Of a stretch of 64,000 bases of DNA, positions 1-64,000 are shown one piece after another. A model generated the notes under the pieces. That model was given only the letters and a program-made list of their open reading frames with translations. It did no database searches and had not been told where the DNA came from. Source of the DNA: Candidatus Saccharimonadota bacterium (GTDB lineage: Bacteria > Patescibacteriota > Saccharimonadia > Saccharimonadales > UBA4665). The position numbers and the translations under genes are program-made. Positions within the stretch are counted from its first letter, which is position 1, and the number at the start of each line of letters is the position of its first letter. The stretch covers positions 62,001-126,000 of the forward strand of contig JAQBRY010000004.1 in NCBI GenBank assembly GCA_028286245.1, in the 5' to 3' direction.

Positions 1-764
1 ATGTCTCCTTGCACTAGTGGACCCGGGTTATACAGGGGGCTGTACTCGTTAATTTCGGCTTGCGGGATAGTAACGTGCGCAATAGTGCCCTCAAAGTCGA
101 ACTGGGTGCGCTGTAATAAACGCCCCTTGTAGGCCAGAATAGTCCGTGGCATTTTGCTGTACTCGCGGCGTCGCTCCTCGAGGGCTGGCCGGTCAACGCC
201 ACTTTTAATCATCTCACCCATAATCCGGTAGGTATCAGCCGAAGCTAGCTGATTACTGAGTCCCTGCGTATCACCAAGGATAGCCGTCATCATGCACTCC
301 TGTGCTGCCACCGATACTTTCCATTCAAGCGCCTCGGCAATAGTATAAATAAGCTCGCCGGTAGACGACTTTTTATAATCATTAATCATGACTTCCGAAA
401 AAGGAATAATCTGCTCCACCTTTTCGTGATGATCAAGCACAATGCATGGCTTAGCTGCCAGCCAAGACAGCTGACCGGTTTGCTGGAGTTTTTCAAGCAA
501 CGACAGCGTGGAGGCATCTACAATAATACTGGCATCAAATTTGGCCGGCAACTCTTTGACTACCCGGTCCCAACCGGTCAGGTACTGTAAATACCCGGGC
601 ATATCAACGCCGCAGTACAAACTTACTTGCTTGCCCATATCGGCTAGGAGATGTTCCATAGCGAGTGCGCTGCCGAGGCTATCGCCATCCGGGTTATCGG
701 CTTGCACGACCACAATGTGCTGGGCAGCGTTCAGAATTTGAGTTATTTTTGGGAATTGTTCCAT
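1..764 (-). CDS. DHH-family phosphoesterase (NrnA-like), partial
   Basis: About 254 codons are visible; the C-terminus runs off the left edge. The start ATG at 764 opens a protein with the DHH phosphoesterase motifs in order: DNPDGDS at about residues 23-29, an Asp in IIVDAST, LDHHEKV near 115, and GDTQG near 162. These residues bind the two metal ions (usually Mn) in this family. NrnA-like members degrade oligoribonucleotides of 2-5 nt and/or dephosphorylate pAp in the cytoplasm. The C-terminal DHHA1 substrate domain is cut off, so RecJ or DisA-like relatives cannot be fully excluded, but the N-terminal spacing fits NrnA. A TTACTA-17-TACTAA promoter candidate lies just upstream. Confidence 0.85.
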   Translation of the reverse strand, partial: MEQFPKITQILNAAQHIVVVQADNPDGDSLGSALAMEHLLADMGKQVSLYCGVDMPGYLQYLTGWDRVVKELPAKFDASIIVDASTLSLLEKLQQTGQLSWLAAKPCIVLDHHEKVEQIIPFSEVMINDYKKSSTGELIYTIAEALEWKVSVAAQECMMTAILGDTQGLSNQLASADTYRIMGEMIKSGVDRPALEERRREYSKMPRTILAYKGRLLQRTQFDFEGTIAHVTIPQAEINEYSPLYNPGPLVQGD

Positions 765-842
765 GGTACTGCTTGCTTAGTATTAATTGATAGCTTCTCT
801 AGTAATAATGACACGTTACGATACCAGGGCCAAGTAAATGTT

Positions 843-1448
843 TTATAAGGCCCGCCGGCCCTCTAGGGCCCGCCCAAGTGTAATTTGATCGGCATATTCC
901 AGGTCCACACCAACTGGTAGTCCGCGAGCCAACCGCGTAATACTCACATCCCTATTGCCAATCTGTTGCTGAATGTAGAGTGCGGTTGATTCCCCCTCCA
1001 CGCTGGCGTTGGTGGCCAGAATAATTTCGGTTACTTTATCTTCGTCAATACGTTGCACCAGCTCTTGGATGTGCAGCTGCTCGGGGCTGATGCCATCTAT
1101 CGGCGATACTAAGCCGCCCAGTACGTGGTAGGTGCCATGAAATTGATTAGTTTTTTCTAGAGCCACCAGGTCAAAGGGTTCAGCAACTACGGCTACGATA
1201 GTTTTATCGCGCCGAGGATCGGTATACAGATCCGAATACTCCTGGTCGGCTGATATAAGGGCAAATGTTTTTTTGCAGTAACCAATACCACCCTGTAGGT
1301 CTTTAAGACTTTCGGCCAGCTTAAGCGGCGCATCGCTGCTGTGTCGTACTAAGTAGTAGGCAAAGCGCTCGGCAGTGCGTGGACCCACACCGGGCAATGC
1401 ACCAAAAGCCTCAATTAAATCGGTGAGGGCCGGAGGAAGAATCTGCAT
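843..1448 (-). CDS. recR: recombination protein RecR lacking the zinc finger
   Basis: 201 residues, the usual RecR length. An N-terminal helix-hairpin-helix region (ALPGVGPRTAERFAYYLV) is followed by the zinc-finger position and a Toprim domain (VAVVAEPFDL through ATNASVEGEST). RecR works with RecO/RecF to load RecA at gaps. The canonical C4 zinc finger is degenerate: the segment IGYCKKTFALISADQEY before SDPRRD-like TDPRRD keeps only one Cys. The fold is otherwise intact, so I call it functional but zinc-free. It lies 8 nt downstream of ybaB, the common ybaB-recR pairing. No clear Shine-Dalgarno site is seen, suggesting translational coupling to ybaB. Confidence 0.93.
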   Translation of the reverse strand: MQILPPALTDLIEAFGALPGVGPRTAERFAYYLVRHSSDAPLKLAESLKDLQGGIGYCKKTFALISADQEYSDLYTDPRRDKTIVAVVAEPFDLVALEKTNQFHGTYHVLGGLVSPIDGISPEQLHIQELVQRIDEDKVTEIILATNASVEGESTALYIQQQIGNRDVSITRLARGLPVGVDLEYADQITLGRALEGRRAL

Positions 1449-1456
1449 CGGGGGAG

Positions 1457-1750
1457 CTACAGCCCGAGATTGCCCAGGGCACCCATCATTGGTTGCATTT
1501 TTTCGGCAGCAATACGTTGGCTTTCTTGGATAGCTTCTTTAACAGCATCTTCGATCCAGCGCTCTAGCTGACCGATGTCAGTGACGTCAACGTATGACGG
1601 GTCAATGTGCACTTTTTTAAGTTTTTGCTCACCAGTGATTTCAACTTTGACGGCACCGTCACCCTTTTCGATGACAATAATCTGCTTTTGTAATTCTTTT
1701 TGAATTTTTTTAACGCGCATTAACATCTTAGCTTGGTCAAATCTGCTCAC
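1457..1750 (-). CDS. ybaB: YbaB/EbfC nucleoid-associated protein
   Basis: 97 residues with the YbaB/EbfC pattern: an N-terminal amphipathic helix (QAKMLMRVKKIQKELQKQ), a central beta hairpin (GAVKVEITGEQKLKKVHIDP) and a C-terminal helix ending MQPMMGALGNLGL. Family members are small dimeric DNA-binding proteins that compact the nucleoid. The start is GTG at 1750, preceded by GGGAG with a 7-nt spacer. It sits upstream of recR, the conserved neighbour, and downstream of dnaX in many genomes, although here dnaX lies 2.7 kb away. Confidence 0.92.
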   Translation of the reverse strand: MSRFDQAKMLMRVKKIQKELQKQIIVIEKGDGAVKVEITGEQKLKKVHIDPSYVDVTDIGQLERWIEDAVKEAIQESQRIAAEKMQPMMGALGNLGL

Positions 1751-1794
1751 GATGGATCTCCCTGGTAATTAGTGTCTACCTCTATTGTAGCAAG

Positions 1795-2988
1795 CTAGGG
1801 CTTTGAGCGAAAGCTTACCTGTGTAGCCTGGGCATGCGGCCAAGCAATAAAGTAACTGCGAAGATTGTAGCCGGCGCTCAGTAGAACGGCGAGTGTAATC
1901 AACCCAATGCCAATACTGCGGGCAAACGGGTTAATTGGAAAGGTGCGCAGCCAGTCGCGGAGTAGCCAGGCAATACCGGCGGCAGCGGCTAAATACGCCA
2001 GAGGAATCACTACGCTCAGCGTTACCGGCCCGCCAAGGCCAATTAGGATAAGCCCGACTACAGCGTAGCTGAGCAGCTGCTGGGTGCGCGGTGCAAACCA
2101 ATTGCGGGCCACGTAAAAGAAAATTCCCAGTACCGCTAGAGCCAGCGTAAATACATCCAAAATAGGTAACCTGCCAAGCCATAGTTCCGGGATAGCTGGT
2201 CCGTGCACAAAGACGTGCACCGGCACGGCTAACAAGCCATGGCCAATGCTTCCTAAGGATCCAAAATCTTGCGGCAGACCCAGCCAGCTGATGATTGCTC
2301 GCGGCTCATTTATAAACCGTATAATTAAGAGCGGCAAGGTCACCAGACCACAGGCGATGATGAGCAGTCGCGGCTTAAGAGCAGTATGAATACTCCAAAT
2401 GCCGCGAAGCAGCTTGCGTTGCCAAAATATGGTCACCAGCAAAAGCCAAACAAAGCCGGGAACATACAGCAACACCCCCCAGGTAAGCATCACCGCGCAA
2501 ACTACTAATAATCGACGGGACTGCTGCTTAATAAGTACTTGCGTTAGTAGGAGTAGTGGCACTAGCAACAAGTACAGCACGTCAGTACTGGCGTAGCGGC
2601 TTATGTGGAGTGTCCAGGCAGCGCTGCCAAATAGCACGCCCGTAAGCAGCGCAATGCGTGTGCCGTGCCAGAATTTGACTACCAGCATTAATGCTACGAC
2701 TGCTACCGCACCTAGGACTGCATTGGGTGCACGGGTAACAAAAGCCCCTGCCCCATCATGAAAGAAAAAGGCTATCGACCGGAGCAACAACAGCGGGAGG
2801 TTGAGCGGATCAGCATAGATACCACTCCAGCCTAGTGGCGTAATGGCTACGGCCTGCTCTGACGAGCTGAGGCCGGGTACGAGTGTACCCAGATGATAAC
2901 CAAGGACTGTAATGAGCGCCAGAACGGTAATGAGCCAGCAACTGATTGAGAGCCAGTGGCCACGAAGCGTGATTTTGATTTTATTCAT
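1795..2988 (-). CDS. polytopic membrane glycosyltransferase (PMT/ArnT-like)
   Basis: 397 residues, mostly hydrophobic with about 10-11 predicted membrane helices and an early extracytoplasmic loop (GIYADPLNLP) in the position of the catalytic acidic loop of GT-C enzymes. The layout resembles the dolichyl-phosphate mannosyltransferase / ArnT / GT39 clan, which moves sugars from lipid carriers outside the membrane. The usual DE pair is not evident (Asp followed by Pro), so substrate and activity are uncertain. I chose the ATG at 2988; an in-frame TTG nine nt upstream would be an alternative. A TATAAT box ends 11 nt before the ATG, giving a leader of only a few nt. Confidence 0.6.
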   Translation of the reverse strand: MNKIKITLRGHWLSISCWLITVLALITVLGYHLGTLVPGLSSSEQAVAITPLGWSGIYADPLNLPLLLLRSIAFFFHDGAGAFVTRAPNAVLGAVAVVALMLVVKFWHGTRIALLTGVLFGSAAWTLHISRYASTDVLYLLLVPLLLLTQVLIKQQSRRLLVVCAVMLTWGVLLYVPGFVWLLLVTIFWQRKLLRGIWSIHTALKPRLLIIACGLVTLPLLIIRFINEPRAIISWLGLPQDFGSLGSIGHGLLAVPVHVFVHGPAIPELWLGRLPILDVFTLALAVLGIFFYVARNWFAPRTQQLLSYAVVGLILIGLGGPVTLSVVIPLAYLAAAAGIAWLLRDWLRTFPINPFARSIGIGLITLAVLLSAGYNLRSYFIAWPHAQATQVSFRSKP

Positions 2989-3031
2989 AAACTGCAAGCA
3001 TTATAACTGTTTGGGCGATGCTAGGCTAGCG

Positions 3032-4393
3032 CTATTCGAATGGATCAGCGTGATTGGTATCAAGCGTCTGGATTCGCTGCTTTTCGCGGTCAAAATATAG
3101 CTCAATGCCACCAACGGGCCCATTACGATGCTTTTTGATCAAAACATCCATAATATTCTTGCGATCGGTTTCTGGATTGTAGTAATCCTCTCGGTATAAA
3201 AACGCCACCACGTCGGCATCCTGCTCAATTGAGCCGGATTCGCGAAGATCGGAGAGCTGGGGTATTTGCGGCGTACGACTCTCTACCGAACGGCTGAGCT
3301 GACTCAGCGCAATCAGCGGGACATTAAGCTCACGGGCTACACCCTTAAGTCCGCGAGAGATTTCAGATATTTCTTGCACCCTATTGCCGTCACCGCCAAA
3401 GCGACTGCCGCCGCTCATAAGCTGCAAGTAATCAACAATAATTAAACCGAGCGGTCGAGTGTGTGCCTCGCGCCGGGCTTTGGTGCGCATGTCGCTCACC
3501 GTTATGCCGGGCGTGTCATCAATAAGTATCTGTGCCTCACTGAGGGCGCCCATGGCCAGACCGATTTTTTCGAAGTCGGTATCGGTGAGGTTACCGGTTC
3601 TAAGCGCCCAAGCATTTACGCCGGATTCCATTGAGAGCAGTCGGTCTACGAGTTGTTCCTTGCTCATTTCCAGACTAAATATCAGCACAGGCTCTTTGGC
3701 TGCTGTCGCAATCTTGTGGGCTAAATTAAGCACAAAGGCCGTTTTACCCATTGACGGACGGGCTGCCAGGATAAACAGGTCAGACCGTTGCAAACCGGCT
3801 AGCATATTATCAAGGTCGCGGTAGCCGGTAGGTACGCCACGAATTTTCTTTTTATCTTTGTGGAGGTCATCCAAACGGTCAAAACTTTCGGCCAGGATTG
3901 ATTCAATGCTGACGACGCTCTGCTTAACGTGCTGTTGGCTGACCTGAAACAGCCGGCTTTCGGCCTCTTCTATAAGTTCTTTGAGCTGCAACGTTTCGTC
4001 ATAGCCGAGGTCGCTAATTTCTTGGGAGGCTGAGATTAAACGGCGGCGCAGGGCCTTCTGGGCAATAATGTCCGCATACTGTTCGGCATGCGAAGCGGTC
4101 GGCACAAAGTTAGTTAGCTCAGTTAAATAGGCCGGGCCGCCCACCATGTCGAGGTAGCCATTATTTCGAAGCCGATCGGCAAGCGTCAGAACGTCGAGCG
4201 CTTCGCGGCGTTCGTAGAGTTGTACCATTGCCTCGTAAATTTTTTGGTGGCGCGCTTCATAAAAGTCGGCCGCATTTAGGCCGTCGGCAATTTTAACAAT
4301 TGCATCGGCATCAATCAGAATCGCACCGAGCACGGAAGCTTCGGCGTCACTGTTCTGTGGAGGCGCTTGTTTGCGCGGTCTAGTTTCTTCCAT
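3032..4393 (-). CDS. dnaB: replicative DNA helicase DnaB
   Basis: 453 residues, full length. The N-terminal helical domain (PPQNSDAEASVLGAIL) is followed by the RecA-like motor: Walker A ARPSMGKTAF near residue 215, Walker B LIIVDYLQLM near 320, and the conserved SQLSRSVESR and DLRESGSIEQDADV segments. It unwinds DNA at the fork as a hexamer and binds DnaG. There is no intein. A TATACT box lies 22 nt before the ATG with a purine-rich stretch between, so this gene has a short leader rather than a leaderless start. Confidence 0.97.
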   Translation of the reverse strand: MEETRPRKQAPPQNSDAEASVLGAILIDADAIVKIADGLNAADFYEARHQKIYEAMVQLYERREALDVLTLADRLRNNGYLDMVGGPAYLTELTNFVPTASHAEQYADIIAQKALRRRLISASQEISDLGYDETLQLKELIEEAESRLFQVSQQHVKQSVVSIESILAESFDRLDDLHKDKKKIRGVPTGYRDLDNMLAGLQRSDLFILAARPSMGKTAFVLNLAHKIATAAKEPVLIFSLEMSKEQLVDRLLSMESGVNAWALRTGNLTDTDFEKIGLAMGALSEAQILIDDTPGITVSDMRTKARREAHTRPLGLIIVDYLQLMSGGSRFGGDGNRVQEISEISRGLKGVARELNVPLIALSQLSRSVESRTPQIPQLSDLRESGSIEQDADVVAFLYREDYYNPETDRKNIMDVLIKKHRNGPVGGIELYFDREKQRIQTLDTNHADPFE

Positions 4394-4454
4394 AAGTGCT
4401 CATCTCTCTCTTAACAGTATACTGCACGCGTCGCAAAACGAAAGCGCAGCGCTG

Positions 4455-5936
4455 CTATAAGATTTCGCCGCCGCCAAATATATTGCTGATAGCGGCTACG
4501 TCGTGTGCTGCCACCGCTGGTGTGGGCGCGGCTGCTGCTACCTGCGGCCCTTCCCCGTCTTTTTGGGTGATGCAGGTAATGACCACTTTCTGGCCGCTCA
4601 AGCCCTCTATAATATCGGCAACTATTTTTTTATTCTTTGGGTCATTAATACGCTTTTGATGAAAGGCAAAGTTAAAGGCCAGCTCTAGCTCGTTGCCACT
4701 AAAGATCGGTTTGGCCATACGGATAACACCGTATAGGGTGTTGTACTGCTGCTTAAGGGCAGTTAGGACTTGCAGCCAGATGGTATCATCAAAGGCACTG
4801 GCCGCTTTTACTGGCGCAGCGACTGCTGCCGCAGGTGCGACCGCAACATGCTTTGGTTCCGGCTTAGTCGGCTTGGCTGCCTCAACCTCGGCCGGGGCTG
4901 GCTTAGCCGGTGTCTTACCCGCTGCTTTGGGTGCAGTTGCTACAACCGGCGCGGGCTGAGCGGCAATCAGGGGCACAACACTATTAGTAGTCGCCAGCAA
5001 CTGTATTTCGAGCAATCGTTCCGGATCGTGACTGGCAGGTACGTCTAGTAACTGCGTAAGCAGGCTAAAGGCCAGTTCAGGTGCCAGGCTGAGCGTATTA
5101 GTAATAATTTGCTGCCGGAATTGTTTGGCGAGTGCCTTGGCGATGGCGGCGGCCTGCAGCCCTTGCTCGTAGAGGGCATTTAAATTTTGAGCGCTGGTAG
5201 CGCTATCTCCCTGTGCAATAGCGGTAAGTAAGTCTGTAATGGCAGTATCCGACGGCACGCCAAGCATTGTTTCCACATCGGCCGTTTCTACAGAGTGGCT
5301 CTTGTTGCTTAGCTGATCAAGCAGCCCCACACTATCCCTAAAGCTGCCATCGCCGTGCTGTGCCAGTAATGCCAGAGCTTCGTCACTAATTTTGATGTCT
5401 TCTTTGCCGGCAATCATCCGCAGGTGATCAATAACTACCTGCTGCGCCCCGGGTTTAAATGTAAAACGCTGTGTGCGGCTAACGATGGTCTCCGGTAATT
5501 TGTGTGCGTCAGTAGTGGCTAGAATAAAGACGACATGAGCCGGCGGCTCTTCGAGGGTTTTGAGCAGCGCATTAAAGGCCTCCTTGGTAAGCATGTGGAC
5601 TTCATCGATGATGTATACCTTGTACTTGGCACTGGTGGGCGCAACGGCTACTTTGTCCCGAAGTTCGCGGATTTCGTCGATGCGGCGGTTGCTGGCGGCA
5701 TCAATTTCTATAATATCCATGTGCACGCTGTCGTCATCATAAGGAATGCCATTAATCTCGTGGGCCAGAATACGAGCAATACTGGTCTTGCCGACCCCGC
5801 GTGGCCCGGTAAATAAATAGGCATGGCTAATCTTACCGCTTTTGAGCGCTTGGTTAAGTGTGGTCGTAATATGTTCCTGGCCAACAATTTCTGCCAGACT
5901 CTTTGACCGGTATTTTCGGTAGAGTGCTTGCCCCAT
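4455..5936 (-). CDS. dnaX: DNA polymerase III tau/gamma subunit lacking the zinc module
   Basis: 493 residues. The clamp-loader AAA+ core shows Walker A GPRGVGKTS near residue 45, DExH-type Walker B IIDEVHML, sensor TLEEPPAHVVFILATT and the arginine-finger motif VSRTQRF. An Ala/Pro-rich linker (about 330-380) leads to a C-terminal domain that would contact polymerase. Between ARILAHEIN and IIEIDAAS the normal CxxxxCxxCxxC zinc module is replaced by a short acidic segment without cysteine. TATAAT lies 9 nt upstream of the ATG. A programmed frameshift site for a gamma form was not seen. Confidence 0.95.
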   Translation of the reverse strand: MGQALYRKYRSKSLAEIVGQEHITTTLNQALKSGKISHAYLFTGPRGVGKTSIARILAHEINGIPYDDDSVHMDIIEIDAASNRRIDEIRELRDKVAVAPTSAKYKVYIIDEVHMLTKEAFNALLKTLEEPPAHVVFILATTDAHKLPETIVSRTQRFTFKPGAQQVVIDHLRMIAGKEDIKISDEALALLAQHGDGSFRDSVGLLDQLSNKSHSVETADVETMLGVPSDTAITDLLTAIAQGDSATSAQNLNALYEQGLQAAAIAKALAKQFRQQIITNTLSLAPELAFSLLTQLLDVPASHDPERLLEIQLLATTNSVVPLIAAQPAPVVATAPKAAGKTPAKPAPAEVEAAKPTKPEPKHVAVAPAAAVAAPVKAASAFDDTIWLQVLTALKQQYNTLYGVIRMAKPIFSGNELELAFNFAFHQKRINDPKNKKIVADIIEGLSGQKVVITCITQKDGEGPQVAAAAPTPAVAAHDVAAISNIFGGGEIL

Positions 5937-5983
5937 AGACTAGCTATTATACGAGCATTTGTCGTCTAGGTCTGTAGTCAAAT

Positions 5984-6274
5984 TTATCTTGCCGACGGCT
6001 GTGCCTGTTCCAGGCGGCCAACACGCTGGTCCAGACGCTTTACACTCCGTTTGAGGATTCCCACGTCTTGTTTAAGAACTTTGACGTCCGCATTGGTTTC
6101 TGTGAGGACGATCTGCATGGTGTCTAACCTCGTATTAATGAGGTGTGCATCAGTTTTAGTCGCCGTCTCTGTAGCTAAAACGTGGAGGATGTGACTTACC
6201 GCTTCAGAAAGAACCTTACGCTCTTCGCGTTCTTCTTCCAGCATAAGCGTGATATAGTGCAGATCATTTGTCAT
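5984..6274 (-). CDS. small coiled-coil protein, unknown
   Basis: 96 residues, highly charged, almost certainly helical: an N-terminal acidic helix (LMLEEEREERKVLSEAVSHI) and a C-terminal heptad region (VKVLKQDVGILKRSVKRLDQ). No signal peptide or membrane segment. Function not recognised; the heptads suggest oligomerisation. It has its own promoter, TTGCAG-17-TATACT, with the -10 box 6 nt before the ATG, which supports both the start and a leaderless transcript. Confidence 0.75.
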   Translation of the reverse strand: MTNDLHYITLMLEEEREERKVLSEAVSHILHVLATETATKTDAHLINTRLDTMQIVLTETNADVKVLKQDVGILKRSVKRLDQRVGRLEQAQPSAR

Positions 6275-6280
6275 GATTCT

Positions 6281-6309
6281 AGTATATCGACCACGAATGA
6301 CTGCTGCAA
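6281..6309 (-). promoter_or_regulatory. sigma-70-type promoter, leaderless arrangement
   Basis: Reading the minus strand: TTGCAG (6304-6309), 17-bp spacer, TATACT (6281-6286), then 6 nt to the ATG at 6274. The expected transcription start coincides with the start codon. Confidence 0.65.
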
Positions 6310-6344
6310 ATAAGTTAAGGATTAATTAAGAACGGTAACGAGGG

Positions 6345-6854
6345 CTAGAGAGCGGCTTCGAGGGCGGCCCACTCGGTAGTAGCATCGTCTTCGGGGACGT
6401 TAACGCTCACTTGGTCGCCGGGCTTGGCTTTGAAGTAGGTGACGCTGGCGAGGAGTACACGTAGGTTGCGGCCGTTAACATCCACAAAGTAGTGTCCGTT
6501 TTCGAGCTTGAGTGTGCCAACAACCTGTTTGCGAGGAATCGGTCCGATTTGCTTGTATAAAAAGGCACCGTCTTCGGCGATGGTCAGTTTGAGGATGTCG
6601 CCTTGGACCAACTTGGACTTGCTGGCGTAATTGGCGGGGACCGGGTAGGTTTTACCATCAGAGCCGACCATGTTTTGACCGTCAAAAACCCCTTCGATAA
6701 TTTTACCGAGGGTATCTTCGCGGACTACAGGTGCCATGGTATCATCGTCGCCGACTAAGCTAATGAGTAATTCAGTAGCGGCAGCTAAGCTGGTTTCAGC
6801 TTCCTGTATGAGTGCCCGGAGTCTTTTGACTTGTTTTTCTGGTACGTCTGGCAT
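6345..6854 (-). CDS. conserved hypothetical protein, coiled coil plus beta domain
   Basis: 169 residues. Residues 1-35 form a likely helix (KQVKRLRALIQEAETSLAAA); the rest is beta-rich with a segment reading GQNMVGSDGKTYPVP followed by KLVQGDILKLTI, which looks like a small OB/TRAM-type barrel, and a second repeat-like half ending near DQVSVNVPED. No catalytic motif or membrane helix. I recall similar proteins only from Patescibacteria, but I cannot give a function. The acidic C-terminus and barrel would fit nucleic-acid or protein binding; that is a guess. Confidence 0.75.
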   Translation of the reverse strand: MPDVPEKQVKRLRALIQEAETSLAAATELLISLVGDDDTMAPVVREDTLGKIIEGVFDGQNMVGSDGKTYPVPANYASKSKLVQGDILKLTIAEDGAFLYKQIGPIPRKQVVGTLKLENGHYFVDVNGRNLRVLLASVTYFKAKPGDQVSVNVPEDDATTEWAALEAAL

Positions 6855-6901
6855 AAGTGAGGTCTCTCGTATAAGTGTTTTTGTGTCCTATACTCCCCCT
6901 A

Positions 6902-6930
6902 AAAATAACACGAATGACAATTCAAGTCAA
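6902..6930 (-). promoter_or_regulatory. sigma-70-type promoter with leader
   Basis: Minus strand TTGACT (6925-6930), 17-bp spacer, TATTTT (6902-6907). The ATG it serves is at 6854, so unlike most neighbours this gene has a leader of about 40 nt. Confidence 0.5.
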
Positions 6931-7038
6931 AATTTGCCTTTACCTAGAGACCAGTCTGTGGATAACTAACGAGTGTGTAGTCATGACAAGTAAAATTTAT
7001 TCTAATGCTTTGGTGAGTTAGAAAATTAAGCTAATAGT

Positions 7039-8310
7039 TTATTGGGGTGTATCGCCAAAAGCTATCTGAGTAACAATATCAGTTCTTTCCGCTTGGTTCT
7101 TGCCCTGAAATAGACTATAAAGTATGCCTTTCTCCTCTGGCTCTAGTTCGGGTAGAGACACGCGTATGCGATCTGCTGATGTTCCAAGCTCTTTTCGTAA
7201 GGCCGTATTCTCTAAGGCTAACTTTGCGATTAAGAGCTCGTGTTCTATAAATAGCGTTGCATGTGCCTCACCATTGTTTCGTAAAGCCGCAATCTCTTCT
7301 CCCATTGCCTTAATTGATTGATTTGCGCCATCCACATCAACTTTTCCAATAGGATTGGACGGTTCGGTAGATTGTTTGCTGGGCTGTGGTCTTGATGGTC
7401 TTGCCGGAGGCAAAGTATTTGTCCAAGAGCCGGTTTCAATTACGGTAACAGCGGCTTCAGGTGTTGGTGCACTAGCCACAGCGCTAACTAACTGCTGTGC
7501 ATCAGCAGCGCTCATTTTACGTTGCAGAATCACTTTCGCTACAAGGTTCTGCTGTAAATACAGGTGAGGCAGTTGAGTCCCAATTACTTTTAAGTGTTGC
7601 GGAGACAGAGCAAAGTTTGCCCTGTTCGCCTTTGAAGCTCTTACTTCTCGAACTAGTTTCGGGTCCATTACTCCGGCAACAACTAAATTATTGTGCAGCT
7701 GAGAAGTGGTCATATTCCACTGTTGGCTTTTTGCTTTCGTCCACTGGGTAATTGCTCGTACTTCATTGGGGCTTAATCCAAGACGCGCACCGTTGTTAGA
7801 GTCTGACAGACCTAACATAAAACCTTGACTGACACTTAAGCCTTTTCTGTGCCAATCTGTCCTTGACCACGCTGCTTCAACCCAGTCTACGACTCGTGCA
7901 AATTGAACGCTTTTATGGGATGTTGCTGCTGTGATTCGGCGATCAAACGTTTCTTCAAGCGTTGAGTTTAAGCAGATACTTGCGTAAGCTTTCTGTTCAC
8001 CATTCTGATTGAGTGCCCCTGTACGATGAAACCCATCAATAATCAAAAACTTGGGCATGCGAGGGACATGAGCCAAAGTAATAGCCGAAACTTGGCCACT
8101 AGTGCCTTCTCCAGAGGTGTTTAATTGCTCCTTGCGCATTGCTTGCGCTAGCTCAGCAACATGAGCATGGTCTACGGGCACGTCTTCTGTAAGTATGAGA
8201 TCAAGTGTGACGTAAGCGTCCATGATCGTTCCGCCCTCACGCATTAATAAGGGCTCAACGCGAGCTAAGAGAATATCGCTTCCTGATTGTTCACCAAGGG
8301 GTACTGACAT
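7039..8310 (-). CDS. ParB/sulfiredoxin-fold protein with C-terminal coiled coil
   Basis: 423 residues. The N-terminal part carries a ParB-like nuclease/Srx signature: ILTEDVPVDHAHVAELAQAM, then FLIIDGFHRTGAL at about residues 88-100, the counterpart of the ParB GERRxRA/DGHHR box. A helical middle (about 150-290) could hold a helix-turn-helix. A Pro/Ser-rich linker (300-325) precedes a predicted coiled coil (330-372) and an acidic C-terminus. It is not a standard chromosome ParB: no ParA is adjacent. The gene lies 50 bp downstream of the FliA-like sigma gene, yet has its own promoter. Role in DNA binding or regulation is inference. Confidence 0.6.
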   Translation of the reverse strand: MSVPLGEQSGSDILLARVEPLLMREGGTIMDAYVTLDLILTEDVPVDHAHVAELAQAMRKEQLNTSGEGTSGQVSAITLAHVPRMPKFLIIDGFHRTGALNQNGEQKAYASICLNSTLEETFDRRITAATSHKSVQFARVVDWVEAAWSRTDWHRKGLSVSQGFMLGLSDSNNGARLGLSPNEVRAITQWTKAKSQQWNMTTSQLHNNLVVAGVMDPKLVREVRASKANRANFALSPQHLKVIGTQLPHLYLQQNLVAKVILQRKMSAADAQQLVSAVASAPTPEAAVTVIETGSWTNTLPPARPSRPQPSKQSTEPSNPIGKVDVDGANQSIKAMGEEIAALRNNGEAHATLFIEHELLIAKLALENTALRKELGTSADRIRVSLPELEPEEKGILYSLFQGKNQAERTDIVTQIAFGDTPQ

Positions 8311-8316
8311 ACTGTC

Positions 8317-8344
8317 ATTATCGATATTTATGTTGATAATGCAA
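8317..8344 (-). promoter_or_regulatory. promoter, leaderless arrangement
   Basis: Minus strand TTGCAT (8339-8344), 16-bp spacer, GATAAT (8317-8322), 6 nt to the ATG at 8310. Confidence 0.6.
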
Positions 8345-8360
8345 GCATGAGAGCTTTGTA

Positions 8361-9098
8361 TTATGCAGCATCTATAATTTGCATTCGAAGCTTTTTTAGA
8401 ATTTTAGCTACCATTTGGCAAATACGAGACTCGGATACGCCAAGCTCTCCAGCAATTTGCATTAATGTTTTATTCTCATAAAATCGTCCATAAATTACTG
8501 TTCGCTCGCGATCAGTTAATGTCGCCAGTGCATAATTGAGCTGCGGAGTTAATTCGAGTTCAGTATCTGCCAGCACTATTTCTGAAGGCTCGTAAGTAGT
8601 ATTGCCAATTATATCAATTAGAGTTAGGCCATCCCCAACATCAGAGTCCATAGTTTGCTCAAACGAGACTGCAGTACCAATAAGAGTTGAAAATGCGCGT
8701 GCCGCAGAACCTTCTGGCCCGCGCGACTGGTAAAATGAGCGATAACCGTCAATCACTTGCCCTTTGATTCTGTATGCGGCAAATGTATTGAAGGTTGCCT
8801 CGCCACGAGTAGGGTCGTATTGCGTTGCAGCCATACATAAGCCTACGAAACCATCACCCATAGCGTGATCTCGCTCAAAAGAAGCTACCATTCCCATTCG
8901 ACCTACAACCATACGTACGAGGTCGTGATGTTCTTCCGCTAGGCTACGCTGCTCGGCTGTTAGTTGCATCGGAACAACGACTGCCTCTGTCGTCTCGGAT
9001 TCAAAAGCCGCAACGGCTATAGGGTCGGCCTTCTGTTCAATAATAAGAGATTCTGGTTCAGAAGTGCCATTCATTAGGGCTTCGTAATCAAACGCCAT
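8361..9098 (-). CDS. FliA/WhiG-like sigma-70 family factor
   Basis: 245 residues. An acidic N-terminal tail of about 50 residues precedes region 2 (LVRMVVGRMGMVASFERDH, then FVGLCMAATQYDPTRG and FNTFAAYRIKGQVIDGYRSF, residues 60-122), a short region 3, and region 4 (TLTDRERTVIYGRFYENKTL and IAGELGVSESRICQMV, residues 193-230). The spacing is that of the sigma-28/FliA group, not of RpoD or ECF. No flagellar genes are present, so its regulon is unknown. TATTAT lies 6 nt upstream of the ATG. No anti-sigma factor is recognised next to it; the ParB-like protein follows. Confidence 0.85.
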   Translation of the reverse strand: MAFDYEALMNGTSEPESLIIEQKADPIAVAAFESETTEAVVVPMQLTAEQRSLAEEHHDLVRMVVGRMGMVASFERDHAMGDGFVGLCMAATQYDPTRGEATFNTFAAYRIKGQVIDGYRSFYQSRGPEGSAARAFSTLIGTAVSFEQTMDSDVGDGLTLIDIIGNTTYEPSEIVLADTELELTPQLNYALATLTDRERTVIYGRFYENKTLMQIAGELGVSESRICQMVAKILKKLRMQIIDAA

Positions 9099-9222
9099 AC
9101 AATGATAATACTATAAAATCAAAAATATTAGTCTAAGTTTTGGCAGTGACTTTAATAGTTAGAACGTTGTACTCAAGAGACAGTTCAACGGAGATATACT
9201 ATGAAACAGATACCTAAGTAGG

Positions 9223-9369
9223 TTACGGGGCGCATTCTTCCAGGTGTGAATCATAGTAATTGCCGCTGCCATTGCAGCTATTATCCTTGTGGACGACGTA
9301 AAACACTACGGCAAATGCAAGTAGTGCCACAATAATAGTCGTTATAAGCCTTTCTGAACGATGCATCAT
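9223..9369 (-). CDS. 48-residue single-pass membrane peptide (putative)
   Basis: A small ORF in the otherwise empty stretch 9,099-9,427. The ATG at 9369 is followed by a basic start, one hydrophobic helix (LITTIIVALLAFAVVFYVV, residues 8-26) and a short polar tail with two Cys (SCNG and EECAP). TACAAT lies exactly 6 nt before the ATG, the arrangement found at many other genes here, which supports expression as a leaderless mRNA; the -35 is weak. Topology suggests Nin-Cout with a possible disulfide outside. Function unknown. Confidence 0.5.
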   Translation of the reverse strand: MMHRSERLITTIIVALLAFAVVFYVVHKDNSCNGSGNYYDSHLEECAP

Positions 9370-9427
9370 CTGGCCATTGTATCAAAGGCCCCACTATAGA
9401 GCGACTCAAATTCATACTTGTAGAACG

Positions 9428-10123
9428 TTACAGCAAGGGACTGAGCATGTTCTGTGAACCACGAAGCATGAGGTCACTCGCAGCATTCTGAAGATGCTCT
9501 CGATCGCCGACCGCTGGCCACCCCTCATTGTGGGCCAGTATCAATGCATTCTGCAAAGGCGTGTGTATATCCTCAGGCAGTTCGAGTTGCTTGAGTGCCC
9601 TGAAGTCATGTCTAAAGCCAACAGTGACGCCTTTGTCATCCGGTACTTCCAAATGAGTGAGTCTTGTCGATCTTGTTACTGGTATGCCAACCCGGTCTGG
9701 ATGCGAACGAGCCCGGTCCAGTATATTGTAAAGCATGCCTTCGAGCAGCGTTTCTTCGAGGGGCTTTGCTAGGTCATACTGCTCCGCGATGCTCGGGTCT
9801 GTCCAGGTGCTGAGCGCTACTTCTGTAGCGGCACCGTCACTGCCCGTGCCCTTAATCTCGGCATACCCTACTGCTTGATACGGTAACGCATAGCGATTGC
9901 TGAAATCATACACATATGCTCCGACCAGGACTCTGCCCTTGCCCTTCAAGACGAGTGGCGACTGTTTATCCTTTAGAAAGTCTGTGAGCGCATATACTAC
10001 TGCATGCGAACCGGCCTGAGCCGCCATTAAATCTCGAGTTTTACGTATGGCTGTAGCCTGCTCTCCTAGATAACCTAGCCGGACGGGTTCAGCAATCGCA
10101 TCGTTTGGCCCTATATATCGCAT
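9428..10123 (-). CDS. hypothetical protein
   Basis: 231 residues, soluble, no signal peptide or membrane helix. Mixed alpha/beta composition with a beta-rich middle (GRVLVGAYVYDFSNRYALPY and AVGYAEIKGTGS). I do not recognise a family. It follows the 10139-10795 gene by 15 nt with a Shine-Dalgarno-like AAGGTGAG about 9 nt before the ATG, so the two are one transcription unit and probably act together. Confidence 0.65.
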   Translation of the reverse strand: MRYIGPNDAIAEPVRLGYLGEQATAIRKTRDLMAAQAGSHAVVYALTDFLKDKQSPLVLKGKGRVLVGAYVYDFSNRYALPYQAVGYAEIKGTGSDGAATEVALSTWTDPSIAEQYDLAKPLEETLLEGMLYNILDRARSHPDRVGIPVTRSTRLTHLEVPDDKGVTVGFRHDFRALKQLELPEDIHTPLQNALILAHNEGWPAVGDREHLQNAASDLMLRGSQNMLSPLL

Positions 10124-10138
10124 GGTTAATTACTCACC

Positions 10139-10795
10139 TTAGGCGGCTAGGGGTGTTACGATGGACACGCCATTTTCTTGAAAGAGTAGAGGCAACGGTA
10201 CCGTACACAGTATGCCATCAGAAAAGAACTCTTCGCCCCCTGAACCCCTGAGCGGGCGACCATCATGCAGGTTTAGTACGGTGCTCGCAACATGACTGTC
10301 AAACTGAGCCAGCAGTGGCCCATTGCCACTAATGGTCACCTTCCTAGTTTGGTACAGGCTGGTGTCGACACTGAAGTCCGGAATTAGCAAGGTGGCACCA
10401 TCTGCAACATGACCTAAAAAGCTCGCAATGCGAGCGGCTCGACTTTGGCGTTCGCCCTTTTCGACAGGCGCAGTAATCATAGCCATGAGGTCCGCTCGTT
10501 CAGTTCTCTGTTTCCCCGTATCTTTTCGGATATCTTTCCTTTCGAGGCCCCCGTTAGTGTATTGTATGCGAGCATTAATACCAATGTGTCGCCGCACGTT
10601 ATCCTTCAGAAGTGTAATTGGATCAAGCACATCGGTTGCAAGATCGTAGCCGGAAACGAAATTGATACGGTCTGCCTGTGCATGATGCCCGGGGCTAGTA
10701 GGGTCAAGAGCGTCAAGCTTTTGGTAGTAGCCGACGAGCGCCTCCATGCGGTGACTATAACTTGGTAAAATCAGCATTTCCTGTAATAACGGCAT
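10139..10795 (-). CDS. hypothetical protein
   Basis: 218 residues from the chosen start. The ATG at 10795 has AAAGGAG with a 6-nt spacer; an in-frame ATG at 10825 exists but lies 2 nt from the -10 box, so transcription would start inside it. Helical N-terminal half (MEALVGYYQKLDALDP), basic middle (GGLERKDIRKDTGKQRTERA), then a beta-rich C-terminal half. No known motif. First gene of a two-gene unit with 9428-10123. Confidence 0.65.
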   Translation of the reverse strand: MPLLQEMLILPSYSHRMEALVGYYQKLDALDPTSPGHHAQADRINFVSGYDLATDVLDPITLLKDNVRRHIGINARIQYTNGGLERKDIRKDTGKQRTERADLMAMITAPVEKGERQSRAARIASFLGHVADGATLLIPDFSVDTSLYQTRKVTISGNGPLLAQFDSHVASTVLNLHDGRPLRGSGGEEFFSDGILCTVPLPLLFQENGVSIVTPLAA

Positions 10796-10827
10796 CGCAA
10801 CTCCTTTATGACTAGTGGATGACATTA

Positions 10828-10856
10828 GTTATAAACTTCAAAACTATCAAATGCAA
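10828..10856 (-). promoter_or_regulatory. promoter of the two-gene unknown operon
   Basis: Minus strand TTGCAT (10851-10856), 17-bp spacer, TATAAC (10828-10833), then a leader of about 25 nt with a good ribosome binding site to the ATG at 10795. Confidence 0.55.
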
Positions 10857-10969
10857 GCATCCGCGTTTATAAAAAACAGTAGTTTTTCTTGGCTCGATAA
10901 AAACTTTCTCTCTTATAAAATGAGCAGCTCTACGTAATGCATACTAATACCTATGAGAAAGTTAATGAA

Positions 10970-11001
10970 AAATTAAAGAGCCGCTCCTGGGAGCGGCTCT
11001 T
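10970..11001 (-). terminator. intrinsic terminator of rplJ-rplL
   Basis: Perfect inverted repeat AAGAGCCGCTCC / GGAGCGGCTCTT just past rplL, followed on the minus strand by a T-rich run. Confidence 0.9.
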
Positions 11002-11026
11002 GGCGAAGTTCCGGGAAATCCGGGAA

Positions 11027-11404
11027 CTAGGCGAGTTCGACAGTAGCGCCGGCAGCTTCGAGAGCTTTCTTGGCAGCTTCTGCGTCTTCGGTTTTAGCAG
11101 CTTCGAGAACGGCCTTTGGAGCACCGTCAACGATAGCTTTTGCTTCACCAAGGCCAAGACCAGTAATGTCTTTAACAGCCTTAATAACAGCAACCTTAGC
11201 GGCACCAGCATCCTTAAGGATGACATCGTATTCGCTCTTTACATCTTCTGCAGGAGCGTCAGCGCCAGCAGCAGGACCGGCAACAGCAACAGCTGCAGCA
11301 GCTGGCTCAATGCCGTATTCGTCCTTGAGGACGTTCTTAAGTTCGTTTACTTCAAGTACAGTCAAGCTTGTAAGCTGTTCTGCGAGTTTCTTTAAATCTG
11401 CCAT
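11027..11404 (-). CDS. rplL: ribosomal protein bL12 (L7/L12)
   Basis: 125 residues with the usual layout: N-terminal dimerisation helices ([20 protein letters not shown]), an Ala-rich hinge (about 38-52) and the C-terminal factor-binding domain ([20 protein letters not shown]). It forms the L7/L12 stalk on L10 that recruits translation GTPases. AAGGA precedes the ATG at 11404. Second gene of the rplJ-rplL unit, 27 nt after rplJ. Confidence 0.97.
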
Positions 11405-11431
11405 GGAAGGTTCCTTTTCGTGATTAGTTAA

Positions 11432-11953
11432 TTAAGCTTTAGCGTCAGCTACGCCGTCAAGTAACGCGTGCAGGTTGCCCGATAGCGCGTTGGTAACGTC
11501 GTGAACTGGTGAAAGCAGTGTTGCAATAACCTGGGCAATGAGCTGGTCTTTGCCGGGGAGTAGTGCCAGTGCCTTTACGTCATCAGGGCTTAAGAAAGCG
11601 CCTTCTGCCGAAATGGCCCCTACGAATTCAATCGTTGGGTTAGTTTTAGCAAAAGTATTCAGGCTCTGAGCCGGCGCTACTTCGTCTAAGCTGTTAAAAG
11701 CGTAGAGGAGCATGCCTTCTAGGGCTGAAGTCTCGACATCCTTGAGGGCATCAGTTTGCTGTAAAGCTTTGATGACCAAACGGTTCTTGACCACTTTTAC
11801 TTTAGTGCCGTTTTCCTTGGCGTCTTTGCGAAGCGTCTGTAATGCTTTAACAGTGGTGCCTTGGAATTTGGCGACAACAGTCATTTTAGAGGCGGCAAGC
11901 AAGCCTGCAACTTCTGCAACAACGTCATCTTTTTCAACTTTTGTTAGTGCCAT
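11432..11953 (-). CDS. rplJ: ribosomal protein uL10
   Basis: 173 residues. The ATG at 11953 has AAAGGAG at good spacing; an upstream in-frame extension lies inside the structured leader and is rejected. Typical L10 blocks are VVAKFQGTTVKALQTLRKDA and VKNRLVIKAL; the C-terminal helices bind L12 dimers. L10 commonly represses its own operon by binding the leader, and a structured leader is present here. Confidence 0.96.
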   Translation of the reverse strand: MALTKVEKDDVVAEVAGLLAASKMTVVAKFQGTTVKALQTLRKDAKENGTKVKVVKNRLVIKALQQTDALKDVETSALEGMLLYAFNSLDEVAPAQSLNTFAKTNPTIEFVGAISAEGAFLSPDDVKALALLPGKDQLIAQVIATLLSPVHDVTNALSGNLHALLDGVADAKA

Positions 11954-12150
11954 GTGTACTCCTTTGGAGTAATTATGCTTACGATCTGCGTTCGACCTCT
12001 GCAGATCCGTTGCCAAACAAAAACGCCTTCTAGGTTTTTGTTCCAGAAGACGTGCAAACGCTCATAAATGAGTTTGTTTGTACCTCGGCGACTGATTAAG
12101 ACGTTTCTTAGGAGTTATCCATCGAATTGTCCGTCGCTGTCTCTGGCAAC
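11954..12150 (-). promoter_or_regulatory. rplJ leader RNA with alternative hairpins (L10-leader-like)
   Basis: The leader of about 195 nt holds a perfect 7-bp stem GATCTGC/GCAGATC (11983-11989 with 12001-12007). Upstream of it two helices share a base: AACAAAAAC/GTTTTTGTT (12016-12024 with 12034-12042) and an 8-nt pairing CGCCTTCT/AGAAGACG (12024-12031 with 12045-12052). They cannot form at once except as a pseudoknot, which suggests a switch. Position matches known L10-binding leaders; identity is inference. Confidence 0.55.
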
Positions 12151-12159
12151 TTATCTGCT

Positions 12160-12188
12160 ATTTTACACTGTTATCAGCTGTAAATCAA
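12160..12188 (-). promoter_or_regulatory. rplJ-rplL promoter
   Basis: Minus strand TTGATT (12183-12188), 17-bp spacer, TAAAAT (12160-12165). It overlaps the 3' end of the upstream gene (12163-12471). Confidence 0.65.
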
Positions 12189-12471
12189 CCGTTTCCGGTG
12201 ACAAAGGTGGACGAGCGGCACGCATAAAGTCCGCCCGCGCCTCCGCTCTCATTTCGTCACGACGATCTTTGGCGCGATCTGAATTGCCGGGATAGTCATC
12301 ATCAATGCGTTGCAGAGCGTCCTCATAGATCATTTGTTGTACCTCATTGTACGTTGGCTCGGCAGATGGGACTTCTGCGTTGGTACCAAGTATGCCCTCA
12401 TATCGGTAGTGTGGACGAACGCGTTCTGCGTATGGTGGTCGGACGTAACAATTTATTTGATTTTCTTTCAT
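12163..12471 (-). CDS. small charged hypothetical protein
   Basis: 102 residues, polar and probably helical in the second half (AKDRRDEMRAEARADFMRAA); the N-terminus is Tyr/Arg/Pro-rich (YVRPPYAERVRPHYRYEG). No known family. Start ATG at 12471 follows AGGAG with a 7-nt spacer; a longer in-frame reading would cross a terminator and is rejected. No promoter is visible between that terminator and the ATG, so expression seems to need read-through from the upstream short-ORF unit. Confidence 0.65.
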   Translation of the reverse strand: MKENQINCYVRPPYAERVRPHYRYEGILGTNAEVPSAEPTYNEVQQMIYEDALQRIDDDYPGNSDRAKDRRDEMRAEARADFMRAARPPLSPETVDLQLITV

Positions 12472-12489
12472 GGTAATTCTCCTGGTATT

Positions 12490-12514
12490 AAAAAAGCTTC
12501 CGGAGGGAAGCTTT
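12490..12514 (-). terminator. intrinsic terminator between short ORF and gene (attenuator candidate)
   Basis: Minus strand reads AAAGCTTCC, short loop, GGAAGCTTTTTT: an 8-bp stem with a T run. It lies after the 32-residue ORF and 19 nt before the ATG at 12471. Confidence 0.8.
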
Positions 12515-12535
12515 GGTTGTTGTTGCTGGCTGCGT

Positions 12536-12634
12536 TTACTTTTTTGCTTCAATCCGAATCGGGACACGTGGTGTAATGCCCAAAATAATCAAAATTTCTG
12601 CCAAGATGCTGCGTTTATTGTTCGTGTAGCTCAT
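12536..12634 (-). CDS. leaderless 32-residue ORF, possible leader peptide
   Basis: ATG at 12634, TAA at 12536-12538. The peptide is short and contains an Ile/Leu-rich core (ILAEILIILGITPRV) and a basic tail. The -10 box of a strong promoter ends 7 nt before the ATG, and an intrinsic terminator follows the stop by about 20 nt. Promoter, ORF and terminator form a compact unit upstream of the 12163-12471 gene. It could be a leader peptide that controls read-through, or a short functional peptide. Confidence 0.5.
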   Translation of the reverse strand: MSYTNNKRSILAEILIILGITPRVPIRIEAKK

Positions 12635-12641
12635 TGGTACT

Positions 12642-12670
12642 ATTTTACGCCCCCTTTGCAAGCCCGTCAA
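12642..12670 (-). promoter_or_regulatory. promoter, leaderless arrangement
   Basis: Minus strand TTGACG (12665-12670), exact 17-bp spacer, TAAAAT (12642-12647), 7 nt to the ATG at 12634. Confidence 0.75.
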
Positions 12671-12723
12671 TCTCATTAGTCCTTAAGCTGTTATTTTTAT
12701 GATAAAAATGGTATAAAAGTACG

Positions 12724-13554
12724 ATGCATAGTTCAATACTACCCGGCTTTGCCGTGGCCGGGCCAAACGCCCGTTTACTGCACACCGACACTACTCCGGA
12801 AGTCGTTCATACCAATGACGGGCAAAGAGTTGTTCCGTCAGAGGCCGTACTAGCTCATCTGAACGATCTACGCATTGTCGCCAAGGAGGTGTCACCGGTA
12901 ACGCCCGGTGCGCTCGCGCCCATAATTCCGGAAGAGGGCGCGTTAACGGATCAAATCACAAGTTGGAAGCAATTAAATGAGCAGACCTATGCTCCCTATC
13001 AGGATTTATGGGGCTGTTATAAGGACGCCTTGCGTACAAACGACACTTCAAAGGCAAAAAGGCTATACGCCGCAAGGGCAGCTATCGGGACTATGGCCGC
13101 ACTATTAGAAGTTACCGCCACGATAGCTCCCCTGGTAAATCCGGAAAAAGCTGATGATGAGTTGGCCGGTATTGCTATGGCCTCGCGCGGGTTATTAACC
13201 GCCTGGTACTCACTCTCTGGCAGCAGTGATAGCAGCCTCACTTTCCACTTATTACGAAAGCCGCGTCCGCGCATCCCGGCATTTGATAACGAAGAACAAA
13301 AGTTTCTAGCGGTCTGCGACATGCACTTCGAGCCAAGTAAGTTTGCCTACATTGGCGGCCACGTCACGCTTGATCCGGCTATCCTGCCCCGGTTTATGCG
13401 TGGCAAAAAGAAGAAATTTGCCATGAGGGATGCTCCTAACGCTGTCATCTTTGGCTGCCCGGCTCATCATATTGTTCCAGCACTGCATGGCACCATGGTT
13501 GAGAGCGCCCGTGTTAACCAGCTTTTTTCTCAAACCTATCAGGCAACCCACTAG
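12724..13554 (+). CDS. hypothetical protein
   Basis: 276 residues, soluble with a short hydrophobic stretch around an all-helical middle (AIGTMAALLEVTATIAPLVN). The C-terminal third is beta-rich with a basic patch (RFMRGKKKKFAMRD). No family recognised. TATAAA ends 6 nt before the ATG, indicating a leaderless mRNA. It is divergent from the 32-residue ORF, the two promoters lying back to back. Confidence 0.7.
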   Translation: MHSSILPGFAVAGPNARLLHTDTTPEVVHTNDGQRVVPSEAVLAHLNDLRIVAKEVSPVTPGALAPIIPEEGALTDQITSWKQLNEQTYAPYQDLWGCYKDALRTNDTSKAKRLYAARAAIGTMAALLEVTATIAPLVNPEKADDELAGIAMASRGLLTAWYSLSGSSDSSLTFHLLRKPRPRIPAFDNEEQKFLAVCDMHFEPSKFAYIGGHVTLDPAILPRFMRGKKKKFAMRDAPNAVIFGCPAHHIVPALHGTMVESARVNQLFSQTYQATH

Positions 13555-13568
13555 TAACCACAATAGTT

Positions 13569-13597
13569 TTGATTTTCACATCGGATTTTGATATAAT
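13569..13597 (+). promoter_or_regulatory. strong promoter of the 23-residue ORF / 13802 gene
   Basis: TTGATT (13569-13574), 17-bp spacer, TATAAT (13592-13597) with an extended TG upstream of the -10. Six nt separate the -10 from a GTG start at 13604. Confidence 0.8.
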
Positions 13598-13603
13598 GGT
13601 ATC

Positions 13604-13675
13604 GTGACAAATTACGTTTTCGACTTTACGCAGCAGGCATGCAAGCACACAGCTCGCATGATTTTGCACGCCTAG
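13604..13675 (+). CDS. leaderless 23-residue ORF with GTG start, possible leader peptide
   Basis: GTG at 13604 to TAG at 13673. The peptide begins MTNYVFDFTQQACKH and ends ARMILHA. The GTG sits exactly where a leaderless start is expected. The surrounding RNA can fold into nested pairs (GTGAC/GTCAC at 13604-13608 with 13686-13690; CGACT/AGTCG at 13621-13625 with 13674-13678; AGGC/GCCT), and an intrinsic terminator follows. Alternative reading: a non-coding structured RNA of about 145 nt. Confidence 0.45.
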   Translation: MTNYVFDFTQQACKHTARMILHA

Positions 13676-13714
13676 TCGGAATTCGGTCACCAAATATTTA
13701 ATCAGAAAACAAAC

Positions 13715-13749
13715 AACCGGATTCCAACACAAGGAAGCCGGTTTTTTTT
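13715..13749 (+). terminator. intrinsic terminator before the 13802 gene (attenuator candidate)
   Basis: AACCGG-A-TTCC, loop, GGAA-G-CCGGTT followed by T8. It lies 40 nt after the 23-residue ORF and 52 nt before the next gene on the same strand. Confidence 0.85.
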
Positions 13750-13801
13750 GAGCAAACCCCTAAAAATAGCGCGAGTAGAGAAATAGTTAGAGAGAAGTAG
13801 T

Positions 13802-14347
13802 ATGTCCCCAAGCCAAACAATCAGTTACGAAGCAGCATCTATCCAGCGGACAAATGTCCGACGGTTGAATGTTGCCAGCCTTATTGATTATCATATGCAG
13901 CGTCTTGAGACTAAGGCCCGTTTAGAGCCATACCTATGGCGTCTTGATAAGGCTTTTGCAGAAACTGATGTGCAGCTCATTGAACATGTGGCCTTTAATG
14001 CCACTTTCCACCACGACCCTAAGGATACCAATCTTATCATTTGGCCAACCGGAGTAGAATCCGCTACTGACCTGCACGGGCTTTTCTTGGCACAGTTTGG
14101 TCATGAAGCGGTAGATATTCCTGTAGCCGCCCAGACGCCTGCCGTTCTGCGTGCCAGCGAAAACACCCGGTTGCTCCTGGCTCGGACTGGCTCCCTCGAT
14201 GCCGCTGGCGTTGCCTCGGTTACCTATGTGTTACGTGACCCTGAGTCCGAAAGCGAATTCCAAACGGCAGTACCGCAGATAGCAACTGATACTAGTCAGC
14301 TAATACTGAGCCAATTCGTGGATTTTTCTAGCGCAATACGGCACTAG
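13802..14347 (+). CDS. hypothetical protein
   Basis: 181 residues, soluble. The N-terminal segment YEAASIQRTNVRRLNVASLI and the positioned strands/helices (LEPYLWRLDKAFAETDVQLI, then AFNATFHHDPKDTNLIIWP) resemble the ribosome-associated RaiA/HPF layout only loosely; I do not assign it. A purine-rich GAGAGAAG precedes the ATG. No promoter is visible after the terminator at 13715-13749, so it is probably expressed by read-through from the promoter at 13569. Confidence 0.6.
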   Translation: MSPSQTISYEAASIQRTNVRRLNVASLIDYHMQRLETKARLEPYLWRLDKAFAETDVQLIEHVAFNATFHHDPKDTNLIIWPTGVESATDLHGLFLAQFGHEAVDIPVAAQTPAVLRASENTRLLLARTGSLDAAGVASVTYVLRDPESESEFQTAVPQIATDTSQLILSQFVDFSSAIRH

Positions 14348-14353
14348 TACTTA

Positions 14354-16720
14354 TTAGTCGCTGAGCTTACTGAGTTTGAACTGGGTGTAGCGCTCTGCGG
14401 CCAGTCTGGTGAGGGCCGGATCTTCGTCGGTATTTACAAAGCGCATGGCTGCACCGAGCTGCGGATGGACTTCGCTCAGCTTTTCGTGCATTTGCATTAC
14501 TAGCTTGCGGTAGCCGGGATGACCCTGGGGACTGGTGCGGAGTTCGTGGAGGTGGAACGCTTCCCGGGCGTTGTAGGTGACCTTCCAGCGCATCTTGTGG
14601 CCGAGCAGTGTAGCGTACTGGGCCTCCAGCGCGTAGCCGGATTTTTGGAGCAGGCTGTAGAGCTTAAGGCTGATTTCAAAACAGGCTTCAAACTGATCAG
14701 TTAGGCCCGCGTCTTCGATAAGCTGCGGTGTTTCGTAGCCATAACGCGGTGTGAGGGCCTGCCACTCGAGGTCATCAACCATTCGGTGGCGCTGGAGGTC
14801 GCAGAATATGCCAAAGTCGCACACTAAGTCCCAGTTATAGTGGGCTTTTTCGATAGCTCTACCTGGACGGTGACGGCGATTGAGACGCTCACCAACGTAG
14901 GCATTCAGGACTTGTGATTTTTTATCGTACGACCAGGTTTCGGTTTCTTTTTGAATGTCTTCGAGCGACAGATCACTGTGCTCATACAGCATGTCAGCGA
15001 CTAAACTGAGCTCATTGCGCGGCCAGTAGTCTACTAGGGTTACGGGTTCTGTTGCTGAGGCGTAACCAGCTGGAAGCTCTTTCTCGGCAATCTCTTTTAC
15101 GCCTGCTGATGTCTGGGCCCGGTACGCTATGATTGCTCCGCCGCGATCAGGCTTGTCGGCTCGTTCTAGGAAAGTTGGTAGCACTTTGCGGGCTTCGGTA
15201 AGGATTTGCTGGCCCACATCACGGGCTTCTGAGAACTCACTGCTCAAAAGATGCATAATCAAACTTTCCAAGGCCTGGCCTGATGCAAAGATGCCGACAG
15301 TAGTAGTCACGGCCGTAGGCAAGACCACACGAACAGCATCGCAGGCCTGCGCCCGGATGGCACTGCGCCACGCGCCATCACGCTCTTGCTGAGGAGTATC
15401 CGATTTATTTTCAATATAGCTCGTCAGATTGTGCACCATTGAGGAATACAGATCAAAAATGGTATCCATGGCCTCAATGTACTGTTTTTTGACAGCGGGC
15501 TTAAGAGTAGTCGGAATATAGTAGCGGTATCTACCGTTCTCGTCCTTAGTATCAAAGTAAATGTAGCGCGTAGACTGCTCCAGGTAGGCAGCTAAGCGAC
15601 CCCACTCGAGCACGTTAGTTAGGAGTTTGGTGGCACCCTCAACAATGATGTATTGGCCGACGAGCTGCTGCACCGAGTCATCGCCGTACGCGGTAATGAC
15701 ACGCTGGATGAGCTTTTGGTCCTTATCCATATTGCCGGCGAACTCATCGAGCATGGTAATGCGCATGTCGTCACCGCGGCGACTGAGGCGCGCCATGGCG
15801 GCTGCCGTGGTCATGGCATCGAGCTTTTTAGTGGTGGCATAGACGTTGCCCTCTACATTGGTAACACGCTCTTTTAGCCAAGCCTTGCCGGCGGCCGTAG
15901 CCTTCATGCCGTACTGAGTTTTTTCTACCAAGGCTACATCTTCACTAATTGCCGGGTCGGCGGCGGTGGTAGCGGGCTGTGCGGCGACAGTAGCCGGGCT
16001 GCTATTTTCGAGGGGAGGCTCGTGTGGAGCAGCTTGTTTTTGTGCGAGAATCTGCTTAATAGGTGTGGGCTCGGCAGGAGTTTTACTGGAGCGAACCGAT
16101 AGTTCCTGGCTCACAAGCTCCCAGATCTGATCAGAAACTTTTTCGGGACTGCTGGTTGCAAAGACTACTGGGAAATTACGCTGCTTAGCTTCCCATAAGT
16201 AGCCGGCACGGACGCGCTCAAGGAAAGCTTCATCCAAATTATCGAAGCGCTCGCCGCTGTAGCGGTCTTTTACGCGGGATTTAAGGACCGGTGCCGGCGC
16301 ATCCATAACAATACAAAGGTCCGGTTCGTTGTCGCCAACGGCAAATTTAATAATGCTAGAGATAGTTTGATAATCCGGCACATCGCCCCGGCCGTAGTAC
16401 TGAATGGCGAGCGTCGTCAGGTAATTACGGTCCACTAAGCAGATAATTCCCTGTTCAACGCTATCGTGGATTACTTCTAGAGACTGGGAGCGGGCAGCGT
16501 TATAGAGCAATACCTCGGTACGAGTGTTCATGGGGTAGCGCGGGTCCTGGGTGAGGTGTCGAATGGCCCGGGCTGTTAGGTCGCTTTGACTATCTGGTTC
16601 ACGCAGCGTACGGACGGGGAAACCGGCCGCTTGGAGACGACGGGCTAACTCGTTGAGCTGAGTGGTCTTGCCAACACCCTCCGGACCTTCAATAACAATA
16701 TATTTGCCGCGATTACTCAT
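14354..16720 (-). CDS. thymidylate kinase fused to two ThyX-like domains
   Basis: 788 residues. Residues 1-205 are dTMP kinase: Walker A GPEGVGKTT (12-20), DRNY near 97-100, and a lid DRYSGERFD (152-160). An Ala/Pro-rich linker (212-260) leads to two tandem domains resembling flavin-dependent thymidylate synthase. Copy 1 (about 290-510) keeps EQSTRY (381-386) but has WGR where RHR is expected. Copy 2 (about 555-760) keeps QRHR (643-646) but not the following Ser, and has a ThyX-like HLHELRTSPQGHP (723-735). The protein could make dTMP from dUMP and phosphorylate it to dTDP; whether the degenerate copies form one working site is inference. The start overlaps the end of dcd by 8 nt, so the two are co-expressed. 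Confidence 0.85.
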   Translation of the reverse strand: MSNRGKYIVIEGPEGVGKTTQLNELARRLQAAGFPVRTLREPDSQSDLTARAIRHLTQDPRYPMNTRTEVLLYNAARSQSLEVIHDSVEQGIICLVDRNYLTTLAIQYYGRGDVPDYQTISSIIKFAVGDNEPDLCIVMDAPAPVLKSRVKDRYSGERFDNLDEAFLERVRAGYLWEAKQRNFPVVFATSSPEKVSDQIWELVSQELSVRSSKTPAEPTPIKQILAQKQAAPHEPPLENSSPATVAAQPATTAADPAISEDVALVEKTQYGMKATAAGKAWLKERVTNVEGNVYATTKKLDAMTTAAAMARLSRRGDDMRITMLDEFAGNMDKDQKLIQRVITAYGDDSVQQLVGQYIIVEGATKLLTNVLEWGRLAAYLEQSTRYIYFDTKDENGRYRYYIPTTLKPAVKKQYIEAMDTIFDLYSSMVHNLTSYIENKSDTPQQERDGAWRSAIRAQACDAVRVVLPTAVTTTVGIFASGQALESLIMHLLSSEFSEARDVGQQILTEARKVLPTFLERADKPDRGGAIIAYRAQTSAGVKEIAEKELPAGYASATEPVTLVDYWPRNELSLVADMLYEHSDLSLEDIQKETETWSYDKKSQVLNAYVGERLNRRHRPGRAIEKAHYNWDLVCDFGIFCDLQRHRMVDDLEWQALTPRYGYETPQLIEDAGLTDQFEACFEISLKLYSLLQKSGYALEAQYATLLGHKMRWKVTYNAREAFHLHELRTSPQGHPGYRKLVMQMHEKLSEVHPQLGAAMRFVNTDEDPALTRLAAERYTQFKLSKLSD

Positions 16721-17426
16721 AGGATAGCCCCTCGACTTTCTTGGGCATTCTGCGCTCGTCTTTGTAGGCTTTTGGCAGCATCATATCCGGCGTCCAGGTT
16801 TTAATAATGGTTTCGATGTCGGTACCCTGCTGGTACTTGCCGCTAAACTGATTATCGCGGCCGGCACCGTAGTTGCCATCAACTTCGCCGGTTTCGTGGA
16901 ATACAATCTGTGCAAAGCGTTCGCCAACAGGCAGCAGTACTGTTTCGCGCTCATTTAAGTTGTAGATTTCTAGTGTTAAACGGTTAATGTACCCCGGATC
17001 AATCCAGCCGGCGTCAAAACAAACGGCAATACCGTTGCGTCCCCAGCTGGAACGGCTGCGAACTTCGCAGGCGCCCGGCGGTCGAATACCAAAAAATTCG
17101 TGGGTGTGCGCCAAAATTCGCTCTTTTGGCTTGAGGCTAATGACCGGGTGATCAAGAGGAATGTTTGCAACCGGCTTAAAGCCGTTCAAAGCGGCCCATT
17201 CACCATGCGGCATGGCTTTGTAGGGCCCGTCAAAGTAACGTTCAACGTCTTCTTTGTCGAAGGGGTTGTAGATAGTCCGGTCCTGCATTTTTTCGATGCG
17301 GTAATAGTAGTAACCAAGGGTTACATCCAAGCTAGCATGACTGACGTGTTCAGGGATAAACGGGTGACAAACGATATGATTGTCGTCGATAGCCTGACGA
17401 ATCTGTGTGTTACTGTAAACAGCCAC
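16713..17426 (-). CDS. dcd: dCTP deaminase family protein
   Basis: 237 residues, somewhat longer than the usual 190. Family motifs are RSRSSWGRNGI near residue 123, CFDAGWIDPGYINRLTLEI and GERFAQIVFHETG. The enzyme deaminates dCTP to dUTP, or directly to dUMP in bifunctional members; the sequence alone does not tell which. The start is GTG at 17426 with GGAGGAG five nt upstream. It lies directly upstream of the Tmk-ThyX fusion, which would use dUMP. Confidence 0.9.
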   Translation of the reverse strand: MAVYSNTQIRQAIDDNHIVCHPFIPEHVSHASLDVTLGYYYYRIEKMQDRTIYNPFDKEDVERYFDGPYKAMPHGEWAALNGFKPVANIPLDHPVISLKPKERILAHTHEFFGIRPPGACEVRSRSSWGRNGIAVCFDAGWIDPGYINRLTLEIYNLNERETVLLPVGERFAQIVFHETGEVDGNYGAGRDNQFSGKYQQGTDIETIIKTWTPDMMLPKAYKDERRMPKKVEGLSYE

Positions 17427-17451
17427 TGTTACTCCTCCAAAGTTTTCCTAT

Positions 17452-17480
17452 ATTGTATGGAGAGTTCAGCCTAAACGCAA
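17452..17480 (-). promoter_or_regulatory. dcd operon promoter
   Basis: Minus strand TTGCGT (17475-17480), 17-bp spacer, TACAAT (17452-17457), then a leader of about 20 nt with a strong Shine-Dalgarno site before the GTG at 17426. Confidence 0.6.
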
Positions 17481-17537
17481 GTAGAATAATAATGTGATTT
17501 TTACGCAAATTAGTGTCAATAAACGCTTACGGCTATT

Positions 17538-18317
17538 TTATACCGGCTTTATGTCGCCTGCCGCTCGGTACTCGGTCTGCAAATGATTTGCCACCAGGTC
17601 GTGGTAGACTTTTCGGCTGCAAGCCGCTAAATCCTCGAGATTGCCGTCATTTATAATTAAGCTGTCGTAAACTACCATGGAACGCTCTCGCTCGGTGACA
17701 TCATTAGCATCGGATACGCCAATGTGCGGGCGGTGCACTGCCAGGATAACCGATCTGGGGTATTTGCGAAGGCTAATAGTGTCGGCCGGAAAACGCACGC
17801 CGCCGGCCGTTACGATGTCGGCTGGCGCTTCTAGGGCCCGGCAGACAATTTCGTCAAACCACAGGGTTCCCGATACGTTTTTAGCCAAATAGCCGCCGAG
17901 CCACTGTAGTAATGGTCTAAACTGGGCCTTATTGTCGGCTGTAATGATTTGCTGCTGCGGAATTATATCGGCTACCAGGTACGTAAAGTAGCTAAAAAGC
18001 CGTTCATAGTGATCCGCCTTGGCTGCAAAGTCGGCCGCAGTAACTTTAAGTGAGTCGTAGGATACTTTTACGCGGGTGTGCGTTAGCAGGTAGCCTGGCA
18101 AGTCCTTGAGCCACGCCGCTAATAAAATATTTCTATCGGCATCGCTATATTGCACATGCGGCTCAATAGGTATAGAGCGGGTGCGAAGGGCGTTAGCAAT
18201 CTCAATAATGATATCTGACGATTCAAAATGTATATGGGATGGGGCGGACTGCCCCAAATAATTGGCAAAGGTCGTTTTGCCGTGCCCAATGCTGCCAGTA
18301 ATACCCACAATGATCAT
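17538..18317 (-). CDS. P-loop kinase, probably a dNMP-kinase-like protein
   Basis: 259 residues from ATG 18317. The N-terminus reads MIIVGITGSIGHGKTTFANY, a clean Walker A. Later LLQWLGGYLAKNVSGTLWFD resembles the conserved block of phage-type deoxynucleoside monophosphate kinases, followed by a strand VTAGGVRFPADTISLRKY. Dephospho-CoA kinase is an alternative but the mid-protein block fits less well. The start is fixed by a TACACT box 6 nt upstream; a longer in-frame form would start before the promoter. It lies upstream of dcd and tmk-thyX on the same strand, consistent with deoxynucleotide metabolism. Confidence 0.65.
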   Translation of the reverse strand: MIIVGITGSIGHGKTTFANYLGQSAPSHIHFESSDIIIEIANALRTRSIPIEPHVQYSDADRNILLAAWLKDLPGYLLTHTRVKVSYDSLKVTAADFAAKADHYERLFSYFTYLVADIIPQQQIITADNKAQFRPLLQWLGGYLAKNVSGTLWFDEIVCRALEAPADIVTAGGVRFPADTISLRKYPRSVILAVHRPHIGVSDANDVTERERSMVVYDSLIINDGNLEDLAACSRKVYHDLVANHLQTEYRAAGDIKPV

Positions 18318-18323
18318 GCTTAG

Positions 18324-18351
18324 AGTGTAGCGCATGTCCGGATACAAACAA
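18324..18351 (-). promoter_or_regulatory. promoter overlapping the rplA terminator, leaderless
   Basis: Minus strand TTGTTT (18346-18351), 16-bp spacer, TACACT (18324-18329), 6 nt to ATG 18317. The -35 box is formed by the T-rich tail of the rplA terminator. Confidence 0.55.
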
Positions 18352-18380
18352 AAACCCGTCTGCTACTTGGCAGACGGGTT
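18351..18380 (-). terminator. intrinsic terminator of rplK-rplA
   Basis: Minus strand AACCCGTCTGCC, short loop, GCAGACGGGTTTTTG: an 11-bp stem and T run right after rplA. Confidence 0.9.
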
Positions 18381-18402
18381 ATGTGCACGCAAACGAGAGC
18401 TG

Positions 18403-19365
18403 CTAGTTGATACTAGTCAGGTCGACGGCTATAGAAGGACCCATGCTGGTGGTAATGTAGGCAGCTTTAAAGTAGTTGCCCTTTACGCTGGCTGGCTTGT
18501 TGGCCTTGACGCTGGTAAGTACGGCTTGAACATTTAAGAGCAAGTCGGGCCCAGTAAAGCTCACCTTGCCGACGCCGAGGTGCACAATACCGGTAGTATC
18601 TACGCGATATTCAACGCGTCCGGCCTTAGCTTCGGCAACAGCCCGGTTAACATCGTTGGTAACCGTACCGCTCTTTGGGTTAGGCATTAGGCCGCGTGGA
18701 CCAAGTACACGAGCGTACTTTCCGAGCTTGGGCATAAGCGCCGGGGTGGCAATAAGTATGTCAAAGTTCATATCACCCTTTTCTAAACGGGCAAGAACTT
18801 CTTCGTTGCCGGCTAGTTCAGCGCCTGCAGCGGTAGCAGCGGCCGGATCATCCGTAAGCACCACAATGCGAACGTTTTTACCGGTGCCAGCTGGCAGCAC
18901 CAAGTTATCACGAATGTTCTGGTCGGCGTGGCGTGGATCAACGCCCAGGTTGATGTGCATTTCTACCGTCGCATCAAATTTAACATGGCTAGTAGTGCGA
19001 GCAAGCTCGACGGCTTCTTCCAGATTATACTTTTTGCCCACTTCTACCAGAGCAGCTTTTTCGCGGAATAATTTGCCGCGGCGTTCTAGGCGTGAACGGG
19101 TTGGGTTGCTGTGCTGGCGAGGTTTCTCGGCTTCGTCTTCACCACTTTCCTTGCGCTCTTCCTTAGCGGTCTTTTCGGCGCTTTCTTCGAGCGCTTTAGC
19201 GCTACGCTTACCGGCTTTGGCAATTGGCTTTGGAGCCTTCTCTTCTTCGACCGGTGTTTCAACGATAGTATCGCTAGCAATAACAGAAGTATCTTGAGCG
19301 TCGGCAATAGCGGTTACTACTGCTGGTTCTTCTGATTTCTTGGTGGTTTTCTTGGCTGTCGCCAT
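18403..19365 (-). CDS. rplA: ribosomal protein uL1 with a long N-terminal extension
   Basis: 320 residues against the usual 225-235. The core begins around residue 90 (RRGKLFREKAALVEVGKKYN) and contains the L1 signature ILIATPALMPKLGKYARVLG followed by GLMPNPKSGTVT. Residues 1-90 are a low-complexity Lys/Glu/Ala/Ser-rich extension. The ATG at 19365 has AAAGGAG, so the extension is really translated. L1 forms the L1 stalk at the E site and in many bacteria represses the rplK-rplA operon. Confidence 0.96.
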   Translation of the reverse strand: MATAKKTTKKSEEPAVVTAIADAQDTSVIASDTIVETPVEEEKAPKPIAKAGKRSAKALEESAEKTAKEERKESGEDEAEKPRQHSNPTRSRLERRGKLFREKAALVEVGKKYNLEEAVELARTTSHVKFDATVEMHINLGVDPRHADQNIRDNLVLPAGTGKNVRIVVLTDDPAAATAAGAELAGNEEVLARLEKGDMNFDILIATPALMPKLGKYARVLGPRGLMPNPKSGTVTNDVNRAVAEAKAGRVEYRVDTTGIVHLGVGKVSFTGPDLLLNVQAVLTSVKANKPASVKGNYFKAAYITTSMGPSIAVDLTSIN

Positions 19366-19426
19366 AGGGTTCTCCTTTGTGGTACAAACGATAGCCGCGG
19401 CTATCTCCCACAATAATTAATTGTTG

Positions 19427-19855
19427 TTAGGCTTCTACTTCAACGCCCATACTGCGAGCAGTACCGGCTACCATTTTCTTGATGGCTTCCACGTCGTCGG
19501 CGTTCATATCGTGCGCCTTCTCTTCGGCTATCTTTGTCAGCTGTGCTTGGGTAAGCTTTTTGCTGATCTTTTCGCTGTTTGGCTTGCCGGAACCCTTTTG
19601 GATACCGAGCTCGGCACGGATGCGATCATCGGTTGGCATACCTACCACACGAAAGGTCATGCTGCGGTCGTCATAAACAGTGATGTGAGCCGTAATGGTC
19701 GCACCTTGCATGTCTTTTGTCATTTCATTAAAAGGGTTAATGAAGTCCATCATGTTGACCCCGTACTGACCAAGCGTGCTACCCACGGGAGGCGCTGCAC
19801 TGGCTCGTCCACCAGGAATCTTCATTTTGAGGTTTGCTTTTACGGCTTTTGCCAT
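19427..19855 (-). CDS. rplK: ribosomal protein uL11
   Basis: 142 residues, canonical length. It contains the Pro-rich N-terminal block MKIPGGRASAAPPVGSTLGQ and the C-terminal rRNA-binding block (IAEEKAHDMNADDVEAIKKM, TARSMGVEV). It sits at the GTPase centre. AAGGAG precedes the ATG. rplA follows after about 60 nt. Confidence 0.97.
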   Translation of the reverse strand: MAKAVKANLKMKIPGGRASAAPPVGSTLGQYGVNMMDFINPFNEMTKDMQGATITAHITVYDDRSMTFRVVGMPTDDRIRAELGIQKGSGKPNSEKISKKLTQAQLTKIAEEKAHDMNADDVEAIKKMVAGTARSMGVEVEA

Positions 19856-19947
19856 GGGTTTCTCCTTATGTTCGAATGATATGTCATTTGGTCTGAAGTG
19901 ACCGACTGTTCATTCTCCTACCTTATTAGTAGTGCGTAACAGATGTG

Positions 19948-19976
19948 ATTATACGGTAAAAGCAGCCCAAAAGCAA
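19948..19976 (-). promoter_or_regulatory. rplK-rplA promoter
   Basis: Minus strand TTGCTT (19971-19976), 17-bp spacer, TATAAT (19948-19953). The leader to the rplK ATG is about 85 nt, so rplK-rplA can be transcribed independently of secE-nusG. Confidence 0.65.
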
Positions 19977-20015
19977 CTACTTAAGGGCTCAGATCTATAC
20001 CGTTGTATATGAAGT

Positions 20016-20414
20016 CTATGCCTCAGGATCGGATGGCGACATAGGCGGCCTAAATTCTTCCATGGCAGCAGTGTGATGACGGTATAATGCGGCTAGATGC
20101 CTGCATGCTAAACTGCCGCTGAGCGCCGTTAAGCCGACTAACCCGGTACCAATCAAATCGCTTGCAGTCGACTCACCGCTAAAAACGACGACACTGCCGA
20201 CACCAGCCGCGAGCGTACCGAGGGCTTCAATGCTAGACAATCGTCCTTCTCGCCTGGCTTCGCGGGTGTGCAGTAAGTACACCTCAGGCCGCTCTATAGG
20301 ATCATAGGGATTTCGTGCTGTATCTGCTGCGCTCCCGGCTGACCATAAAGCATGCTCAACAGAGGGAGAGCGATCTCTACGGTGGTGGTGTGGACCAAAT
20401 GCCGGCATAGCCAT
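20016..20414 (-). CDS. small membrane protein, unknown, between nusG and rplK
   Basis: 132 residues. A His/Arg-rich cytoplasmic N-terminus (FGPHHHRRDRSPS) precedes two hydrophobic segments (LGTLAAGVGSVVVF and LIGTGLVGLTALSGSLAC), likely a helical hairpin, and an acidic tail. No family recognised. AAGGA lies 10 nt before the ATG. It interrupts the usually tight nusG-rplK order; nusG ends 128 nt upstream and rplK has its own promoter. Confidence 0.6.
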   Translation of the reverse strand: MAMPAFGPHHHRRDRSPSVEHALWSAGSAADTARNPYDPIERPEVYLLHTREARREGRLSSIEALGTLAAGVGSVVVFSGESTASDLIGTGLVGLTALSGSLACRHLAALYRHHTAAMEEFRPPMSPSDPEA

Positions 20415-20542
20415 TATAGGTGTGTCCTTATACGGAAAGAGTTTGTTAGTGGGGCCTTGTAGGCATACATTTGCATGACAAATTGCGAACGAACTATTAA
20501 GCTCCGCTCATCATACTATTGCGCTAAAGTTTTGTCTAGCGA

Positions 20543-21091
20543 TTACACGCGCTTAACTTGGAGACTGTCGAGCTCAACAGGTGTTTCGCGACCAAACATG
20601 TTAACGAGGACCTTGAGTTTACCCTTTTGCGGATCAATCTCGCTAATACTGCCATCGAATCCCTTAAAAGGACCGTCGGTAATGTTTACGACGTCACCGG
20701 CATTAAAGTCAATCTTGTGCTTAGGCTGTTCAAGGCCCATACGCTTCTGTATCTTTTCGATTTCGTCTTGCTCAACCGGAGTGGGATCGGTACCGCTGCC
20801 TACAAATCCGGTAACGCCAGGGGTGTTGCGCACAATGTACCAAGCATCTTCGCTGAGCTTCATTTCTACGAGCACATAACCCTGGAAAATGCGCTTTTCT
20901 ACTACGCGGCGCTTGCCGTTTTTGATTTCGATCATTTTTTCTTTAGGTACTAAAACCTCAAAGATCTTGTCATTCATTTCTAAGGATTCAGCGCGCTGGC
21001 GAATGCTCTCGGCTACTTTTTCTTCGTAACCACTGTAGGTATGGATGGCGTACCACTGTTTGCTGGTATCGTAACGTTTACTGCTGTTCAT
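20543..21091 (-). CDS. nusG: transcription elongation/antitermination factor NusG
   Basis: 182 residues. The NGN domain starts WYAIHTYSGYEEKVAESI and the C-terminal KOW domain reads FNAGDVVNITDGPFKGFDGS. It binds RNA polymerase and links it to Rho or the ribosome. The ATG at 21091 has AAAGGAG. It follows secE by 35 nt. Confidence 0.97.
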   Translation of the reverse strand: MNSSKRYDTSKQWYAIHTYSGYEEKVAESIRQRAESLEMNDKIFEVLVPKEKMIEIKNGKRRVVEKRIFQGYVLVEMKLSEDAWYIVRNTPGVTGFVGSGTDPTPVEQDEIEKIQKRMGLEQPKHKIDFNAGDVVNITDGPFKGFDGSISEIDPQKGKLKVLVNMFGRETPVELDSLQVKRV

Positions 21092-21126
21092 GTAGGGCTC
21101 CTTTACGACGTTATAGTCGGATAATC

Positions 21127-21537
21127 TTACTTAATTAAAATATTCTTAAATAGTTTGTCGAGACCAAAGTCTACTAGGGCAATGGTGATACCGAACGCGA
21201 GGGCAAACATAAGGACCGCAAACGTTAAGCGTCGGCTCTCTTGCCAGTTCGGCCATTCTACCTTCCGGAGCTCTTTCCAGCTGTTGCGAAAGTAGGTTGG
21301 CACTAGGATCTTTCCTAAAATACGGAAGGGCTTTATGCCGAAAATCTTTTTGAGTACGCGGCCAAAAGGTCCGGTTGTTTTTTTGATGCCGCTGCCAGTT
21401 GCCGAAGCAACGCGCCGTCGTCTGGTGGTTGTTTCGCCAGCCTCACTCGCCTTGAGGGCTTTTTCTCGAAAGGTCTCGGGATTTTTAACACGACGCTTAG
21501 CTGTGTTGGTTTTTGACTCGGGCTTATTATCGGCCAC
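21127..21537 (-). CDS. secE: preprotein translocase subunit SecE with N-terminal extension
   Basis: 136 residues. Only the last 60 match SecE: a cytoplasmic amphipathic helix (FRNSWKELRKVEWPNWQESR) and one membrane helix (LTFAVLMFALAFGITIALVD). Residues 1-75 are a basic, Lys/Arg/Thr-rich extension. The start is GTG at 21537 with GGGAG at good spacing. It stabilises SecY in the translocon. First gene of secE-nusG. Confidence 0.93.
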   Translation of the reverse strand: MADNKPESKTNTAKRRVKNPETFREKALKASEAGETTTRRRRVASATGSGIKKTTGPFGRVLKKIFGIKPFRILGKILVPTYFRNSWKELRKVEWPNWQESRRLTFAVLMFALAFGITIALVDFGLDKLFKNILIK

Positions 21538-21574
21538 GTTGTGCTCCCACTGGTGTTACGAATGATAAATAGTA

Positions 21575-21602
21575 ATAAAAAAGCCTACAGCATTTGTAGG
21601 CG
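21575..21602 (-). terminator. terminator-like hairpin at the very 5' end of the secE transcript
   Basis: Minus strand GCCTACAAATGCTGTAGGC followed by TTTTTTATT. The predicted transcription start is only a few nt upstream, so the hairpin forms the 5' end of the secE-nusG leader. It may act as an attenuator or as a 5' stabilising hairpin. Confidence 0.6.
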
Positions 21603-21612
21603 ATCTAAGTCA

Positions 21613-21641
21613 AGAGTACCAAAGTTAGACGCAACCGTCAA
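21613..21641 (-). promoter_or_regulatory. secE-nusG promoter
   Basis: Minus strand TTGACG (21636-21641), 17-bp spacer, TACTCT (21613-21618). Confidence 0.65.
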
Positions 21642-21705
21642 TATGCCGCTACTCGGCTAGTCTTACTAGTATGATGCGCTGCCGGTTTGCTATAGTACTA
21701 CGTAA

Positions 21706-23205
21706 ATGCTGACGCTTCTTATTGTAATCGCCCTCTTAACTGCCCTAGAACTCCTGCTTTGGCTCCCTATTGGCAAATCTCGGCAGCAATATGCGGCCGT
21801 ACTCATACTCATAAGTGTAATTAGTAGCGTATATCTAGTAATACGTCAGCTGGACATCTTTACCGTACTATACGCGTATGTGACCGTGTACCGGGTCGTT
21901 AGCTTAGCGAGAGTAGCAACACCACGCCGCCAGGAAAAGCATTTATACCGATTGGCTCGCCGGACCACAGTGTTCCTTATCGGCGCCCAGTTGCTCCTAC
22001 TAGCTGCATCGTATGGCTTGTCGAAACTTACTGTTCCGGATGAGATTGTCCCCTATGTTGCCGGTGCCGGGCTTATTATTAGCATAGGGTTCCTACTGAA
22101 TACTCAGCGGCAGCTATTGACGACACGACAGCCTAAAGTAATTGAGCAATATGCCGTCAGGGATTTACCAACGCTCACCGTTGCTATTCCGGCTCGTAAC
22201 GAAACCGATAGTTTGAACGAGTGCCTTAAAACCTTACTGCATAGCACCTATCCCAAGCTTGAAATTATTGTACTGGACGACTGTTCACAAAATAAGCGGA
22301 CGCCTGAAATTATTAAGAGCTTTGCCCATGACGGCGTGCGCTTTATTGCCGGCAAACCACCAGACGCCAACTGGCTAGCCAAAAACTATGCCTACGAGCA
22401 GCTTGCCGCCACCGCAAATGGCGAATTACTGCTGTTCTGCGGCGTAGACGCCCGCTTTATGCCTGAAACGCTCACCCTACTGGTAGAGAGCATGCTACAA
22501 AAGAAAAAATCAATGATGAGCGTACTACCGGCAAACGTAGTTCCGCCAAAAACTGAATTTGAGTCGCTACTGGTGCAACCGACCCGCTACGCCTGGGAAT
22601 TAGTGCTGCCGCGCCGCCCGTTTCAGCGTCCTGCCGTGCTAAGCACCTGCTGGATTATTAATAAAAAGTTGCTCGAGTCTGCCGGCGGTTTTGCGGCTTG
22701 CAGCCGGGCTATTAGCCCGGAACGGACGCTTGCCCGCTACGCGGCTACCCATGATGATGGCTATAGTTTTATGCAAAGTGACACCTTAACCGGTGTTTCC
22801 AGCGACAAACCATTCAACGAACAGCAGGACACCGCCGTACGCACTCGCTACCCGCTGTTACACCAGCACATCGAACTCGCTGCCTTCGTGACTGTCGCGG
22901 AGCTCATTGTGTTTGCGCTGCCATTTATTACCCTGCTTGGCGCGCTGGCATCCGGCTACACTAGCGTGATTCTGCTGGCCAGCGCTAACGTTATTATAGT
23001 AACGATCATATACGCTCAGGTTGTGCAGATAGCCTATCGCCGATTTATTTTCCGTAGTTTGTGGTTACTACCATTTGCCACTTTGTACGACGTTGCTATC
23101 CTTAACTATTCACTTTACAAATACGAATTTAGCGAAGTCTTCTGGAAGGGCCGCAACGTCTGCATCCCAGTCATGCGCGTCATCCCAGAATTACCTAAGA
23201 TATAA
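21706..23205 (+). CDS. membrane-bound family 2 glycosyltransferase
   Basis: 499 residues. About four N-terminal membrane helices (residues 1-140), then a GT-A domain starting LTVAIPARNETDSLNECLKT with IIVLDDCS and an Asp-containing GVDARFMPE (DxD region), and two or three C-terminal membrane helices. The N- and C-terminal membrane segments around a cytoplasmic GT2 domain resemble processive or CrtQ-like enzymes. Acceptor unknown. TATAGT ends 9 nt before the ATG. Confidence 0.85.
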   Translation: MLTLLIVIALLTALELLLWLPIGKSRQQYAAVLILISVISSVYLVIRQLDIFTVLYAYVTVYRVVSLARVATPRRQEKHLYRLARRTTVFLIGAQLLLLAASYGLSKLTVPDEIVPYVAGAGLIISIGFLLNTQRQLLTTRQPKVIEQYAVRDLPTLTVAIPARNETDSLNECLKTLLHSTYPKLEIIVLDDCSQNKRTPEIIKSFAHDGVRFIAGKPPDANWLAKNYAYEQLAATANGELLLFCGVDARFMPETLTLLVESMLQKKKSMMSVLPANVVPPKTEFESLLVQPTRYAWELVLPRRPFQRPAVLSTCWIINKKLLESAGGFAACSRAISPERTLARYAATHDDGYSFMQSDTLTGVSSDKPFNEQQDTAVRTRYPLLHQHIELAAFVTVAELIVFALPFITLLGALASGYTSVILLASANVIIVTIIYAQVVQIAYRRFIFRSLWLLPFATLYDVAILNYSLYKYEFSEVFWKGRNVCIPVMRVIPELPKI

Positions 23206-23222
23206 TCCACGGAGGTCCTAGT

Positions 23223-23711
23223 ATGAAAGAAGTTACCAACATTGAAGCTGAACGGTTGCTTAGCTTTAGAGATGAAGGTATTGAATTAGACATAACACTC
23301 GGCGGAGTCGAGACGGAAACTAGCCAACCATGGCAGCCAACCGATGTAGAACGAGGGGTTGCTAGCGAAGTGCTTGATATGGGCGTTGCTCGGGCTACCG
23401 ATCGCCTACACGCGCTAGAAAAATCGCGTACACGCAGTCGGTTAATTTATAGGGTACTCGGTGCTCCCCTTGGTGCATTTGGCGCAGGTGGAGCCATGTC
23501 TACCGAAACAGGTAGCCATGCTATTGTTGCTGCCTGCGCGACACTTGGTGGTTTGGCATTAGGCTATCTAGCTCCGCGTGCCAGTACCGTTGATCCTAAC
23601 GGTAAAGAGCTTACTAGGCGCGCTAAGCAGCTCGAAGCCGTCACTGCCGCCAGAGATTCGTTTCGCAATCGCTTCTTATCGGCCGGTGCCGACGAAGCAA
23701 GCACTGAATAG
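23223..23711 (+). CDS. small membrane protein, unknown
   Basis: 162 residues. A polar N-terminal 80 residues, a hairpin of two membrane helices (VLGAPLGAFGAGGAM and IVAACATLGGLALGYLA) and a charged C-terminus. The ATG has GGAGG at 7 nt. It lies 17 nt after the GT2 gene, so it is probably its operon partner. The layout (polar, hairpin, polar) resembles the 20016-20414 protein but I see no clear sequence similarity. Confidence 0.65.
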   Translation: MKEVTNIEAERLLSFRDEGIELDITLGGVETETSQPWQPTDVERGVASEVLDMGVARATDRLHALEKSRTRSRLIYRVLGAPLGAFGAGGAMSTETGSHAIVAACATLGGLALGYLAPRASTVDPNGKELTRRAKQLEAVTAARDSFRNRFLSAGADEASTE

Positions 23712-23725
23712 GCCCTATACTCCTA

Positions 23726-24670
23726 TTAAGTCCTCTGGGCTTCGCGCACCCAGCGTTTTATAGGTAACTTAATATCAGACCGTAACAGTGCTCCGAGCTT
23801 TTTATAATAAGCTGCTGATTCCAGACTGGCAATTACAAGTCCACTGGCCGCTACGCGGTACCCTGCGTCGCGCAGTAACTCGGCAGCATCGACATTATAT
23901 TTCATGCCTTGGCGAACGACGTACGTAAGGACGCGGTCCTCAGGTATAGGGTCATTATCATTTTGTTTTTTGATGTGATCAAGAAACCCTTCTTGAAACG
24001 ACCCAGTATCAAGACCGTAGGTCGTTGCATATAAAAGCGTCATCCCAGCCTCAGTTGATTGATGGGAAAGCCCGTACTCAAATAAAGATTGAACGCCGCG
24101 CATCGTATCGGCGCTTAAGCAAGCAAGTCCCATGCCGTGTGACATAGAGTCATGCGCAAACATACCAGCCGATACTGCAAATGCAATACTGTGATGCCTG
24201 GCGATCGACGTGGCGATTGATGCAAACGTTAACATTCCATCTGGCTTATCGTCCGGCCTGCCAGCAGCCACAATATCGAAATCATGACCACCTATTGGCA
24301 TAAGTAAACGCCGCCTGAAAGTGTTAAGCGAAAGCGGGGTCGGTAGCGCATAGGCTTGGTGGTATAACCCCCATTTACGTAAGTGAACACTTCTCATGTA
24401 TGCTACCTCACCCAACAATGGCATGAGCGGTTGCTGATTCACGAGAATAATATCCTGGCGGTCCATAAAATCTCTAGCATCTGCCTCGGCAGCAGCATTG
24501 TCGTCATGACCTACGCGTCGGTACTCAACAAACTCTGGTAAAATACGCATGCGAAAATAACCTTCGCCAAGCGGGTAATTAGCCTCCGGCGCGTTATAAA
24601 AGGTATGCCAGGGTATGACAACATCGCCGTTAGCAAAGTCATATGTCTGTGTTGGAGCAGTTTCCGGCAT
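23726..24670 (-). CDS. hypothetical protein
   Basis: 314 residues, no membrane helix. Aromatic-rich N-terminal half (DVVIPWHTFYNAPEANYPLG), then a helical repeat-like C-terminal half (SADTMRGVQSLFEYGLSHQS, TEAGMTLLYATTYGLD, and RDAGYRVAASGLVIASLE) that could be ankyrin- or Sel1-like but lacks a clear consensus. A TTGCAA-17-TAAATT promoter ends 9 nt before the ATG. It is convergent with the 23223-23711 gene. Confidence 0.65.
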   Translation of the reverse strand: MPETAPTQTYDFANGDVVIPWHTFYNAPEANYPLGEGYFRMRILPEFVEYRRVGHDDNAAAEADARDFMDRQDIILVNQQPLMPLLGEVAYMRSVHLRKWGLYHQAYALPTPLSLNTFRRRLLMPIGGHDFDIVAAGRPDDKPDGMLTFASIATSIARHHSIAFAVSAGMFAHDSMSHGMGLACLSADTMRGVQSLFEYGLSHQSTEAGMTLLYATTYGLDTGSFQEGFLDHIKKQNDNDPIPEDRVLTYVVRQGMKYNVDAAELLRDAGYRVAASGLVIASLESAAYYKKLGALLRSDIKLPIKRWVREAQRT

Positions 24671-24679
24671 TATGTAATA

Positions 24680-24708
24680 AATTTAACGACTCGGCTAGGG
24701 TTTTGCAA
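24680..24708 (-). promoter_or_regulatory. promoter, near-leaderless
   Basis: Minus strand TTGCAA (24703-24708), 17-bp spacer, TAAATT (24680-24685), 9 nt to ATG 24670. Confidence 0.5.
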
Positions 24709-24720
24709 GCGTGAGTATAA

Positions 24721-26349
24721 TCAGGCGGAGAGGTCAGGGATGAAGATGGTGAAGGTTGAGCCTTTGTTTAGCTCGCTGGTAATGTTGACTTCGGCGTGAA
24801 TCAGGCGCATAAGCTTCATGGTTACGTAGAGGCCGAGTCCGGTGCCATTGCTTTTACGGGTGCGAAAATCTTCGGAGCGGAAGAACTTATCAAATACCCT
24901 GTCCTGGTCGGCCTTGCTGATGCCTATTCCGGTGTCACGGATTGCAAAGTTCACACCGCGGTCCGTGGCTTTGGCGGATATGGTCACGCTACCCGACTCG
25001 GTGTATTTAATAGCATTGGTGATGTAATTCTGCAGGATTTCTCGCACATAGAGTTTGCTTGAGTTGAGTAGTTCCAGGTTAGGATCAACTTCCATACCTA
25101 ATTTGAGCCCTTTTGACTCGGCACTCTGCGTGTAGTTATTCTGCAGCTCCTGGCACAGCTCGTGGATGTTTATGGCCTCTAAATCCACTTCTAGTACGCC
25201 TCGTTCAGCGCGGCTCAGGGTGGAGAGGTCATTAATCATATCTGCTAAGAATAATATTTGGCGATGCGCCTCTTTGAGCGATTCCTTTACCAGGTTCATG
25301 TCGGCACCCTTTTCAACGACAAATTCGGCGTTACTAATATTGCCTTCGCTAATAGCAATTGGCGTTCGTAGCTCGTGGCTGACCACGCTAATAAATTCAT
25401 CACGCTCTTCTTCCAGTGATTTTTCGCGGGTGATGTCACGCAGCAACATGGTGTAGCCATTATTTTCTGACTTACCGTAGCCAAGGTAGATGGGCGAAAT
25501 TGCCAGGAAAAGGTTGGCGGTGCTGCCGTCGGCGTACTTAATGCGGAGGTCGCGGTTGATTGTTGGTGCCGTGGCCTCCTTAAGAAGCTGAGCGATTGAT
25601 ACGGGCTGCGATTCAGCGTTGATAGGCTTAAGAATGCGGCTTAGCTGGCGGCCCTTAATATTTGTGTTGAGGTCCAACACGTCTAGAGCGGCACCGTTAT
25701 AGGTTGTTACTTTGTGATGACTATCAACGGCAATGACGCCATCGGTAATGTTATTTATTAGGGAATCCACTTCTTGCCGGTGCTGTAGCGATGCCTCTGA
25801 GCTTAGGCGCACCGATTCCATTTCTTTGTGTGCAAAGCGTAAAAACACCACGGCGTAGTAGGTAATCACTAGAATGGAGGTGAGTGTTACTAAAAATATG
25901 CCGTTATCGGTACCGGCGTTTGGCCCGTCAAAAAATAGAAAGCGGGCAAATAAACTCGCAAAAACAAGCGCCAGGCTGTAGATCATTGGTTTGAGACCAA
26001 AATCAAAGTACATAAGCATGGCAATAAGTACGATGTATATAAGGTAGGGCGACGGCAAGGGCATGAGGATGGCCAGAAGCACTATTGAGATGGCGTGAAG
26101 CAATACATAGACGGCAATCTTTGAGCCTCTCGCCGGATTACTATTCAAAAATTCAGCTGTAATTAGGCCACTGATGCCTAGTACACAGATGAATAGCGGC
26201 CAAAATGGCACGTTTACAAAGTAGTCAGTAAAAAAGTATTGGGCGGCTATACAAATTACGACTGCACTGAGCGGAATGGCAATATTGATCCGGTGGCCTG
26301 AGGTAACGAGCGCATCGCGCATGGAAATGGTGGAAGTTTTTGAGGCCAT
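24721..26349 (-). CDS. membrane sensor histidine kinase with PAS domain (orphan)
   Basis: 542 residues. About six N-terminal membrane helices (20-172), a PAS domain (190-310), HisKA with the phospho-accepting His in VVSHELRTPIAI (about 325), and HATPase_c with N box ILQNYITNAIKYT, G1 RDTGIGIS and G2 NGTGLGLYVT. It autophosphorylates and passes phosphate to a response regulator, but no receiver-domain gene is in the window. The N-terminal membrane module resembles MASE-type sensors. TATAAT lies 7 nt before the ATG. Confidence 0.92.
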   Translation of the reverse strand: MASKTSTISMRDALVTSGHRINIAIPLSAVVICIAAQYFFTDYFVNVPFWPLFICVLGISGLITAEFLNSNPARGSKIAVYVLLHAISIVLLAILMPLPSPYLIYIVLIAMLMYFDFGLKPMIYSLALVFASLFARFLFFDGPNAGTDNGIFLVTLTSILVITYYAVVFLRFAHKEMESVRLSSEASLQHRQEVDSLINNITDGVIAVDSHHKVTTYNGAALDVLDLNTNIKGRQLSRILKPINAESQPVSIAQLLKEATAPTINRDLRIKYADGSTANLFLAISPIYLGYGKSENNGYTMLLRDITREKSLEEERDEFISVVSHELRTPIAISEGNISNAEFVVEKGADMNLVKESLKEAHRQILFLADMINDLSTLSRAERGVLEVDLEAINIHELCQELQNNYTQSAESKGLKLGMEVDPNLELLNSSKLYVREILQNYITNAIKYTESGSVTISAKATDRGVNFAIRDTGIGISKADQDRVFDKFFRSEDFRTRKSNGTGLGLYVTMKLMRLIHAEVNITSELNKGSTFTIFIPDLSA

Positions 26350-26357
26350 AAGCAGTA

Positions 26358-27074
26358 TTATAGTATATCGGGTGATTTTTTGACGATAGGCTTTTGGGCG
26401 TGGACCTCCCGCCTGAGCCGTTTGTAGCTTGGGCAGACCTTTGCCAGATCGGCCCAGAAGGCCGTGCTATGGTTTAGATGATTGGTATGGGTTAGCTCAT
26501 GAAAGATCACATAATCTATTTGGGCGTCGCTAAGCTGCATCATAAACAAATTAAAAACAATGTTTTTATCTTGGTCACAGCTGCCCCATCGGCTTTTAAG
26601 ACGCTTAATTTTAACGCTTTTGTAGGTAAAGTCATGCTCGGCAGCCAATTCTGCTAAACGGCCGGGTAACACGGCCGTAGCTTGCTTGCGTAAGGCCTTT
26701 TCGGCGGCCACTTCAGCAACCCTTTGTACAATCGTGTCATTCATGCCAAGTTCCCGCGGATAGTTGACGATCACCCGTCCGGTTAAGAGACGGCTGGCTG
26801 GTTTGGAAAGTCCGGAGCGCGGCACAAAGTGCAGGCGATGAGAACGGCCAATAATCTGACCGTCAATCAAATATCCCTGTGGCACACGCTTGGCCATGAT
26901 CCATTCCTGGCGTGAGCGCGCAAAGGCAACACCGGACCGGTAGGTTGCCCATAATGGGATACTGACATGCACGGCACCGTCAGGTTTAATGCTGAGCCGC
27001 AGGTTACGACTGCTTTTACGCTTACTAATAGTGACGACTAGGTTGTCGTCTAAACTGAATTGCTTGGCTGGCAT
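26358..27074 (-). CDS. YgjP/WLM-type zinc metallopeptidase
   Basis: 238 residues. A beta-rich N-terminal half (KRKSSRNLRLSIKPDGAVHV) is followed by KSRWGSCDQDKNIVFNLFMM and the catalytic site FHELTHTNHLNHSTAFW, i.e. HExxH plus a downstream His. This is the pattern of the DUF45/YgjP family (SprT-like gluzincins). It is one of the few clear zinc enzymes in the window. It ends 8 nt upstream of the histidine kinase start and overlaps its promoter. Confidence 0.88.
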   Translation of the reverse strand: MPAKQFSLDDNLVVTISKRKSSRNLRLSIKPDGAVHVSIPLWATYRSGVAFARSRQEWIMAKRVPQGYLIDGQIIGRSHRLHFVPRSGLSKPASRLLTGRVIVNYPRELGMNDTIVQRVAEVAAEKALRKQATAVLPGRLAELAAEHDFTYKSVKIKRLKSRWGSCDQDKNIVFNLFMMQLSDAQIDYVIFHELTHTNHLNHSTAFWADLAKVCPSYKRLRREVHAQKPIVKKSPDIL

Positions 27075-27077
27075 GTG

Positions 27078-27737
27078 TTAACGAATTGTAATATTACGAC
27101 GCGTCATATCAACTCGGCCAGGACCATTAGGAACCAGGTTGACCATGCCGGGCTTAGCCACACCGGCGCTCGCGTCATTAGAGCTTAAAATACCGAGTTC
27201 CCGCAGTTTGTGAATGGCGGCGTTTTGCTGGGCACCGTAAACGTGCTTACCGCTAATAACTAAGTAGTCTTCGCTGGGCGTGGGATTTTGCATGTAACTG
27301 ATAATTTTCTTGTAGGTATCGCGGTCCCATTGCACGGCGTATTTATCGTCGGCACGGCGGCGGTCGCGCTTCTGGGAGCGCAAGTAGGCGGTTTCGGTGT
27401 CAATCTGGAACCATACCACCACTGGCTGGGCATGGTGCTTGCGTGCAAACTCACGCAGGGCATGTCGTTGACTGGCGCGCAGGGCGTTTACGTCATAAAT
27501 AACGCTTAAACCAGCGCTCAAAAATTCTTCTGTCATGTAGTCCATGAGCTGGGTCACCACGTCGTTTTCTTGTTTATCGTGCCGCGGGGTTTCGAAGAGC
27601 TCGTTGCGTATACGATCACTTTGTACGTGCGCACACTGGATGTTTTCGGCGAGTTGCCGAGCAAAGTAGGTTTTTCCGGCGCCGGGGAAGCCATACAGCA
27701 TTAACAGGAACGGTTTGGAGGGATAAATTTTGGCCAT
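27078..27737 (-). CDS. P-loop kinase/ATPase of the polynucleotide-kinase/zeta type
   Basis: 219 residues. Walker A GFPGAGKTYFARQL near residue 14; VIYDVNALRASQRH and an Arg-rich lid segment RSQKRDRRRADDKY fit P-loop kinases such as polynucleotide kinase, zeta toxin or gluconate kinase. No antitoxin gene is adjacent, so a toxin role is unlikely. Substrate unknown. It precedes the metallopeptidase by 3 nt, one transcription unit. Confidence 0.75.
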   Translation of the reverse strand: MAKIYPSKPFLLMLYGFPGAGKTYFARQLAENIQCAHVQSDRIRNELFETPRHDKQENDVVTQLMDYMTEEFLSAGLSVIYDVNALRASQRHALREFARKHHAQPVVVWFQIDTETAYLRSQKRDRRRADDKYAVQWDRDTYKKIISYMQNPTPSEDYLVISGKHVYGAQQNAAIHKLRELGILSSNDASAGVAKPGMVNLVPNGPGRVDMTRRNITIR

Positions 27738-27861
27738 GTATCTATTATGTATAGCAGATTTCTGGCTATTTTAAAAGCAAAATCAGATGACAACCCGGCT
27801 ATTTTAACGTATCATTATAGATGATCGTTTCCTTTCGTGTAGCAGTCGTCCGTACAGATAT

Positions 27862-27937
27862 AGGGGTGTAGCTCAGTTGGTAGAGCACCGGTCTCCAAAA
27901 CCGGGTGTCGCAGGTTCAAGTCCTGTCTCCCCTGCCA
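27862..27937 (+). tRNA. trnW: tRNA-Trp (CCA anticodon)
   Basis: 76 nt including encoded CCA. Cloverleaf: acceptor AGGGGTG/CTCCCCT, D arm GCTC-AGTTGGTA-GAGC, anticodon arm CCGGT-CTCCAAA-ACCGG, T arm GCAGG-TTCAAGT-CCTGT, discriminator G. The acceptor has a U6-U67 mismatch. Only UGG is read, so UGA stays a stop. Confidence 0.97.
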
Positions 27938-27948
27938 AAAGAATTTTT

Positions 27949-27982
27949 AGCCGTTCGAGCCAAAAGTCGAACGGCTTTTTAT
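27949..27982 (+). terminator. intrinsic terminator of tRNA-Trp
   Basis: AGCCGTTCGA, loop, TCGAACGGCT followed by TTTTT, 11 nt after the tRNA. Confidence 0.9.
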
Positions 27983-28015
27983 ATGGGCATGCTGCGGGTT
28001 ACAGCTCGTTAGTAA

Positions 28016-30529
28016 CTATGCGATTTGCTGTCGTTTGAGTTTGAGGCGCGGGACACCGCCGGTGTCGTAGTGGCGGGGGAATGCGGCGTCTTGTACTTCT
28101 ATATGCGCTACAAAGCGAGCGGCAAAGCGCCGTAGAAGTTCAACGATAAATACTTGGTCTTGGGCGTTGGCCGCTTCTTCGAGAGCCGGTGACACGTCCA
28201 TAAGGCGCATTTTATCGATTACTTCGAGTACTCGGCCATATTTTCGTGGCATCACTGTGGCGCTAAAAGGCTCGTCGATCCGTTTTAGGTAGGGCCGGAT
28301 GGTGACGAGACTGCCGTCTAGAGCCACAAATACACGATGCTTGTGATATTGCTTGGGCACGAATGAGCCATATACAAAAAACTCTAATCCTTTAACATCA
28401 CCCGCAGCAGCCCGCCGGCTGGCATTGTTTAACTGTGCGCCCACAGCGGCGAGTCTGTGGTAGACTGACTCACCGTCAATAGTGTGTCCAAGAATATCGG
28501 TTACGGCGTCCATAAAATCGTCTGGAGTCGGCTTGATCGCCTCAAACGCTGACTGAGCAATCAGCTTTTCTCTGATCAGGGTGTGCACCTTGGCCACGCC
28601 CTGCAAATCTTTGCCGGCGCCTGGCCCAACCTTGCCGCCAATAGTTAGTGCACTATAGCCCCGCATTCGGTATCCCGCCTCGCTCCCGCAGGAGCCGGCT
28701 ACATACATCTTGGCATTACCACCCATCAGTGTGCCGGCGAGATCACCGACATTTCCCACTACCAGCAACTCGGCGCCATTACCCATGTATTCGCCGGCTC
28801 TGTCACCGAGGTTGCCAATAACCTGTAGCCTACCGTATCCAAAACCACTTGCAAAATGATTGAGTTCCCCGTCTAGTACGGCTGGTATAGTAAGTACAAT
28901 TTCTTGCTTGGCGTTTAACGCACAATCTGCCAGTAGGCGAGAAAAGACGAGGCTAAACACATCTGTATTAAAGTTTTCTATCCCACCCACGCTCTCTATG
29001 AGCGGCGCAATATCATTGTGCCACAGCTTGGTAATGGGCAGTACGCCAATGGTTCGTAATCCGGAATCTCGATAAATCTTTCTGATAGCAGCGTTTACCG
29101 TACCTAAAGAGCTCATGTGCTGGCCGCTATATTTAAACAGTGCGGCGCTTTCTCTAAATGCGTTACTGAGGGCAGCATAGTCAAGTTCCATATGCTGGGC
29201 TTCTTTGGCTGCCTTAATCTCTGCCGCTAGCAGTTCCTGGCGTGCTGTCCGTGGGGGTGTGGGGACGGCCCGCGCTTTCTCTATGGCGCTCCGGCGCTGG
29301 TTGCGAGCGGCTATAATTAGGTGCTCGCTTATACCACTCCTATGCCTGTTTTCACCATTGGTTTCGGGCTCAATGAGCAGCGCCAGCTTTTTGCTTGCCG
29401 GCGATGCTAAAATTCGCTCCAAAGTTTTTGCCTGAATCTGCCGCACGCGCTCGCGTGTTATGCCCATTACCTGCCCAACTTGTTCTAGCGTTTGCGGTGC
29501 CTCGGTGCCAATTCCGTAACGGAGCCGCAATATTTCTGCTTCACGGTGCGGGAGGCTGGCTAAAACCTCCTCAATGCTGTCAATGATCTCATCCGTAATA
29601 ATACGTTTACCCATATCGTCATCCGTCGCCAGCAGATCGTGCAAGCGTAGTACCTCCTCATTATCCTGGTCGTCATACTGTGCATCAGGATCTTGCTCGT
29701 ATCTTGCCGCAAAAGGACTAAAGCTATCCAAAGGTACAGTTTGGTGGCTGCGATCAAGGGCCCGCAGAGTCGTAACATGCCCTAGCGGTTTGCCTAGATC
29801 TGCCGCGATAGCCTCATCGGTAACGTTATCGTGGCCCTTTTTGGCGGCCAGCCATTCTTCGCTGCGGCGCAGGGCTCTTTGGTCATCAGCAAATTTATAG
29901 GGATAGCGGGCTCCCGATGCTAAGCCGTAATTATAAATACCCTTTACAAGCCTGCTCTCCACTCTGTAGGTGGCATAGGTAGAAAAGCGGATATATTCAC
30001 CGTTACTTTGTTTAATCGGCATAAAGGTCTTAACCGCTTGCAGGAGGCCGATGGCTGCTTCCTGTACCCTATCGGCCAGCGGCATTGGCGATCCGGAAAA
30101 CGTGGTTAGGTCACCATGGATGGCTCCCGAATAGACTGCCTTACCCTTATCGCCTTCTGATATCTGAGCCGGCAGATTCATGGTCATCCGGGCCATCCAG
30201 CTCACCAGTCGCAAATTTCTTTCAAAAAACTCCTGTGTGGCCTTTTCGCCAGCTACAATAACGTCCGTGAGGCTTGGATCGGCTATGCCGCTCTGTACTT
30301 GGACCAGCTCAGATGCTCGCTGGCCCGCCTGAATGGCTGTAGCATAGGCAACTTCTTCTTCTGGCGTACAAAGCTCGGTGCCACGAATGCGATTAGTAAA
30401 ATCAGTGATGGCATGGGACGTGCTATCGGGCAGGCTGGCATAGTACGCATCAAATAAGCTATCCGGGTTGGTAAGAACTACCGGCAGCATACGGTGGTCA
30501 GCGTCGAGGCTATCACGAGACGGTGGCAT
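28016..30529 (-). CDS. sigma-70 factor fused to a GXGXG beta-helix domain
   Basis: 837 residues, about twice a normal group-2 sigma factor. Residues 40-380 are a sigma factor: region 1.2-like ELCTPEEEVAYATAIQAG, region 2 (FFERNLRLVSWMARM, QEAAIGLLQAVKTF, FSTYATYRVESRLVKGIY), region 3, and region 4 (LASLPHREAEILRLRYGIG, VGQVMGITRERVRQIQ). A helical linker (400-545) follows. Residues 566-645 hold four 20-residue repeats of the type VIGNLGDRAGEYMGNG / VVGNVGDLAGTLMGG / VAGSCGSEAGYRMRG / IGGKVGPGAGKDLQG, the GXGXG pattern of the glutamate synthase alpha-subunit C-terminus and FwdC. About 190 unassigned residues end the protein. The reading frame is continuous, with its own promoter, so this is a real fusion. 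Target promoters and the role of the beta-helix are unknown. Confidence 0.92.
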   Translation of the reverse strand: MPPSRDSLDADHRMLPVVLTNPDSLFDAYYASLPDSTSHAITDFTNRIRGTELCTPEEEVAYATAIQAGQRASELVQVQSGIADPSLTDVIVAGEKATQEFFERNLRLVSWMARMTMNLPAQISEGDKGKAVYSGAIHGDLTTFSGSPMPLADRVQEAAIGLLQAVKTFMPIKQSNGEYIRFSTYATYRVESRLVKGIYNYGLASGARYPYKFADDQRALRRSEEWLAAKKGHDNVTDEAIAADLGKPLGHVTTLRALDRSHQTVPLDSFSPFAARYEQDPDAQYDDQDNEEVLRLHDLLATDDDMGKRIITDEIIDSIEEVLASLPHREAEILRLRYGIGTEAPQTLEQVGQVMGITRERVRQIQAKTLERILASPASKKLALLIEPETNGENRHRSGISEHLIIAARNQRRSAIEKARAVPTPPRTARQELLAAEIKAAKEAQHMELDYAALSNAFRESAALFKYSGQHMSSLGTVNAAIRKIYRDSGLRTIGVLPITKLWHNDIAPLIESVGGIENFNTDVFSLVFSRLLADCALNAKQEIVLTIPAVLDGELNHFASGFGYGRLQVIGNLGDRAGEYMGNGAELLVVGNVGDLAGTLMGGNAKMYVAGSCGSEAGYRMRGYSALTIGGKVGPGAGKDLQGVAKVHTLIREKLIAQSAFEAIKPTPDDFMDAVTDILGHTIDGESVYHRLAAVGAQLNNASRRAAAGDVKGLEFFVYGSFVPKQYHKHRVFVALDGSLVTIRPYLKRIDEPFSATVMPRKYGRVLEVIDKMRLMDVSPALEEAANAQDQVFIVELLRRFAARFVAHIEVQDAAFPRHYDTGGVPRLKLKRQQIA

Positions 30530-30535
30530 CTCTTT

Positions 30536-30564
30536 ATTGTACCATAAAAGTAGTCGTTTTACAA
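30536..30564 (-). promoter_or_regulatory. promoter of the sigma-GXGXG gene, leaderless
   Basis: Minus strand TTGTAA (30559-30564), 17-bp spacer, TACAAT (30536-30541), 6 nt to ATG 30529. Confidence 0.7.
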
Positions 30565-30614
30565 CTTAGCTGGCAGTCTGATAAGCTGCTGACTAGGGGT
30601 TTAATCTTAGAGCA

Positions 30615-30643
30615 TTGTGGCCGATGCTCGGGCGTCGTATACT
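30615..30643 (+). promoter_or_regulatory. promoter, leaderless arrangement
   Basis: TTGTGG (30615-30620), 17-bp spacer, TATACT (30638-30643), 6 nt to ATG 30650. Divergent from the sigma-GXGXG promoter. Confidence 0.7.
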
Positions 30644-30649
30644 ACGCTC

Positions 30650-31264
30650 ATGCGACTGTCTACGCTGACTCAAAAAAATAATTCCGAAACAACCTGGCAT
30701 GTGGCCGCAGCACTCGTCATCGCCGTTGGACTACAACTTGTTCTTAAAGATAATCTGGCCTTTGGATCTAAGTATGCCCTGGCAGCACTCGAGGGCGTTT
30801 TACTAGTAATAGTACTTATCCCGAGTCTGCACGCCTCGGCTCGCCGGTTGATTGCTATCTTGCTGGTAGGATTTATTACTGTTGCCAATGTATTTTCTCT
30901 GGCTCTTGTTATTAAGGCGTTGTTTAGCAGCGGCGCTGTCGACGGCCGGCAGCTGCTCATTAGCAGTGTGGCCATTTATCTAACAAACATTATCGTGTTC
31001 GGCATTCTGTACTGGGAGCTGGATAATACCAAGCCTGATCAGGATGATTTTGCGTTTCCACAAGCGAGCCTAGCCGGGCAATCAGCCTGGCGCCCGACGT
31101 TTTTTGATTACTTGTACGTATCTATTACCAATGCAACCGCTTTTAGCCCTACCGACACACTGCCGCTGACGCACCGGGCAAAACTCCTCATGACCATTCA
31201 GTCTATCACCTCGCTAGTCACAGTCGCCCTGGTGGCGGCGCGGGCCGTAAATATTTTAAGCTAG
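30650..31264 (+). CDS. DUF1345-like integral membrane protein
   Basis: 204 residues, about six membrane helices. The C-terminal block (FFDYLYVSITNATAFSPTDT, then HRAKLLMTIQSITSLVTVAL) matches the DUF1345 pattern, which also loosely recalls two-helix potassium channels with a pore-like loop. The start is placed at ATG 30650 because the -10 box lies 6 nt upstream; an upstream in-frame ATG falls before the transcription start. Function unknown. Confidence 0.7.
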   Translation: MRLSTLTQKNNSETTWHVAAALVIAVGLQLVLKDNLAFGSKYALAALEGVLLVIVLIPSLHASARRLIAILLVGFITVANVFSLALVIKALFSSGAVDGRQLLISSVAIYLTNIIVFGILYWELDNTKPDQDDFAFPQASLAGQSAWRPTFFDYLYVSITNATAFSPTDTLPLTHRAKLLMTIQSITSLVTVALVAARAVNILS

Positions 31265-32134
31265 CCGCTGAGCGATGGTAACTTGCCGGGCGAGCATGGT
31301 GACCATGTCGGGATTTAGCTCCCGGCGGCCATGCGTACGATCACTGTCGGCGTACAGCTGCATATACTCCGCATTGCCCATAGCCGGCCCTAGCGCCGGA
31401 TCGATTGCTACAGATGACACGGGTAATCCATAGGCCTCTGCTCTCTCGCCTTCATCCACTGGTTCGTGGAATGAACTTAAGCTGCCATCGCGGGCTTGCT
31501 CCAGTACAATTTGCTGCCTGAGCCCATGACGGCCAAGAGTAAGGCGCATTGTTGGAGATGCCGCATCTATGAGCGCTAAATGTTTGCCGCTACCATCAAG
31601 CTCGCTATAATTAACGCCGAGTAGATAATTATCCGGTAAACGCCGCTGCAGGGAGTAAATTCGAAGGCAGTCACCCTGCGCTAGTAGCTCATAGAATCTG
31701 CTGGCTAGCTTAGTACGCACCGGTGAGGCAAAAGGTATGCGTTCATTGCGTTGGACAATGCAGGTGGCCATTGATTCTAACAGGCCGCGTTCTAGCGTAC
31801 CGTGTGGTGTTTCTGCTCTTGTCCGCAGTAAAAATGAGATGCCATCTACCATTCCAGCCACTTGGCCCGTGGCAAGGATTGAGTGAACGTTCAGCGAGAA
31901 TATAGTGGTATGGCGGCCATCAACATCGGCGCTCACATAGGCATACTGCACATTAGCAGCGTCGACTTTTGAGTCGGTATTAGCAATTAGATGTAGCTCT
32001 GCATTGTTACCAAGGGGCGCCCGATAGGCCTCTTTGATGGTGAGCCGGCTGCGCTCATCCACAAATTGCTGAGCTGCAGTTAATACATTGAACGCCTGCT
32101 CATCCAGCGGCAATTCATGGTTTACTCCAGTCAT
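31256..32134 (-). CDS. hypothetical protein
   Basis: 292 residues, soluble, mixed alpha/beta. Strand-rich segments such as LHLIANTDSKVDAANVQYAY and DGRHTTIFSLNVHSILATGQ, and a C-terminal helix (NPDMVTMLARQVTIAQRLA). No family recognised. A TTGTAC-18-CATACT promoter ends 7 nt before the ATG. Its 3' end overlaps the convergent 30650-31264 gene by 9 nt. Confidence 0.65.
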   Translation of the reverse strand: MTGVNHELPLDEQAFNVLTAAQQFVDERSRLTIKEAYRAPLGNNAELHLIANTDSKVDAANVQYAYVSADVDGRHTTIFSLNVHSILATGQVAGMVDGISFLLRTRAETPHGTLERGLLESMATCIVQRNERIPFASPVRTKLASRFYELLAQGDCLRIYSLQRRLPDNYLLGVNYSELDGSGKHLALIDAASPTMRLTLGRHGLRQQIVLEQARDGSLSSFHEPVDEGERAEAYGLPVSSVAIDPALGPAMGNAEYMQLYADSDRTHGRRELNPDMVTMLARQVTIAQRLA

Positions 32135-32227
32135 GGTAAGCAGTATGACACTTTACTTGGCAGTGGTACAACCAGATCATTTGCGCATTTTGCTCATTAC
32201 GTAAGCATTTTTGCTATCATAAAGGTA

Positions 32228-32710
32228 ATGGAAAAAGAGTTTTCGACCTACCTGTTTACCCTTGAAGTAACACCCCTTAACGTAGGCAAGGCATACGCCA
32301 GCTTGCCCCTCTACTGCACGCTTATGTACCGGTTTCATTCACCACTGTCTGCACAAGAGCTGATTGCCGCTGTGGAACCACTTTTTGCCCGAACTAAACC
32401 CCTGCTACTCGAAGCAGGCGAGCATCAGGCCTTTGGCCCCAGACAAGTACTAGTAACCATGCTCCGCCCTTCGCCGGTGTTACTTTTACTGCATAATGCC
32501 TTATATACAGCCCTTAACGACCTGGGCGTGACCTACGCCGAAGCCGAATGGGTCGGATCCGGCTATAAGCCACACGTGAGCGACCAAAGTGGAAAAAGTT
32601 TTGCAAAGCTGTCACCACACATGAGTACGGCAATCTACCTAATAGAAGCGCAATTTCCACTAGAGGGTAATCAGCGCTACATTCGGGCCAAGTTTCAACT
32701 TGCAGAGTAA
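32228..32710 (+). CDS. 2H phosphoesterase-like protein with one His motif altered
   Basis: 160 residues with the LigT/2H layout. The second motif is intact (YKPHVSDQS, H-x-S). At the first motif the expected H-x-T reads Y-C-T (LYCTLMYRF), so the catalytic His is a Tyr. 2H enzymes hydrolyse cyclic phosphodiesters in RNA or nucleotides and need both His; this copy may be inactive or changed in chemistry. TATCAT ends 7 nt before the ATG; longer in-frame starts lie upstream of it. Confidence 0.6.
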   Translation: MEKEFSTYLFTLEVTPLNVGKAYASLPLYCTLMYRFHSPLSAQELIAAVEPLFARTKPLLLEAGEHQAFGPRQVLVTMLRPSPVLLLLHNALYTALNDLGVTYAEAEWVGSGYKPHVSDQSGKSFAKLSPHMSTAIYLIEAQFPLEGNQRYIRAKFQLAE

Positions 32711-32719
32711 TTAAGATAC

Positions 32720-32748
32720 TTGACATTATGTCTACTCAATGGTAGAAT
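32720..32748 (+). promoter_or_regulatory. consensus promoter of the cell-wall hydrolase operon
   Basis: TTGACA (32720-32725), exact 17-bp spacer, TAGAAT (32743-32748). Eight nt later ATG ACC ATC TAA (32757-32768) forms a three-codon ORF, followed by an intrinsic terminator and then the operon. Confidence 0.8.
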
Positions 32749-32793
32749 GCAAGTTAATGACCATCTAATGGCCGTAAAAGTTACATAAAACGT

Positions 32794-32821
32794 AAAAAGT
32801 CGAGGGTTTCCCGGCTTTTTG
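32794..32821 (+). terminator. terminator-like hairpin before the hydrolase operon (attenuator candidate)
   Basis: AAAAAGTCG-A-GG, loop, CCCGGCTTTTTG. It lies between the promoter at 32720 and the ATG at 32848, so operon transcription must pass it. Confidence 0.7.
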
Positions 32822-32847
32822 TGTATTAAGTTGAAACGAGGCTATAT

Positions 32848-34320
32848 ATGAATACTCTTACAAAAACCGGTGTGGCACTAGTAGCACCAGAAGTTGCCGC
32901 AGCTGCTGTGGCCGTAGATTTAGTTAAACATGGTGCCCAAGCCGGCTTTGATCACAATCGTAGCCTAGCCGAAGACCGGGCTATGGACAGAGAGCAGATT
33001 ACTGCTATCCATAATATGAGCGATGATGGCGCCGCCCTAGCTGCCGCCGCAGCCTACCGTGATGGTAAGCAGGCCGATGCTGATGTTCACCGTTTTAAAT
33101 CCCGTAAATGGGTTGCAGCTGGTTTAGCGGTTGTGACTGCAGTAGTAACTGCGGCCGTTGTAATAGATCGTACCGAAAACCGCGTCGACAAGGCCGGACG
33201 TGATGCCGCAAAAGCCGCTGGCAAAATCCTGATGGCACTCCCTCCTAAACCATTGGTAGAACTACAAGCCCAAAGCCTCATGAGTTCTGTTAGGCTTAAT
33301 GGCGATTGGCCCCTTACTCACGCACCCGGTGAGTCAACCTCTATCATGAAGACCGCAACGCATGTTGGGCCTATCTCTGTCGGCAAAATATTCAACTCTT
33401 ATACTGAAGTAACTATAGCTAACGAAATGCAGACACTCATTCAAGAAGGTGGTATCAGCCTTGAAGCTGTCAAAAGTACTCCTCCAGCACCTAGTGCCGG
33501 CGGTATTGAGGGCACCAGCCAGACAACCCCTGCGCCTAACGCGACAGTAAGTAGTACTCCCGAGACTTCGCTAAGTGCAACTTCTACCACGGTTCCTACG
33601 GAAGACCAGTACCATGTTAAAGTCCGCGTAAACGCTGATCTTGTAAAAGTACAGCGTGTGGGCGAATACACTGAACATGTCGAGTCTCACGACGGTAAAG
33701 GTTCACAAGTTGGCGCAGTTCTTGGGGATGACAAGCAGACAGGAACGAAGGTCCAGATCGTGACCAGCATCGCTCAGCGAAACGAAGAGCGTGAATGCGG
33801 TCAGATTTTAATGGGGCTTAATACCGCCGCTACCGAGCATCGTGTTGTTGAACTGCTTGACACCGTACAGCAACTGTACGACAGTGTACCGGCATCCGAA
33901 CAGGCCCTAGTTGACCAAAAACTGCCTGACCGCGATAAAATCCTTGATGAGCTTCGTACAAATCCAATGGAAGTTGAATACTACACTATTAACCCAACGA
34001 CATATGAATTTACCGTAGTTCCAGCTAACACTATGCCCGTACCTGTGCCTGAATTTTACACCGGTAAGCAAGTTGCCGAGCGTATTGGCATGGACGAGAA
34101 TGAGGTGAACTTGAGTACTGGTCAGGCCAACGGTAAGTGTACTACTGAAGGCGATTTTGTCTCTAACTTCTCCGCCATCATTAAAAACTCGACTGCCATT
34201 GACGTAGGTTCGCTTGATCCAGCAACAGCTCAGACCGCAGCAATCGATAAGGGTATCGAAGCCTACACTGCTAAACAACAAGCCGCTAAAGAACTCGCCA
34301 CTTCTGGCGCTGGGAACTAG
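32848..34320 (+). CDS. single-pass membrane protein, large extracytoplasmic domain, unknown
   Basis: 490 residues. Ala-rich cytoplasmic N-terminus (1-85), one membrane helix (WVAAGLAVVTAVVTAAVVID, about 89-108), then an exported region with a Ser/Thr/Pro-rich linker (205-250). The DQYHVKVRVNADLVKVQR segment suggests a beta domain of the DUF4230 kind, but this is uncertain. GAGG precedes the ATG. It ends 2 nt before the hydrolase gene and is probably its membrane partner. Confidence 0.65.
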   Translation: MNTLTKTGVALVAPEVAAAAVAVDLVKHGAQAGFDHNRSLAEDRAMDREQITAIHNMSDDGAALAAAAAYRDGKQADADVHRFKSRKWVAAGLAVVTAVVTAAVVIDRTENRVDKAGRDAAKAAGKILMALPPKPLVELQAQSLMSSVRLNGDWPLTHAPGESTSIMKTATHVGPISVGKIFNSYTEVTIANEMQTLIQEGGISLEAVKSTPPAPSAGGIEGTSQTTPAPNATVSSTPETSLSATSTTVPTEDQYHVKVRVNADLVKVQRVGEYTEHVESHDGKGSQVGAVLGDDKQTGTKVQIVTSIAQRNEERECGQILMGLNTAATEHRVVELLDTVQQLYDSVPASEQALVDQKLPDRDKILDELRTNPMEVEYYTINPTTYEFTVVPANTMPVPVPEFYTGKQVAERIGMDENEVNLSTGQANGKCTTEGDFVSNFSAIIKNSTAIDVGSLDPATAQTAAIDKGIEAYTAKQQAAKELATSGAGN

Positions 34321-34322
34321 TC

Positions 34323-37142
34323 ATGGACCACGGCAACCCATTCAGACTGCACGAGAGTAGCGGTGGGGGCGGTGCTGCGGTGGCGCTTGCTGAGGAATTT
34401 GAGGCTGTAGTTATGGAAAGCGTAAACTATAACGCCTCAACCGATGCGTCTAACGCTAGTTCTATTCCGGCGCAGCGCAACGCAAGTCCTGAACGCGAAA
34501 ACCCGGTTACAGAAGTCTTAGACCTCCGAGATTTTAGGGCCGTTCGGGCAATTGAACGACGTATGCTTGAGGACGAAGAGTTCAGCTTGTTTATGGCTGC
34601 AGCCGCGCTAGCTCCCGAAGAAGAAGTTTCGGAAGCCTATTTTACAAGAGCGATTGCCCGTGCCAAAGAATTTGAAACCCGAAGAGCCCAAAAAGAGGCC
34701 GCAGCTGCCGCAGATTTTGAGGACCTATGCCTGACTGATCATCGAATACTATCGGCCCTTGATCTCATTCCACACGAGGCCACTCCTAAGCTCGAGCAAT
34801 TATCTGCCGCCCAAAAACTTACTGTTGCTAAGGGCATGCAAGCAAAGTTGAGCGAACCTGCCGTCGCACAGCAAGTGACTGATCTGGTGCACGCTATTGA
34901 TGACGTTCTTCACCCTAAGTATGTAAGCAACCTTACCCAGCTCCGCGAAGAGACTGCTCATCGCCGTCACGCCGCCCAGGCTCACCAGCCCACTAGAGTT
35001 GAGCAGGCGCTTGATCAGGGTGCGCACGTCATAGACGTTACGCAACGGCTGGCAAAAAAAGGTATCCAGGCTGCCAAGGAAGTAGATGTTACCAAAGCGG
35101 CAGCGAGCACACTCGTTGCAACGGCACTGGTGGGCGCTGCAGCTAATGGTCTGACAGCTACCAGCTCACTTGGCGGCGGCAGAAGTGCAGCCAGTGTCTC
35201 AGTATCCGGCCACGCGGTATCCGTCTCAAGTCTCATGCCTGCTAAACCAGGCAACCCGACAGAGTTGGCTACAAATGCCGTAGTACTCGAGAGTTATAGC
35301 AAAGAAGTAACTGCTCGTGCAGCTGCGCTACCAGAAGTATCGCAGACCCCTGAAGTTGCTAAAACCATTGGCTTAATTGATGTCTCACTCAGTGAAAAAG
35401 CTACTACGTTTGTCGACTCAACCTCAAATCCTAATAGCAAAAAAGCCATTATCGCAAGCGAAGCTATTGCCCACGCCGAATTACATCACCCTGGTCAGGC
35501 CATACCGCCGACTGATCGTGTGGCAATTTTGGCTGCGCCTAAAACTCCTGAAATCACCAAAGCTGCCCAAGATATGGCCGAAATTCTGCAGTCAACAGAT
35601 ACAGCCAATGCTCTCAGCCCAGATGAACAGAAAGTTATTGCTGCTATGTATGTGCACATGGCAACCTATGCCAGCCCCGAAGTGAAGAGTGTAGCCATAC
35701 AGGCAGTCACGGCTGCTGCGGAGGCATTACCTACTGATACCCAGCCATTAGTTACTCCTGCTGCCGCGACTCCTAGTGCGCCAGCAGCGCCTGAAACCAA
35801 AGCACCCGCGCCGGTTGCCCCAGCGACGCCCGGCACTGACCCGCTGGTTCCCGCCCCTACCCCATCACCTAACACTGCCGCTCCTGCGCCTAACGAGCGT
35901 GTCTTGCACCCCGAAAACTACAAGGGTAAATATGTGACGGCTGAACAAATCGCCACCATCGAGAAGTTTCGCCCGGAGTACGAGAAAGCTGCCAAGGCGC
36001 ATGGCCTACCATGGGAATTAATTGCCTCAATCCACCTGCGCGAGACAAACTTGAGCCTCGTTAACCCCGGAAATGGGCAGGGCCTATTCCAATTTGTGGC
36101 GGAAGCTGGTGCCTATCCTGCCGGACCTATTTCACCGGAGAACTTTGATCAGCAACTTGACCACTTAGCGCAGCGCTTGGCCGATAACTATGCCACCCGC
36201 GGACCTAACCGAGCGACCCTTACACCCGATGCAGTGAATGCAGATCGTATCAAAGACGTACTCTTTTCTTACAATGGCCGTAAAGACAATTACGAGGCGC
36301 AGGCAGCCGCACTCGGCTTTGATCCCGTAAATCAGGGCTACGAAGGCTCACCATATGTCATGAACTTAGCAGACGATCTCCGAAACAGTGATAAAAATCC
36401 TAATTGGCTCCAGGCTGGCAGCGACCACGGTGAGGATGTCAAAGCCGGCAAGCAACCTGGTGCTTGGCTAATGTTTAACGATATTGCGACGGCAAGCGGC
36501 TTAAAAGTAGAGGCCAGTACTTCTGCGGCACCTCACTTAGTACCAACAGCTCCTGAGCAACCACCAACTGACCAGACGGCCTGCGCCCCTGGTACGCGCG
36601 ACATTGGTATGAACCAGTTTTGGGTGTCAGGCAAAGAAACTATGGGACGCCTATGCGCCATCCCCGGCTTTAAGAGTAGCGGCGAATCAAGTGACCCTAA
36701 GAGCAAATACTACGTAAATGGCGCAAACGGCGAGGTTATTGTTGCAGCCCGGGCCTCAGAAACCTGGCTCAAAGCCTTTACTGATGCCCAGGCTGACGGT
36801 GTTGACCTGTCTGCCATAAGTTCATACCGGCCGCACCAACAGCAAATAGACCTCTGTCAGGCCGATGCATATTGCAAAAAGGGCAAAGCTCCCGGCAACA
36901 ACCGTAACGTTGCCTACGCTGGCACTGGCGAGCATGAGAAGGGTGAAGCCGTTGATATTCTCGACAGCAATAAAGGCATGACCGCCAACTGCACCGGCCT
37001 TCACGAAGACCACTCCGGCCGCTGTATTGCACCGGACGATAAACGCTGGCTCTGGATGCTCCACAATGGTGCAGACCACAACCTGGCACAGTACATAGGC
37101 GAATCGTGGCACTGGAAGCTTATCAAGGGCGGCTTAAAGTAG
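34323..37142 (+). CDS. large envelope protein: lytic transglycosylase plus VanY-type carboxypeptidase
   Basis: 939 residues. The N-terminal 250 are charged and helical; a weak hydrophobic segment near 255-275 may span the membrane; an Ala/Pro linker (450-525) follows. Residues 545-690 resemble a soluble lytic transglycosylase fold with a candidate catalytic Glu in SIHLRETNLS and GQGLFQFV. Residues 750-935 are an M15-type D-Ala-D-Ala carboxypeptidase: SSYRPHQQQ, GTGEHEKGEAVDI (zinc His and Asp) and ESWHWKL (Glu and zinc His). Six Cys in the C-terminal part suit disulfides outside the cell. It would cut peptidoglycan glycan strands and stem peptides; given the epibiotic life of Saccharibacteria, action on a host wall is possible but inferred. 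Confidence 0.85.
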   Translation: MDHGNPFRLHESSGGGGAAVALAEEFEAVVMESVNYNASTDASNASSIPAQRNASPERENPVTEVLDLRDFRAVRAIERRMLEDEEFSLFMAAAALAPEEEVSEAYFTRAIARAKEFETRRAQKEAAAAADFEDLCLTDHRILSALDLIPHEATPKLEQLSAAQKLTVAKGMQAKLSEPAVAQQVTDLVHAIDDVLHPKYVSNLTQLREETAHRRHAAQAHQPTRVEQALDQGAHVIDVTQRLAKKGIQAAKEVDVTKAAASTLVATALVGAAANGLTATSSLGGGRSAASVSVSGHAVSVSSLMPAKPGNPTELATNAVVLESYSKEVTARAAALPEVSQTPEVAKTIGLIDVSLSEKATTFVDSTSNPNSKKAIIASEAIAHAELHHPGQAIPPTDRVAILAAPKTPEITKAAQDMAEILQSTDTANALSPDEQKVIAAMYVHMATYASPEVKSVAIQAVTAAAEALPTDTQPLVTPAAATPSAPAAPETKAPAPVAPATPGTDPLVPAPTPSPNTAAPAPNERVLHPENYKGKYVTAEQIATIEKFRPEYEKAAKAHGLPWELIASIHLRETNLSLVNPGNGQGLFQFVAEAGAYPAGPISPENFDQQLDHLAQRLADNYATRGPNRATLTPDAVNADRIKDVLFSYNGRKDNYEAQAAALGFDPVNQGYEGSPYVMNLADDLRNSDKNPNWLQAGSDHGEDVKAGKQPGAWLMFNDIATASGLKVEASTSAAPHLVPTAPEQPPTDQTACAPGTRDIGMNQFWVSGKETMGRLCAIPGFKSSGESSDPKSKYYVNGANGEVIVAARASETWLKAFTDAQADGVDLSAISSYRPHQQQIDLCQADAYCKKGKAPGNNRNVAYAGTGEHEKGEAVDILDSNKGMTANCTGLHEDHSGRCIAPDDKRWLWMLHNGADHNLAQYIGESWHWKLIKGGLK

Positions 37143-37189
37143 TTCAGTTTCGTCCAGTTAGCTATTGTATTCCGTGATTTAAATCATAC

Positions 37190-37218
37190 GTGACGTCGCT
37201 TTTGCCGAATGTTACAAT
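37190..37218 (+). promoter_or_regulatory. glucan operon promoter
   Basis: GTGACG (37190-37195), 17-bp spacer, TACAAT (37213-37218). The leader of about 95 nt can close a helix TTACGG/CCGTAA (37228-37233 with 37279-37284) around a GGCCAT/ATGGC hairpin, then a GAGGG ribosome site before ATG 37321. Confidence 0.55.
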
Positions 37219-37320
37219 TAATGCGTTATTACGGTTGTGTTTACTGGCCATCATGGCTATACTAAGCATTAGTTAGATCCGTAAACAAAATCAAATTGAG
37301 AGATAGACAAAAAGAGGGAC

Positions 37321-38529
37321 ATGAAAGTTTTAATGCTCGGTTGGGAGTTACCGCCTCACAACAGTGGTGGACTAGGCACAGCTTGTTATCAGCTCTGTAA
37401 ATCCCTCTCAAAAAAAGACCTCGACATCGAATTTATGCTCCCCTACAGTGCCGACCACGGTATTGATTTTATGCAAATTACAGCCGCCCACCCGCAGGGT
37501 GTCACCGAAGTTATTCGTTCTGGCATCGCCTACGATAGCTACAAGTACATCCTAGAAGACGGCTCAGAAGAATACCTGGATATTTACGCCCAGCAGCAGC
37601 TCTATGAACACGCCGTCGCCCGCTTGGTAGAAGAAAAAGAGTTCGATATTGTACACGCTCACGACTGGCTTACCTTTAGGGCCGCCCTACGGGCCAAAGA
37701 AGCCAAAGGTTGCCCGGTAATCCTCCATGTTCACTCAGTAGAATCAGACCGTGCCGGTAGTGCTGGCGGTGGCAATCCCCTGGTACAGGAAATTGAAGGC
37801 ATGGCCATGCTCGCTGCCGACCGAATTATTGCCGTTAGCCAACACACAAAAAATGCCATTCACCGTGATTACCACATTCCGCTCGATAAAATTGAGGTCG
37901 TGCACAACAGCATTGATCCGGCTGCTTTTGAGCCGCTTGATGTTACTAATGCCTATAAGTATCTGTCAGCGCTCAAGGCGCAAGGCTATCGAGTAGTGAC
38001 TAACATCGGTCGTCTCACCATCCAAAAGGGACTACCCAATCTGCTGCAGGCTGCCAAACTCGTGGTAGATAAGCACCCAAAAACTATATTCCTAATAGTT
38101 GGCAGCGGTGAGCAATACTACGAACTCCTGACACTGGCTGCCGAACTGGGCATAGGCAAGAACGTCCTATTTACGGACTTCCAGCGGGGCAAACGACTGC
38201 GTGATGCCTACGGGATTGCCGATTTATTTGTAATGCCTTCGGTATCTGAGCCATTTGGTATGACGCCGCTAGAGGCAATCGGCTACGGTACGCCTGCCAT
38301 GGTCAGCTATCAATCCGGCGTGGCCGAAATTATTAGCAACTGCCTAAAGGTCGACTTTTGGGATATTCGTGAAATGGCTAACCAGATCACCGCCGTTATG
38401 CAAAGCGACGCCCTCCGCGACACGCTGCACGCAAATGCCTACCGTGAATTTGAAACCATGAACTGGGACAACGCCAGCCACAAAATTGAGGCTTTATACA
38501 AACACCACCTCGCAGGAGTCGCCTCATGA
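37321..38529 (+). CDS. GT4 glycosyltransferase (glycogen-synthase-like)
   Basis: 402 residues. GT-B fold: N-terminal MKVLMLGWELPPHNSGGLGT and VHAHDWLTF; C-terminal nucleotide-sugar site GRLTIQKGLPNLLQAA and SVSEPFGMTPLEAIGYGTP with the E-x7-E pair. Such enzymes beside GH57 and GH15 genes make alpha-1,4-glucans or transfer glucose from UDP/ADP-glucose; the donor is not clear from sequence. It overlaps the GH57 gene by 4 nt (ATGA). Confidence 0.85.
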   Translation: MKVLMLGWELPPHNSGGLGTACYQLCKSLSKKDLDIEFMLPYSADHGIDFMQITAAHPQGVTEVIRSGIAYDSYKYILEDGSEEYLDIYAQQQLYEHAVARLVEEKEFDIVHAHDWLTFRAALRAKEAKGCPVILHVHSVESDRAGSAGGGNPLVQEIEGMAMLAADRIIAVSQHTKNAIHRDYHIPLDKIEVVHNSIDPAAFEPLDVTNAYKYLSALKAQGYRVVTNIGRLTIQKGLPNLLQAAKLVVDKHPKTIFLIVGSGEQYYELLTLAAELGIGKNVLFTDFQRGKRLRDAYGIADLFVMPSVSEPFGMTPLEAIGYGTPAMVSYQSGVAEIISNCLKVDFWDIREMANQITAVMQSDALRDTLHANAYREFETMNWDNASHKIEALYKHHLAGVAS

Positions 38530-39734
38530 GCAAGGCAATAGTGCTATATCTGCACGTCCACCAACCATACCGAATCCGGCACTACACCGTCTTTGATACA
38601 GCCAATGAGCACGATTACTTTGACGCAGCTTACGAAGACCAAGAGAGTAATGAGCGCATTCTGCACAAGGTAGCCACTAAGTCATACATCCCGACCAACC
38701 AGCGGCTTTTACAATTACTGCGTGATAATCCGCAATTTAAGCTGAGTCTTTCCATTACCGGGACCGTCATTGAACAGCTGGAACGCTGGTCGCCAGAAGC
38801 TCTTGATTCTTTTAAGGAACTTTGTGCCACCGGGCGAGTAGAAATTGTGGCCGAAACCTATCACCACAGCCTGGCCTTCTTTTATTCTCGAGCTGAGTTC
38901 GAAATGCAGGTCGATATGCACAAACGTAAGGTGCAGGAGGTCTTTGGCCAAACCCCACAGGTGTTTAGGAACACCGAGCTTTGCTATAACAACGACGTTG
39001 CCTTCTGGGCCGACAAAGCCGGTTACAAGGGCGTTTTAGCAGAAGGCTGGGACCCAATCCTAGGCTGGCGCAGCCCAAACTTTGTTTATCGCCCAACCTA
39101 CACCAACAACATTCGCCTGCTTATGAAGAACTACAAGCTCAGCGACGATATTGCCTTCCGCTTTGGCGATCAAAACTGGAGTGAGTGGCCCCTAACTGCC
39201 GATAAGTTTGCTAACTGGCTCAATGACGATCAAGAATCTACCAACTTTAACCTATTTATGGACTACGAGACCTTTGGTGAGCACCAGTGGGAAGAGTCTG
39301 GTATTTTTGGATTTTTGAGCCACCTGCCCGGCGAATGGCTCAAAAAAGAAGGCAATACCTTTATGACCGTTAGCGAAGTGATTGATAACTTTGAAGCTGT
39401 TGATACAGTCGACGTGCCTAATACCATTACATGGGCAGACACTGAGCGCGATTTGTCGGCCTGGCTTGGCAACGCCCTGCAAACCACCTCTATACAGGCG
39501 CTGTACGACCTCCAGGAGAGTATAGTTACATCCGGTGACTTTGCACTTATAGAAGATTGGCGCCGCCTGCAAACCAGCGACCACTTTTACTACATGTGTA
39601 CCAAGTACTTTAACGACGGTGACATTCACGCCTACTTTAGTCCGTATAAAACGCCATACGAGGCCTACATAAACTTTATGAATGCCTACCACGACCTTAA
39701 GTTTAGATTGAGCCAAAAAGGTGTTGCCGTTTAA
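38526..39734 (+). CDS. GH57 family alpha-glucan hydrolase or branching enzyme
   Basis: 402 residues. The five GH57 regions are visible: HVHQPYR at the start, ETYHHSLAFF, RNTELCYNND with the nucleophile Glu, FMDYETFGEHQW with the acid/base Asp, and a C-terminal region. GH57 members are alpha-amylases, 4-alpha-glucanotransferases or branching enzymes; the short length favours the amylase-like group. Middle gene of the three-gene glucan operon. Confidence 0.88.
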   Translation: MSKAIVLYLHVHQPYRIRHYTVFDTANEHDYFDAAYEDQESNERILHKVATKSYIPTNQRLLQLLRDNPQFKLSLSITGTVIEQLERWSPEALDSFKELCATGRVEIVAETYHHSLAFFYSRAEFEMQVDMHKRKVQEVFGQTPQVFRNTELCYNNDVAFWADKAGYKGVLAEGWDPILGWRSPNFVYRPTYTNNIRLLMKNYKLSDDIAFRFGDQNWSEWPLTADKFANWLNDDQESTNFNLFMDYETFGEHQWEESGIFGFLSHLPGEWLKKEGNTFMTVSEVIDNFEAVDTVDVPNTITWADTERDLSAWLGNALQTTSIQALYDLQESIVTSGDFALIEDWRRLQTSDHFYYMCTKYFNDGDIHAYFSPYKTPYEAYINFMNAYHDLKFRLSQKGVAV

Positions 39735-39735
39735 T

Positions 39736-41652
39736 ATGGGTCGTCCTGTAGTACTTAGTAATGGGCAGCTCTTTGTTGGGCTCGACGAAAACGGACTGGT
39801 GCACGATTTTTACTACCCCTACGTTGGGCTCGAAAACCTCACCAATGCTCGCAGCAGCCAGCACAAGATTGGCATCTGGGTCGACGACACCTTTAGCTGG
39901 ACCGACGACGGCAGCTGGTCTACTGATGTCCGCTTTGAACAGGACGCACTTATTAGTAACGTCACTCTAGGCTCTCAGAAGCTTGGCGTTCAACTGCATT
40001 TGCAGGATTTTATAGATCCTGAGAGTAATGCGCTGGTTCGTCACATTACTATTACTAATCAGTCGGACCGGGCGCGCGATATCCGGCTGTTTATGCATCA
40101 GGTATTCGAAATCTCACGTGACGGCCGGGCCGATACAGCCCTATACGTGCCTGATGATCATTACATCTTAGACTACAAAGGCCGCTACAGCTTAGCAATT
40201 GCCGGCAAATTCGCTGACGGTAGCGATTTTGACCAATATGCCGTTGGCAATTATGCCATAGAGGGTAAAGCTGGCACCTTTAAAGACGCCGAAGACGGGG
40301 TATTATCCGATAATCCGGTGGAGCACGGTGGCGTAGACAGCGTTTTGCGCTTTCAAAAGCATGTAGAGGCTGGCGGCAGTACCGTCGTGGATTACTGGAT
40401 AATTGCTGCGTCCAGTCAAAGTGACGCTCAGGATATTCACACCAGTTTTAAGCATCAGGACATGCAGGAGCGCTTGGAAGCTGCCCGGAGCTACTGGCAG
40501 CGGTGGTTTAGCGATGCCGATGTGGTATTGCCAGAGTTTCACCGTGAACAGCTACAGCAGAGCATGCTGATAGTAAAAGCCCACTGCGATATTCGTGGCT
40601 CGGTGCTGGCCAGTGGTGACTCCAGTATTTTTAACTATGGCCGTGATTATTACTGCTACTGTTGGCCTCGGGACGCCGCCTATGCGCTATGGCCGCTTAT
40701 TCGCCTGGGCCACTACACCGAGGCCCGTAAATTCTTTGAGTTTGCTCGTGACACCATGCATAAAGACGGCTACCTGATGCACAAGTATCAACCAGACCGG
40801 GCCATCGGCAGTACCTGGCACCCATTAGTGCACGGCCGCCGCAAAGAACTCGCCATTCAAGAGGACGAGACCGCCGGGGTTATTTTTATGATGCATGAAT
40901 ACTACCAGAGCAGCCAGGACGAAGCTTTTGTAGAAAGTTTTTACCATGGCTTTATTGCGCCCTGTGCCGATTTTTTAGCAAACTTTATAGATGAGCAGAC
41001 CGGCTTGCCGCATGCCAGCTACGACCTATGGGAAGAAAAGTTCCTCACCTCTACCTACACCGTGTGTACCGTTATTGCGGGCTTACTGGCCGCCGCTAAA
41101 CTAGCTAAAGCTATCAACGAAACCGATGACGCCATTCGCTGGAAGCAAGTCGCCGAACAAATTCGTTCAAACCTCGGCAAACTCTATCACGCCGACGGCT
41201 ACTTTGTGAAAGGCTTCCTGCTACAAGAGGATGGCGAGCTGCAGTATGACAACACACTGGACATATCTAGCCTCTACGGCCCCTACATGTATGCTGGCAT
41301 ACCGCTGGACGACGAACGGATTGCCAGCACCGCCAAGCACGTTGAAGAGCGTTTGCTTAATCAGTCACCAAGCGGCGGCGTTCTGCGTTATGAGAATGAT
41401 AATTACTTTTTGACCAAACGCAACTTCAAGGGTAACCCATGGATAGTCAGCACTCTATGGCTCGCTCAATATAATGTAAGCATTGGTAATAAAGAAAAAG
41501 CCGAAGAGCTGCTTGCGTGGTCTTTTGAACGCCAACTACCAAGTGGCGTTCTCAGCGAACAGTTCGATCCAGTGACCGGCGCCCCCTTAGGCGTCACACC
41601 GCTCGTCTGGAGCCATGCCGAGATGATAAACACCCTGCTAGACCTGAGCTGA
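39736..41652 (+). CDS. GH15 glucoamylase/glucodextranase-like enzyme
   Basis: 638 residues. An N-terminal beta-sandwich (1-270) is followed by an (alpha/alpha)6 barrel with FNYGRDYYCYCWPRDAAYAL, the general acid in SYDLWEEKF and the general base in GVLSEQFDPVTGAP. It releases glucose from alpha-glucan ends. ATG at 39736 is 1 nt after the GH57 stop; a GTG at 39721 is an in-frame alternative. No signal peptide, so a cytoplasmic storage-glucan role fits. It ends in TGA. Confidence 0.9.
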   Translation: MGRPVVLSNGQLFVGLDENGLVHDFYYPYVGLENLTNARSSQHKIGIWVDDTFSWTDDGSWSTDVRFEQDALISNVTLGSQKLGVQLHLQDFIDPESNALVRHITITNQSDRARDIRLFMHQVFEISRDGRADTALYVPDDHYILDYKGRYSLAIAGKFADGSDFDQYAVGNYAIEGKAGTFKDAEDGVLSDNPVEHGGVDSVLRFQKHVEAGGSTVVDYWIIAASSQSDAQDIHTSFKHQDMQERLEAARSYWQRWFSDADVVLPEFHREQLQQSMLIVKAHCDIRGSVLASGDSSIFNYGRDYYCYCWPRDAAYALWPLIRLGHYTEARKFFEFARDTMHKDGYLMHKYQPDRAIGSTWHPLVHGRRKELAIQEDETAGVIFMMHEYYQSSQDEAFVESFYHGFIAPCADFLANFIDEQTGLPHASYDLWEEKFLTSTYTVCTVIAGLLAAAKLAKAINETDDAIRWKQVAEQIRSNLGKLYHADGYFVKGFLLQEDGELQYDNTLDISSLYGPYMYAGIPLDDERIASTAKHVEERLLNQSPSGGVLRYENDNYFLTKRNFKGNPWIVSTLWLAQYNVSIGNKEKAEELLAWSFERQLPSGVLSEQFDPVTGAPLGVTPLVWSHAEMINTLLDLS

Positions 41653-41683
41653 GGTTAAACTAGCTCAGGCACTCCTTAACTTT

Positions 41684-41714
41684 AAAAATACCGCCAAATA
41701 TTGGCGGTATTTTT
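41684..41714. terminator. bidirectional intrinsic terminator
   Basis: AATACCGCCAA-TAT-TTGGCGGTATT flanked by A and T runs, between the convergent glucan operon and rpmG. Confidence 0.9.
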
Positions 41715-41760
41715 TATTCGTTTCATATAGTTACCGCGTAAAGTAACTATACTTTACGGG

Positions 41761-41964
41761 CTATTTCTTTTTAGGGGCTTCGTTACGGCCTAGGCTCTTC
41801 TTGGTCTCCGTAAAGACGATGTGCTTGCGAAGTTTAGGACTGTACTTCTTTAGAGCCAGTTTTTCTGGGCTGTTCATAGTGTTTTTGGTCGTGTAATAAA
41901 TACGCTCGCCGGTCTCTTCGGCGATCATTCCAATGATTTTGCGCTTGTCGCCTTTTTTTGCCAT
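41761..41964 (-). CDS. rpmG: ribosomal protein bL33, cysteine-free form
   Basis: 67 residues, somewhat long. [20 protein letters not shown] and [20 protein letters not shown] match L33. There is no Cys, so this is the zinc-independent form. A TTTACA-17-TAGGAT promoter lies upstream. Confidence 0.93.
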
Positions 41965-41996
41965 AGGGTAAAACTTTCTAAAACTTAATCTTATCT

Positions 41997-42025
41997 ATCC
42001 TAACAGATACGGCGGCGATTGTAAA
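41997..42025 (-). promoter_or_regulatory. rpmG promoter
   Basis: Minus strand TTTACA (42020-42025), 17-bp spacer, TAGGAT (41997-42002); leader of about 25 nt to ATG 41964. Confidence 0.55.
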
Positions 42026-42061
42026 CCGTAACCTTGTCGATCGGCAAATTTATCACCAAAT

Positions 42062-42161
42062 ACAAAAATAACTGGTGATCAACCAGTTATTTAAGTTTTT
42101 CTTCTTGCAAGAAAAGAAAGTCTGTAAGTGTATTTTTATTTTTTTATTATTACGCTTACTT
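42062..42161 (-). ncRNA. candidate small RNA of about 100 nt
   Basis: A consensus promoter (42168-42196) and an intrinsic terminator (42064-42093) frame an A/T-rich transcript with many stop codons in all frames, so it is unlikely to code. Its 5' end can pair GTAAGT with ACTTAC across an A-rich loop (42159-42164 with about 42123-42128). It lies between pspC and rpmG on the same strand. No known family recognised. Confidence 0.5.
42064..42093 (-). terminator. intrinsic terminator
   Basis: Minus strand AATAACTGG, TTGATCA loop, CCAGTTATT followed by TTTGT. Ends the small-RNA candidate and/or the PspC gene transcript. Confidence 0.75.
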
Positions 42162-42167
42162 ACCCCT

Positions 42168-42196
42168 ATATTATTCCGCTTGCGCTTTGTTGTCAA
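42168..42196 (-). promoter_or_regulatory. near-consensus promoter of the small-RNA candidate
   Basis: Minus strand TTGACA (42191-42196), exact 17-bp spacer, TAATAT (42168-42173). It starts just after the PspC gene stop. Confidence 0.75.
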
Positions 42197-42215
42197 GCAT
42201 TTTTCTAAACGCTAC

Positions 42216-42434
42216 TTATACGTCAATTGCTTCTCTGTTACGGTCACTTATTGACTTGGCATTGGGCATCACAATCCAGAGTACAAAGTACGGTAGAGCG
42301 CTAAACCCGCCCGGCAGCAGTAAAATAACAAATATAACTCTGAATATAACGGGGTCGATGCCAAAATACTCGCCCAAGCCGCCTGCTACGCCGGCAATTT
42401 TACGGTCCGTTACCGATCGTTCTAATTTCTTCAT
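42216..42434 (-). CDS. PspC-domain membrane protein
   Basis: 72 residues: DRKIAGVAGGLGEYFGIDP followed by one long membrane segment (VIFRVIFVILLLPGGFSALP YFVLWIVMP), the PspC fold. Such proteins are stress sensors or phage-shock components; no PspA or PspB is in the window. AAGGAG precedes the ATG. Confidence 0.88.
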   Translation of the reverse strand: MKKLERSVTDRKIAGVAGGLGEYFGIDPVIFRVIFVILLLPGGFSALPYFVLWIVMPNAKSISDRNREAIDV

Positions 42435-42563
42435 CGTTTCTCCTTACTAATCTATGATATCAGTATGAATTCTACATGTAGTATAAAAATACTTACGCTG
42501 GCAAAGGTTAAATAAAGATTAACTTTCTACAATATTTATTGTGTTATATGTTAATGTTTATTT

Positions 42564-43160
42564 ATGGCTAAGCATGACAAGCTAAAAAAGATTGGTTATT
42601 TCGCACTGAGCATGACAATTATCTTCGGCTTATTACTGGCAGTTCCACACTTGCTCGCGAAACAGTCGAACGGTGAGCCACAGGCTGTATCTACGGTTAC
42701 ACAAAAAGTTCAGCAACCTACGGCGCCCGCGGAAGGGGTTGCACAGAGCACTAACGCTTTGATGAATTCAGCACCCACCTCCACTGCGCCCACTTCGACA
42801 GTACAAACATCACCTAACGCAAGTTTCAAACCATATACGGCCCCTTTTTGCACTACAGTCACATTACCCTATAAGACTGTCTACAAAAATGTAACTTATT
42901 TAAGTGTGGGGCAGTCGAATGAATCCGGCGGAATTGATGGATATACCAAGACTTGCACCCCAGATTCAACAGGCTATAAGCCACCAGATATAACCTATTT
43001 AGGGATGGATAAGACAGTCTACATAGGAATACAAGAAACGGGGCCAACCGCGCGGGACTCTGCAGACCAGCGACAAGCAGAAGTAAATCTCTGCATACAA
43101 CAGTTACAGGCCCTCTCCCCGAACTCAAATGCATACATGCAGTGCCTCAGTATGCACTAA
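42564..43160 (+). CDS. exported or membrane-anchored protein, unknown
   Basis: 198 residues. A basic start and one hydrophobic helix (IGYFALSMTIIFGLLLAVPH) act as signal anchor. A Thr/Ser/Pro-rich linker (35-90) leads to an extracytoplasmic domain with four to five Cys (FCTTVTLPYK, KTCTPDST, LCIQQLQ, QCLSMH), which suits disulfides. No family recognised. Confidence 0.65.
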   Translation: MAKHDKLKKIGYFALSMTIIFGLLLAVPHLLAKQSNGEPQAVSTVTQKVQQPTAPAEGVAQSTNALMNSAPTSTAPTSTVQTSPNASFKPYTAPFCTTVTLPYKTVYKNVTYLSVGQSNESGGIDGYTKTCTPDSTGYKPPDITYLGMDKTVYIGIQETGPTARDSADQRQAEVNLCIQQLQALSPNSNAYMQCLSMH

Positions 43161-43309
43161 CTAGCAATATTATCAACAGATATTTCTAAACATACGCTTG
43201 CTTGTGGAGGAGTGGTCCACTCTTCTAGGGAGATATACACCTGTGGTCACTAGGTTTTTTATGCCTGTGGGCCTATAACCGCTGTTAGTGGTCCCCAATT
43301 GGTTAAATA

Positions 43310-43338
43310 AAAGCCCCTGTTATAAGCAGGGGCTTTAA
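43310..43338 (-). terminator. intrinsic terminator of tRNA-Thr(GGT)
   Basis: Minus strand AAAGCCCCTGC, loop, CAGGGGCTTTTATT, 15 nt after the tRNA. Confidence 0.85.
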
Positions 43339-43352
43339 AATGAATTCTTACT

Positions 43353-43427
43353 TGGAGCCACGATTGGGATTTGAACCCAAGACCCCCTCCTTACCATGGA
43401 GGTGCTCTACCACTGAGCTATCGCGGC
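43353..43427 (-). tRNA. trnT: tRNA-Thr (GGT anticodon)
   Basis: 75 nt with encoded CCA. Acceptor GCCGCGA/TCGTGGC, anticodon arm CCTCC-ATGGTAA-GGAGG, T loop TTCAAAT, discriminator T. Reads ACC/ACU. Confidence 0.95.
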
Positions 43428-43500
43428 GTACATCTGTAAGATTGTAGCAAACTAGCCGTTTAAAACCAAGCGATCAGTCCCTTGTCTGCATATGTGCCTG

Positions 43501-43977
43501 CTAGGTGTTTTTAGCATACCTACTCAGAACGTTAGTGATGACAAAGGTCGGGACTTCCAGCAGCACGGCGATGGCCAGCGTGCCATAGAATATCGAAAAG
43601 AGGTTATTATGCAGGCTGAGTTGAATCTGCTTTATAAATATTGGAATGGCTGCCAACAATAGCACCAAGGTAAGGAGTCGCATGGTCGTTTTCATAAAAT
43701 TGGCGCCGTGGAAGATAGTACCTCTCACATTGTCGCCGTCTCGCTTTAGCTCCACCACTGTGCTCACTTGTAAAAGTATAATTATCATAAAGATCATCAG
43801 CCAAAGGATAATCTTAAAGGCTGCAATGCTTTGCGTGCCGATATCCTTAATGTCGCTACTATAGATAAATGACTGGGCTACCATTAGAAAAGAGAAGATT
43901 TCCAGCAAGCTTTTATTTTTGTCGAAGTATTGGTACAGCCAGGTGATATTGCTTGAAAGGAACTTTCTTAAGGTCAT
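43501..43977 (-). CDS. four-helix membrane protein, unknown
   Basis: 158 residues with four predicted membrane helices (for example IILWLMIFMIIILLQVSTVV and LLTLVLLLAAIPIFI). Basic loops lie between helices 2 and 3. No family recognised. TATACT preceded by TTGC ends 7 nt before the ATG, a leaderless arrangement. Confidence 0.65.
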   Translation of the reverse strand: MTLRKFLSSNITWLYQYFDKNKSLLEIFSFLMVAQSFIYSSDIKDIGTQSIAAFKIILWLMIFMIIILLQVSTVVELKRDGDNVRGTIFHGANFMKTTMRLLTLVLLLAAIPIFIKQIQLSLHNNLFSIFYGTLAIAVLLEVPTFVITNVLSRYAKNT

Positions 43978-44081
43978 GTTGGTAAGTATAGCAAAAAATA
44001 CGCAGAGTCTGGGCTACGCTGGAACGTCTATCTGTTAAAAGACCATGAGCAAAATGAGCGTAGCACACAGATACTTAAGTG

Positions 44082-44110
44082 TTGACTTAATTAAGCGTAC
44101 GCTTTATATT
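44082..44110 (+). promoter_or_regulatory. promoter of the ArsR-like gene, leaderless
   Basis: TTGACT (44082-44087), 17-bp spacer, TATATT (44105-44110), 6 nt to ATG 44117. It overlaps the upstream in-frame extension, which rules out the earlier ATG at 44045. Confidence 0.8.
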
Positions 44111-44116
44111 GAAGTC

Positions 44117-44431
44117 ATGGATAAATTTTTTGCACTTGCAGCTCCCATACGACGCGAGATAATAGCTATACTCTCCGACGGCGATCAACTAACGGCCACG
44201 ATGATTGCTGAAAAGTTTCAGCTAACACCTGCCGCCATCTCTCAGCACCTCAAAGTATTACGTAGTAGTAACCTCGTGCGCATGCACAAAGACGCCCAAA
44301 AAAGGATTTATGAGCTTAACCCTCTTGGTATAGCCGAGCTTGAAGCTTGGGCTAGCCAGATCGCCACCCAACTTAACAGAGCAAACCCTATTCCTAAGGT
44401 GACCCCTCCGGATAACGAAGAGGTTGCATAA
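44117..44431 (+). CDS. ArsR-family winged-helix transcriptional regulator
   Basis: 104 residues. The fold reads FFALAAPIRREIIAILSDG, then the recognition helix LTPAAISQHLKVLRSSNLVR and wing KDAQKRIYELNP. There are no Cys, so the metal sites of classical ArsR/SmtB are absent; it belongs with the metal-free branch. It lies 2 nt upstream of the 397-residue gene and probably regulates that unit. Confidence 0.9.
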   Translation: MDKFFALAAPIRREIIAILSDGDQLTATMIAEKFQLTPAAISQHLKVLRSSNLVRMHKDAQKRIYELNPLGIAELEAWASQIATQLNRANPIPKVTPPDNEEVA

Positions 44432-44433
44432 TT

Positions 44434-45627
44434 ATGACAGCCGATACCTTGACTCGCATACCCAACCATATAGACGCTACCCTTCCAGGTTTACCTGAGT
44501 TAAGTGACATGCCAACCCCAGAGGTGTTCGGAATGAATCCGGAAGCCTTAAAAAGACTTAGCATAGTTGCACTAGAATCCACAATTTTCCCCGATACGGT
44601 AAATGAAAAACTACGTTGGATACCACAAGTAGTCATGTTGGCACCCTTGATTGAAAGCATGCTTCCGCCTCAAGAAGTTGTTCCGCGCACAGAAGCGCCC
44701 GACACATCATTTTCTAGCTTTATGGCAGACAAACTAAAAACTCTAACCGGTAAAGCAATAGCGACAATTGTTGAGCGAAACCTGGAGCACAACCTACACA
44801 ATAGCGATACGAAAGCTACAGAAAAGGCCGAGGAAACCTTAGGCACATTGGAAAAAGCTACCAAGATAATCACAACTATTAGCAGTTTTGATAATCCGCA
44901 ACAACAATTTACAAATGAAGCGAGCCGCTTATCGCGGGATGTCAGCGCGGCCATAACCGAGCAGCGCAACTTACGGACTGCTGGCAAAAGCGAACCAGTG
45001 CCAAAACAAAAAGGTTTTATAGGGCTGGCATTACATGTAGTGCGTAAGGTTAAGGGTCTGTTTAAAAGATTTTTTAACCGTCCAGATAGGCAGTCCGAAA
45101 TTACGGCCTATGACGCTGGTGCAAGCATCGAAAAAGTATATGAGACACTTACAAGCGACCCAGAGGCTACGGCAAAGCGGTTCCCTATGCTGTCGACTCT
45201 TGTTCTAGATAATGTGACGTTAAATAAGCACATTAACAGAGAATATTTTTCGCTTGCGGCACCCGAAATTATGACATTTCTGTCTTCTGCGTCAAATACG
45301 GAAAACATTGGTAAAGACCTGCTTAGCAGCATTGAGCGGAACCCTCATGATTTTAGATTTATCACAAAGCATAAAAATAAATTTGGAAAGTACTCCGTGG
45401 ACGCAGTACAGCGTGCTTCTCACACATTACTACCGGCTATGAGAGATGCTCTACCTGATCAGGGTGATAAGCTTAATGGTCTGCTTCTTTTCTTGCAGAG
45501 CCTGTCCATGGAAAAAGCAGCGCCTAAGCCCCACGATTCTGTAAAAGACGACGTAGAATCTGACGTTTCTGGCCTAAAGTCAGCAAAAAAGCTACTGCAA
45601 AAATTTAGTATCAAGCGTAAATCTTAA
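44434..45627 (+). CDS. hypothetical protein co-transcribed with the ArsR-like regulator
   Basis: 397 residues, mainly helical, no membrane helix. A basic amphipathic stretch in the middle (LHVVRKVKGLFKRFFNRPD) could touch membrane or nucleic acid; the C-terminus is Lys-rich (SAKKLLQKFSIKRKS). No family recognised. The gap of 2 nt to the regulator indicates one operon. Confidence 0.65.
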   Translation: MTADTLTRIPNHIDATLPGLPELSDMPTPEVFGMNPEALKRLSIVALESTIFPDTVNEKLRWIPQVVMLAPLIESMLPPQEVVPRTEAPDTSFSSFMADKLKTLTGKAIATIVERNLEHNLHNSDTKATEKAEETLGTLEKATKIITTISSFDNPQQQFTNEASRLSRDVSAAITEQRNLRTAGKSEPVPKQKGFIGLALHVVRKVKGLFKRFFNRPDRQSEITAYDAGASIEKVYETLTSDPEATAKRFPMLSTLVLDNVTLNKHINREYFSLAAPEIMTFLSSASNTENIGKDLLSSIERNPHDFRFITKHKNKFGKYSVDAVQRASHTLLPAMRDALPDQGDKLNGLLLFLQSLSMEKAAPKPHDSVKDDVESDVSGLKSAKKLLQKFSIKRKS

Positions 45628-45664
45628 ATAATATGACGTATTGGGTTCGGGCTACCATTAGAGT

Positions 45665-46072
45665 CTAACCGCGGCGCTGGACAATCGCCACTCCGGCAAT
45701 TTCAAGTGCCAAAATACCTACGCTCCAGACTGCCCAATTAGCAAAGTAAGGGTCGAACTCTACGCTGTTAAATACCCAGAACTCATCTGCTTGCTTTTCA
45801 TAGGCAATGGCATCAAGGCCTGGATCGGTCAATTTGTTCTGGCTGTTGAATGGGAACCCATAGTGCTGAATGCCCGAATCCAAGGCCTTGCAAAAGGAGA
45901 TCTGTTGCTCATTGGGCGTAGTGATAGTTGTGCCATCATGGTTCACCGGTTGGCAATTTTGTCTATGCGGCAGCGATCTGGTGGGTATGTAATTAGTTAC
46001 TTTGGCTGCCAAGCCTCCGAGGGTAAAAGCGATAACAAGAATTGCGAAACCTAGTGATAGTTTGCGGTACAT
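45665..46072 (-). CDS. small protein with two membrane helices, unknown
   Basis: 135 residues. One helix at the N-terminus (LGFAILVIAFTLGGLAAKV) and one at the C-terminus (AVWSVGILALEIAGVAIV) flank an extracytoplasmic domain with two Cys. TATAAT ends 7 nt before the ATG. No family recognised. Confidence 0.65.
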   Translation of the reverse strand: MYRKLSLGFAILVIAFTLGGLAAKVTNYIPTRSLPHRQNCQPVNHDGTTITTPNEQQISFCKALDSGIQHYGFPFNSQNKLTDPGLDAIAYEKQADEFWVFNSVEFDPYFANWAVWSVGILALEIAGVAIVQRRG

Positions 46073-46116
46073 TTGGCTGATTATAGCACTCTTAGCTATC
46101 TTGTAGGTTTCTTAAA

Positions 46117-46148
46117 CAAAAAAGACTTCCTAAGAAGTCTTTTTTGTT
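46117..46148. terminator. bidirectional intrinsic terminator after tRNA-Tyr
   Basis: AAAAAAGACTTC, short loop, GAAGTCTTTTTT. Serves the tRNA-Thr/tRNA-Tyr unit on the minus strand. Confidence 0.9.
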
Positions 46149-46233
46149 TGGTGCGGGGTGTAGGATTCGAACCTACGAACTCGGAGAGGGCAGATTTACA
46201 GTCTGCTGTGTTTGACCGCTTCACTAACCCCGC
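46149..46233 (-). tRNA. trnY: tRNA-Tyr (GTA anticodon)
   Basis: 85 nt with a long variable arm and encoded CCA. Acceptor GCGGGGT/ACCCCGC, anticodon loop CTGTAAA, discriminator A. Second in a tandem with tRNA-Thr. Confidence 0.96.
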
Positions 46234-46242
46234 ATCTTTTTA

Positions 46243-46319
46243 TGGAGCCACCTGTCGGATTTGAACCGACGACCTGCTGTTTACAAAACAGCTGCTCTAA
46301 CCAGCTGAGCTAAGGTGGC
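46243..46319 (-). tRNA. trnT: tRNA-Thr (TGT anticodon)
   Basis: 77 nt with encoded CCA. Acceptor GCCACCT/AGGTGGC, anticodon arm GCTGT-TTTGTAA-ACAGC, T loop TTCAAAT. Nine nt upstream of tRNA-Tyr. Confidence 0.96.
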
Positions 46320-46379
46320 CTAAATTAACTTGCCTAGTGTACCAAAACAGAGGTTAAACTACAAGTCGGATACGGTGGC

Positions 46380-47033
46380 TTAGACCACACCGCGGCGGGG
46401 GCGCAGGATGCGCTTGGCGCGGCCTGGAGGAACAATCAACTTTTTGAGTTGGTCTTCTACTAGGTCGGCTTCGGCTTGCATGCCGTGGCCCATGTAGGCT
46501 TTATGTAACAAGGTAAAGGTTTCTTTGTTGGGCTCGAGTTCGGCAGCCTTTTCGAGCTCCTGGAACATCAGCTTATCGTTGCCAAGCTTTTCCTGAACTT
46601 TGGCGTAGGCTACGTGGCGCGCTGCCAGGTTGTCTTCCAGTTTAAGCGCCTGCTGAAAAGCGACGGAGGCTTTTTCGTAGTTTTCTGTTTCGTAATAAAT
46701 CAGGCCGAGGTTATGCAAACTGGAAGGTGTTGCTTCGATGCTGCTGGCAATTTCAAAACAGTCGATGGCGTCGCGATATTCCTTTTGCTTAGCGTACAAA
46801 ATGCCCAAGCGGTTGTAGGCAGCTGCGTTCTTTTCGTCGATCTTTAGGATGGTTAGGAGCGCTTTTTCGGCTCGGAGGAAGCGGTTTTCTCGCATACCCT
46901 GGTGAGCAATATCCCAGAGTTTACCAAGCCGGTCTCCGACTTTTCGAGAGACGTTAGCGAATTCATCATCGCGGACGCGTGAATTACGATAGGCCATGGC
47001 ACCAAAGCCGGCCACAATGAGTAACTCGTACAT
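46380..47033 (-). CDS. TPR-repeat protein
   Basis: 217 residues. After a short hydrophobic start, four to five tetratricopeptide repeats are visible (AAAYNRLGILYAKQKEYRDA, SLHNLGLIYYETENYEKA, and later copies). TPR proteins are protein-binding scaffolds. The C-terminus is basic (RAKRILRPRRGVV). TATACT ends 6 nt before the ATG, so it is probably leaderless. Confidence 0.85.
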   Translation of the reverse strand: MYELLIVAGFGAMAYRNSRVRDDEFANVSRKVGDRLGKLWDIAHQGMRENRFLRAEKALLTILKIDEKNAAAYNRLGILYAKQKEYRDAIDCFEIASSIEATPSSLHNLGLIYYETENYEKASVAFQQALKLEDNLAARHVAYAKVQEKLGNDKLMFQELEKAAELEPNKETFTLLHKAYMGHGMQAEADLVEDQLKKLIVPPGRAKRILRPRRGVV

Positions 47034-47051
47034 ATGCCTAGTATAGCAAAC

Positions 47052-47909
47052 TTAACCCAGTTGTAACATTAGCTGATCCAATACGAGCTTGGGCTGTGCA
47101 TTGCTACTGAGTGCTTCGGCTGCATCGTAGCTGGCCTTAAGGATTTGATGCCAACGCTGCGCCTGCGTATCCGTAACTGTCTGCAATCGGGCATGGGCCA
47201 TTTGTTGCATGATAAATAGTGTGTCACGGGCCAGCGGTTTTTGTTTGGTAAGCTCGTCCACCATCAGCAAGCGCTGATAGGTTGTGCCCTGCAATAGCTG
47301 CCTGGCGAGTTCTGTTGCCGGGCGGAGCGGATGCTCTTCGTTTGACAGTAGCGCCTCCATAAGTCCGGGCAGGCCGCCACTGAGCGAAATGGCCTGCTTA
47401 ACATCGGTTGCGGCGTAACCTTTTTTGGCAAAATACTGCAGTGTTTCGTCTGTACCAGCCCGCTTGATAGTAATAACTTGCAACCGGGAAAGTACGGTCG
47501 GCAACAGCGATTGATTGCTAGAAGCCAGTAGTATGATGACGGTGGCGATTGGGGGCTCTTCTAGAGTTTTTAAAAGAGCATTTTGGGCCTCATGGCCAAG
47601 TAGCTGAGCGTCTTCGATGAGCACAATTCGATTAATAGCCAAGGGCGAGGGCACTTTTAGGCTTAGGAACTGTTCCAGCCCACGGATAGCTTCAATACTA
47701 ATTGCCTTGCCATCGACGGACGCAATTCGGCGCAGATAGGGATAGCTGTCGAGCTGATCGGCCGGTCGCTCAAGCAGTTGGCCGACAATTTGCATGCCCA
47801 GCGTGAGCTTACCGGAGCCGGTTGGGCCTTCGAGTAGTAGGGCGTGCGATGGATGGGCAATAAATTCGGAAACTTGCTGGGCGGTAACAGGATTGAGTAG
47901 CAGGCTCAT
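47052..47909 (-). CDS. holB: DNA polymerase III delta-prime-like clamp-loader subunit
   Basis: 285 residues. Clamp-loader fold: GPTGSGKLTLGMQIV (P-loop ending K-L, not K-T), IEDAQLLGHEAQNALLKTLE and VLSRLQVI in place of the SRC motif. The altered P-loop fits delta-prime, which does not hydrolyse ATP. The Cys-rich zinc module of E. coli delta-prime is absent. Its start overlaps the pseudouridine synthase stop by 4 nt. Confidence 0.82.
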   Translation of the reverse strand: MSLLLNPVTAQQVSEFIAHPSHALLLEGPTGSGKLTLGMQIVGQLLERPADQLDSYPYLRRIASVDGKAISIEAIRGLEQFLSLKVPSPLAINRIVLIEDAQLLGHEAQNALLKTLEEPPIATVIILLASSNQSLLPTVLSRLQVITIKRAGTDETLQYFAKKGYAATDVKQAISLSGGLPGLMEALLSNEEHPLRPATELARQLLQGTTYQRLLMVDELTKQKPLARDTLFIMQQMAHARLQTVTDTQAQRWHQILKASYDAAEALSSNAQPKLVLDQLMLQLG

Positions 47910-48790
47910 GACCGCTCCATAAACTCCTGGAAGTCGGCGGGAACCGGCACGGTAAAGGTTTTACGCTCCCGGTTGGGCAGCGTGAGCTCTAGGCTGTGAG
48001 CATGCAGATACAGGCGATCGGCCTGCAGGCCACCGTACAGTGTATCGCCAACAATAGGATGCCCGAGGTGATGCAAATGCACTCGTAGTTGGTGCGTGCG
48101 ACCGGTGGTCGGACGGAGGTCCACCAGACTAAACTCGTCGTTCGTGGCAGTCACCTGGTACTCGGTAGTTGCTACTTTGCCGTTTATGCCCACGCGAAAG
48201 GTTTGCGGTTTTTTGGGGTTTCGCTCAATCGGCATCTCTATAATGGCATGCTCCTGAGCAAAGTGGCCGCTTACGATGGCCACGTAACTCTTTTTGACCC
48301 GCCGCTGCGAGAACTGCTTTTGCAGCCACGAGGTAGCTTTGGCATTTTTGGCACAGATCATCACACCGCTGGTGGCCCGGTCTAAGCGGTGCACAATGCC
48401 CACACGCTGATCAACGACTGCTTTTACGTCTTCGAGGTCGTCCGGGGTGTAACGGCTGCGCAGCCACGTGCCAACGGTAGCTTCGGGGTTATAAACGCCC
48501 TTACTATGGCTGAGTAGGCCACTGGGCTTACAAATTACCACGCAGTCATCATCTTCGTACAATACCTCTAGCTCAATGTCTGGAATGGCTTCTAGGACGT
48601 CTTCGTCATAATCAATGAATACTACGTCGGTTTCGCGCACTTTTGTACCGGCCTTAAGGGCCACACTGTCGTTTACCTTGACCATGCCGTCATTAATAAG
48701 CTTAACGGCGTAGGCCCGACTAATGCGCGGCAGGGCCGCAGCCACGTACTGGTCAAGCCGTGGGGCGCGGCTAATTTCTAGATTGCTCAT
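47906..48790 (-). CDS. RluA/RluD-family pseudouridine synthase
   Basis: 294 residues. N-terminal S4-like domain (RLDQYVAAALPRISRAYAVK) and catalytic domain with HRLDRATSGVMI, containing the catalytic Asp. It modifies uridines in 23S rRNA or tRNA; RluD-like is most likely from the S4 domain. It is joined to trpS by a 1-nt stop/start overlap. Confidence 0.92.
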   Translation of the reverse strand: MSNLEISRAPRLDQYVAAALPRISRAYAVKLINDGMVKVNDSVALKAGTKVRETDVVFIDYDEDVLEAIPDIELEVLYEDDDCVVICKPSGLLSHSKGVYNPEATVGTWLRSRYTPDDLEDVKAVVDQRVGIVHRLDRATSGVMICAKNAKATSWLQKQFSQRRVKKSYVAIVSGHFAQEHAIIEMPIERNPKKPQTFRVGINGKVATTEYQVTATNDEFSLVDLRPTTGRTHQLRVHLHHLGHPIVGDTLYGGLQADRLYLHAHSLELTLPNRERKTFTVPVPADFQEFMERS

Positions 48791-49824
48791 TATGGTCTAA
48801 GTCCGATGGCCTGCTGTACCTTGTACAGGCGCTGCAGGGCAACATCACGCATCAGGAACTCGCTGGCCTCTAGCTTACGCATGAGCTCAGCTTCCTCGAC
48901 ATTATCAAGCTTTTTCTGAAAGCTGGTTAAGAATACTTTAACCTCGTTGGCAACGGCAGTTTTTAGATCGCCGTAGCGAGTCTTACCTTCCCAGGTCTTA
49001 GTAACTACTTCAATAGGTTCGCCAATGAGCAGCGCCAAAATTCTAAGCAGATTGCTAATGCCGGGCTGGTTTTCCATATCATAGTGAATAACACCAACAG
49101 AGTCTGTAGTAGCGCTCATTATCTTTTTAGCGGCTGCAGCAGGTTCATCGCTGAGCAAGATGGTCCCGGCCGGATCTTCGACGGATTTGCTCATTTTTTT
49201 AGTGGGATTACGCAGTGAGCGGATGCGGATACCATTATCACGGCCGATAAATTCGAGTTGCTTCTTCCATTCGGCAGGCACTACTAGCAAATTTTCGCCA
49301 AATTTGTTGTTAATGCGCATCGCAACGTCACGCGTTAGTTCGATGTGCTGCCGCTGATCTTCGCCAACGGGCACCCATTCGGCACCATAGAGCAGGATGT
49401 CGGCGGCCATCAGCACCGGGTAGTCGTACAGCCCGGCCGAAATACTAGTGTCCTTTTCGCCGTCCGACTTTTCTTTAAACTGGGTCATGCGCTGGAGTTC
49501 GCCGTAGTAAACAAAGTTATTTAAAATCACGGTCAGCTCACTGTGGGCTGCCACATAACTTTGGCGATATATGTAGGTGTCCTCGTCATCAAGGTTAAGC
49601 CCGGCCGCAACGTACTTGCGGAGATTTTGCACAATCTGCAGGTACAATTTATCGTGCTCAATAGGGGTTGTGAAGCTGTGCAGGTCAGGTACAAACATAT
49701 TAAGCTGGTACTCGCCAGCATACTTTTTTTGCAGTTCTATCATGGGCAGAATGGCACCCAGAAAATTTCCGAGGTGTAGTTCGCCGTTGGCGCGGATTCC
49801 GGTCAATATTACTGGTTTATTCAT
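48790..49824 (-). CDS. trpS: tryptophanyl-tRNA synthetase
   Basis: 344 residues, class I. The HIGH-like motif is GELHLGNFLGA and the KMSKS motif is exact (KKMSKSVEDP). It charges the tRNA-Trp found at 27862. TATACT ends 7 nt before the ATG; the AGGA just before the ATG could also bind the ribosome. First gene of trpS-rluA-holB. Confidence 0.96.
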   Translation of the reverse strand: MNKPVILTGIRANGELHLGNFLGAILPMIELQKKYAGEYQLNMFVPDLHSFTTPIEHDKLYLQIVQNLRKYVAAGLNLDDEDTYIYRQSYVAAHSELTVILNNFVYYGELQRMTQFKEKSDGEKDTSISAGLYDYPVLMAADILLYGAEWVPVGEDQRQHIELTRDVAMRINNKFGENLLVVPAEWKKQLEFIGRDNGIRIRSLRNPTKKMSKSVEDPAGTILLSDEPAAAAKKIMSATTDSVGVIHYDMENQPGISNLLRILALLIGEPIEVVTKTWEGKTRYGDLKTAVANEVKVFLTSFQKKLDNVEEAELMRKLEASEFLMRDVALQRLYKVQQAIGLRP

Positions 49825-49867
49825 TCCTACTAGTATACCTTATTTGTGCCTGTTACTGGGGAGTGTT

Positions 49868-50854
49868 TTAGCCCCGTGTAAGATCATGTGCCTTAATTCT
49901 GGCCAGCGGCACGTGGAGGATGCCCTCTTCGTTGGTTTCATGCATAATGACTTGCGCTGCTAGTGCCGCCATTTGCCGTGGCACTGGCTTGGCTATGTCT
50001 GTTTTTGGATTATATGCAAACCCATCTACCAGCATTATGCCCTGAGTTACGCAGCTGACGGCAACGCCTTCCAGGTTTACTACCGTTCGTTTGCCACTAC
50101 TGGCGAGGGTTTGTATGCCGTAGTCGCAGTAAACCTCAACCGGATTTTGCTTGAGTCCAACGACATCATTAACATACTCTGCGAGTAGTGAGGCATGATC
50201 CGGAGACAGGGTGCTTACATGATCTAAGAAGGCACCAATCCTCCTCAGGTTTATCTGCGGCTCACGATATATGAATCTATCGATAATGTCTCGCCATTTT
50301 GATCCTTCACTTGTATTATTTAATTTGTTTAGGATTTCTTGGTGGGCTTCAAATTCAATTGCTGAAACAAGTCGGATGGTGCTGGTATGAACAGGCGCAT
50401 TTATTACGGTAGGTACCGTGGCATTGCGCATAAACAAGTTATTTATCACTACGTTCCCTACATAAAGATGATGGAAGAGTGTGCCCACAGGCTTGCCTTC
50501 CTCCACTGTACCATCCGGACTGATAGCCGCAATAATTTCTTGCTCAAAGCCGAGTGACTGGCCACGACGGTAGGTGGATTCAACTGAAACACTTTGCCCG
50601 AACTTTGTTCTGAAAGGCTCAAATAAGGGCACAAGGTAATGCCCTGAAACTTCTACACTCTCACCCATAATGAGACCTACCGATTTATTATCTAAATCGT
50701 TAACAGCGTCAACAAGAGCCACGTGCATATCTTCCGGGGAGAGATCGGCATCATTAATAGCCGTCTGTCGTATGACTGCGTCAAGGCATAAAAGTTCAAC
50801 CTGTAGCTCTTTATCGGCCACATCATCTGCACTTAGTTGCTCAGGAAAGCTCAT
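49868..50854 (-). CDS. hypothetical protein
   Basis: 328 residues from ATG 50854, chosen because TATACT lies 8 nt upstream; longer in-frame forms read through the rpsI terminator. Soluble, alpha/beta, with beta-rich parts such as GESVEVSGHYLVPLFEPFRT and a C-terminal region ILHVPLARIKAHDL. No family recognised. Confidence 0.65.
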   Translation of the reverse strand: MSFPEQLSADDVADKELQVELLCLDAVIRQTAINDADLSPEDMHVALVDAVNDLDNKSVGLIMGESVEVSGHYLVPLFEPFRTKFGQSVSVESTYRRGQSLGFEQEIIAAISPDGTVEEGKPVGTLFHHLYVGNVVINNLFMRNATVPTVINAPVHTSTIRLVSAIEFEAHQEILNKLNNTSEGSKWRDIIDRFIYREPQINLRRIGAFLDHVSTLSPDHASLLAEYVNDVVGLKQNPVEVYCDYGIQTLASSGKRTVVNLEGVAVSCVTQGIMLVDGFAYNPKTDIAKPVPRQMAALAAQVIMHETNEEGILHVPLARIKAHDLTRG

Positions 50855-50880
50855 TACTACTGAGTATACAACATGATTTA

Positions 50881-50907
50881 TAAAAACAGCCCCTAGATGG
50901 GGCTGTT
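50881..50907 (-). terminator. intrinsic terminator after rpsI
   Basis: Minus strand AACAGCCCC, loop, GGGGCTGTTTTTAT. The T run lies next to the promoter region of the 49868-50854 gene. Confidence 0.9.
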
Positions 50908-50927
50908 TTGTGCGCACGAATGATTCG

Positions 50928-51326
50928 TTAACGCTTGGTGAACTGGCGCTGCTTACGAGCACCCTTGAGACCGAACTTCTTACGTTCTTTCTCACGGGAG
51001 TCGCGGCCGAGCAGGTCGGCGCGCTTGAGCGTGCTCTTAACATCTTCGTTCAAAAGAACCAGGGCTTTGGCGATACCAAGACGAATTGCTTCGATCTGGC
51101 CATCATGGCCGCCGCCGGATACTACAACGCTCACGTCGTACTTACCGGTCAAGTCGAGTACGGTGAAAGGTTGCTGGATCTTTGCCAGCAGGTATTCGCT
51201 GTCAGCAAAGTATTCGCCGGCAGTTTTACCGTTAACGGTAACGTTGCCCTTGCCGCCTTGCAGACGGACCCGTGCAGTTGCGCTCTTGCGGCGTCCAAGT
51301 GCGTAAAAATAGGTATTTGTAGCCAT
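50928..51326 (-). CDS. rpsI: ribosomal protein uS9
   Basis: 132 residues. YALGRRKSATARVRLQGGKG at the start and the basic tail RKKFGLKGARKQRQFTKR, whose end reaches the P-site tRNA. Directly follows rplM. Confidence 0.97.
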   Translation of the reverse strand: MATNTYFYALGRRKSATARVRLQGGKGNVTVNGKTAGEYFADSEYLLAKIQQPFTVLDLTGKYDVSVVVSGGGHDGQIEAIRLGIAKALVLLNEDVKSTLKRADLLGRDSREKERKKFGLKGARKQRQFTKR

Positions 51327-51766
51327 TATTTAACGTCCTTTATTGAGATTGAGATCGGCTGTTGGGCCTCATGTTTGTGGTCACTACCATTGTAGACACG
51401 CAAGCGAGCCAAACGGTCATCACGAAGCTTGTTGACGGGCAACATGCCGCGGATGGCGTGAATAATGGCCTGTGAAGCATCTTTTTCTACTTGCTTAGCC
51501 AGGCTAATCTCTTTTAGCCCACCTGGGAAGTGTGAGTGACGGTAGTACATCTTTTTTTCAAATTTGTCACCGGTTGCTACCAGCTTGTCGGCGTTGATAA
51601 CGATGACATGGTCACCGCAGTCAATGTGCTTAGTAAACTGGGGCTTAGCCTTACCGGTAAGCAGGGTTGCAGCTCGAGTAGAGATACGGCCAATTGGCGC
51701 TTCGCTAGCGTCAATGACGTACCAGGCTCGAACAACATCAGTTGGTTTTGCGCTATAGGTTTTCAT
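51326..51766 (-). CDS. rplM: ribosomal protein uL13
   Basis: 146 residues. WYVIDASEAPIGRISTRAAT and HSHFPGGLKEISLAKQVEKD are typical L13 blocks. It overlaps rplQ and rpsI by 1 nt on each side, so the cluster is translated together. Confidence 0.97.
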   Translation of the reverse strand: MKTYSAKPTDVVRAWYVIDASEAPIGRISTRAATLLTGKAKPQFTKHIDCGDHVIVINADKLVATGDKFEKKMYYRHSHFPGGLKEISLAKQVEKDASQAIIHAIRGMLPVNKLRDDRLARLRVYNGSDHKHEAQQPISISIKDVK

Positions 51767-52206
51767 TACTTAGTCTCCTCTGCAGCAACTGGCTTTCTGG
51801 CCTTTGGCGCTGCTGGCTTAGCTGCGGCTGCAACTGGTGCCGCCTGCAAATCGTCTACAAAACTTACGCGGGCCAGCTGGGCATTATCGCCACGGCGGAA
51901 CCGAGTTTTAACGATGCGCAGGTGACCGCTACTGCGGAGACCGAGCTTAGGCGCGATTTCGTCAACCAGCTTATGGGCACTGGCAACAGTCTGAAGACTG
52001 CTAACAATTTGCCTGCGGTTATGGAGATCGGCTTTCTTAGCTTTGGTGATGAGTTTTTCGACGTAAGGGACAACCTCTTTAGCCTTAGGCAAGGTAGTTT
52101 CAATAGACTCGTACTTAACGAGAGAATCGGCCAGTGCCTTGATCAAAGCTCGGCGCTGATCGCGCTCGCGGCTTAACTTACGTCCTTTATATCCGTGTCG
52201 ATGCAT
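51766..52206 (-). CDS. rplQ: ribosomal protein bL17 with Ala/Lys tail
   Basis: 146 residues. Core MHRHGYKGRKLSRERDQRRA matches L17; residues 118-146 are an Ala/Pro/Lys-rich tail (AAKPAAPKARKPVAAEE) not found in the standard 117-127 residue protein. It follows rpoA by 2 nt. Confidence 0.96.
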   Translation of the reverse strand: MHRHGYKGRKLSRERDQRRALIKALADSLVKYESIETTLPKAKEVVPYVEKLITKAKKADLHNRRQIVSSLQTVASAHKLVDEIAPKLGLRSSGHLRIVKTRFRRGDNAQLARVSFVDDLQAAPVAAAAKPAAPKARKPVAAEETK

Positions 52207-52207
52207 C

Positions 52208-53164
52208 TTACAGCTCCAGCTCGGCTAGTTTTTCTTTGACTTCGTCGAGGGCTTTGCTGCCAAAACCTTTGAGGTCGCGCAGCTCAGCATCATTTAAGGC
52301 AAACAGGTCACGAATGGTGTGAATGTCATTGTTAATGAGTGCGTTTGTGGTACGAGCAGACAGGTTCAAATCTTCGATTGACGTGTTAAGAGCGGTCGGC
52401 TCGTCGCCAAGCAAGTCGCTCGTAAGTTCGCTATTGTTAGAAGGACCGTTTACAACCTGTGGTTCGCTAGCAGCGATACGGGTTTTGCCTGCAAGGGCGG
52501 TGTATTGGTTAACTAAAATAGCGTTGGCTTCTTCGAAAGCGTCCTGTGGAGTAATTGAGCCGTCGGTGTCAACGGTAATCAAAAGCTTGTCAAGGTCGGT
52601 GGTAGTACCAACACGCGTCTTTTCAATTTTGTAACGCACTCGAAGGATTGGGCTAAAGATAGCATCCAGCGCAACCATGTCGCTAGCTTTCTTGGCGGCA
52701 CCTTCTTCGATAGTACGGTACCCCCGGCCGATTTCGACGGTTAAATCGAGTACAAAACGGGCTTTGTCGTCGTCGATAGTGGAAATGAGGTGGTCCGGGT
52801 TAACAACTTCGACATCAGCGTTAGTCTGAATGTCCTTAGCGGTAACGGGGCCCTTGCCTTGCTTAACAATACGAAGCGTTTGAATATCTTGACCGTATAC
52901 ACGGAAGCGTACGCCCTTTAGGTTAAGCATGATGTCAACGACATCTTCTTTAACACCTGGTACGGCGGTAAATTCGTGGCTTGCGCCTTCAATTTTAAAC
53001 GAAGTAATAGCTGCACCTGAAATGCTTGAAAGCATTACACGGCGAATCGAGTTACCGATAGTGCTACCGTAACCACTGTGAAGCGGCTCAACACTAAATG
53101 TTGCACTGGTTGCACTGTGCTCTTCGACATTAACAAGTCCTGGGGTGTGAATCATATTTGACAT
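52208..53164 (-). CDS. rpoA: RNA polymerase alpha subunit
   Basis: 318 residues. N-terminal assembly domain (EPLHSGYGSTIGNSIRRVML) and the C-terminal helix-hairpin-helix domain (NLSARTTNALINNDIHTIRD, LKGFGSKALDEVKEKL) that contacts UP elements and regulators. An acidic linker joins them. The alternative start MIHTPG is 3 codons downstream. Confidence 0.97.
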   Translation of the reverse strand: MSNMIHTPGLVNVEEHSATSATFSVEPLHSGYGSTIGNSIRRVMLSSISGAAITSFKIEGASHEFTAVPGVKEDVVDIMLNLKGVRFRVYGQDIQTLRIVKQGKGPVTAKDIQTNADVEVVNPDHLISTIDDDKARFVLDLTVEIGRGYRTIEEGAAKKASDMVALDAIFSPILRVRYKIEKTRVGTTTDLDKLLITVDTDGSITPQDAFEEANAILVNQYTALAGKTRIAASEPQVVNGPSNNSELTSDLLGDEPTALNTSIEDLNLSARTTNALINNDIHTIRDLFALNDAELRDLKGFGSKALDEVKEKLAELEL

Positions 53165-53184
53165 ACTGCTATATCTTTCCTTCC

Positions 53185-53808
53185 TTAGCGCGAGTAGTAC
53201 TCAACGATTAATTGCTCACTAATATCGAGTTCAGCGTCATCGCGCGTCGGTAAACCGGTCACAGCAACTTGAACTTTTTTTCGATCTACTTTAACCCAAC
53301 TTGGGATAGCTGGGGGTGTCGGGCTGACTTCGTCGAGTTTCTTGAAGTATTCTGTCAGCAGACTGCGGGGACGGACAACCAATGTATCACCTGGCTTTAA
53401 CCGGATGGATGGAATGTCGACACGGGTTCCATTTAACATGAAGTGACCATGCGTCACGAGTTGGCGGGCAGCTCGGCGACTGGTTGCAAAACCGGCTCGG
53501 TACACGACGTTGTCGGCCCGCTGCTCTAGTAATTGCAAAAGTACGGTACCGGACTGGCCTTCTTTGCGGTTAGCTTCCTTCATGAGGTTGCTAAACTGCT
53601 TTTCGAGTAGGCCGTAAAGGCGCTTAACCTTCTGCTTCTCGCGAAGCTGGCGGGAGTACTGGCTAACCTTGGCACCACGTGGACCACGGCTGTTAGCAGC
53701 CTGGCCGGGAGGTGTCGAGCGCTTAACCAACGCCTTGTGAGCTTTAGGGTGAAGGGCATAGCCTTCACGTCGGCTCATCTTTACAATTGATTGTGTATCT
53801 CTAGCCAT
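53185..53808 (-). CDS. rpsD: ribosomal protein uS4, zinc-free
   Basis: 207 residues. The core (QLREKQKVKRLYG, VYRAGFATSRRAARQLVTHG) is normal. The N-terminal zinc motif of the C+ type is lost: VKMSRREG replaces CxxCRREG, and the second Cys pair is absent. S4 starts 30S assembly and in many bacteria regulates the alpha operon. Confidence 0.97.
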   Translation of the reverse strand: MARDTQSIVKMSRREGYALHPKAHKALVKRSTPPGQAANSRGPRGAKVSQYSRQLREKQKVKRLYGLLEKQFSNLMKEANRKEGQSGTVLLQLLEQRADNVVYRAGFATSRRAARQLVTHGHFMLNGTRVDIPSIRLKPGDTLVVRPRSLLTEYFKKLDEVSPTPPAIPSWVKVDRKKVQVAVTGLPTRDDAELDISEQLIVEYYSR

Positions 53809-53810
53809 CG

Positions 53811-54200
53811 TTAGACCCTCCGAGCTTTCTTGGGTCGAACACCACCATGAGGAACGCCAGTGACGTCCTTAATGGATTCAACCTGAATTTCCAGACCGGC
53901 AAGTGCACGAACTGCAGCATCGCGGCCGAGTCCAATACCCTTGATGATGACATCGGCACGACTAAAGCCGTACTGCTGCTTGGCAGCTTGACCAGCCCGC
54001 TCTGCAGCAACCTGGGCTGCATAGGCAGTACCCTTCTTGGAGCCACGAAAACCGCAGGCACCGGCGCTAGAAGCGGTCAGGGCGTTGCCGCTCGTGTCCG
54101 TAAAGGAAATAATCGTATTATTAAAAGTAGCTTGCACATGCACCTGCCCGGCGGCAACGGTTCGCTTAGCTTTCTTTCGTTTCGTAGTTGTTTCAGCCAT
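53811..54200 (-). CDS. rpsK: ribosomal protein uS11
   Basis: 129 residues. HVQATFNNTIISFTDTSGNA and the C-terminal GVPHGGVRPKKARRV are typical. Between rpsM and rpsD. Confidence 0.97.
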   Translation of the reverse strand: MAETTTKRKKAKRTVAAGQVHVQATFNNTIISFTDTSGNALTASSAGACGFRGSKKGTAYAAQVAAERAGQAAKQQYGFSRADVIIKGIGLGRDAAVRALAGLEIQVESIKDVTGVPHGGVRPKKARRV

Positions 54201-54212
54201 ATGAATATAAAC

Positions 54213-54599
54213 CTAAGTTTTAGAAGCGACCTTCTTCGCTGTGCCGCCCACGGTAGTCTTACGACCACGACGAGTACGTGCATTAGTTTTGGTACGCTGA
54301 CCGCGCGAAGGCAAGCTTGCTGCGTGACGCATACCGCGGTATGACTTAATTTCCTTAAGTCGTTTAATGTTACCGCTAACAATTCGCTGCAATTCGCCTT
54401 CTACAAGGTAATCTGCGTTAATAAGATCTTGGATACGACCGATTTCTCCATCGTTTAAGTTCTTAACGCGTTCGGTTGGCTCAACTTTAGCGCGGGAAAT
54501 AATATCCTTGCTAGTCTTAGGACCAATACCGTATACGTAGGTCAAAGCGACCCAGATTTGCTTTTCAGCAGGAATAGTGACACCTGATATTCTAGCCAT
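54213..54599 (-). CDS. rpsM: ribosomal protein uS13
   Basis: 128 residues. ARISGVTIPAEKQIWVALTY and the basic end with SLPSRGQRTKTNARTRRGRK match S13. Its start shares one base with the rpmJ stop. Confidence 0.97.
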   Translation of the reverse strand: MARISGVTIPAEKQIWVALTYVYGIGPKTSKDIISRAKVEPTERVKNLNDGEIGRIQDLINADYLVEGELQRIVSGNIKRLKEIKSYRGMRHAASLPSRGQRTKTNARTRRGRKTTVGGTAKKVASKT

Positions 54600-54715
54600 T
54601 ATCCTTGCCTCTGCTTGTGCTTAGGTTTTAACTTATTGATAACATAAATTCTGCCCTTGCGGCGCACAATCTTGTCATCTGGACTGATTTTTTTAACACT
54701 GGCACGCACTTTCAT
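54599..54715 (-). CDS. rpmJ: ribosomal protein bL36, zinc-free
   Basis: 38 residues, found by reading the gap upstream of rpsM. It begins [20 protein letters not shown] and ends [11 protein letters not shown]. All three Cys and the His of the zinc ribbon in the usual CxxC form are replaced (SPDD in place of CDKC), so it is the C- form. First gene of the alpha-operon-like cluster. Confidence 0.93.
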
Positions 54716-54729
54716 GCGGATCACGCTAC

Positions 54730-54906
54730 TTTCTGCAATGACTCACTGCTCTTAAATATTGATAAATTGTTAACAGGTACTTCTCACCTGAGCTTTACAG
54801 GGTGGTACAGCTTGGGATGAAAACGCGAAGCCCGCAGCGACCGGTACAATAGTACCGAGAGCGAGGACTGGAGCGTTTACGCCCGAGATGTGCTGACCTG
54901 TAATGA
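54730..54906. ncRNA. candidate structured RNA between infA and rpmJ
   Basis: The 190-nt gap has no ORF but many inverted repeats. A closing helix ACAGGT/ACCTGT (54773-54778 with 54896-54901) encloses a perfect hairpin CGGTAC-AATA-GTACCG (54842-54857), GCG-TTTA-CGC near 54873-54882 and a GCT-TAC/GTA-AGC hairpin near 54792-54811. Position suggests a 5' leader of the rpmJ-rpsM-rpsK-rpsD-rpoA operon on the minus strand, possibly bound by S4 or another r-protein; a plus-strand RNA cannot be excluded. No known family recognised. Confidence 0.5.
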
Positions 54907-55128
54907 TCAGGACTTGCGATACGTGATTCTGCCCTTAGTTAGATCATAAGGGGTCAACTCAACAGTAACGCTGTCACCCGGCACGATACGGATAAAATGC
55001 TTTCGCATCTTGCCGGCAACGTGAGCTATAATTTGATGGCCATTCTCGAGCTCTACGCGAAACTGAGTACCTGGTAAGGTCTCTATAATTGTTCCGGTTA
55101 ACTCGATTACTTCTTTATTAACAGCCAT
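54907..55128 (-). CDS. infA: translation initiation factor IF-1
   Basis: 73 residues, canonical. Single OB fold: [40 protein letters not shown], and [14 protein letters not shown] 55128 is chosen; a longer in-frame form adds six residues not found in IF-1. It ends in TGA. Own promoter upstream. Confidence 0.97.
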
Positions 55129-55145
55129 AAATATAACAACTTTCA

Positions 55146-55175
55146 ATTATAGCAGGTGCTACAACACTTTGTAAA
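55146..55175 (-). promoter_or_regulatory. infA promoter
   Basis: Minus strand TTTACA (55170-55175), 18-bp spacer, TATAAT (55146-55151), in the 70-bp gap after secY. Confidence 0.65.
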
Positions 55176-55197
55176 GTGTTTTCTATCGTAAAACGGG

Positions 55198-56697
55198 TTA
55201 TTTAACAGCCTTTGATTTCCGGCGTCGTAAGAATCTGGAACGCCGAGTGGTAGTATCATCGCCCTCTGGTGACACTGTGTCCGAGAAAAAGTCGGGCTGC
55301 GAGTACTGATCGTAGGTTACCATTAATGATCGGGACTCTAGTGCGCGCAACGTCTGAAGACCAACCGATACCAAAATCAGGATACTGGTTCCACCGATGG
55401 TAATGTTTGAACTAATGAAGGCCTGACCGATGATGGGTAGCATGGCAAGCAGCCCGAGGCTAAAGGCACCAAACAGCGTTAAACGGTTTACAATCTGCCC
55501 CAGGTACTTCTCGGTTTGGGTACCGGACCTAACCCCGTCCAAGAAACCACCTTGTTTGTGTAGGTTCTCGGCAATTTCTTTAGAGTTAAAGGTAATGCTG
55601 GTGTAAAAGAACGTGAACATAAAGACCAGCAAGAAGTAGACCACCGGATATATGAAGGGCTGCCAACCACCGGCCGCAAAGGTCGTTGATGATGGCGTTT
55701 GGAACCATGAGGCCAGGTTAGTGCCCAAATGCGCTAGCCGGGCACTATGCGAGCTCGTAAGCAGCTGACCAACAAAGCTCGGTACGCTCAAAAAGGCCAC
55801 GGCAAAGATAATTGGAACCACCCCGGCAGTAATAAGCTTAACCGGTAACTTGGTTGTTACACCGCCATAGGTTCTATTTCCTTGGACACGTTTGGCGTAA
55901 TTAACCGTTAAATTGCGCGAGGCTTCGTTGAGCATCACCACCAGGTACGTAATAAGTAACACTGAGGCAGCTATAATGATGCCGTATATCAGGGCCGTAG
56001 TATTAATTGGCAGTGAGTGTCCAAATACGTTCCACTTGTCTTTGCCGTCAAATATCGAGCTTGCCAGCGATGATACGGTGGCAGGCAGTCCGCTCACGAT
56101 TCCGACGGTAATAATTAAGGATATACCGTTACCGATGCTCTGCTCCGTAATAAGTTCACCCATCCACATTAGCAACATTGAACCACCAGTAAGCGCACTT
56201 ACCATCAGCACCCATTGCATGAGCGACGTATTAGCGGTTATATCACCAATACCCCCAATACTCTGTGCAGCCTGCCTAATCAAGTAAATAGAGCCAATCG
56301 ACTGAACGATAGCCAATGGAAAGGTAAGAATACGAGTGTACTGGTTGATCTTTTTCTGCCCAAATTCACCTTCTTTGTGAAGGGCTTCTAGCTGCGGTAT
56401 TGCCTTGGTGAGCAGTTGCATAATGATAGAGGCGTTAATGTAAGGCCCCATACCAGCGATCATAATCGAGAAGTGCGCCAATGCTCCCCCCGAAAGAACA
56501 TTAATAAAGCTCAGCAGCTGGGGCGTGTTTTGCGAGCTAAACAGATTCTTAAGGATTTGGCTTAGGGTTGTTGGGTCAGCCAGTGGCACCGGAATGTGCG
56601 CCAAAATTCGAAATACTAATAAAATGCCTAGCACCGCAAAAATACGCGTGCGCATATCTTTATGCGTCAGGGACTTTGCAATTATTTTCCAATTCAT
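55198..56697 (-). CDS. secY: preprotein translocase subunit SecY
   Basis: 499 residues, longer than the usual 430. Ten membrane helices; the plug/helix-2 region (IMIAGMGPYINASIIMQLLT) and the loop RVQGNRTYGGVTTKLPVKLI are typical. Extra length lies in an extracytoplasmic loop near residues 315-345 and in a basic C-terminal tail. It is the protein-conducting channel with SecE. It is not followed by adk or map; it seems to have its own promoter (TATACT near 56749). Confidence 0.96.
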   Translation of the reverse strand: MNWKIIAKSLTHKDMRTRIFAVLGILLVFRILAHIPVPLADPTTLSQILKNLFSSQNTPQLLSFINVLSGGALAHFSIMIAGMGPYINASIIMQLLTKAIPQLEALHKEGEFGQKKINQYTRILTFPLAIVQSIGSIYLIRQAAQSIGGIGDITANTSLMQWVLMVSALTGGSMLLMWMGELITEQSIGNGISLIITVGIVSGLPATVSSLASSIFDGKDKWNVFGHSLPINTTALIYGIIIAASVLLITYLVVMLNEASRNLTVNYAKRVQGNRTYGGVTTKLPVKLITAGVVPIIFAVAFLSVPSFVGQLLTSSHSARLAHLGTNLASWFQTPSSTTFAAGGWQPFIYPVVYFLLVFMFTFFYTSITFNSKEIAENLHKQGGFLDGVRSGTQTEKYLGQIVNRLTLFGAFSLGLLAMLPIIGQAFISSNITIGGTSILILVSVGLQTLRALESRSLMVTYDQYSQPDFFSDTVSPEGDDTTTRRSRFLRRRKSKAVK

Positions 56698-56879
56698 ATG
56701 TTTCTGTACGCCCTTTAAGTCTCAAGTAATAAATACGTCCCAGTTAGTATACAAGATGTCGCCTTCGAAAACTACCGTAAATACTAATCGGCAGGTTTTT
56801 TTGAGTCCGGATAATACTACTTTTGAAGTGTATTAGATTGTAATACGTCAAGGATGCGCTTAAATCGGGGTATTTAAAC

Positions 56880-56902
56880 AAAAAACCGCCCAATCGGGCG
56901 GC
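56880..56902 (-). terminator. intrinsic terminator after rplO
   Basis: Minus strand GCCGCCC-GATT-GGGCGG followed by TTTTTTG. It separates the S10/spc cluster from secY. The rest of the 220-nt gap holds the secY leader. Confidence 0.9.
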
Positions 56903-56922
56903 TTCATTTGCAGTCGTAAAAA

Positions 56923-57429
56923 CTATTTTTTAGCGGCGGCTTTGGCTTCTGCCTTGCCGGCAGCTTTTTCGACATTGACGATAGGGCGGCCAAGAATGGC
57001 GACCTTTTCGTAGCTGCCACCGGCGGCTTCGATTGCCGAGACAGCAGTTTTGCTAGCGAGCGGCAATGAAACTTTTACGGCCTTAGTAAGGTCACCCTTA
57101 ACGAGTACCTTTACTGCAACGTACGGGTTAGAAATGAGCTTGGCTTCTGCTAAAACAGTAGCATTAACTATCTTAGCGCCGAGGGCTTCAAGCTGACCGG
57201 TCGAAACCGTCTCAGCCGGAGTGCGTAGGCTACGGAAGCCAGGCAGTTTTGGCAGTTTTTGCATAAGTGGGTTCTGGCCACCAGCGAATCCTGGCTTAGC
57301 GCTGGAACCGGTACGGGATTTTTGTCCCTTAGTGCCACGACCGGCAGTTTTACCCTGTCCGGCTGCAATACCACGTCCAAGGCGTTTAGCCTTTTTAGGT
57401 GCGGCGGTTTGTAATTCGTGATACTTCAT
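56923..57429 (-). CDS. rplO: ribosomal protein uL15
   Basis: 168 residues. Gly/Arg-rich N-terminus (KKAKRLGRGIAAGQGKTAGR) and the C-terminal core; the last 15 residues are an Ala/Lys tail. It directly follows rpsE with no rpmD (L30) gene between them. Confidence 0.96.
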   Translation of the reverse strand: MKYHELQTAAPKKAKRLGRGIAAGQGKTAGRGTKGQKSRTGSSAKPGFAGGQNPLMQKLPKLPGFRSLRTPAETVSTGQLEALGAKIVNATVLAEAKLISNPYVAVKVLVKGDLTKAVKVSLPLASKTAVSAIEAAGGSYEKVAILGRPIVNVEKAAGKAEAKAAAKK

Positions 57430-58061
57430 TACTTATCCTCACTTTTCTTTGGCTTAGCAGCCCTGGGAGCAGCAGGCTTTTCGGCGGCTGCTTTTTTAGG
57501 TGCTGGCTTTTTAGTATCACCGCTATTAGTAATCCACTGACTGGCAGGTACGAGTGCATCGAGTGCAGCCAGTGTTGCGTAGGCCGTGTTGGTCTTGTTA
57601 GTTGAACCGAGTGACTTGCTGAGGGCGTTCTGTACGCCGGCAACTTCAAGGATAGTACGAACAACACCACCGGCAATAAGTCCGGTACCGGCACTAGCTG
57701 GCTTTAGAAGGATGTGTGCGCCACTGACCTTGTACTCAATTTCGTGCGGCAGTGTTCCCTTGTAAAGAGAAACCTTTACAAAGTTTTTCTTGGCAACTTC
57801 GGTTGCTTTAGTAACGGCAGCAGTAACGTCGGCGCCCTTGGCAGAGCCAATACCAATTTGATGCTTGCGGTCGCCAACAACTACGAGGGCACGGAAACGG
57901 AAGCGACGGCCACCCTTAACAACTCGGGCTACGCGGTCAATGTGTAGTGTACGCTCGTCAAACTGCTTTTCTTCTGGCTGGATTTCCGGGCGGCGGTTAC
58001 GTCGTTCGTTACCAGGGCGTGCTGGAGCTTGTGTAGGTCCTTGTGCGGGTGCTTGTGCCAT
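57429..58061 (-). CDS. rpsE: ribosomal protein uS5 with extended ends
   Basis: 210 residues against the usual 165. The core has GGRRFRFRALVVVGDRKHQI and the later PASAGTGLIAGGVVRTILEV. Residues 1-38 are Pro/Ala/Arg-rich and the last 30 are Ala/Lys/Pro-rich. S5 helps decoding accuracy. Confidence 0.96.
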   Translation of the reverse strand: MAQAPAQGPTQAPARPGNERRNRRPEIQPEEKQFDERTLHIDRVARVVKGGRRFRFRALVVVGDRKHQIGIGSAKGADVTAAVTKATEVAKKNFVKVSLYKGTLPHEIEYKVSGAHILLKPASAGTGLIAGGVVRTILEVAGVQNALSKSLGSTNKTNTAYATLAALDALVPASQWITNSGDTKKPAPKKAAAEKPAAPRAAKPKKSEDK

Positions 58062-58063
58062 GA

Positions 58064-58417
58064 TTAGAACTCCAATCCTGCTTTACGAGCAGCGTCGGCC
58101 AAAGCGGCGACACGGCCATGATATAGTTTACCGTTTCGGTCAAACACAACAGTGGTGATTTTGATGGCCTTTGCCTTCTTGGCGATTTCTTCGCCAATGG
58201 CTACAGCCTTCTCCGTCATCGTACCGGTTGCCTTCTGGCCCACAGTAGTAGCTGATGCTAGCGTTTTGTGTGCCGTATCGTCAATCAGCTGGGCTGAAAT
58301 ATGCGTGTTACTGATAAACACCGTCAAACGAGGGCGAGCAGCTGTACCGCTGACCACCGAACGAATACGTCCTTTGCGGAGGGTACGATTTTGTATCTTC
58401 TTGAGTAATTTATTCAT
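58064..58417 (-). CDS. rplR: ribosomal protein uL18
   Basis: 117 residues. ARPRLTVFISNTHISAQLID and GRVAALADAARKAGLEF are typical; it binds 5S rRNA with L5. Confidence 0.97.
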   Translation of the reverse strand: MNKLLKKIQNRTLRKGRIRSVVSGTAARPRLTVFISNTHISAQLIDDTAHKTLASATTVGQKATGTMTEKAVAIGEEIAKKAKAIKITTVVFDRNGKLYHGRVAALADAARKAGLEF

Positions 58418-58422
58418 AATTC

Positions 58423-58962
58423 CTACTTATCCTTACCGCTCTTACCGCTCTTGCGGATAATTCGTTCACCTTCGTACTTAATACCTTTGCCCTTGTAAGG
58501 TTCAGGCTTTTTGAGGGCCCGGATCTCAGCGGCGACTTGGCCAACCTGCTGCTTACTAATGCCGGTAACGGTAATAGTGTTTTGCTCGGTAGTGGCCGTA
58601 ATGCCGGCTGGCACCTTAAAGATAACATCGTGAGAGAACCCAAGGTTCATTTTGAGGTCGGCACCTTGCAGGGCGACGCGATAACCAACACCGTTAATTT
58701 CTAACTTCTTGCTAAACCCGGTGGTGACACCAACAACCATGTTGTTAATGAGGGCACGCATCAGGCCGTGCTTGGCACGGTTTTTAGGATCGTCATTAAT
58801 ACGGGTAACAGTAACTTGTCCGTCCTGTTGGGTTACATCTACGCCAGTCATGGTGAACTGCTTAAGGGTGCCTTTGCTCCCGGAAACAGTCACTTCGTTC
58901 TGGTCTATAGTGATTGTCACACCGCTCGGGACGACGATCGGCAGTTTTCCTATACGACTCAT
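58423..58962 (-). CDS. rplF: ribosomal protein uL6
   Basis: 179 residues, two repeated beta domains. SRIGKLPIVVPSGVTITIDQ at the start and the C-terminal PEPYKGKGIKYEGERIIRKS are conserved. Confidence 0.97.
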   Translation of the reverse strand: MSRIGKLPIVVPSGVTITIDQNEVTVSGSKGTLKQFTMTGVDVTQQDGQVTVTRINDDPKNRAKHGLMRALINNMVVGVTTGFSKKLEINGVGYRVALQGADLKMNLGFSHDVIFKVPAGITATTEQNTITVTGISKQQVGQVAAEIRALKKPEPYKGKGIKYEGERIIRKSGKSGKDK

Positions 58963-58981
58963 ATATTATTCCTTAATCTTC

Positions 58982-59383
58982 CTAATAAACTTTACAAATT
59001 AATTCGCCGCCAATGTGCTGCTTCTTGGCATCGCTGCCAGTCATAAGCCCTTTGCTGGTAGAAACAATGACCAGGCCACGTCCACGCATAACGACCGGGA
59101 TACCCTGGGCATTTACGTAGTGACGGCGACCTGGCTTGCTTAAACGAACAATTTCGCTAATGCGGGCGTTACTGTCTTCTGGAAATAACTGGAGGGTCAT
59201 TTTTTTGCCAACAGTTGCATCGCTAATAGTAACGGTGTCGATGAAGTTGTTTTCTTTAAGCATGCGGGCGACGGCTTCTTTGATGCTCGAGTGCGGCAGG
59301 CTAATTTCGTTCTTACGAACGGCAATAGCATTACGGATTCGGCTCAGCATGTCGGCGATTGGATCAGTGGATGTTGTGCTCAT
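58982..59383 (-). CDS. rpsH: ribosomal protein uS8
   Basis: 133 residues. DPIADMLSRIRNAIAVRKNE and the C-terminal RGLVIVSTSKGLMTGSDAKK match S8. In many bacteria S8 represses the spc operon by binding near L5. Confidence 0.97.
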   Translation of the reverse strand: MSTTSTDPIADMLSRIRNAIAVRKNEISLPHSSIKEAVARMLKENNFIDTVTISDATVGKKMTLQLFPEDSNARISEIVRLSKPGRRHYVNAQGIPVVMRGRGLVIVSTSKGLMTGSDAKKQHIGGELICKVY

Positions 59384-59391
59384 ATATACTC

Positions 59392-59661
59392 CTACCAGCT
59401 CGCCTTAGTTACACCAGGGATTTCACCCTTGCTCGCGTGTTCGCGGAACGATAAACGGCTGAGGCCAAATTGGCGCATGTAGCCGCGTGATCGTCCGGTT
59501 TCGATACAGCGATTTGTTAAACGGGTTCGTGAACTGTTGCGTGGCAACTTGGCAAGACCCTCAAGGTCACCGAGCTCTTTAAGCTCAGCTCGCTTAGCAG
59601 CGTACTTGGCAATCATGCGCTTGCGCTTTTCATCTCGAGCTACGATTGATTTCTTAGCCAT
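59392..59661 (-). CDS. rpsN: ribosomal protein uS14, long zinc-free form
   Basis: 89 residues. It is the C- form: no CxxC motif ([20 protein letters not shown] has a single Cys). Short 61-residue C+ forms are common in other bacteria. Confidence 0.96.
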
Positions 59662-60278
59662 TACTTGTTCTCCTTCTCGAATGGCATACCAAACTTCTCT
59701 AGGAGAAGGCGGGAATGCGCTTTATCTTGGCACTTAATTACGAATACTGCCTGTAGCCCGTGAACGGTGGTGGTTTCCTCAAAGGTTAGCTCAGGAAAGA
59801 CTGACTGATCAATCATACCGAGGCTAAAATTACCTTGGGCGTCAAATGCTTTAGCGCTAACGCCATGGAAGTCACGGAGGCGAGGTAATACGATGGTAAT
59901 GATGCGGTCGAGGAACTCGTACATCTTTTCGCCGCGAAGCGTTACCTTGAGGCCAATTTTGTTGCCTTCACGCAGCTTAAAGCCGGCAATAGAGTTCTTG
60001 GCAGTAGTCTGGATAGGCTCCTGGCCAGTAATCTTGCGCAGGGTATTGGTGGCGACTTCCATCATCTTTTTGTCGGTCAAGGCTTTGCCGAGGCCAACGT
60101 TTACGACAATTTTTTCTAGGCGAGGTACCTGGTGAGCGTTGGTAAGACCAATCTCTTCCATGAGCTGCTTAGCATACTCGTCGTTGTAGGCTACACGGAG
60201 ACGAGCGCCGGTGCCTGCAGTGGTAGCTTTAGCTTTTGGTGCTGCTTTAGGGGCAGTCTTCTTGGTTGCAGTTGCCAT
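59661..60278 (-). CDS. rplE: ribosomal protein uL5 with N-terminal extension
   Basis: 205 residues. Residues 1-26 are an Ala/Lys/Thr-rich extension; the core ([40 protein letters not shown]) is standard. It carries 5S rRNA and contacts the P-site tRNA. Confidence 0.97.
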
Positions 60279-60625
60279 TACTTGATCTCCTTTCCGGTAG
60301 ACTTAAAGACGCGCTTCTTGGTGCCGTCTTCGGCAACCTGGAAGCCGATACGGCTAGCTTTTTTAGTAGTTGGTTCAACGATAGCGACCTTGCTTACCCA
60401 GATTGGCTTGGTGAGCTCAAGGATAGCGCCTTGGGGGTGCGTCTGGTTTGGCTTAACGTGCTTTTTAACGACGTTAATACCTTCGACGGTGACTTTGTTA
60501 AGCAGTGGGTGCACGGCAGTAATTTTGGCAGTTTTGCCCTTGTACTTACCAGCCAACACAATAACGGTGTCACCTTTTTTAAGACGAATCTTAAACGGTT
60601 TTGCGATCACGTGTTTGGTGCTCAT
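60278..60625 (-). CDS. rplX: ribosomal protein uL24
   Basis: 115 residues. KOW motif KKGDTVIVLAGKYKGKTAKI, then GINVVKKHVKPNQTHPQGAI. It starts 50S assembly. Overlaps rplE and rplN by 1 nt. Confidence 0.97.
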   Translation of the reverse strand: MSTKHVIAKPFKIRLKKGDTVIVLAGKYKGKTAKITAVHPLLNKVTVEGINVVKKHVKPNQTHPQGAILELTKPIWVSKVAIVEPTTKKASRIGFQVAEDGTKKRVFKSTGKEIK

Positions 60626-60993
60626 TATAAGACCTCCGGTGCGAGTGAAATAATCTTTGTGTAGCCCTGGTCGCGAAGTTCGCGGGGAACTGGTCCAAAG
60701 ATACGAGTTGCGCGGGGCAACTTGTCTTCACCAACGATTACGGCTGCGTTGTCGTCAAAACAAATGGTTGATCCGTCTTTGCGACGAATTTGATCCTTAG
60801 TACGAACAATAACTGCCCGTACAACTGATTTCTTTTTGACAGCGCCGCCGGGGTTAGCTTCTTTAACGGTAGCAACAATCACGTCGCCAACGCGGGCGTA
60901 GCGGCGGCGAGTACCACCGAGTACCCGAATACACAGAATTTCTTTGGCGCCGCTGTTATCACAGACGCCTAGACGGGTTTCTTGCTGAATCAT
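60625..60993 (-). CDS. rplN: ribosomal protein uL14
   Basis: 122 residues, canonical. [20 protein letters not shown] and [20 protein letters not shown]. Confidence 0.98.
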
Positions 60994-61322
60994 TACTTTT
61001 CCTCGCTTTCGGCGGGCTTGTCGGCTTTAACCTTGGCTTCTTTAGCAGTTGCCTTAGTGAGGGCGAGCGAATCTTCGCGCAAAGCTGGCTTTTCAATAAT
61101 GCGGCTCAAGACGTGGTGCTTACGGGCACTGAGCGGACGAGTCTCAACAATAGCGACTTTGTCGCCAGTTTGAGCTTCGTTCTTTTCGTCGTGGGCCATA
61201 AATTTAGTGCTCACGGTGTACTGCTTGCGGTACAACGGGTGGGTCTTTCGGGTCTGAACAGTTACGACAATCGTCTTATCGCCCTTGCTCGATGACACTG
61301 TACCAATAATAGTTCGTGCCAT
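60993..61322 (-). CDS. rpsQ: ribosomal protein uS17 with C-terminal tail
   Basis: 109 residues; the OB core ([39 protein letters not shown]) is followed by a Lys/Ala/Glu tail of about 25 residues. Confidence 0.96.
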
Positions 61323-61522
61323 TAGATGTTCTCCTTAATCAGTTGCTCGCTGAGCACTGTTAACACGCGTGCCAGGTCTTTGCGCTTAGTGCGAATGATC
61401 CGGACGTTCTGGACTTCGCCCATGTGCAGGCGTCGCTTCAGCTCGGTGATTTCTTCGCGTATTTTAGTGCTCTCAGTCGTGAGATCGGCTGTAGATAACT
61501 TACGGATTTCAACAATTTTCAT
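61322..61522 (-). CDS. rpmC: ribosomal protein uL29
   Basis: 66 residues, two-helix protein: IRKLSTADLTTESTKIREEI and RIIRTKRKDLARVLTVLSEQ. It lies at the exit tunnel. Confidence 0.96.
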   Translation of the reverse strand: MKIVEIRKLSTADLTTESTKIREEITELKRRLHMGEVQNVRIIRTKRKDLARVLTVLSEQLIKENI

Positions 61523-61523
61523 C

Positions 61524-61937
61524 TTATGCCTCCTCTCGGACTAAGAACTTAGTCTTAACGGGTAATTTATGTGCTGCCAGGCGCATGGCCTCGCGAGCGA
61601 TTTCTTCGGAAACGCCCTGCATTTCAAACAAGACGGTACCAGGACGAACCTTGGCAACAAAGAATTCTGGACTTCCTTTACCGGAACCCATCTTTACGTC
61701 CTGTGGCTTACGGGTCACTGGCGTGTGTGGGAAGATACGGATCCAGATCTTACCGCCACGCTTGATGTGGCGTGTCATTGCCTGACGAGATGCTTCGATC
61801 TGTCTGGAGGTGATACGTTCGTGGCCCTGGGCCTGAAGGGCGTAGTCACCAAAGGCGATGGTGTGGCCGCTGGTAGCGACGCCGCGGATCTTGCCCTTGC
61901 GGACACGGCGGAATTTCGTGCGTTTTGGCATTAACAT
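61524..61937 (-). CDS. rplP: ribosomal protein uL16
   Basis: 137 residues. [20 protein letters not shown] and [29 protein letters not shown] lies 9 nt before the ATG at 61937; an ATG two codons later is possible. Confidence 0.97.
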
Positions 61938-61938
61938 G

Positions 61939-62568
61939 TTAGGCTACCTCACCTTTATATATCCACACTTTGATACCGATAACACCGGCTGGAGTCTGGG
62001 CAGTAACGCCGGCATAGTCGATGTTGGCACGGATGGTGTGCAGTGGTACTGAACCTTGGACTTCTTTTTCGGTTCGACTCATTTCAGCACCGTTCAAACG
62101 GCCGGCTACTTGGATACGGATACCGAGAGCACCGGCACGCATGGTAGCTGCAGACGAAGACTTGATAGCACGGCGGAAGCTCATGCGGCGCTCGAGCTGG
62201 TGAGCAATGTTTTCGCCAACGAGCTTAGCATAGAGTTCAGGCTTTTTAACTTCTTCGATGTTGACACGAGTAGGTGTGCCATAAATTTTTTCGATAGCAG
62301 TCTTAAGTTCAGTTGCACCGGAACCACCACGGCCGATAACCACACCGGCTTTAGCCGTAGCAATGGTTACTGTAACGAGGTTAGGCGTGCGGGCAATATC
62401 AACCTTATTAATGGCAGCACGGCTACCAAGCTTAGTCTTGATGAGGCGGCGAACAGCCAAGTCATCTTTGAGGTAGGCAGCGTAGTCACGCTTATCAACA
62501 AACCATTTGCTGCGCCAGTCCTTGTTGACCTGAAGACGCATGCTAATTGGATTTACTTTTTGACCCAT
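61939..62568 (-). CDS. rpsC: ribosomal protein uS3
   Basis: 209 residues, slightly short. N-terminal [22 protein letters not shown] domain with [20 protein letters not shown], and the C-terminal domain ending [10 protein letters not shown]. Confidence 0.97.
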
Positions 62569-62948
62569 TACTTTGTCTCCTTCTTATTGGCCGTTGCAGG
62601 CTTTTTAATTTCACGGAGCTCGCCATCAACGGTGACGAAGATGTGGCTGGTGCGGCGCATAAATGGAAGGGCACGGCCGTGAGCTGCAGGACGGTAACGC
62701 TTGAGGCGCGGGCCATGTGTAACGCTGATTTCAGTAATTTGGAGGGTTCCAGGCTTGTAGCCGTGGTTATGGTCGGCGTTGGCTTTGGCGCTAGCAATAA
62801 CTTTGCTAACAGCTGAGGCGCTGCGACGTGGCGTGTGTTCCAGGATAGTAAGGGCGTCTTCGACACTTCGGCCACGAACAAGCGCAGCAACAACTGCTAC
62901 CTTACGTGGGCTCATGCGGACACCTTTTGCGATTGCTTTAACTGGCAT
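62568..62948 (-). CDS. rplV: ribosomal protein uL22
   Basis: 126 residues. AKGVRMSPRKVAVVAALVRG and GPRLKRYRPAAHGRALPFMR (tunnel loop). Confidence 0.97.
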   Translation of the reverse strand: MPVKAIAKGVRMSPRKVAVVAALVRGRSVEDALTILEHTPRRSASAVSKVIASAKANADHNHGYKPGTLQITEISVTHGPRLKRYRPAAHGRALPFMRRTSHIFVTVDGELREIKKPATANKKETK

Positions 62949-62953
62949 AATTC

Positions 62954-63226
62954 TTACTTCCCTTTCGCTAACTTACCGCCATGTGAACGGAACTTACGAG
63001 TTGGCGAAAATTCACCAAGCTTGTGTCCGACCATGTTTTCGGTAACAAATACTGGCACGTGAACCTTGCCGTTGTGAACGGCAATTGTCTTACCGACAAA
63101 TTCAGGTGCAATCGTGCTGGCACGAGCCCAAGTTTTAATAATGGTACGATCATCACTCCCAAGGGCGTTAACCTTCTTGGAAAGCTTGAAATCTATAAAT
63201 GGTCCTTTTTTTAGTGAACGACTCAT
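62954..63226 (-). CDS. rpsS: ribosomal protein uS19
   Basis: 90 residues. [20 protein letters not shown] and [20 protein letters not shown]. Confidence 0.98.
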
Positions 63227-63229
63227 ACG

Positions 63230-64000
63230 TTATTTCCTCTTGGCCGAGTGACGGCTTCTTACGATCATATTATTAGTGTCCTTGCGCTTACGGGTCTTAA
63301 AGCCAAGAGTTTTCTGACCCCAAGGCGTTTTAGGCGCTGAACCGTGGTTCTTACCACCACCGATACCGTGACGACCACCATCACCACCACCATGCGGGTG
63401 ATCAGCAGCGTTCATAACAACACCACGAACGCCAGGGCGCTTACCGAGGTGACGGTTACGACCGGCTTTACCGATTTTGATGTTCTGGTGCTGCTCGTTG
63501 CCAAGCACGCCGATGCTGGCAGTACAGTTTTCGTTGATCAAACGGACTTCGCCGCTTGGCAAACGAACCTGGGCGTAGCCGTTTTCGCGGCCCATCAGCT
63601 GAGCACTGTTACCGGCGGAGCGGACCATCTGGGCGCCCTTGCCTTCTTTGATTTCGATAGCGTGAATAGTACTACCGACGGGAATATTCTTAATAGGAAG
63701 GCGGTTGCCATTTTCGATAGGGGCTTCTGCGCCGCTCTCTACAACTTGACCAACGGTCATGCCCTTGGCGGCCAGAATGTAATGGTAAACACCATTGGCT
63801 TCTTTAACACGAGCGATACGGGTACTACGATTTGGATCGTATTCGATGTGCTCAACAGTTACCTGCGTGCCGGCTGCAAGGTTGAAGTTAACAATACGGT
63901 AAAACTTCTTAGCACCACCGCCCTTGTGGCGGGTAGTGATTCGGCCCTGGTTGTTGCGGCCATTGCCACGACGCTGTGGTACCAGCAGTGAACGAAGCGG
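63230..64000 (-). CDS. rplB: ribosomal protein uL2, partial (N-terminus beyond the window)
   Basis: 257 codons are visible including the stop; the frame is open through the right edge, where it reads PLRSLLVPQRRGNGRNNQGR. The C-terminal peptidyl-transferase-centre region has GVVMNAADHPHGGGDGGRHG with the conserved His. An internal ATG at 63760 is not the real start. Confidence 0.98.
   Translation of the reverse strand, partial: PLRSLLVPQRRGNGRNNQGRITTRHKGGGAKKFYRIVNFNLAAGTQVTVEHIEYDPNRSTRIARVKEANGVYHYILAAKGMTVGQVVESGAEAPIENGNRLPIKNIPVGSTIHAIEIKEGKGAQMVRSAGNSAQLMGRENGYAQVRLPSGEVRLINENCTASIGVLGNEQHQNIKIGKAGRNRHLGKRPGVRGVVMNAADHPHGGGDGGRHGIGGGKNHGSAPKTPWGQKTLGFKTRKRKDTNNMIVRSRHSAKRK

Follow-up and report, generated by a model that had tools for sequence, protein, structure and literature searches.

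A dTMP kinase fused to two complementary ThyX copies: a probable split-site thymidylate synthase in Saccharibacteria

Results

A dTMP kinase and two ThyX copies share one open reading frame

The window, i.e. the whole stretch of DNA analysed here, comprises 64,000 nucleotides of a contig from a Candidatus Saccharimonadota bacterium, a very small episymbiont. Positions 14354 to 16720, which the initial annotation had delimited correctly but without naming a strand, contain a sole long open reading frame on the minus strand, which starts with ATG and encodes 788 amino acids; the plus-strand frame across this region has many stops. The gene and its neighbor are composed as follows.

14354..16720, minus strand: whole fusion gene, 788 aa, Tmk, linker, ThyX copy 1 and ThyX copy 2 (open reading frame and Pfam)
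16106..16720, minus strand: dTMP kinase domain, residues 1–205 (TIGR00041 above cut-off, PF02223)
16664..16687, minus strand: kinase P-loop G12-P-E-G-V-G-K-T19 (GPEGVGKT, residues 12–19; sequence)
15911..16105, minus strand: weakly conserved linker, residues 206–270 (conservation profile)
15131..15910, minus strand: ThyX copy 1, residues 271–530 (PF02511, fold Z 14.8 to ThyX)
15596..15604, minus strand: copy 1 W373-G374-R375 at the place of canonical R78-H79-R80 (alignment to single-domain ThyX)
15563..15580, minus strand: copy 1 E381-Q-S383-T-R385-Y386, equivalent to E86/S88/R90/Y91 (same alignment)
15329..15331, minus strand: copy 1 R464, equivalent to R147 (same alignment)
14357..15130, minus strand: ThyX copy 2, residues 531–788 (PF02511, fold Z 14.5 to ThyX)
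14783..14791, minus strand: copy 2 R644-H645-R646, equivalent to R78-H79-R80 (same alignment)
14564..14572, minus strand: copy 2 N717-A-R719, equivalent to N163-A-R165 (same alignment)
14537..14539, minus strand: copy 2 R728, equivalent to R174 (same alignment)
16713..17426, minus strand: dcd, upstream dCTP deaminase-like gene overlapping the fusion gene by 8 nt (PF22769, 9.9e-33)

The assignment of residues 1–205 to dTMP kinase held: residues 4–199 match TIGR00041 with 99.8 bits (curated cut-off 83.25) as well as PF02223 (5.4e-27). The whole domain including the P-loop is thus matched to bacterial dTMP kinases (TIGR00041; 4e5u and others), but unlike in the ordinary enzymes the kinase is here located N-terminally to ThyX. 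The organism's own genome (1.13 Mb, 94.4% complete) gave no further match to this kinase. The remainder of the protein matches PF02511 (Thy1) in two stretches, with 120.4 bits against a cut-off of 24.8 and 1e-34 overall. The NCBIfam thyX equivalog model TIGR02170 scores the ThyX part with 44.2 bits, i.e. below its cut-off of 87.9, which was passed by one of five other tandem ThyX proteins scanned.

A match to the fusion protein is present in 88 of 93 genomes of the family, and full-length relatives with 41–77% identity occur across most of this Saccharibacteria family; those relatives that are named are Candidatus Saccharibacteria. Record CAJCIR010000029.1 (L159), titled "Chlamydiae bacterium", also carries the Saccharibacteria fusion gene, and its title is probably wrong.

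Among 80 loci of named relatives, 75 of which have at least 900 nt of upstream sequence, 73 carry dcd directly upstream in the same orientation, and a short overlap is the commonest arrangement. Upstream of dcd in the window lies a further nucleotide-kinase-like gene (17538-18347, minus strand) with a weak, below-cut-off match to PF21448; at a comparable position, some relatives carry a second dTMP-kinase-like gene. By eye, genes for ribosomal proteins were recognized close to the fusion, L7/L12- and L10-like on one side and L1- and L11-like on the other (window positions 9428-21091), with a NusG-like gene also nearby.

Nine fusions of the family (L088, L089, L090, L092, L093, L063, L064, L048, L049) carry a second type of kinase. 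These kinases are 48–79% identical among themselves and 26–33% identical to the kinase of the window where more than 100 residues align; the five that were scanned all still match PF02223. The existence of fusions with either kinase type suggests that coupling of kinase and ThyX is useful, which does not imply channelling.

Both copies are predicted to adopt the ThyX fold

An AlphaFold2 model of the tandem was calculated from 46 aligned tandem sequences (mean pLDDT 79, pTM 0.80). Copy 2 of this model superimposes on Thermotoga maritima ThyX with Z 14.5 and an rmsd of 2.7 over 188 residues, and the first unrelated row of the fold search reaches only Z 5.6. Copy 1, modelled alone (pLDDT 79.5, pTM 0.70), matches Mycobacterium tuberculosis ThyX with Z 14.8 and an rmsd of 4.1–4.4 over 208–209 residues, the first unrelated row following at Z 6.0. 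Profile-profile alignment against eight single-domain ThyX proteins retrieved the two copies with 97.7% and 98.8% probability. The proposal that a ThyX-like fold is repeated twice is therefore borne out by Pfam, fold and profile-profile alignment. The same evidence (PF02511, both folds, profile-profile alignment) rules out that the copies are unrelated to ThyX, a finding that the initial annotation had named as refuting its reading.

Both copies share their fold with canonical ThyX/FDTS (T. maritima TM0449, 1o26; M. tuberculosis ThyX, 2af6/3gwc), which has one gene copy, a complete RHR-x7-S signature and four identical subunits, whereas the fusion comprises two fused, non-identical copies carrying half of the signature each. 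The atypical ThyX of Corynebacterium glutamicum (3ge9, 3fnn) likewise has this fold and, according to the entry titles, also exists beside ThyA; unlike the fusion it is a single-domain protein and no tandem.

The ThyX signature is divided between the two copies

Signature residues are numbered according to T. maritima ThyX. In copy 1 of the window, W373/G374/R375 align with R78/H79/R80, E381/S383/R385/Y386 with E86/S88/R90/Y91, R464 with R147, and S480/Q482/L491 with N163/R165/R174. Hence, E86, S88, R90, Y91 and R147 are present, and R78, H79 and R174 are absent. In copy 2, the corresponding residues are R644/H645/R646, A655/T657/R659/Y660, Q701 and N717/R719/R728, i.e. R78, H79, R80, N163, R165 and R174 are present and E86 and R147 are absent. 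The contiguous signature RHR-x7-S-x-R-Y occurs in neither copy, its halves being 263 residues apart. Each signature residue is found somewhere in the chain and all are matched only when both copies are counted together; position Q75 is occupied by Asp.

These alignments agree with the initial description of copy 1, which had EQSTRY retained (E381–Y386) and WGR (W373-G374-R375) in place of RHR. For copy 2, retention of RHR and absence of E-x-S-x-R-Y were likewise found, but, as a small correction, R659 and Y660 align with R90 and Y91. The complementarity of the copies extends to residues that had not been drawn upon, namely R147 in copy 1 and R174, N163 and R165 in copy 2. The term "degenerate" is appropriate for each copy taken singly, but misleading for the whole protein, whose half-sites are near invariant.

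This was evident from an alignment of 45 tandem proteins, of which 7 belong to the window's family, 30 stem from further genomes of the phylum, 7 from plasmid records and 1 from a phage. R78 is present in none of the first copies and in all 45 second copies; the respective numbers are 6 and 41 for H79, and 0 and 43 for R174. The reverse applies to S88 (45 versus 10), R90 (45 versus 10), Y91 (44 versus 9) and R147 (42 versus 1), and E86 is invariant in copy 1 (45/45) but does not rank among the five most frequent letters of copy 2. N163 and R165 are weakly informative (24 versus 38 each), and R80 is uninformative for the split (39 versus 38).

An alignment-free motif scan detected both motifs in 54 of 64 tandem proteins, always E-x-S-x-R-Y first and RH[RN] thereafter, at a spacing of about 210–310 residues, which approximates the domain length. 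(One of 20 further loci, L258, lacks a ThyX frame and was left out of the 64.) Among 28 single-domain ThyX proteins scanned, 11 contained both motifs, with RHR 8–9 residues before the other motif in 10 of them. One of the motifs is missing from the other ten tandem proteins, namely L245–L247, L063 (from a ThyA-bearing genome), L193, L231–L233, L255 and L257. L245, L246 and L247 form a divergent tandem group, in which the copy 1 motif is one residue longer (E-x-x-S-x-R-Y) and the residue pattern around the copy 2 Arg equivalent to R174 differs. In L231–L233, from three Patescibacteria, copy 2 lacks H79/R80 and copy 1 has Gly for R147; the ThyA match of one of these genomes (G186, L232) is weak and partial only, and the genomes of L231 and L233 are not among the ThyA matches listed.

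As full-length relatives at 41–77% identity and 45 diverse proteins are split alike, the division cannot be attributed to chance. Taken together, the complementary split of the ThyX signature between the copies is real and confirmed.

Residue 75 deviates: it is Gln in 6 of 8 single-domain ThyX proteins but Asp in 40 of 45 second copies. PolB, which methylates UMP/dUMP, appears in the same fold lists as both copies (4p5a/4p5b). Both observations would fit two active copies working on a substrate or product other than dUMP/dTMP, e.g. a modified pyrimidine nucleotide. Fusion to dTMP kinases of two types, the upstream dcd gene and the near-exclusion with ThyA described below make such an activity very improbable.

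Tandem ThyX probably traces back to a single duplication

Tandem ThyX proteins were found in Patescibacteria, on plasmids of Actinomycetota (Miltoncostaea, Euzebya), Bacillota (Bacillus, Paenibacillus) and Bacteroidota (Parabacteroides), and in one phage, Tunturi_5, of the acidobacterium Tunturiibacter; the groups outside Patescibacteria comprise few sequences each. In a maximum-likelihood tree of 29 first copies, 29 second copies and 19 single ThyX proteins, each group falls on one side of a branch (support 100/99, 97/95 and 97/87, respectively). This grouping supports a single duplication as the likely origin of tandem ThyX. Independent duplications in the individual groups are at variance with the tree, although, as the tree program cautions, certain long branches among the second copies might be grouped artefactually.

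The public tandem proteins (plasmids, Tunturi_5, other Patescibacteria) belong to the same duplication clade as the fusion and exhibit the same split, but outside the Saccharibacteria order they measure about 430–600 aa and, as far as their frames were examined, are not fused to a dTMP kinase. The plasmid proteins (RefSeq-derived records) are annotated simply as "FAD-dependent thymidylate synthase", and PHROGs holds a thymidylate synthase family of 491 positions. Going by these entries, the fusion might be regarded as an ordinary enzyme of that name with a harmless internal duplication. We give this reading hardly any credence: neither copy holds a full site, residues on opposite sides of the site have been lost reciprocally in nearly all tandems examined, and the split is absent from existing annotation. 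Since the contiguous signature is found in neither copy, the fusion is, as far as can be judged from its sequence, a variant of ThyX rather than a canonical member.

Scans of viral contigs yielded 142 pattern matches, none of which was confirmed, and a further scan gave no match. Among open-licence papers, our literature search found none with a split ThyX site or a ThyX-thymidylate kinase fusion, and no title or abstract start describing tandem ThyX. The tandem as such is already known to databases under the plain thymidylate synthase name.

Tandem ThyX and ThyA are nearly mutually exclusive

The initial annotation had considered that a separate thyX or thyA gene elsewhere would contradict its reading. 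Neither a ThyA match nor a second ThyX was detectable in the organism's own genome, which at 94.4% completeness makes lack of another thymidylate synthase probable, not absolute. A match to thymidine kinase was likewise not detected in this 94.4% complete genome.

Among 379 genomes of the phylum, ThyA matches occur in 4 of 68 tandem genomes, all of them weak and partial, versus 206 of the 311 others; these are counts of related, non-independent genomes, and relatedness inflates the p-value. The 68 were obtained from 71 matches of the A3 profile after three short single-domain frames (G241, G275, G420) had been removed by eye, and the six tandem proteins of f29 (L239–L244), which the A3 profile missed, are counted among the 311. 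The lack of a ThyA match in the own genome together with this near-exclusion indicates that the tandem ThyX takes the place of ThyA in the organism.

Dihydrofolate reductase (DHFR) was considered as a further marker, as organisms with ThyX can lack this enzyme. DHFR matches occur in 42 of 93 family genomes, including 9 of the 10 with full ThyA, yet also in the own genome, which renders the marker uninformative.

The split site is mostly broken beside ThyA

Ten family genomes encode a full ThyA (PF00303, E 1.6e-51 or better); G052, G065 and G083, with weak partial PF00303 matches only, were counted as lacking it. Nine site residues were scored in 78 family proteins; the first family alignment had comprised the 69 listed proteins without L054, and L054 and nine degenerate proteins were added to give the 78. 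All nine residues are intact in 62 proteins from genomes without full ThyA and in 2 from genomes with it, and the site is broken in 6 and 8 proteins, respectively. With G031, cut by a contig end, and L054, a paralog in G040 beside the intact tandem L053, left out, a broken split site is seen in 8 of 10 genomes with full ThyA versus 4 of 66 without (Fisher p about 1e-6, the genomes being related). The broken sites beside ThyA are spread over five genera, and genus g14 exhibits both states: three genomes with ThyA have a broken site and four without (G019–G022) an intact one.

Two relatives, G007 and G028, retain an intact split site beside full ThyA. Conversely, four genomes, all of genus g23, have a broken site and no ThyA match; G041, G044 and G045 also lack the kinase P-loop, and the frame of G042 is cut. 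Degenerate fusion relatives are kept as open frames in g23 (L056, L058, L060, L061), as is L054.

According to coordinates, nine of the ten ThyA-bearing genomes (G017, G018, G023, G066, G076, G092, G029, G007 and G028; loci L045–L049, L063, L091, L064 and L070) have a full-length thyA gene at a distance of no more than about 6 kb from the fusion gene. At these nine loci a DHFR match usually lies between or beside thyA and tmk-thyX, and most ThyX sites are broken. Gain of thyA by Patescibacteria is reported in PMC12455944.

These degraded proteins bear on the idea that the ThyX part is a pseudoenzyme, acting as scaffold or regulator of the fused kinase, in a cell that obtains its thymidine by salvage from the host. 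Five ThyA genomes (G017, G018, G023, G066, G076) maintain open frames lacking the E-x-S-x-R-Y region of copy 1 and RHR/R174 of copy 2, and in g23, where the ThyX site and in three genomes the P-loop are gone, one pair of genes exhibits a dN/dS of 0.15, dS being nearly saturated. In these degraded lineages a role other than catalysis is plausible, and the ratio for the g23 pair makes retention of such a role possible in this genus. However, a scaffold needs none of the nine site residues, which are intact in the protein of the window and in 61 others from genomes without full ThyA, and salvage is difficult to reconcile with the missing thymidine kinase match. For the window's protein we therefore consider the pseudoenzyme improbable.

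Discussion

From the structure and context of the gene, the homology and fold of its product, the split of the residues and its conservation, and the lack of a match to another synthase, we propose, with a probability of about 0.83, that the fusion serves the organism as thymidylate synthase and dTMP kinase within a single chain, the synthase being a ThyX with a split site. Counted against this are the TIGR02170 shortfall, Asp at position 75, G007 and G028, genus g23, L231–L233 and the presence of DHFR. The initial proposal of an asymmetric ThyX site built from two complementary halves is supported.

R147, N163 and R165 are also part of the ThyX site and belong to the dUMP and flavin contacts and the acid catalysis of the two half-sites. 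Published structures give the split a structural sense. In the inhibitor complex of PBCV-1 ThyX, Gln-75 and the strictly conserved Arg-182 are contributed by monomer A, and Ser-88 and Gln-89 by monomer B (PMC3498832); Arg-182 presumably is the counterpart of T. maritima R174. R78 faces N1/C2=O of the flavin, and E86 and S88 hold the flavin edge (PMC11940539). Mutants of S88, R90 and Y91 are slower in the dUMP-triggered step, and these residues matter for turnover (PMC8316439). Based on these papers, the residues retained in copy 2 would be located on one side of a composite site and those retained in copy 1 on the other, so that each pair of copy 1 and copy 2 could form one complete site, and the reciprocal one could not be complete.

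In the mechanism that we envisage, copy 2 would provide the "A" half (R78-H79-R80, N163, R165, R174), contacting dUMP and N1/C2=O of the flavin, and copy 1 would contribute the "B" half (E86, S88, R90, Y91, R147), responsible for the flavin edge, dUMP contacts and acid catalysis. Packing of the two copies against each other, either inside a single chain or across two, would create one complete site for FAD, dUMP and methylene-tetrahydrofolate, leaving the reciprocal interface dead; a pair of chains would then resemble the canonical tetramer, with two of the four sites live and the other two dead. Deoxyuridine nucleotides may be supplied by dcd, the upstream gene overlapping the fusion, and dTMP formed from dUMP would be passed, free or channelled, to the N-terminal kinase for conversion to dTDP. 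Such a protein could have evolved by an ancient tandem duplication of ThyX, followed by loss of complementary halves of the composite site from the two copies.

More speculatively, tandem ThyX might represent a second class of ThyX, an obligate pseudo-heterodimer in which one site is live and the other dead, and which arose by a single ancient duplication and spread over at least four phyla, mobile elements and a phage of a fifth. In Saccharibacteria, where it is coupled to two quite different types of dTMP kinase, the dead interface or the copy 2 scaffold would have acquired a second role in channelling dTMP or in allosteric control. We put this forward tentatively and hold it to be rather doubtful; if true, the second role could account for persistence of the protein once ThyA has appeared beside it and the catalytic residues decay.

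ThyX is a drug target and a model for flavin-dependent one-carbon transfer. Genetically separable half-sites would allow each half to be mutated alone, which is impossible in a homotetramer, and the tandem would be a clear example from nature of how duplicated copies degenerate in complementary fashion within one active site. Searches for a contiguous signature, or application of the NCBI thyX cut-off, would miss such synthases in Patescibacteria, and the split-site enzyme suggests the route by which many of these organisms may obtain dTMP.

Follow-up and report, generated by a model that had tools for sequence, protein, structure and literature searches.

A sigma-70-type factor joined to a capped GltB/FwdC-type β-helix in Saccharibacteria

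A sigma factor, a cap and a GXGXG β-helix in one frame

We describe a protein of 837 residues from a Candidatus Saccharimonadota genome (1.13 Mb in 4 contigs, grouping with Saccharibacteria), in which a sigma-70-type factor is followed by a helical linker, a capped β-helix of the GXGXG type and a C-terminal region without a family. Its gene lies at 28016-30529, on the minus strand, of the 64,000-nucleotide stretch that was analysed (hereafter, the window). As the initial annotation had it, the 837 codons form a single continuous frame, which has no internal stops, and GC and GC3 are even along its length. The sigma regions, the fold and the cap are present within this one frame, and the whole arrangement is conserved in another family of the same order. 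Given its presence in a second, distantly related Saccharibacterium, the fusion is a genuine, though rare, protein architecture. The original observation is thus confirmed; fusion and fold are both well supported, and from them we infer a function below.

A divergent, full-length sigma-70-type factor

Region 4, with its helix-turn-helix, is recovered by Pfam at residues 322-373 (29411-29566, minus strand; PF04545, Sigma70_r4, E 1.6e-16, 60 bits against a cut-off of 24.1). Two further regions on the same strand score slightly under their cut-offs: region 1.2 at residues 46-71 (30317-30394; PF00140, E 0.0012, 19.2 bits against 22), and the core of region 2 at residues 141-189 (29963-30109; PF04542, E 0.0031, 17.7 bits against 24), the latter being located also by alignment with the RpoD of the same genome and with the second fusion protein. 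In phmmer comparisons the sigma part aligns to Mycobacterium tuberculosis SigB, its best PDB match, from region 1.2 to region 4 and through the whole of region 2 (E 4e-24), the alignment spanning residues 40-114 and 144-373. The sigma factor annotated at residues 40-380 is a full-length, divergent member of the sigma-70 type at about residues 40-385. Both region 1.2 and the spacing of region 3, which are non-ECF traits, are present by phmmer against SigB and by Pfam, placing the protein outside the ECF factors with their regions 2 and 4 only.

Comparison with the genome's own RpoD shows that region 4.2 keeps the motif TRERVRQI, which carries the residues that read the -35 element. Region 2 is altered at the residues that read the -10 element: in regions 2.3/2.4 the RpoD segment FSTYATWWIRQAITR is replaced by FSTYATYRVESRLVK, so that S and V occupy the positions at which RpoD has its -10-reading Q and T, and just past the region 2 core FSTYATYR stands where RpoD has FSTYATWW, the WW pair also being gone. 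The roles of this WW pair and of the Q and T in relation to the -10 element are established for Escherichia coli sigma-70. The protein retains the Q-E pair for core binding (DRVQE) and has aromatic residues at further melting positions. Between regions 2.1 and 2.2, ahead of the region 2 core, both known members of the fusion carry an insert, of about 28 residues in the window protein and about 38 in the other. Judged from these substitutions, the altered region 2 suggests either the recognition of a non-standard -10 element or the loss of promoter opening.

As the genome encodes a normal RpoD of 396 residues and a second, 570-residue sigma factor adjoining polA, the fused protein is not the housekeeping factor. 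Two other proteins of this genome contain a sigma region 4. One of these is a 346-residue protein (L004:1456-2496, in the region of contig C1:110312) that starts with region 4 and carries a HARE-HTH domain in its middle-to-end part; comparable matches to region 4 are found in the five other genomes of the genus. The other is a 946-codon frame on the minus strand (L005, contig C4:264671-267913), which combines a SWI2/SNF2- and ResIII-type helicase with sigma-70 region 4 and ends in a further C-terminal region; it is matched at E 1e-30 or better in one of the 92 other genomes of the family, and there in the helicase part only.

A capped GltB/FwdC-type β-helix

The linker that follows region 4 (residues ~386-495; 29045-29374, minus strand) has no Pfam match and appears as helices in a low-confidence model of the whole protein. 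It leads into a cap formed by two helices (496-513 and 522-535) and a strand (543-547), which is encoded at 28889-29044 of the minus strand and is common to the second fusion and to the stand-alone proteins described below. The helix proper (28580-28840, minus strand) comprises four units of exactly 20 residues each at 564-643 and a last strand at 647-650. The number and length of the repeats are as initially annotated, with their position shifted from 566-645 to 564-643. Self-similarity at a lag of 20 over residues 560-650 reaches 94, whereas none of 400 shuffles exceeds 37.

The assignment of these repeats to the GXGXG type was upheld by some searches and not by others. The Pfam model for GXGXG, PF01493, is not reached by the window protein (E 1.1, 9.2 bits, cut-off 32.5) and scores 20.2 bits with the second fusion protein. 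The NCBIfam model for FwdC, TIGR03122, matches the two proteins at 6e-6 and 3.4e-18 respectively, with scores (25.7 and 65.8 bits) below its equivalog cut-off of 130.65 bits. The best PDB sequence match of residues 545-660 is likewise FwdC (8rja_C, E 0.0055), and a two-row profile built from the corresponding segments of both fusions retrieves four chains of FwdC with E-values of 4e-5 or lower, among them 9sw6_K at E 4.3e-9. As the more sensitive tests succeed, the refutation by profile search that the initial annotation had proposed would have misled if PF01493 had been its sole test.

Structure prediction, which the initial annotation had proposed as a check, gives a β-helix at the repeat region. 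An AlphaFold model of residues 480-665, with the segment of the second fusion as a second row, has a mean pLDDT of 78 and a pTM of 0.78, with pLDDT of about 90 or higher for most blocks of the helix and strands at 566-571, 586-591, 607-610, 627-630 and 647-650. A model of the whole protein made without an alignment has a pLDDT of 38 and is informative only for strands at a 20-residue spacing. When the predicted helix was compared with known structures by VIA-align, FwdC ranked first (8rja_C, Z 13.2, 3.2 Å over 139 residues) and GltB next (2vdc_A, Z 12.7, 2.2 Å over 120 residues); the list also includes the bactofilin BacA (Z 6.3). A viral fold library gave no significant match. Because Foldseek itself scores weakly, with a probability of 0.66 at most, the structural claim is based on VIA-align and the sequence profiles. 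Taken together, the profiles and the model give good support to residues 564-650 being a predicted right-handed β-helix of the GltB/FwdC type.

Beyond the helix, the protein ends in the unassigned domain of about 190 residues that had been noted initially. It measures 187 residues (651-837; 28019-28579, minus strand), is matched by nothing in Pfam, NCBIfam or the PDB, and is absent from the second fusion and from the stand-alone proteins.

Phyletic distribution and a second fusion

A search for the same fusion in other Saccharibacteria, also proposed at the outset, recovered it in one genome, G153, which belongs to another family of the same order. In this genome a sigma factor of the same subtype continues in frame into the same cap and helix, here with at least six coils, and its match to the C-terminal part of the window protein has an E-value of 3.5e-15. 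As the two proteins are 27% identical in their sigma parts and 32% in their helix parts, the sigma and helix domains have stayed together over a long divergence.

According to gene names assigned by reading translations, the G153 contig carries fusA, tuf, rpsJ and the N-terminal half of the sigma factor, then an insertion sequence, and then region 4.2 with the linker, cap and helix; past the fusion come three other genes followed by rplC, rplD, rplW and rplB. The insertion sequence (L019:6690-7612) is 923 bp long, has one transposase ORF and perfect inverted ends of 19 bases (6690-6708 and 7594-7612), and is flanked on either side by a 6-base duplication, GGTATG. Apart from this interruption both halves are open, and they join within region 4, so that the gene must have been intact until a short time ago; since it is now split, it is dispensable at least in G153. 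The segment between rpsJ and rplC (L019:2700-8686) holds, besides the fusion and the insertion sequence, genes for a protein that looks secreted, for a small membrane protein and for a product resembling L,D-transpeptidases, and this insert breaks the usual order of the S10 operon.

The fusion is rare, being found in two species, with 393 genomes in the largest sample; the samples overlap, and the counts that follow are not to be added. It is present in none of the five other genomes of the genus. Among the 93 genomes of the family, the C-terminal part is confined to the window genome and to G034, which has it as a stand-alone protein; among the 393 of the order it occurs in these two and in G153, with a further stand-alone protein in G174; and a phylum sample of 380 adds two more stand-alone proteins, in G499 and G541. 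The stand-alone versions are of 364 residues with about 11-12 coils (G034, L017:769-1863; no match to any Pfam family), 208 residues (G174, L050:1444-2070), 297 residues (G499, L026:1036-1929) and 212 residues (G541, L027:1408-2046). All six capped-helix proteins, two fusions and four stand-alone, are alignable from the last part of the cap into the initial coils, with the cap only weakly conserved between the most distant of them.

In 295 genomes of the order, a search with the sigma part scored 756.9 bits in the window genome and 655.6 bits in G153, both sequences having been built into the search model, and the remaining matches were RpoD-like at about 100 bits or less. The window protein has no close relatives among GTDB and IMG/VR contigs. 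The two-row profile found among contigs only JARIHL010000033.1 ('Candidatus Saccharibacteria bacterium isolate CullarsAll.DT.39'), which is the G153 contig again, and nothing among viral contigs; phage and plasmid collections gave ordinary sigma matches only.

Gene neighborhood and start region

Conserved gene neighborhoods are not seen between the window and G153 fusion loci, and no neighbor points to a partner; the only other protein common to both neighborhoods is a ribosomal protein, which in the window lies 33 kb off. The nearest neighbors in the window are a kinase, a YgjP peptidase, a histidine kinase and a DUF1345-like protein. The kinase, which is AAA_33/zeta-toxin-like (27078-27737), is encoded directly downstream on the same strand. 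The DUF1345-like protein (30617-31264) is the product of the divergent gene and has a weak match (E 1.9e-4) that falls under the cut-off.

Upstream of the fusion gene is an extended -10 promoter-like site (30536-30564, minus strand; TATGGTACAAT), which consists of TTGTAA, a spacer of 17 nt and TACAAT with TG before it. It is one of five such sites in the scanned region, against 3.1 expected, all scored by consensus match only. As its -10 element ends 7 nt before the ATG, the predicted message may be leaderless or nearly so. The promoter of the divergent gene, initially placed about 50 bp away, was not recovered: a scan of the 87-base intergenic gap gave the site of the sigma gene only.

Proposed function and alternative explanations

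In our judgment the protein is probably, though by a modest measure of confidence, an alternative, non-ECF sigma-70-type factor, in which the capped GltB/FwdC-type helix serves as a rigid docking and/or autoregulatory module behind region 4. Such a factor would bind core RNA polymerase and read a near-standard -35 element together with a non-standard -10 element. The β-helix would set its availability by engaging a partner or by folding back onto regions 2 and 4. This docking or autoregulatory reading is the most economical, as the helix has been kept with the sigma factor, the module exists elsewhere and ECF extensions are analogous; the occurrence of cap and helix alone in four Patescibacteria is as expected of an interaction module. 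More tentatively, the two fusions could represent a new non-ECF sigma class in Saccharibacteria, with on-board control by a GltB/FwdC-type β-helix and a non-standard -10 element.

Against this explanation stand the two loci, which have no conserved neighbor gene pointing to a partner, the split and hence dispensable copy in G153, and region 2, whose changes could mean a loss of promoter opening. The protein might then be derived from a sigma factor without acting as one any longer, competing for or holding core polymerase. The missing WW pair and -10-reading residues and the sub-threshold Pfam score of region 2 would fit such a role, but many alternative sigma factors also lack the WW pair, and aromatics at further melting positions, the DRVQE pair and region 4.2 are kept; we regard it as fairly unlikely. 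The initial annotation had favored the binding of a small molecule by the β-helix, which would make promoter choice responsive to metabolism. While the fusion and fold that it reported have stood, the sensing of a ligand or metabolic state found no supporting evidence: the GXGXG helix in FwdC and GltB is a structural part and not the substrate site, which makes metabolite sensing the less likely, and no protein of the genome reaches the GXGXG Pfam model. We hold it to be unlikely, and docking or oligomerization, both also listed initially, or cis-regulation remain the better options.

Oligomerization could occur as in the polymerizing bactofilin β-helices, storing the factor in an inactive assembly. 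β-Helices do often stack end to end, and BacA is among the structural matches, but its Z of 6.3 is within the range of a common arrangement, and stacking would be hindered by the helical cap at one end and the 187-residue region at the other, leaving this mechanism distinctly unlikely. That the gene is a rare, mobile and near-neutral one without a steady role would agree with its presence in only two species, its absence from the five congeneric genomes, and the interruption and location of the G153 copy. We find this very unlikely, as both copies are otherwise open with cap and glycine pattern conserved, and none of the ten nearest window neighbors tested is a mobile-element gene. An assembly error joining two genes, against which the initial annotation had cautioned, was rejected as extremely improbable: nothing was found in its favor, GC and GC3 are even, and a genome obtained independently, from another family, has the two parts fused in frame as well.

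Comparison with known systems

Sigma factors with an added C-terminal domain are already known; the presence of a GXGXG helix on a full-length sigma-70-type factor appears to be new. In agreement with the initial annotation, which knew of no such sigma factor, the literature library that was searched gave no relevant paper joining a sigma factor with GXGXG (in this sense), FwdC or a β-helix. Relative to the RpoD/SigA/SigB/RpoS-type factors, with which it has regions 1.2, 2 and 4 and the region-3 spacing in common, the window protein shows the insert between regions 2.1 and 2.2, changed -10-reading residues and a C-terminal extension of 450 residues. MzaA, the sigma factor of the MZA anti-phage system (NF041931), is the top NCBIfam match of the sigma part, at 113 bits against a cut-off of 800 bits, with only regions 2-4 matching; MZA genes are absent from the neighbors tested.

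Cis-regulated sigma factors are known mainly among the ECF factors, and a full-length sigma-70-type factor with the β-helix of a metabolic enzyme would, if the proposal is true, widen this principle. It would also provide a handle on transcription control in Saccharibacteria, which have reduced genomes, few regulators and little-studied promoters. ECF factors with C-terminal extensions likewise combine a sigma factor with an added domain proposed to regulate in cis or by docking; they differ from the window protein in the fold that is added and in lacking region 1.2 and the region-3 spacing. Terminal extensions with a predicted regulatory role occur in at least 26 ECF sigma groups, and extensions of ECF factors work through changes of conformation, the docking of a partner or proteolysis (PMC8999054).

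On the side of the helix, FwdC, the subunit C of formylmethanofuran dehydrogenase (TIGR03122; 8rja_C, 5t5i_C, 9sw6_K), shares with the window protein both the 20-residue GXGXG coils of a right-handed β-helix and the helical and strand cap, but it forms a separate subunit in a metabolic complex, whereas the window protein has four coils behind a sigma factor. The C-terminal GXGXG domain of the glutamate synthase large subunit GltB (PF01493) has the same fold; unlike GltB, the window protein has no synthase domains and no PF01493 match over the cut-off. The stand-alone proteins of G034, G174, G499 and G541 have the same cap motif and GXGXG coils, about 2 to 12 in number, and lack the sigma part. 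Thus the GXGXG helix, which has been regarded as a part of enzymes, also occurs in Patescibacteria as a separate module with its own cap.
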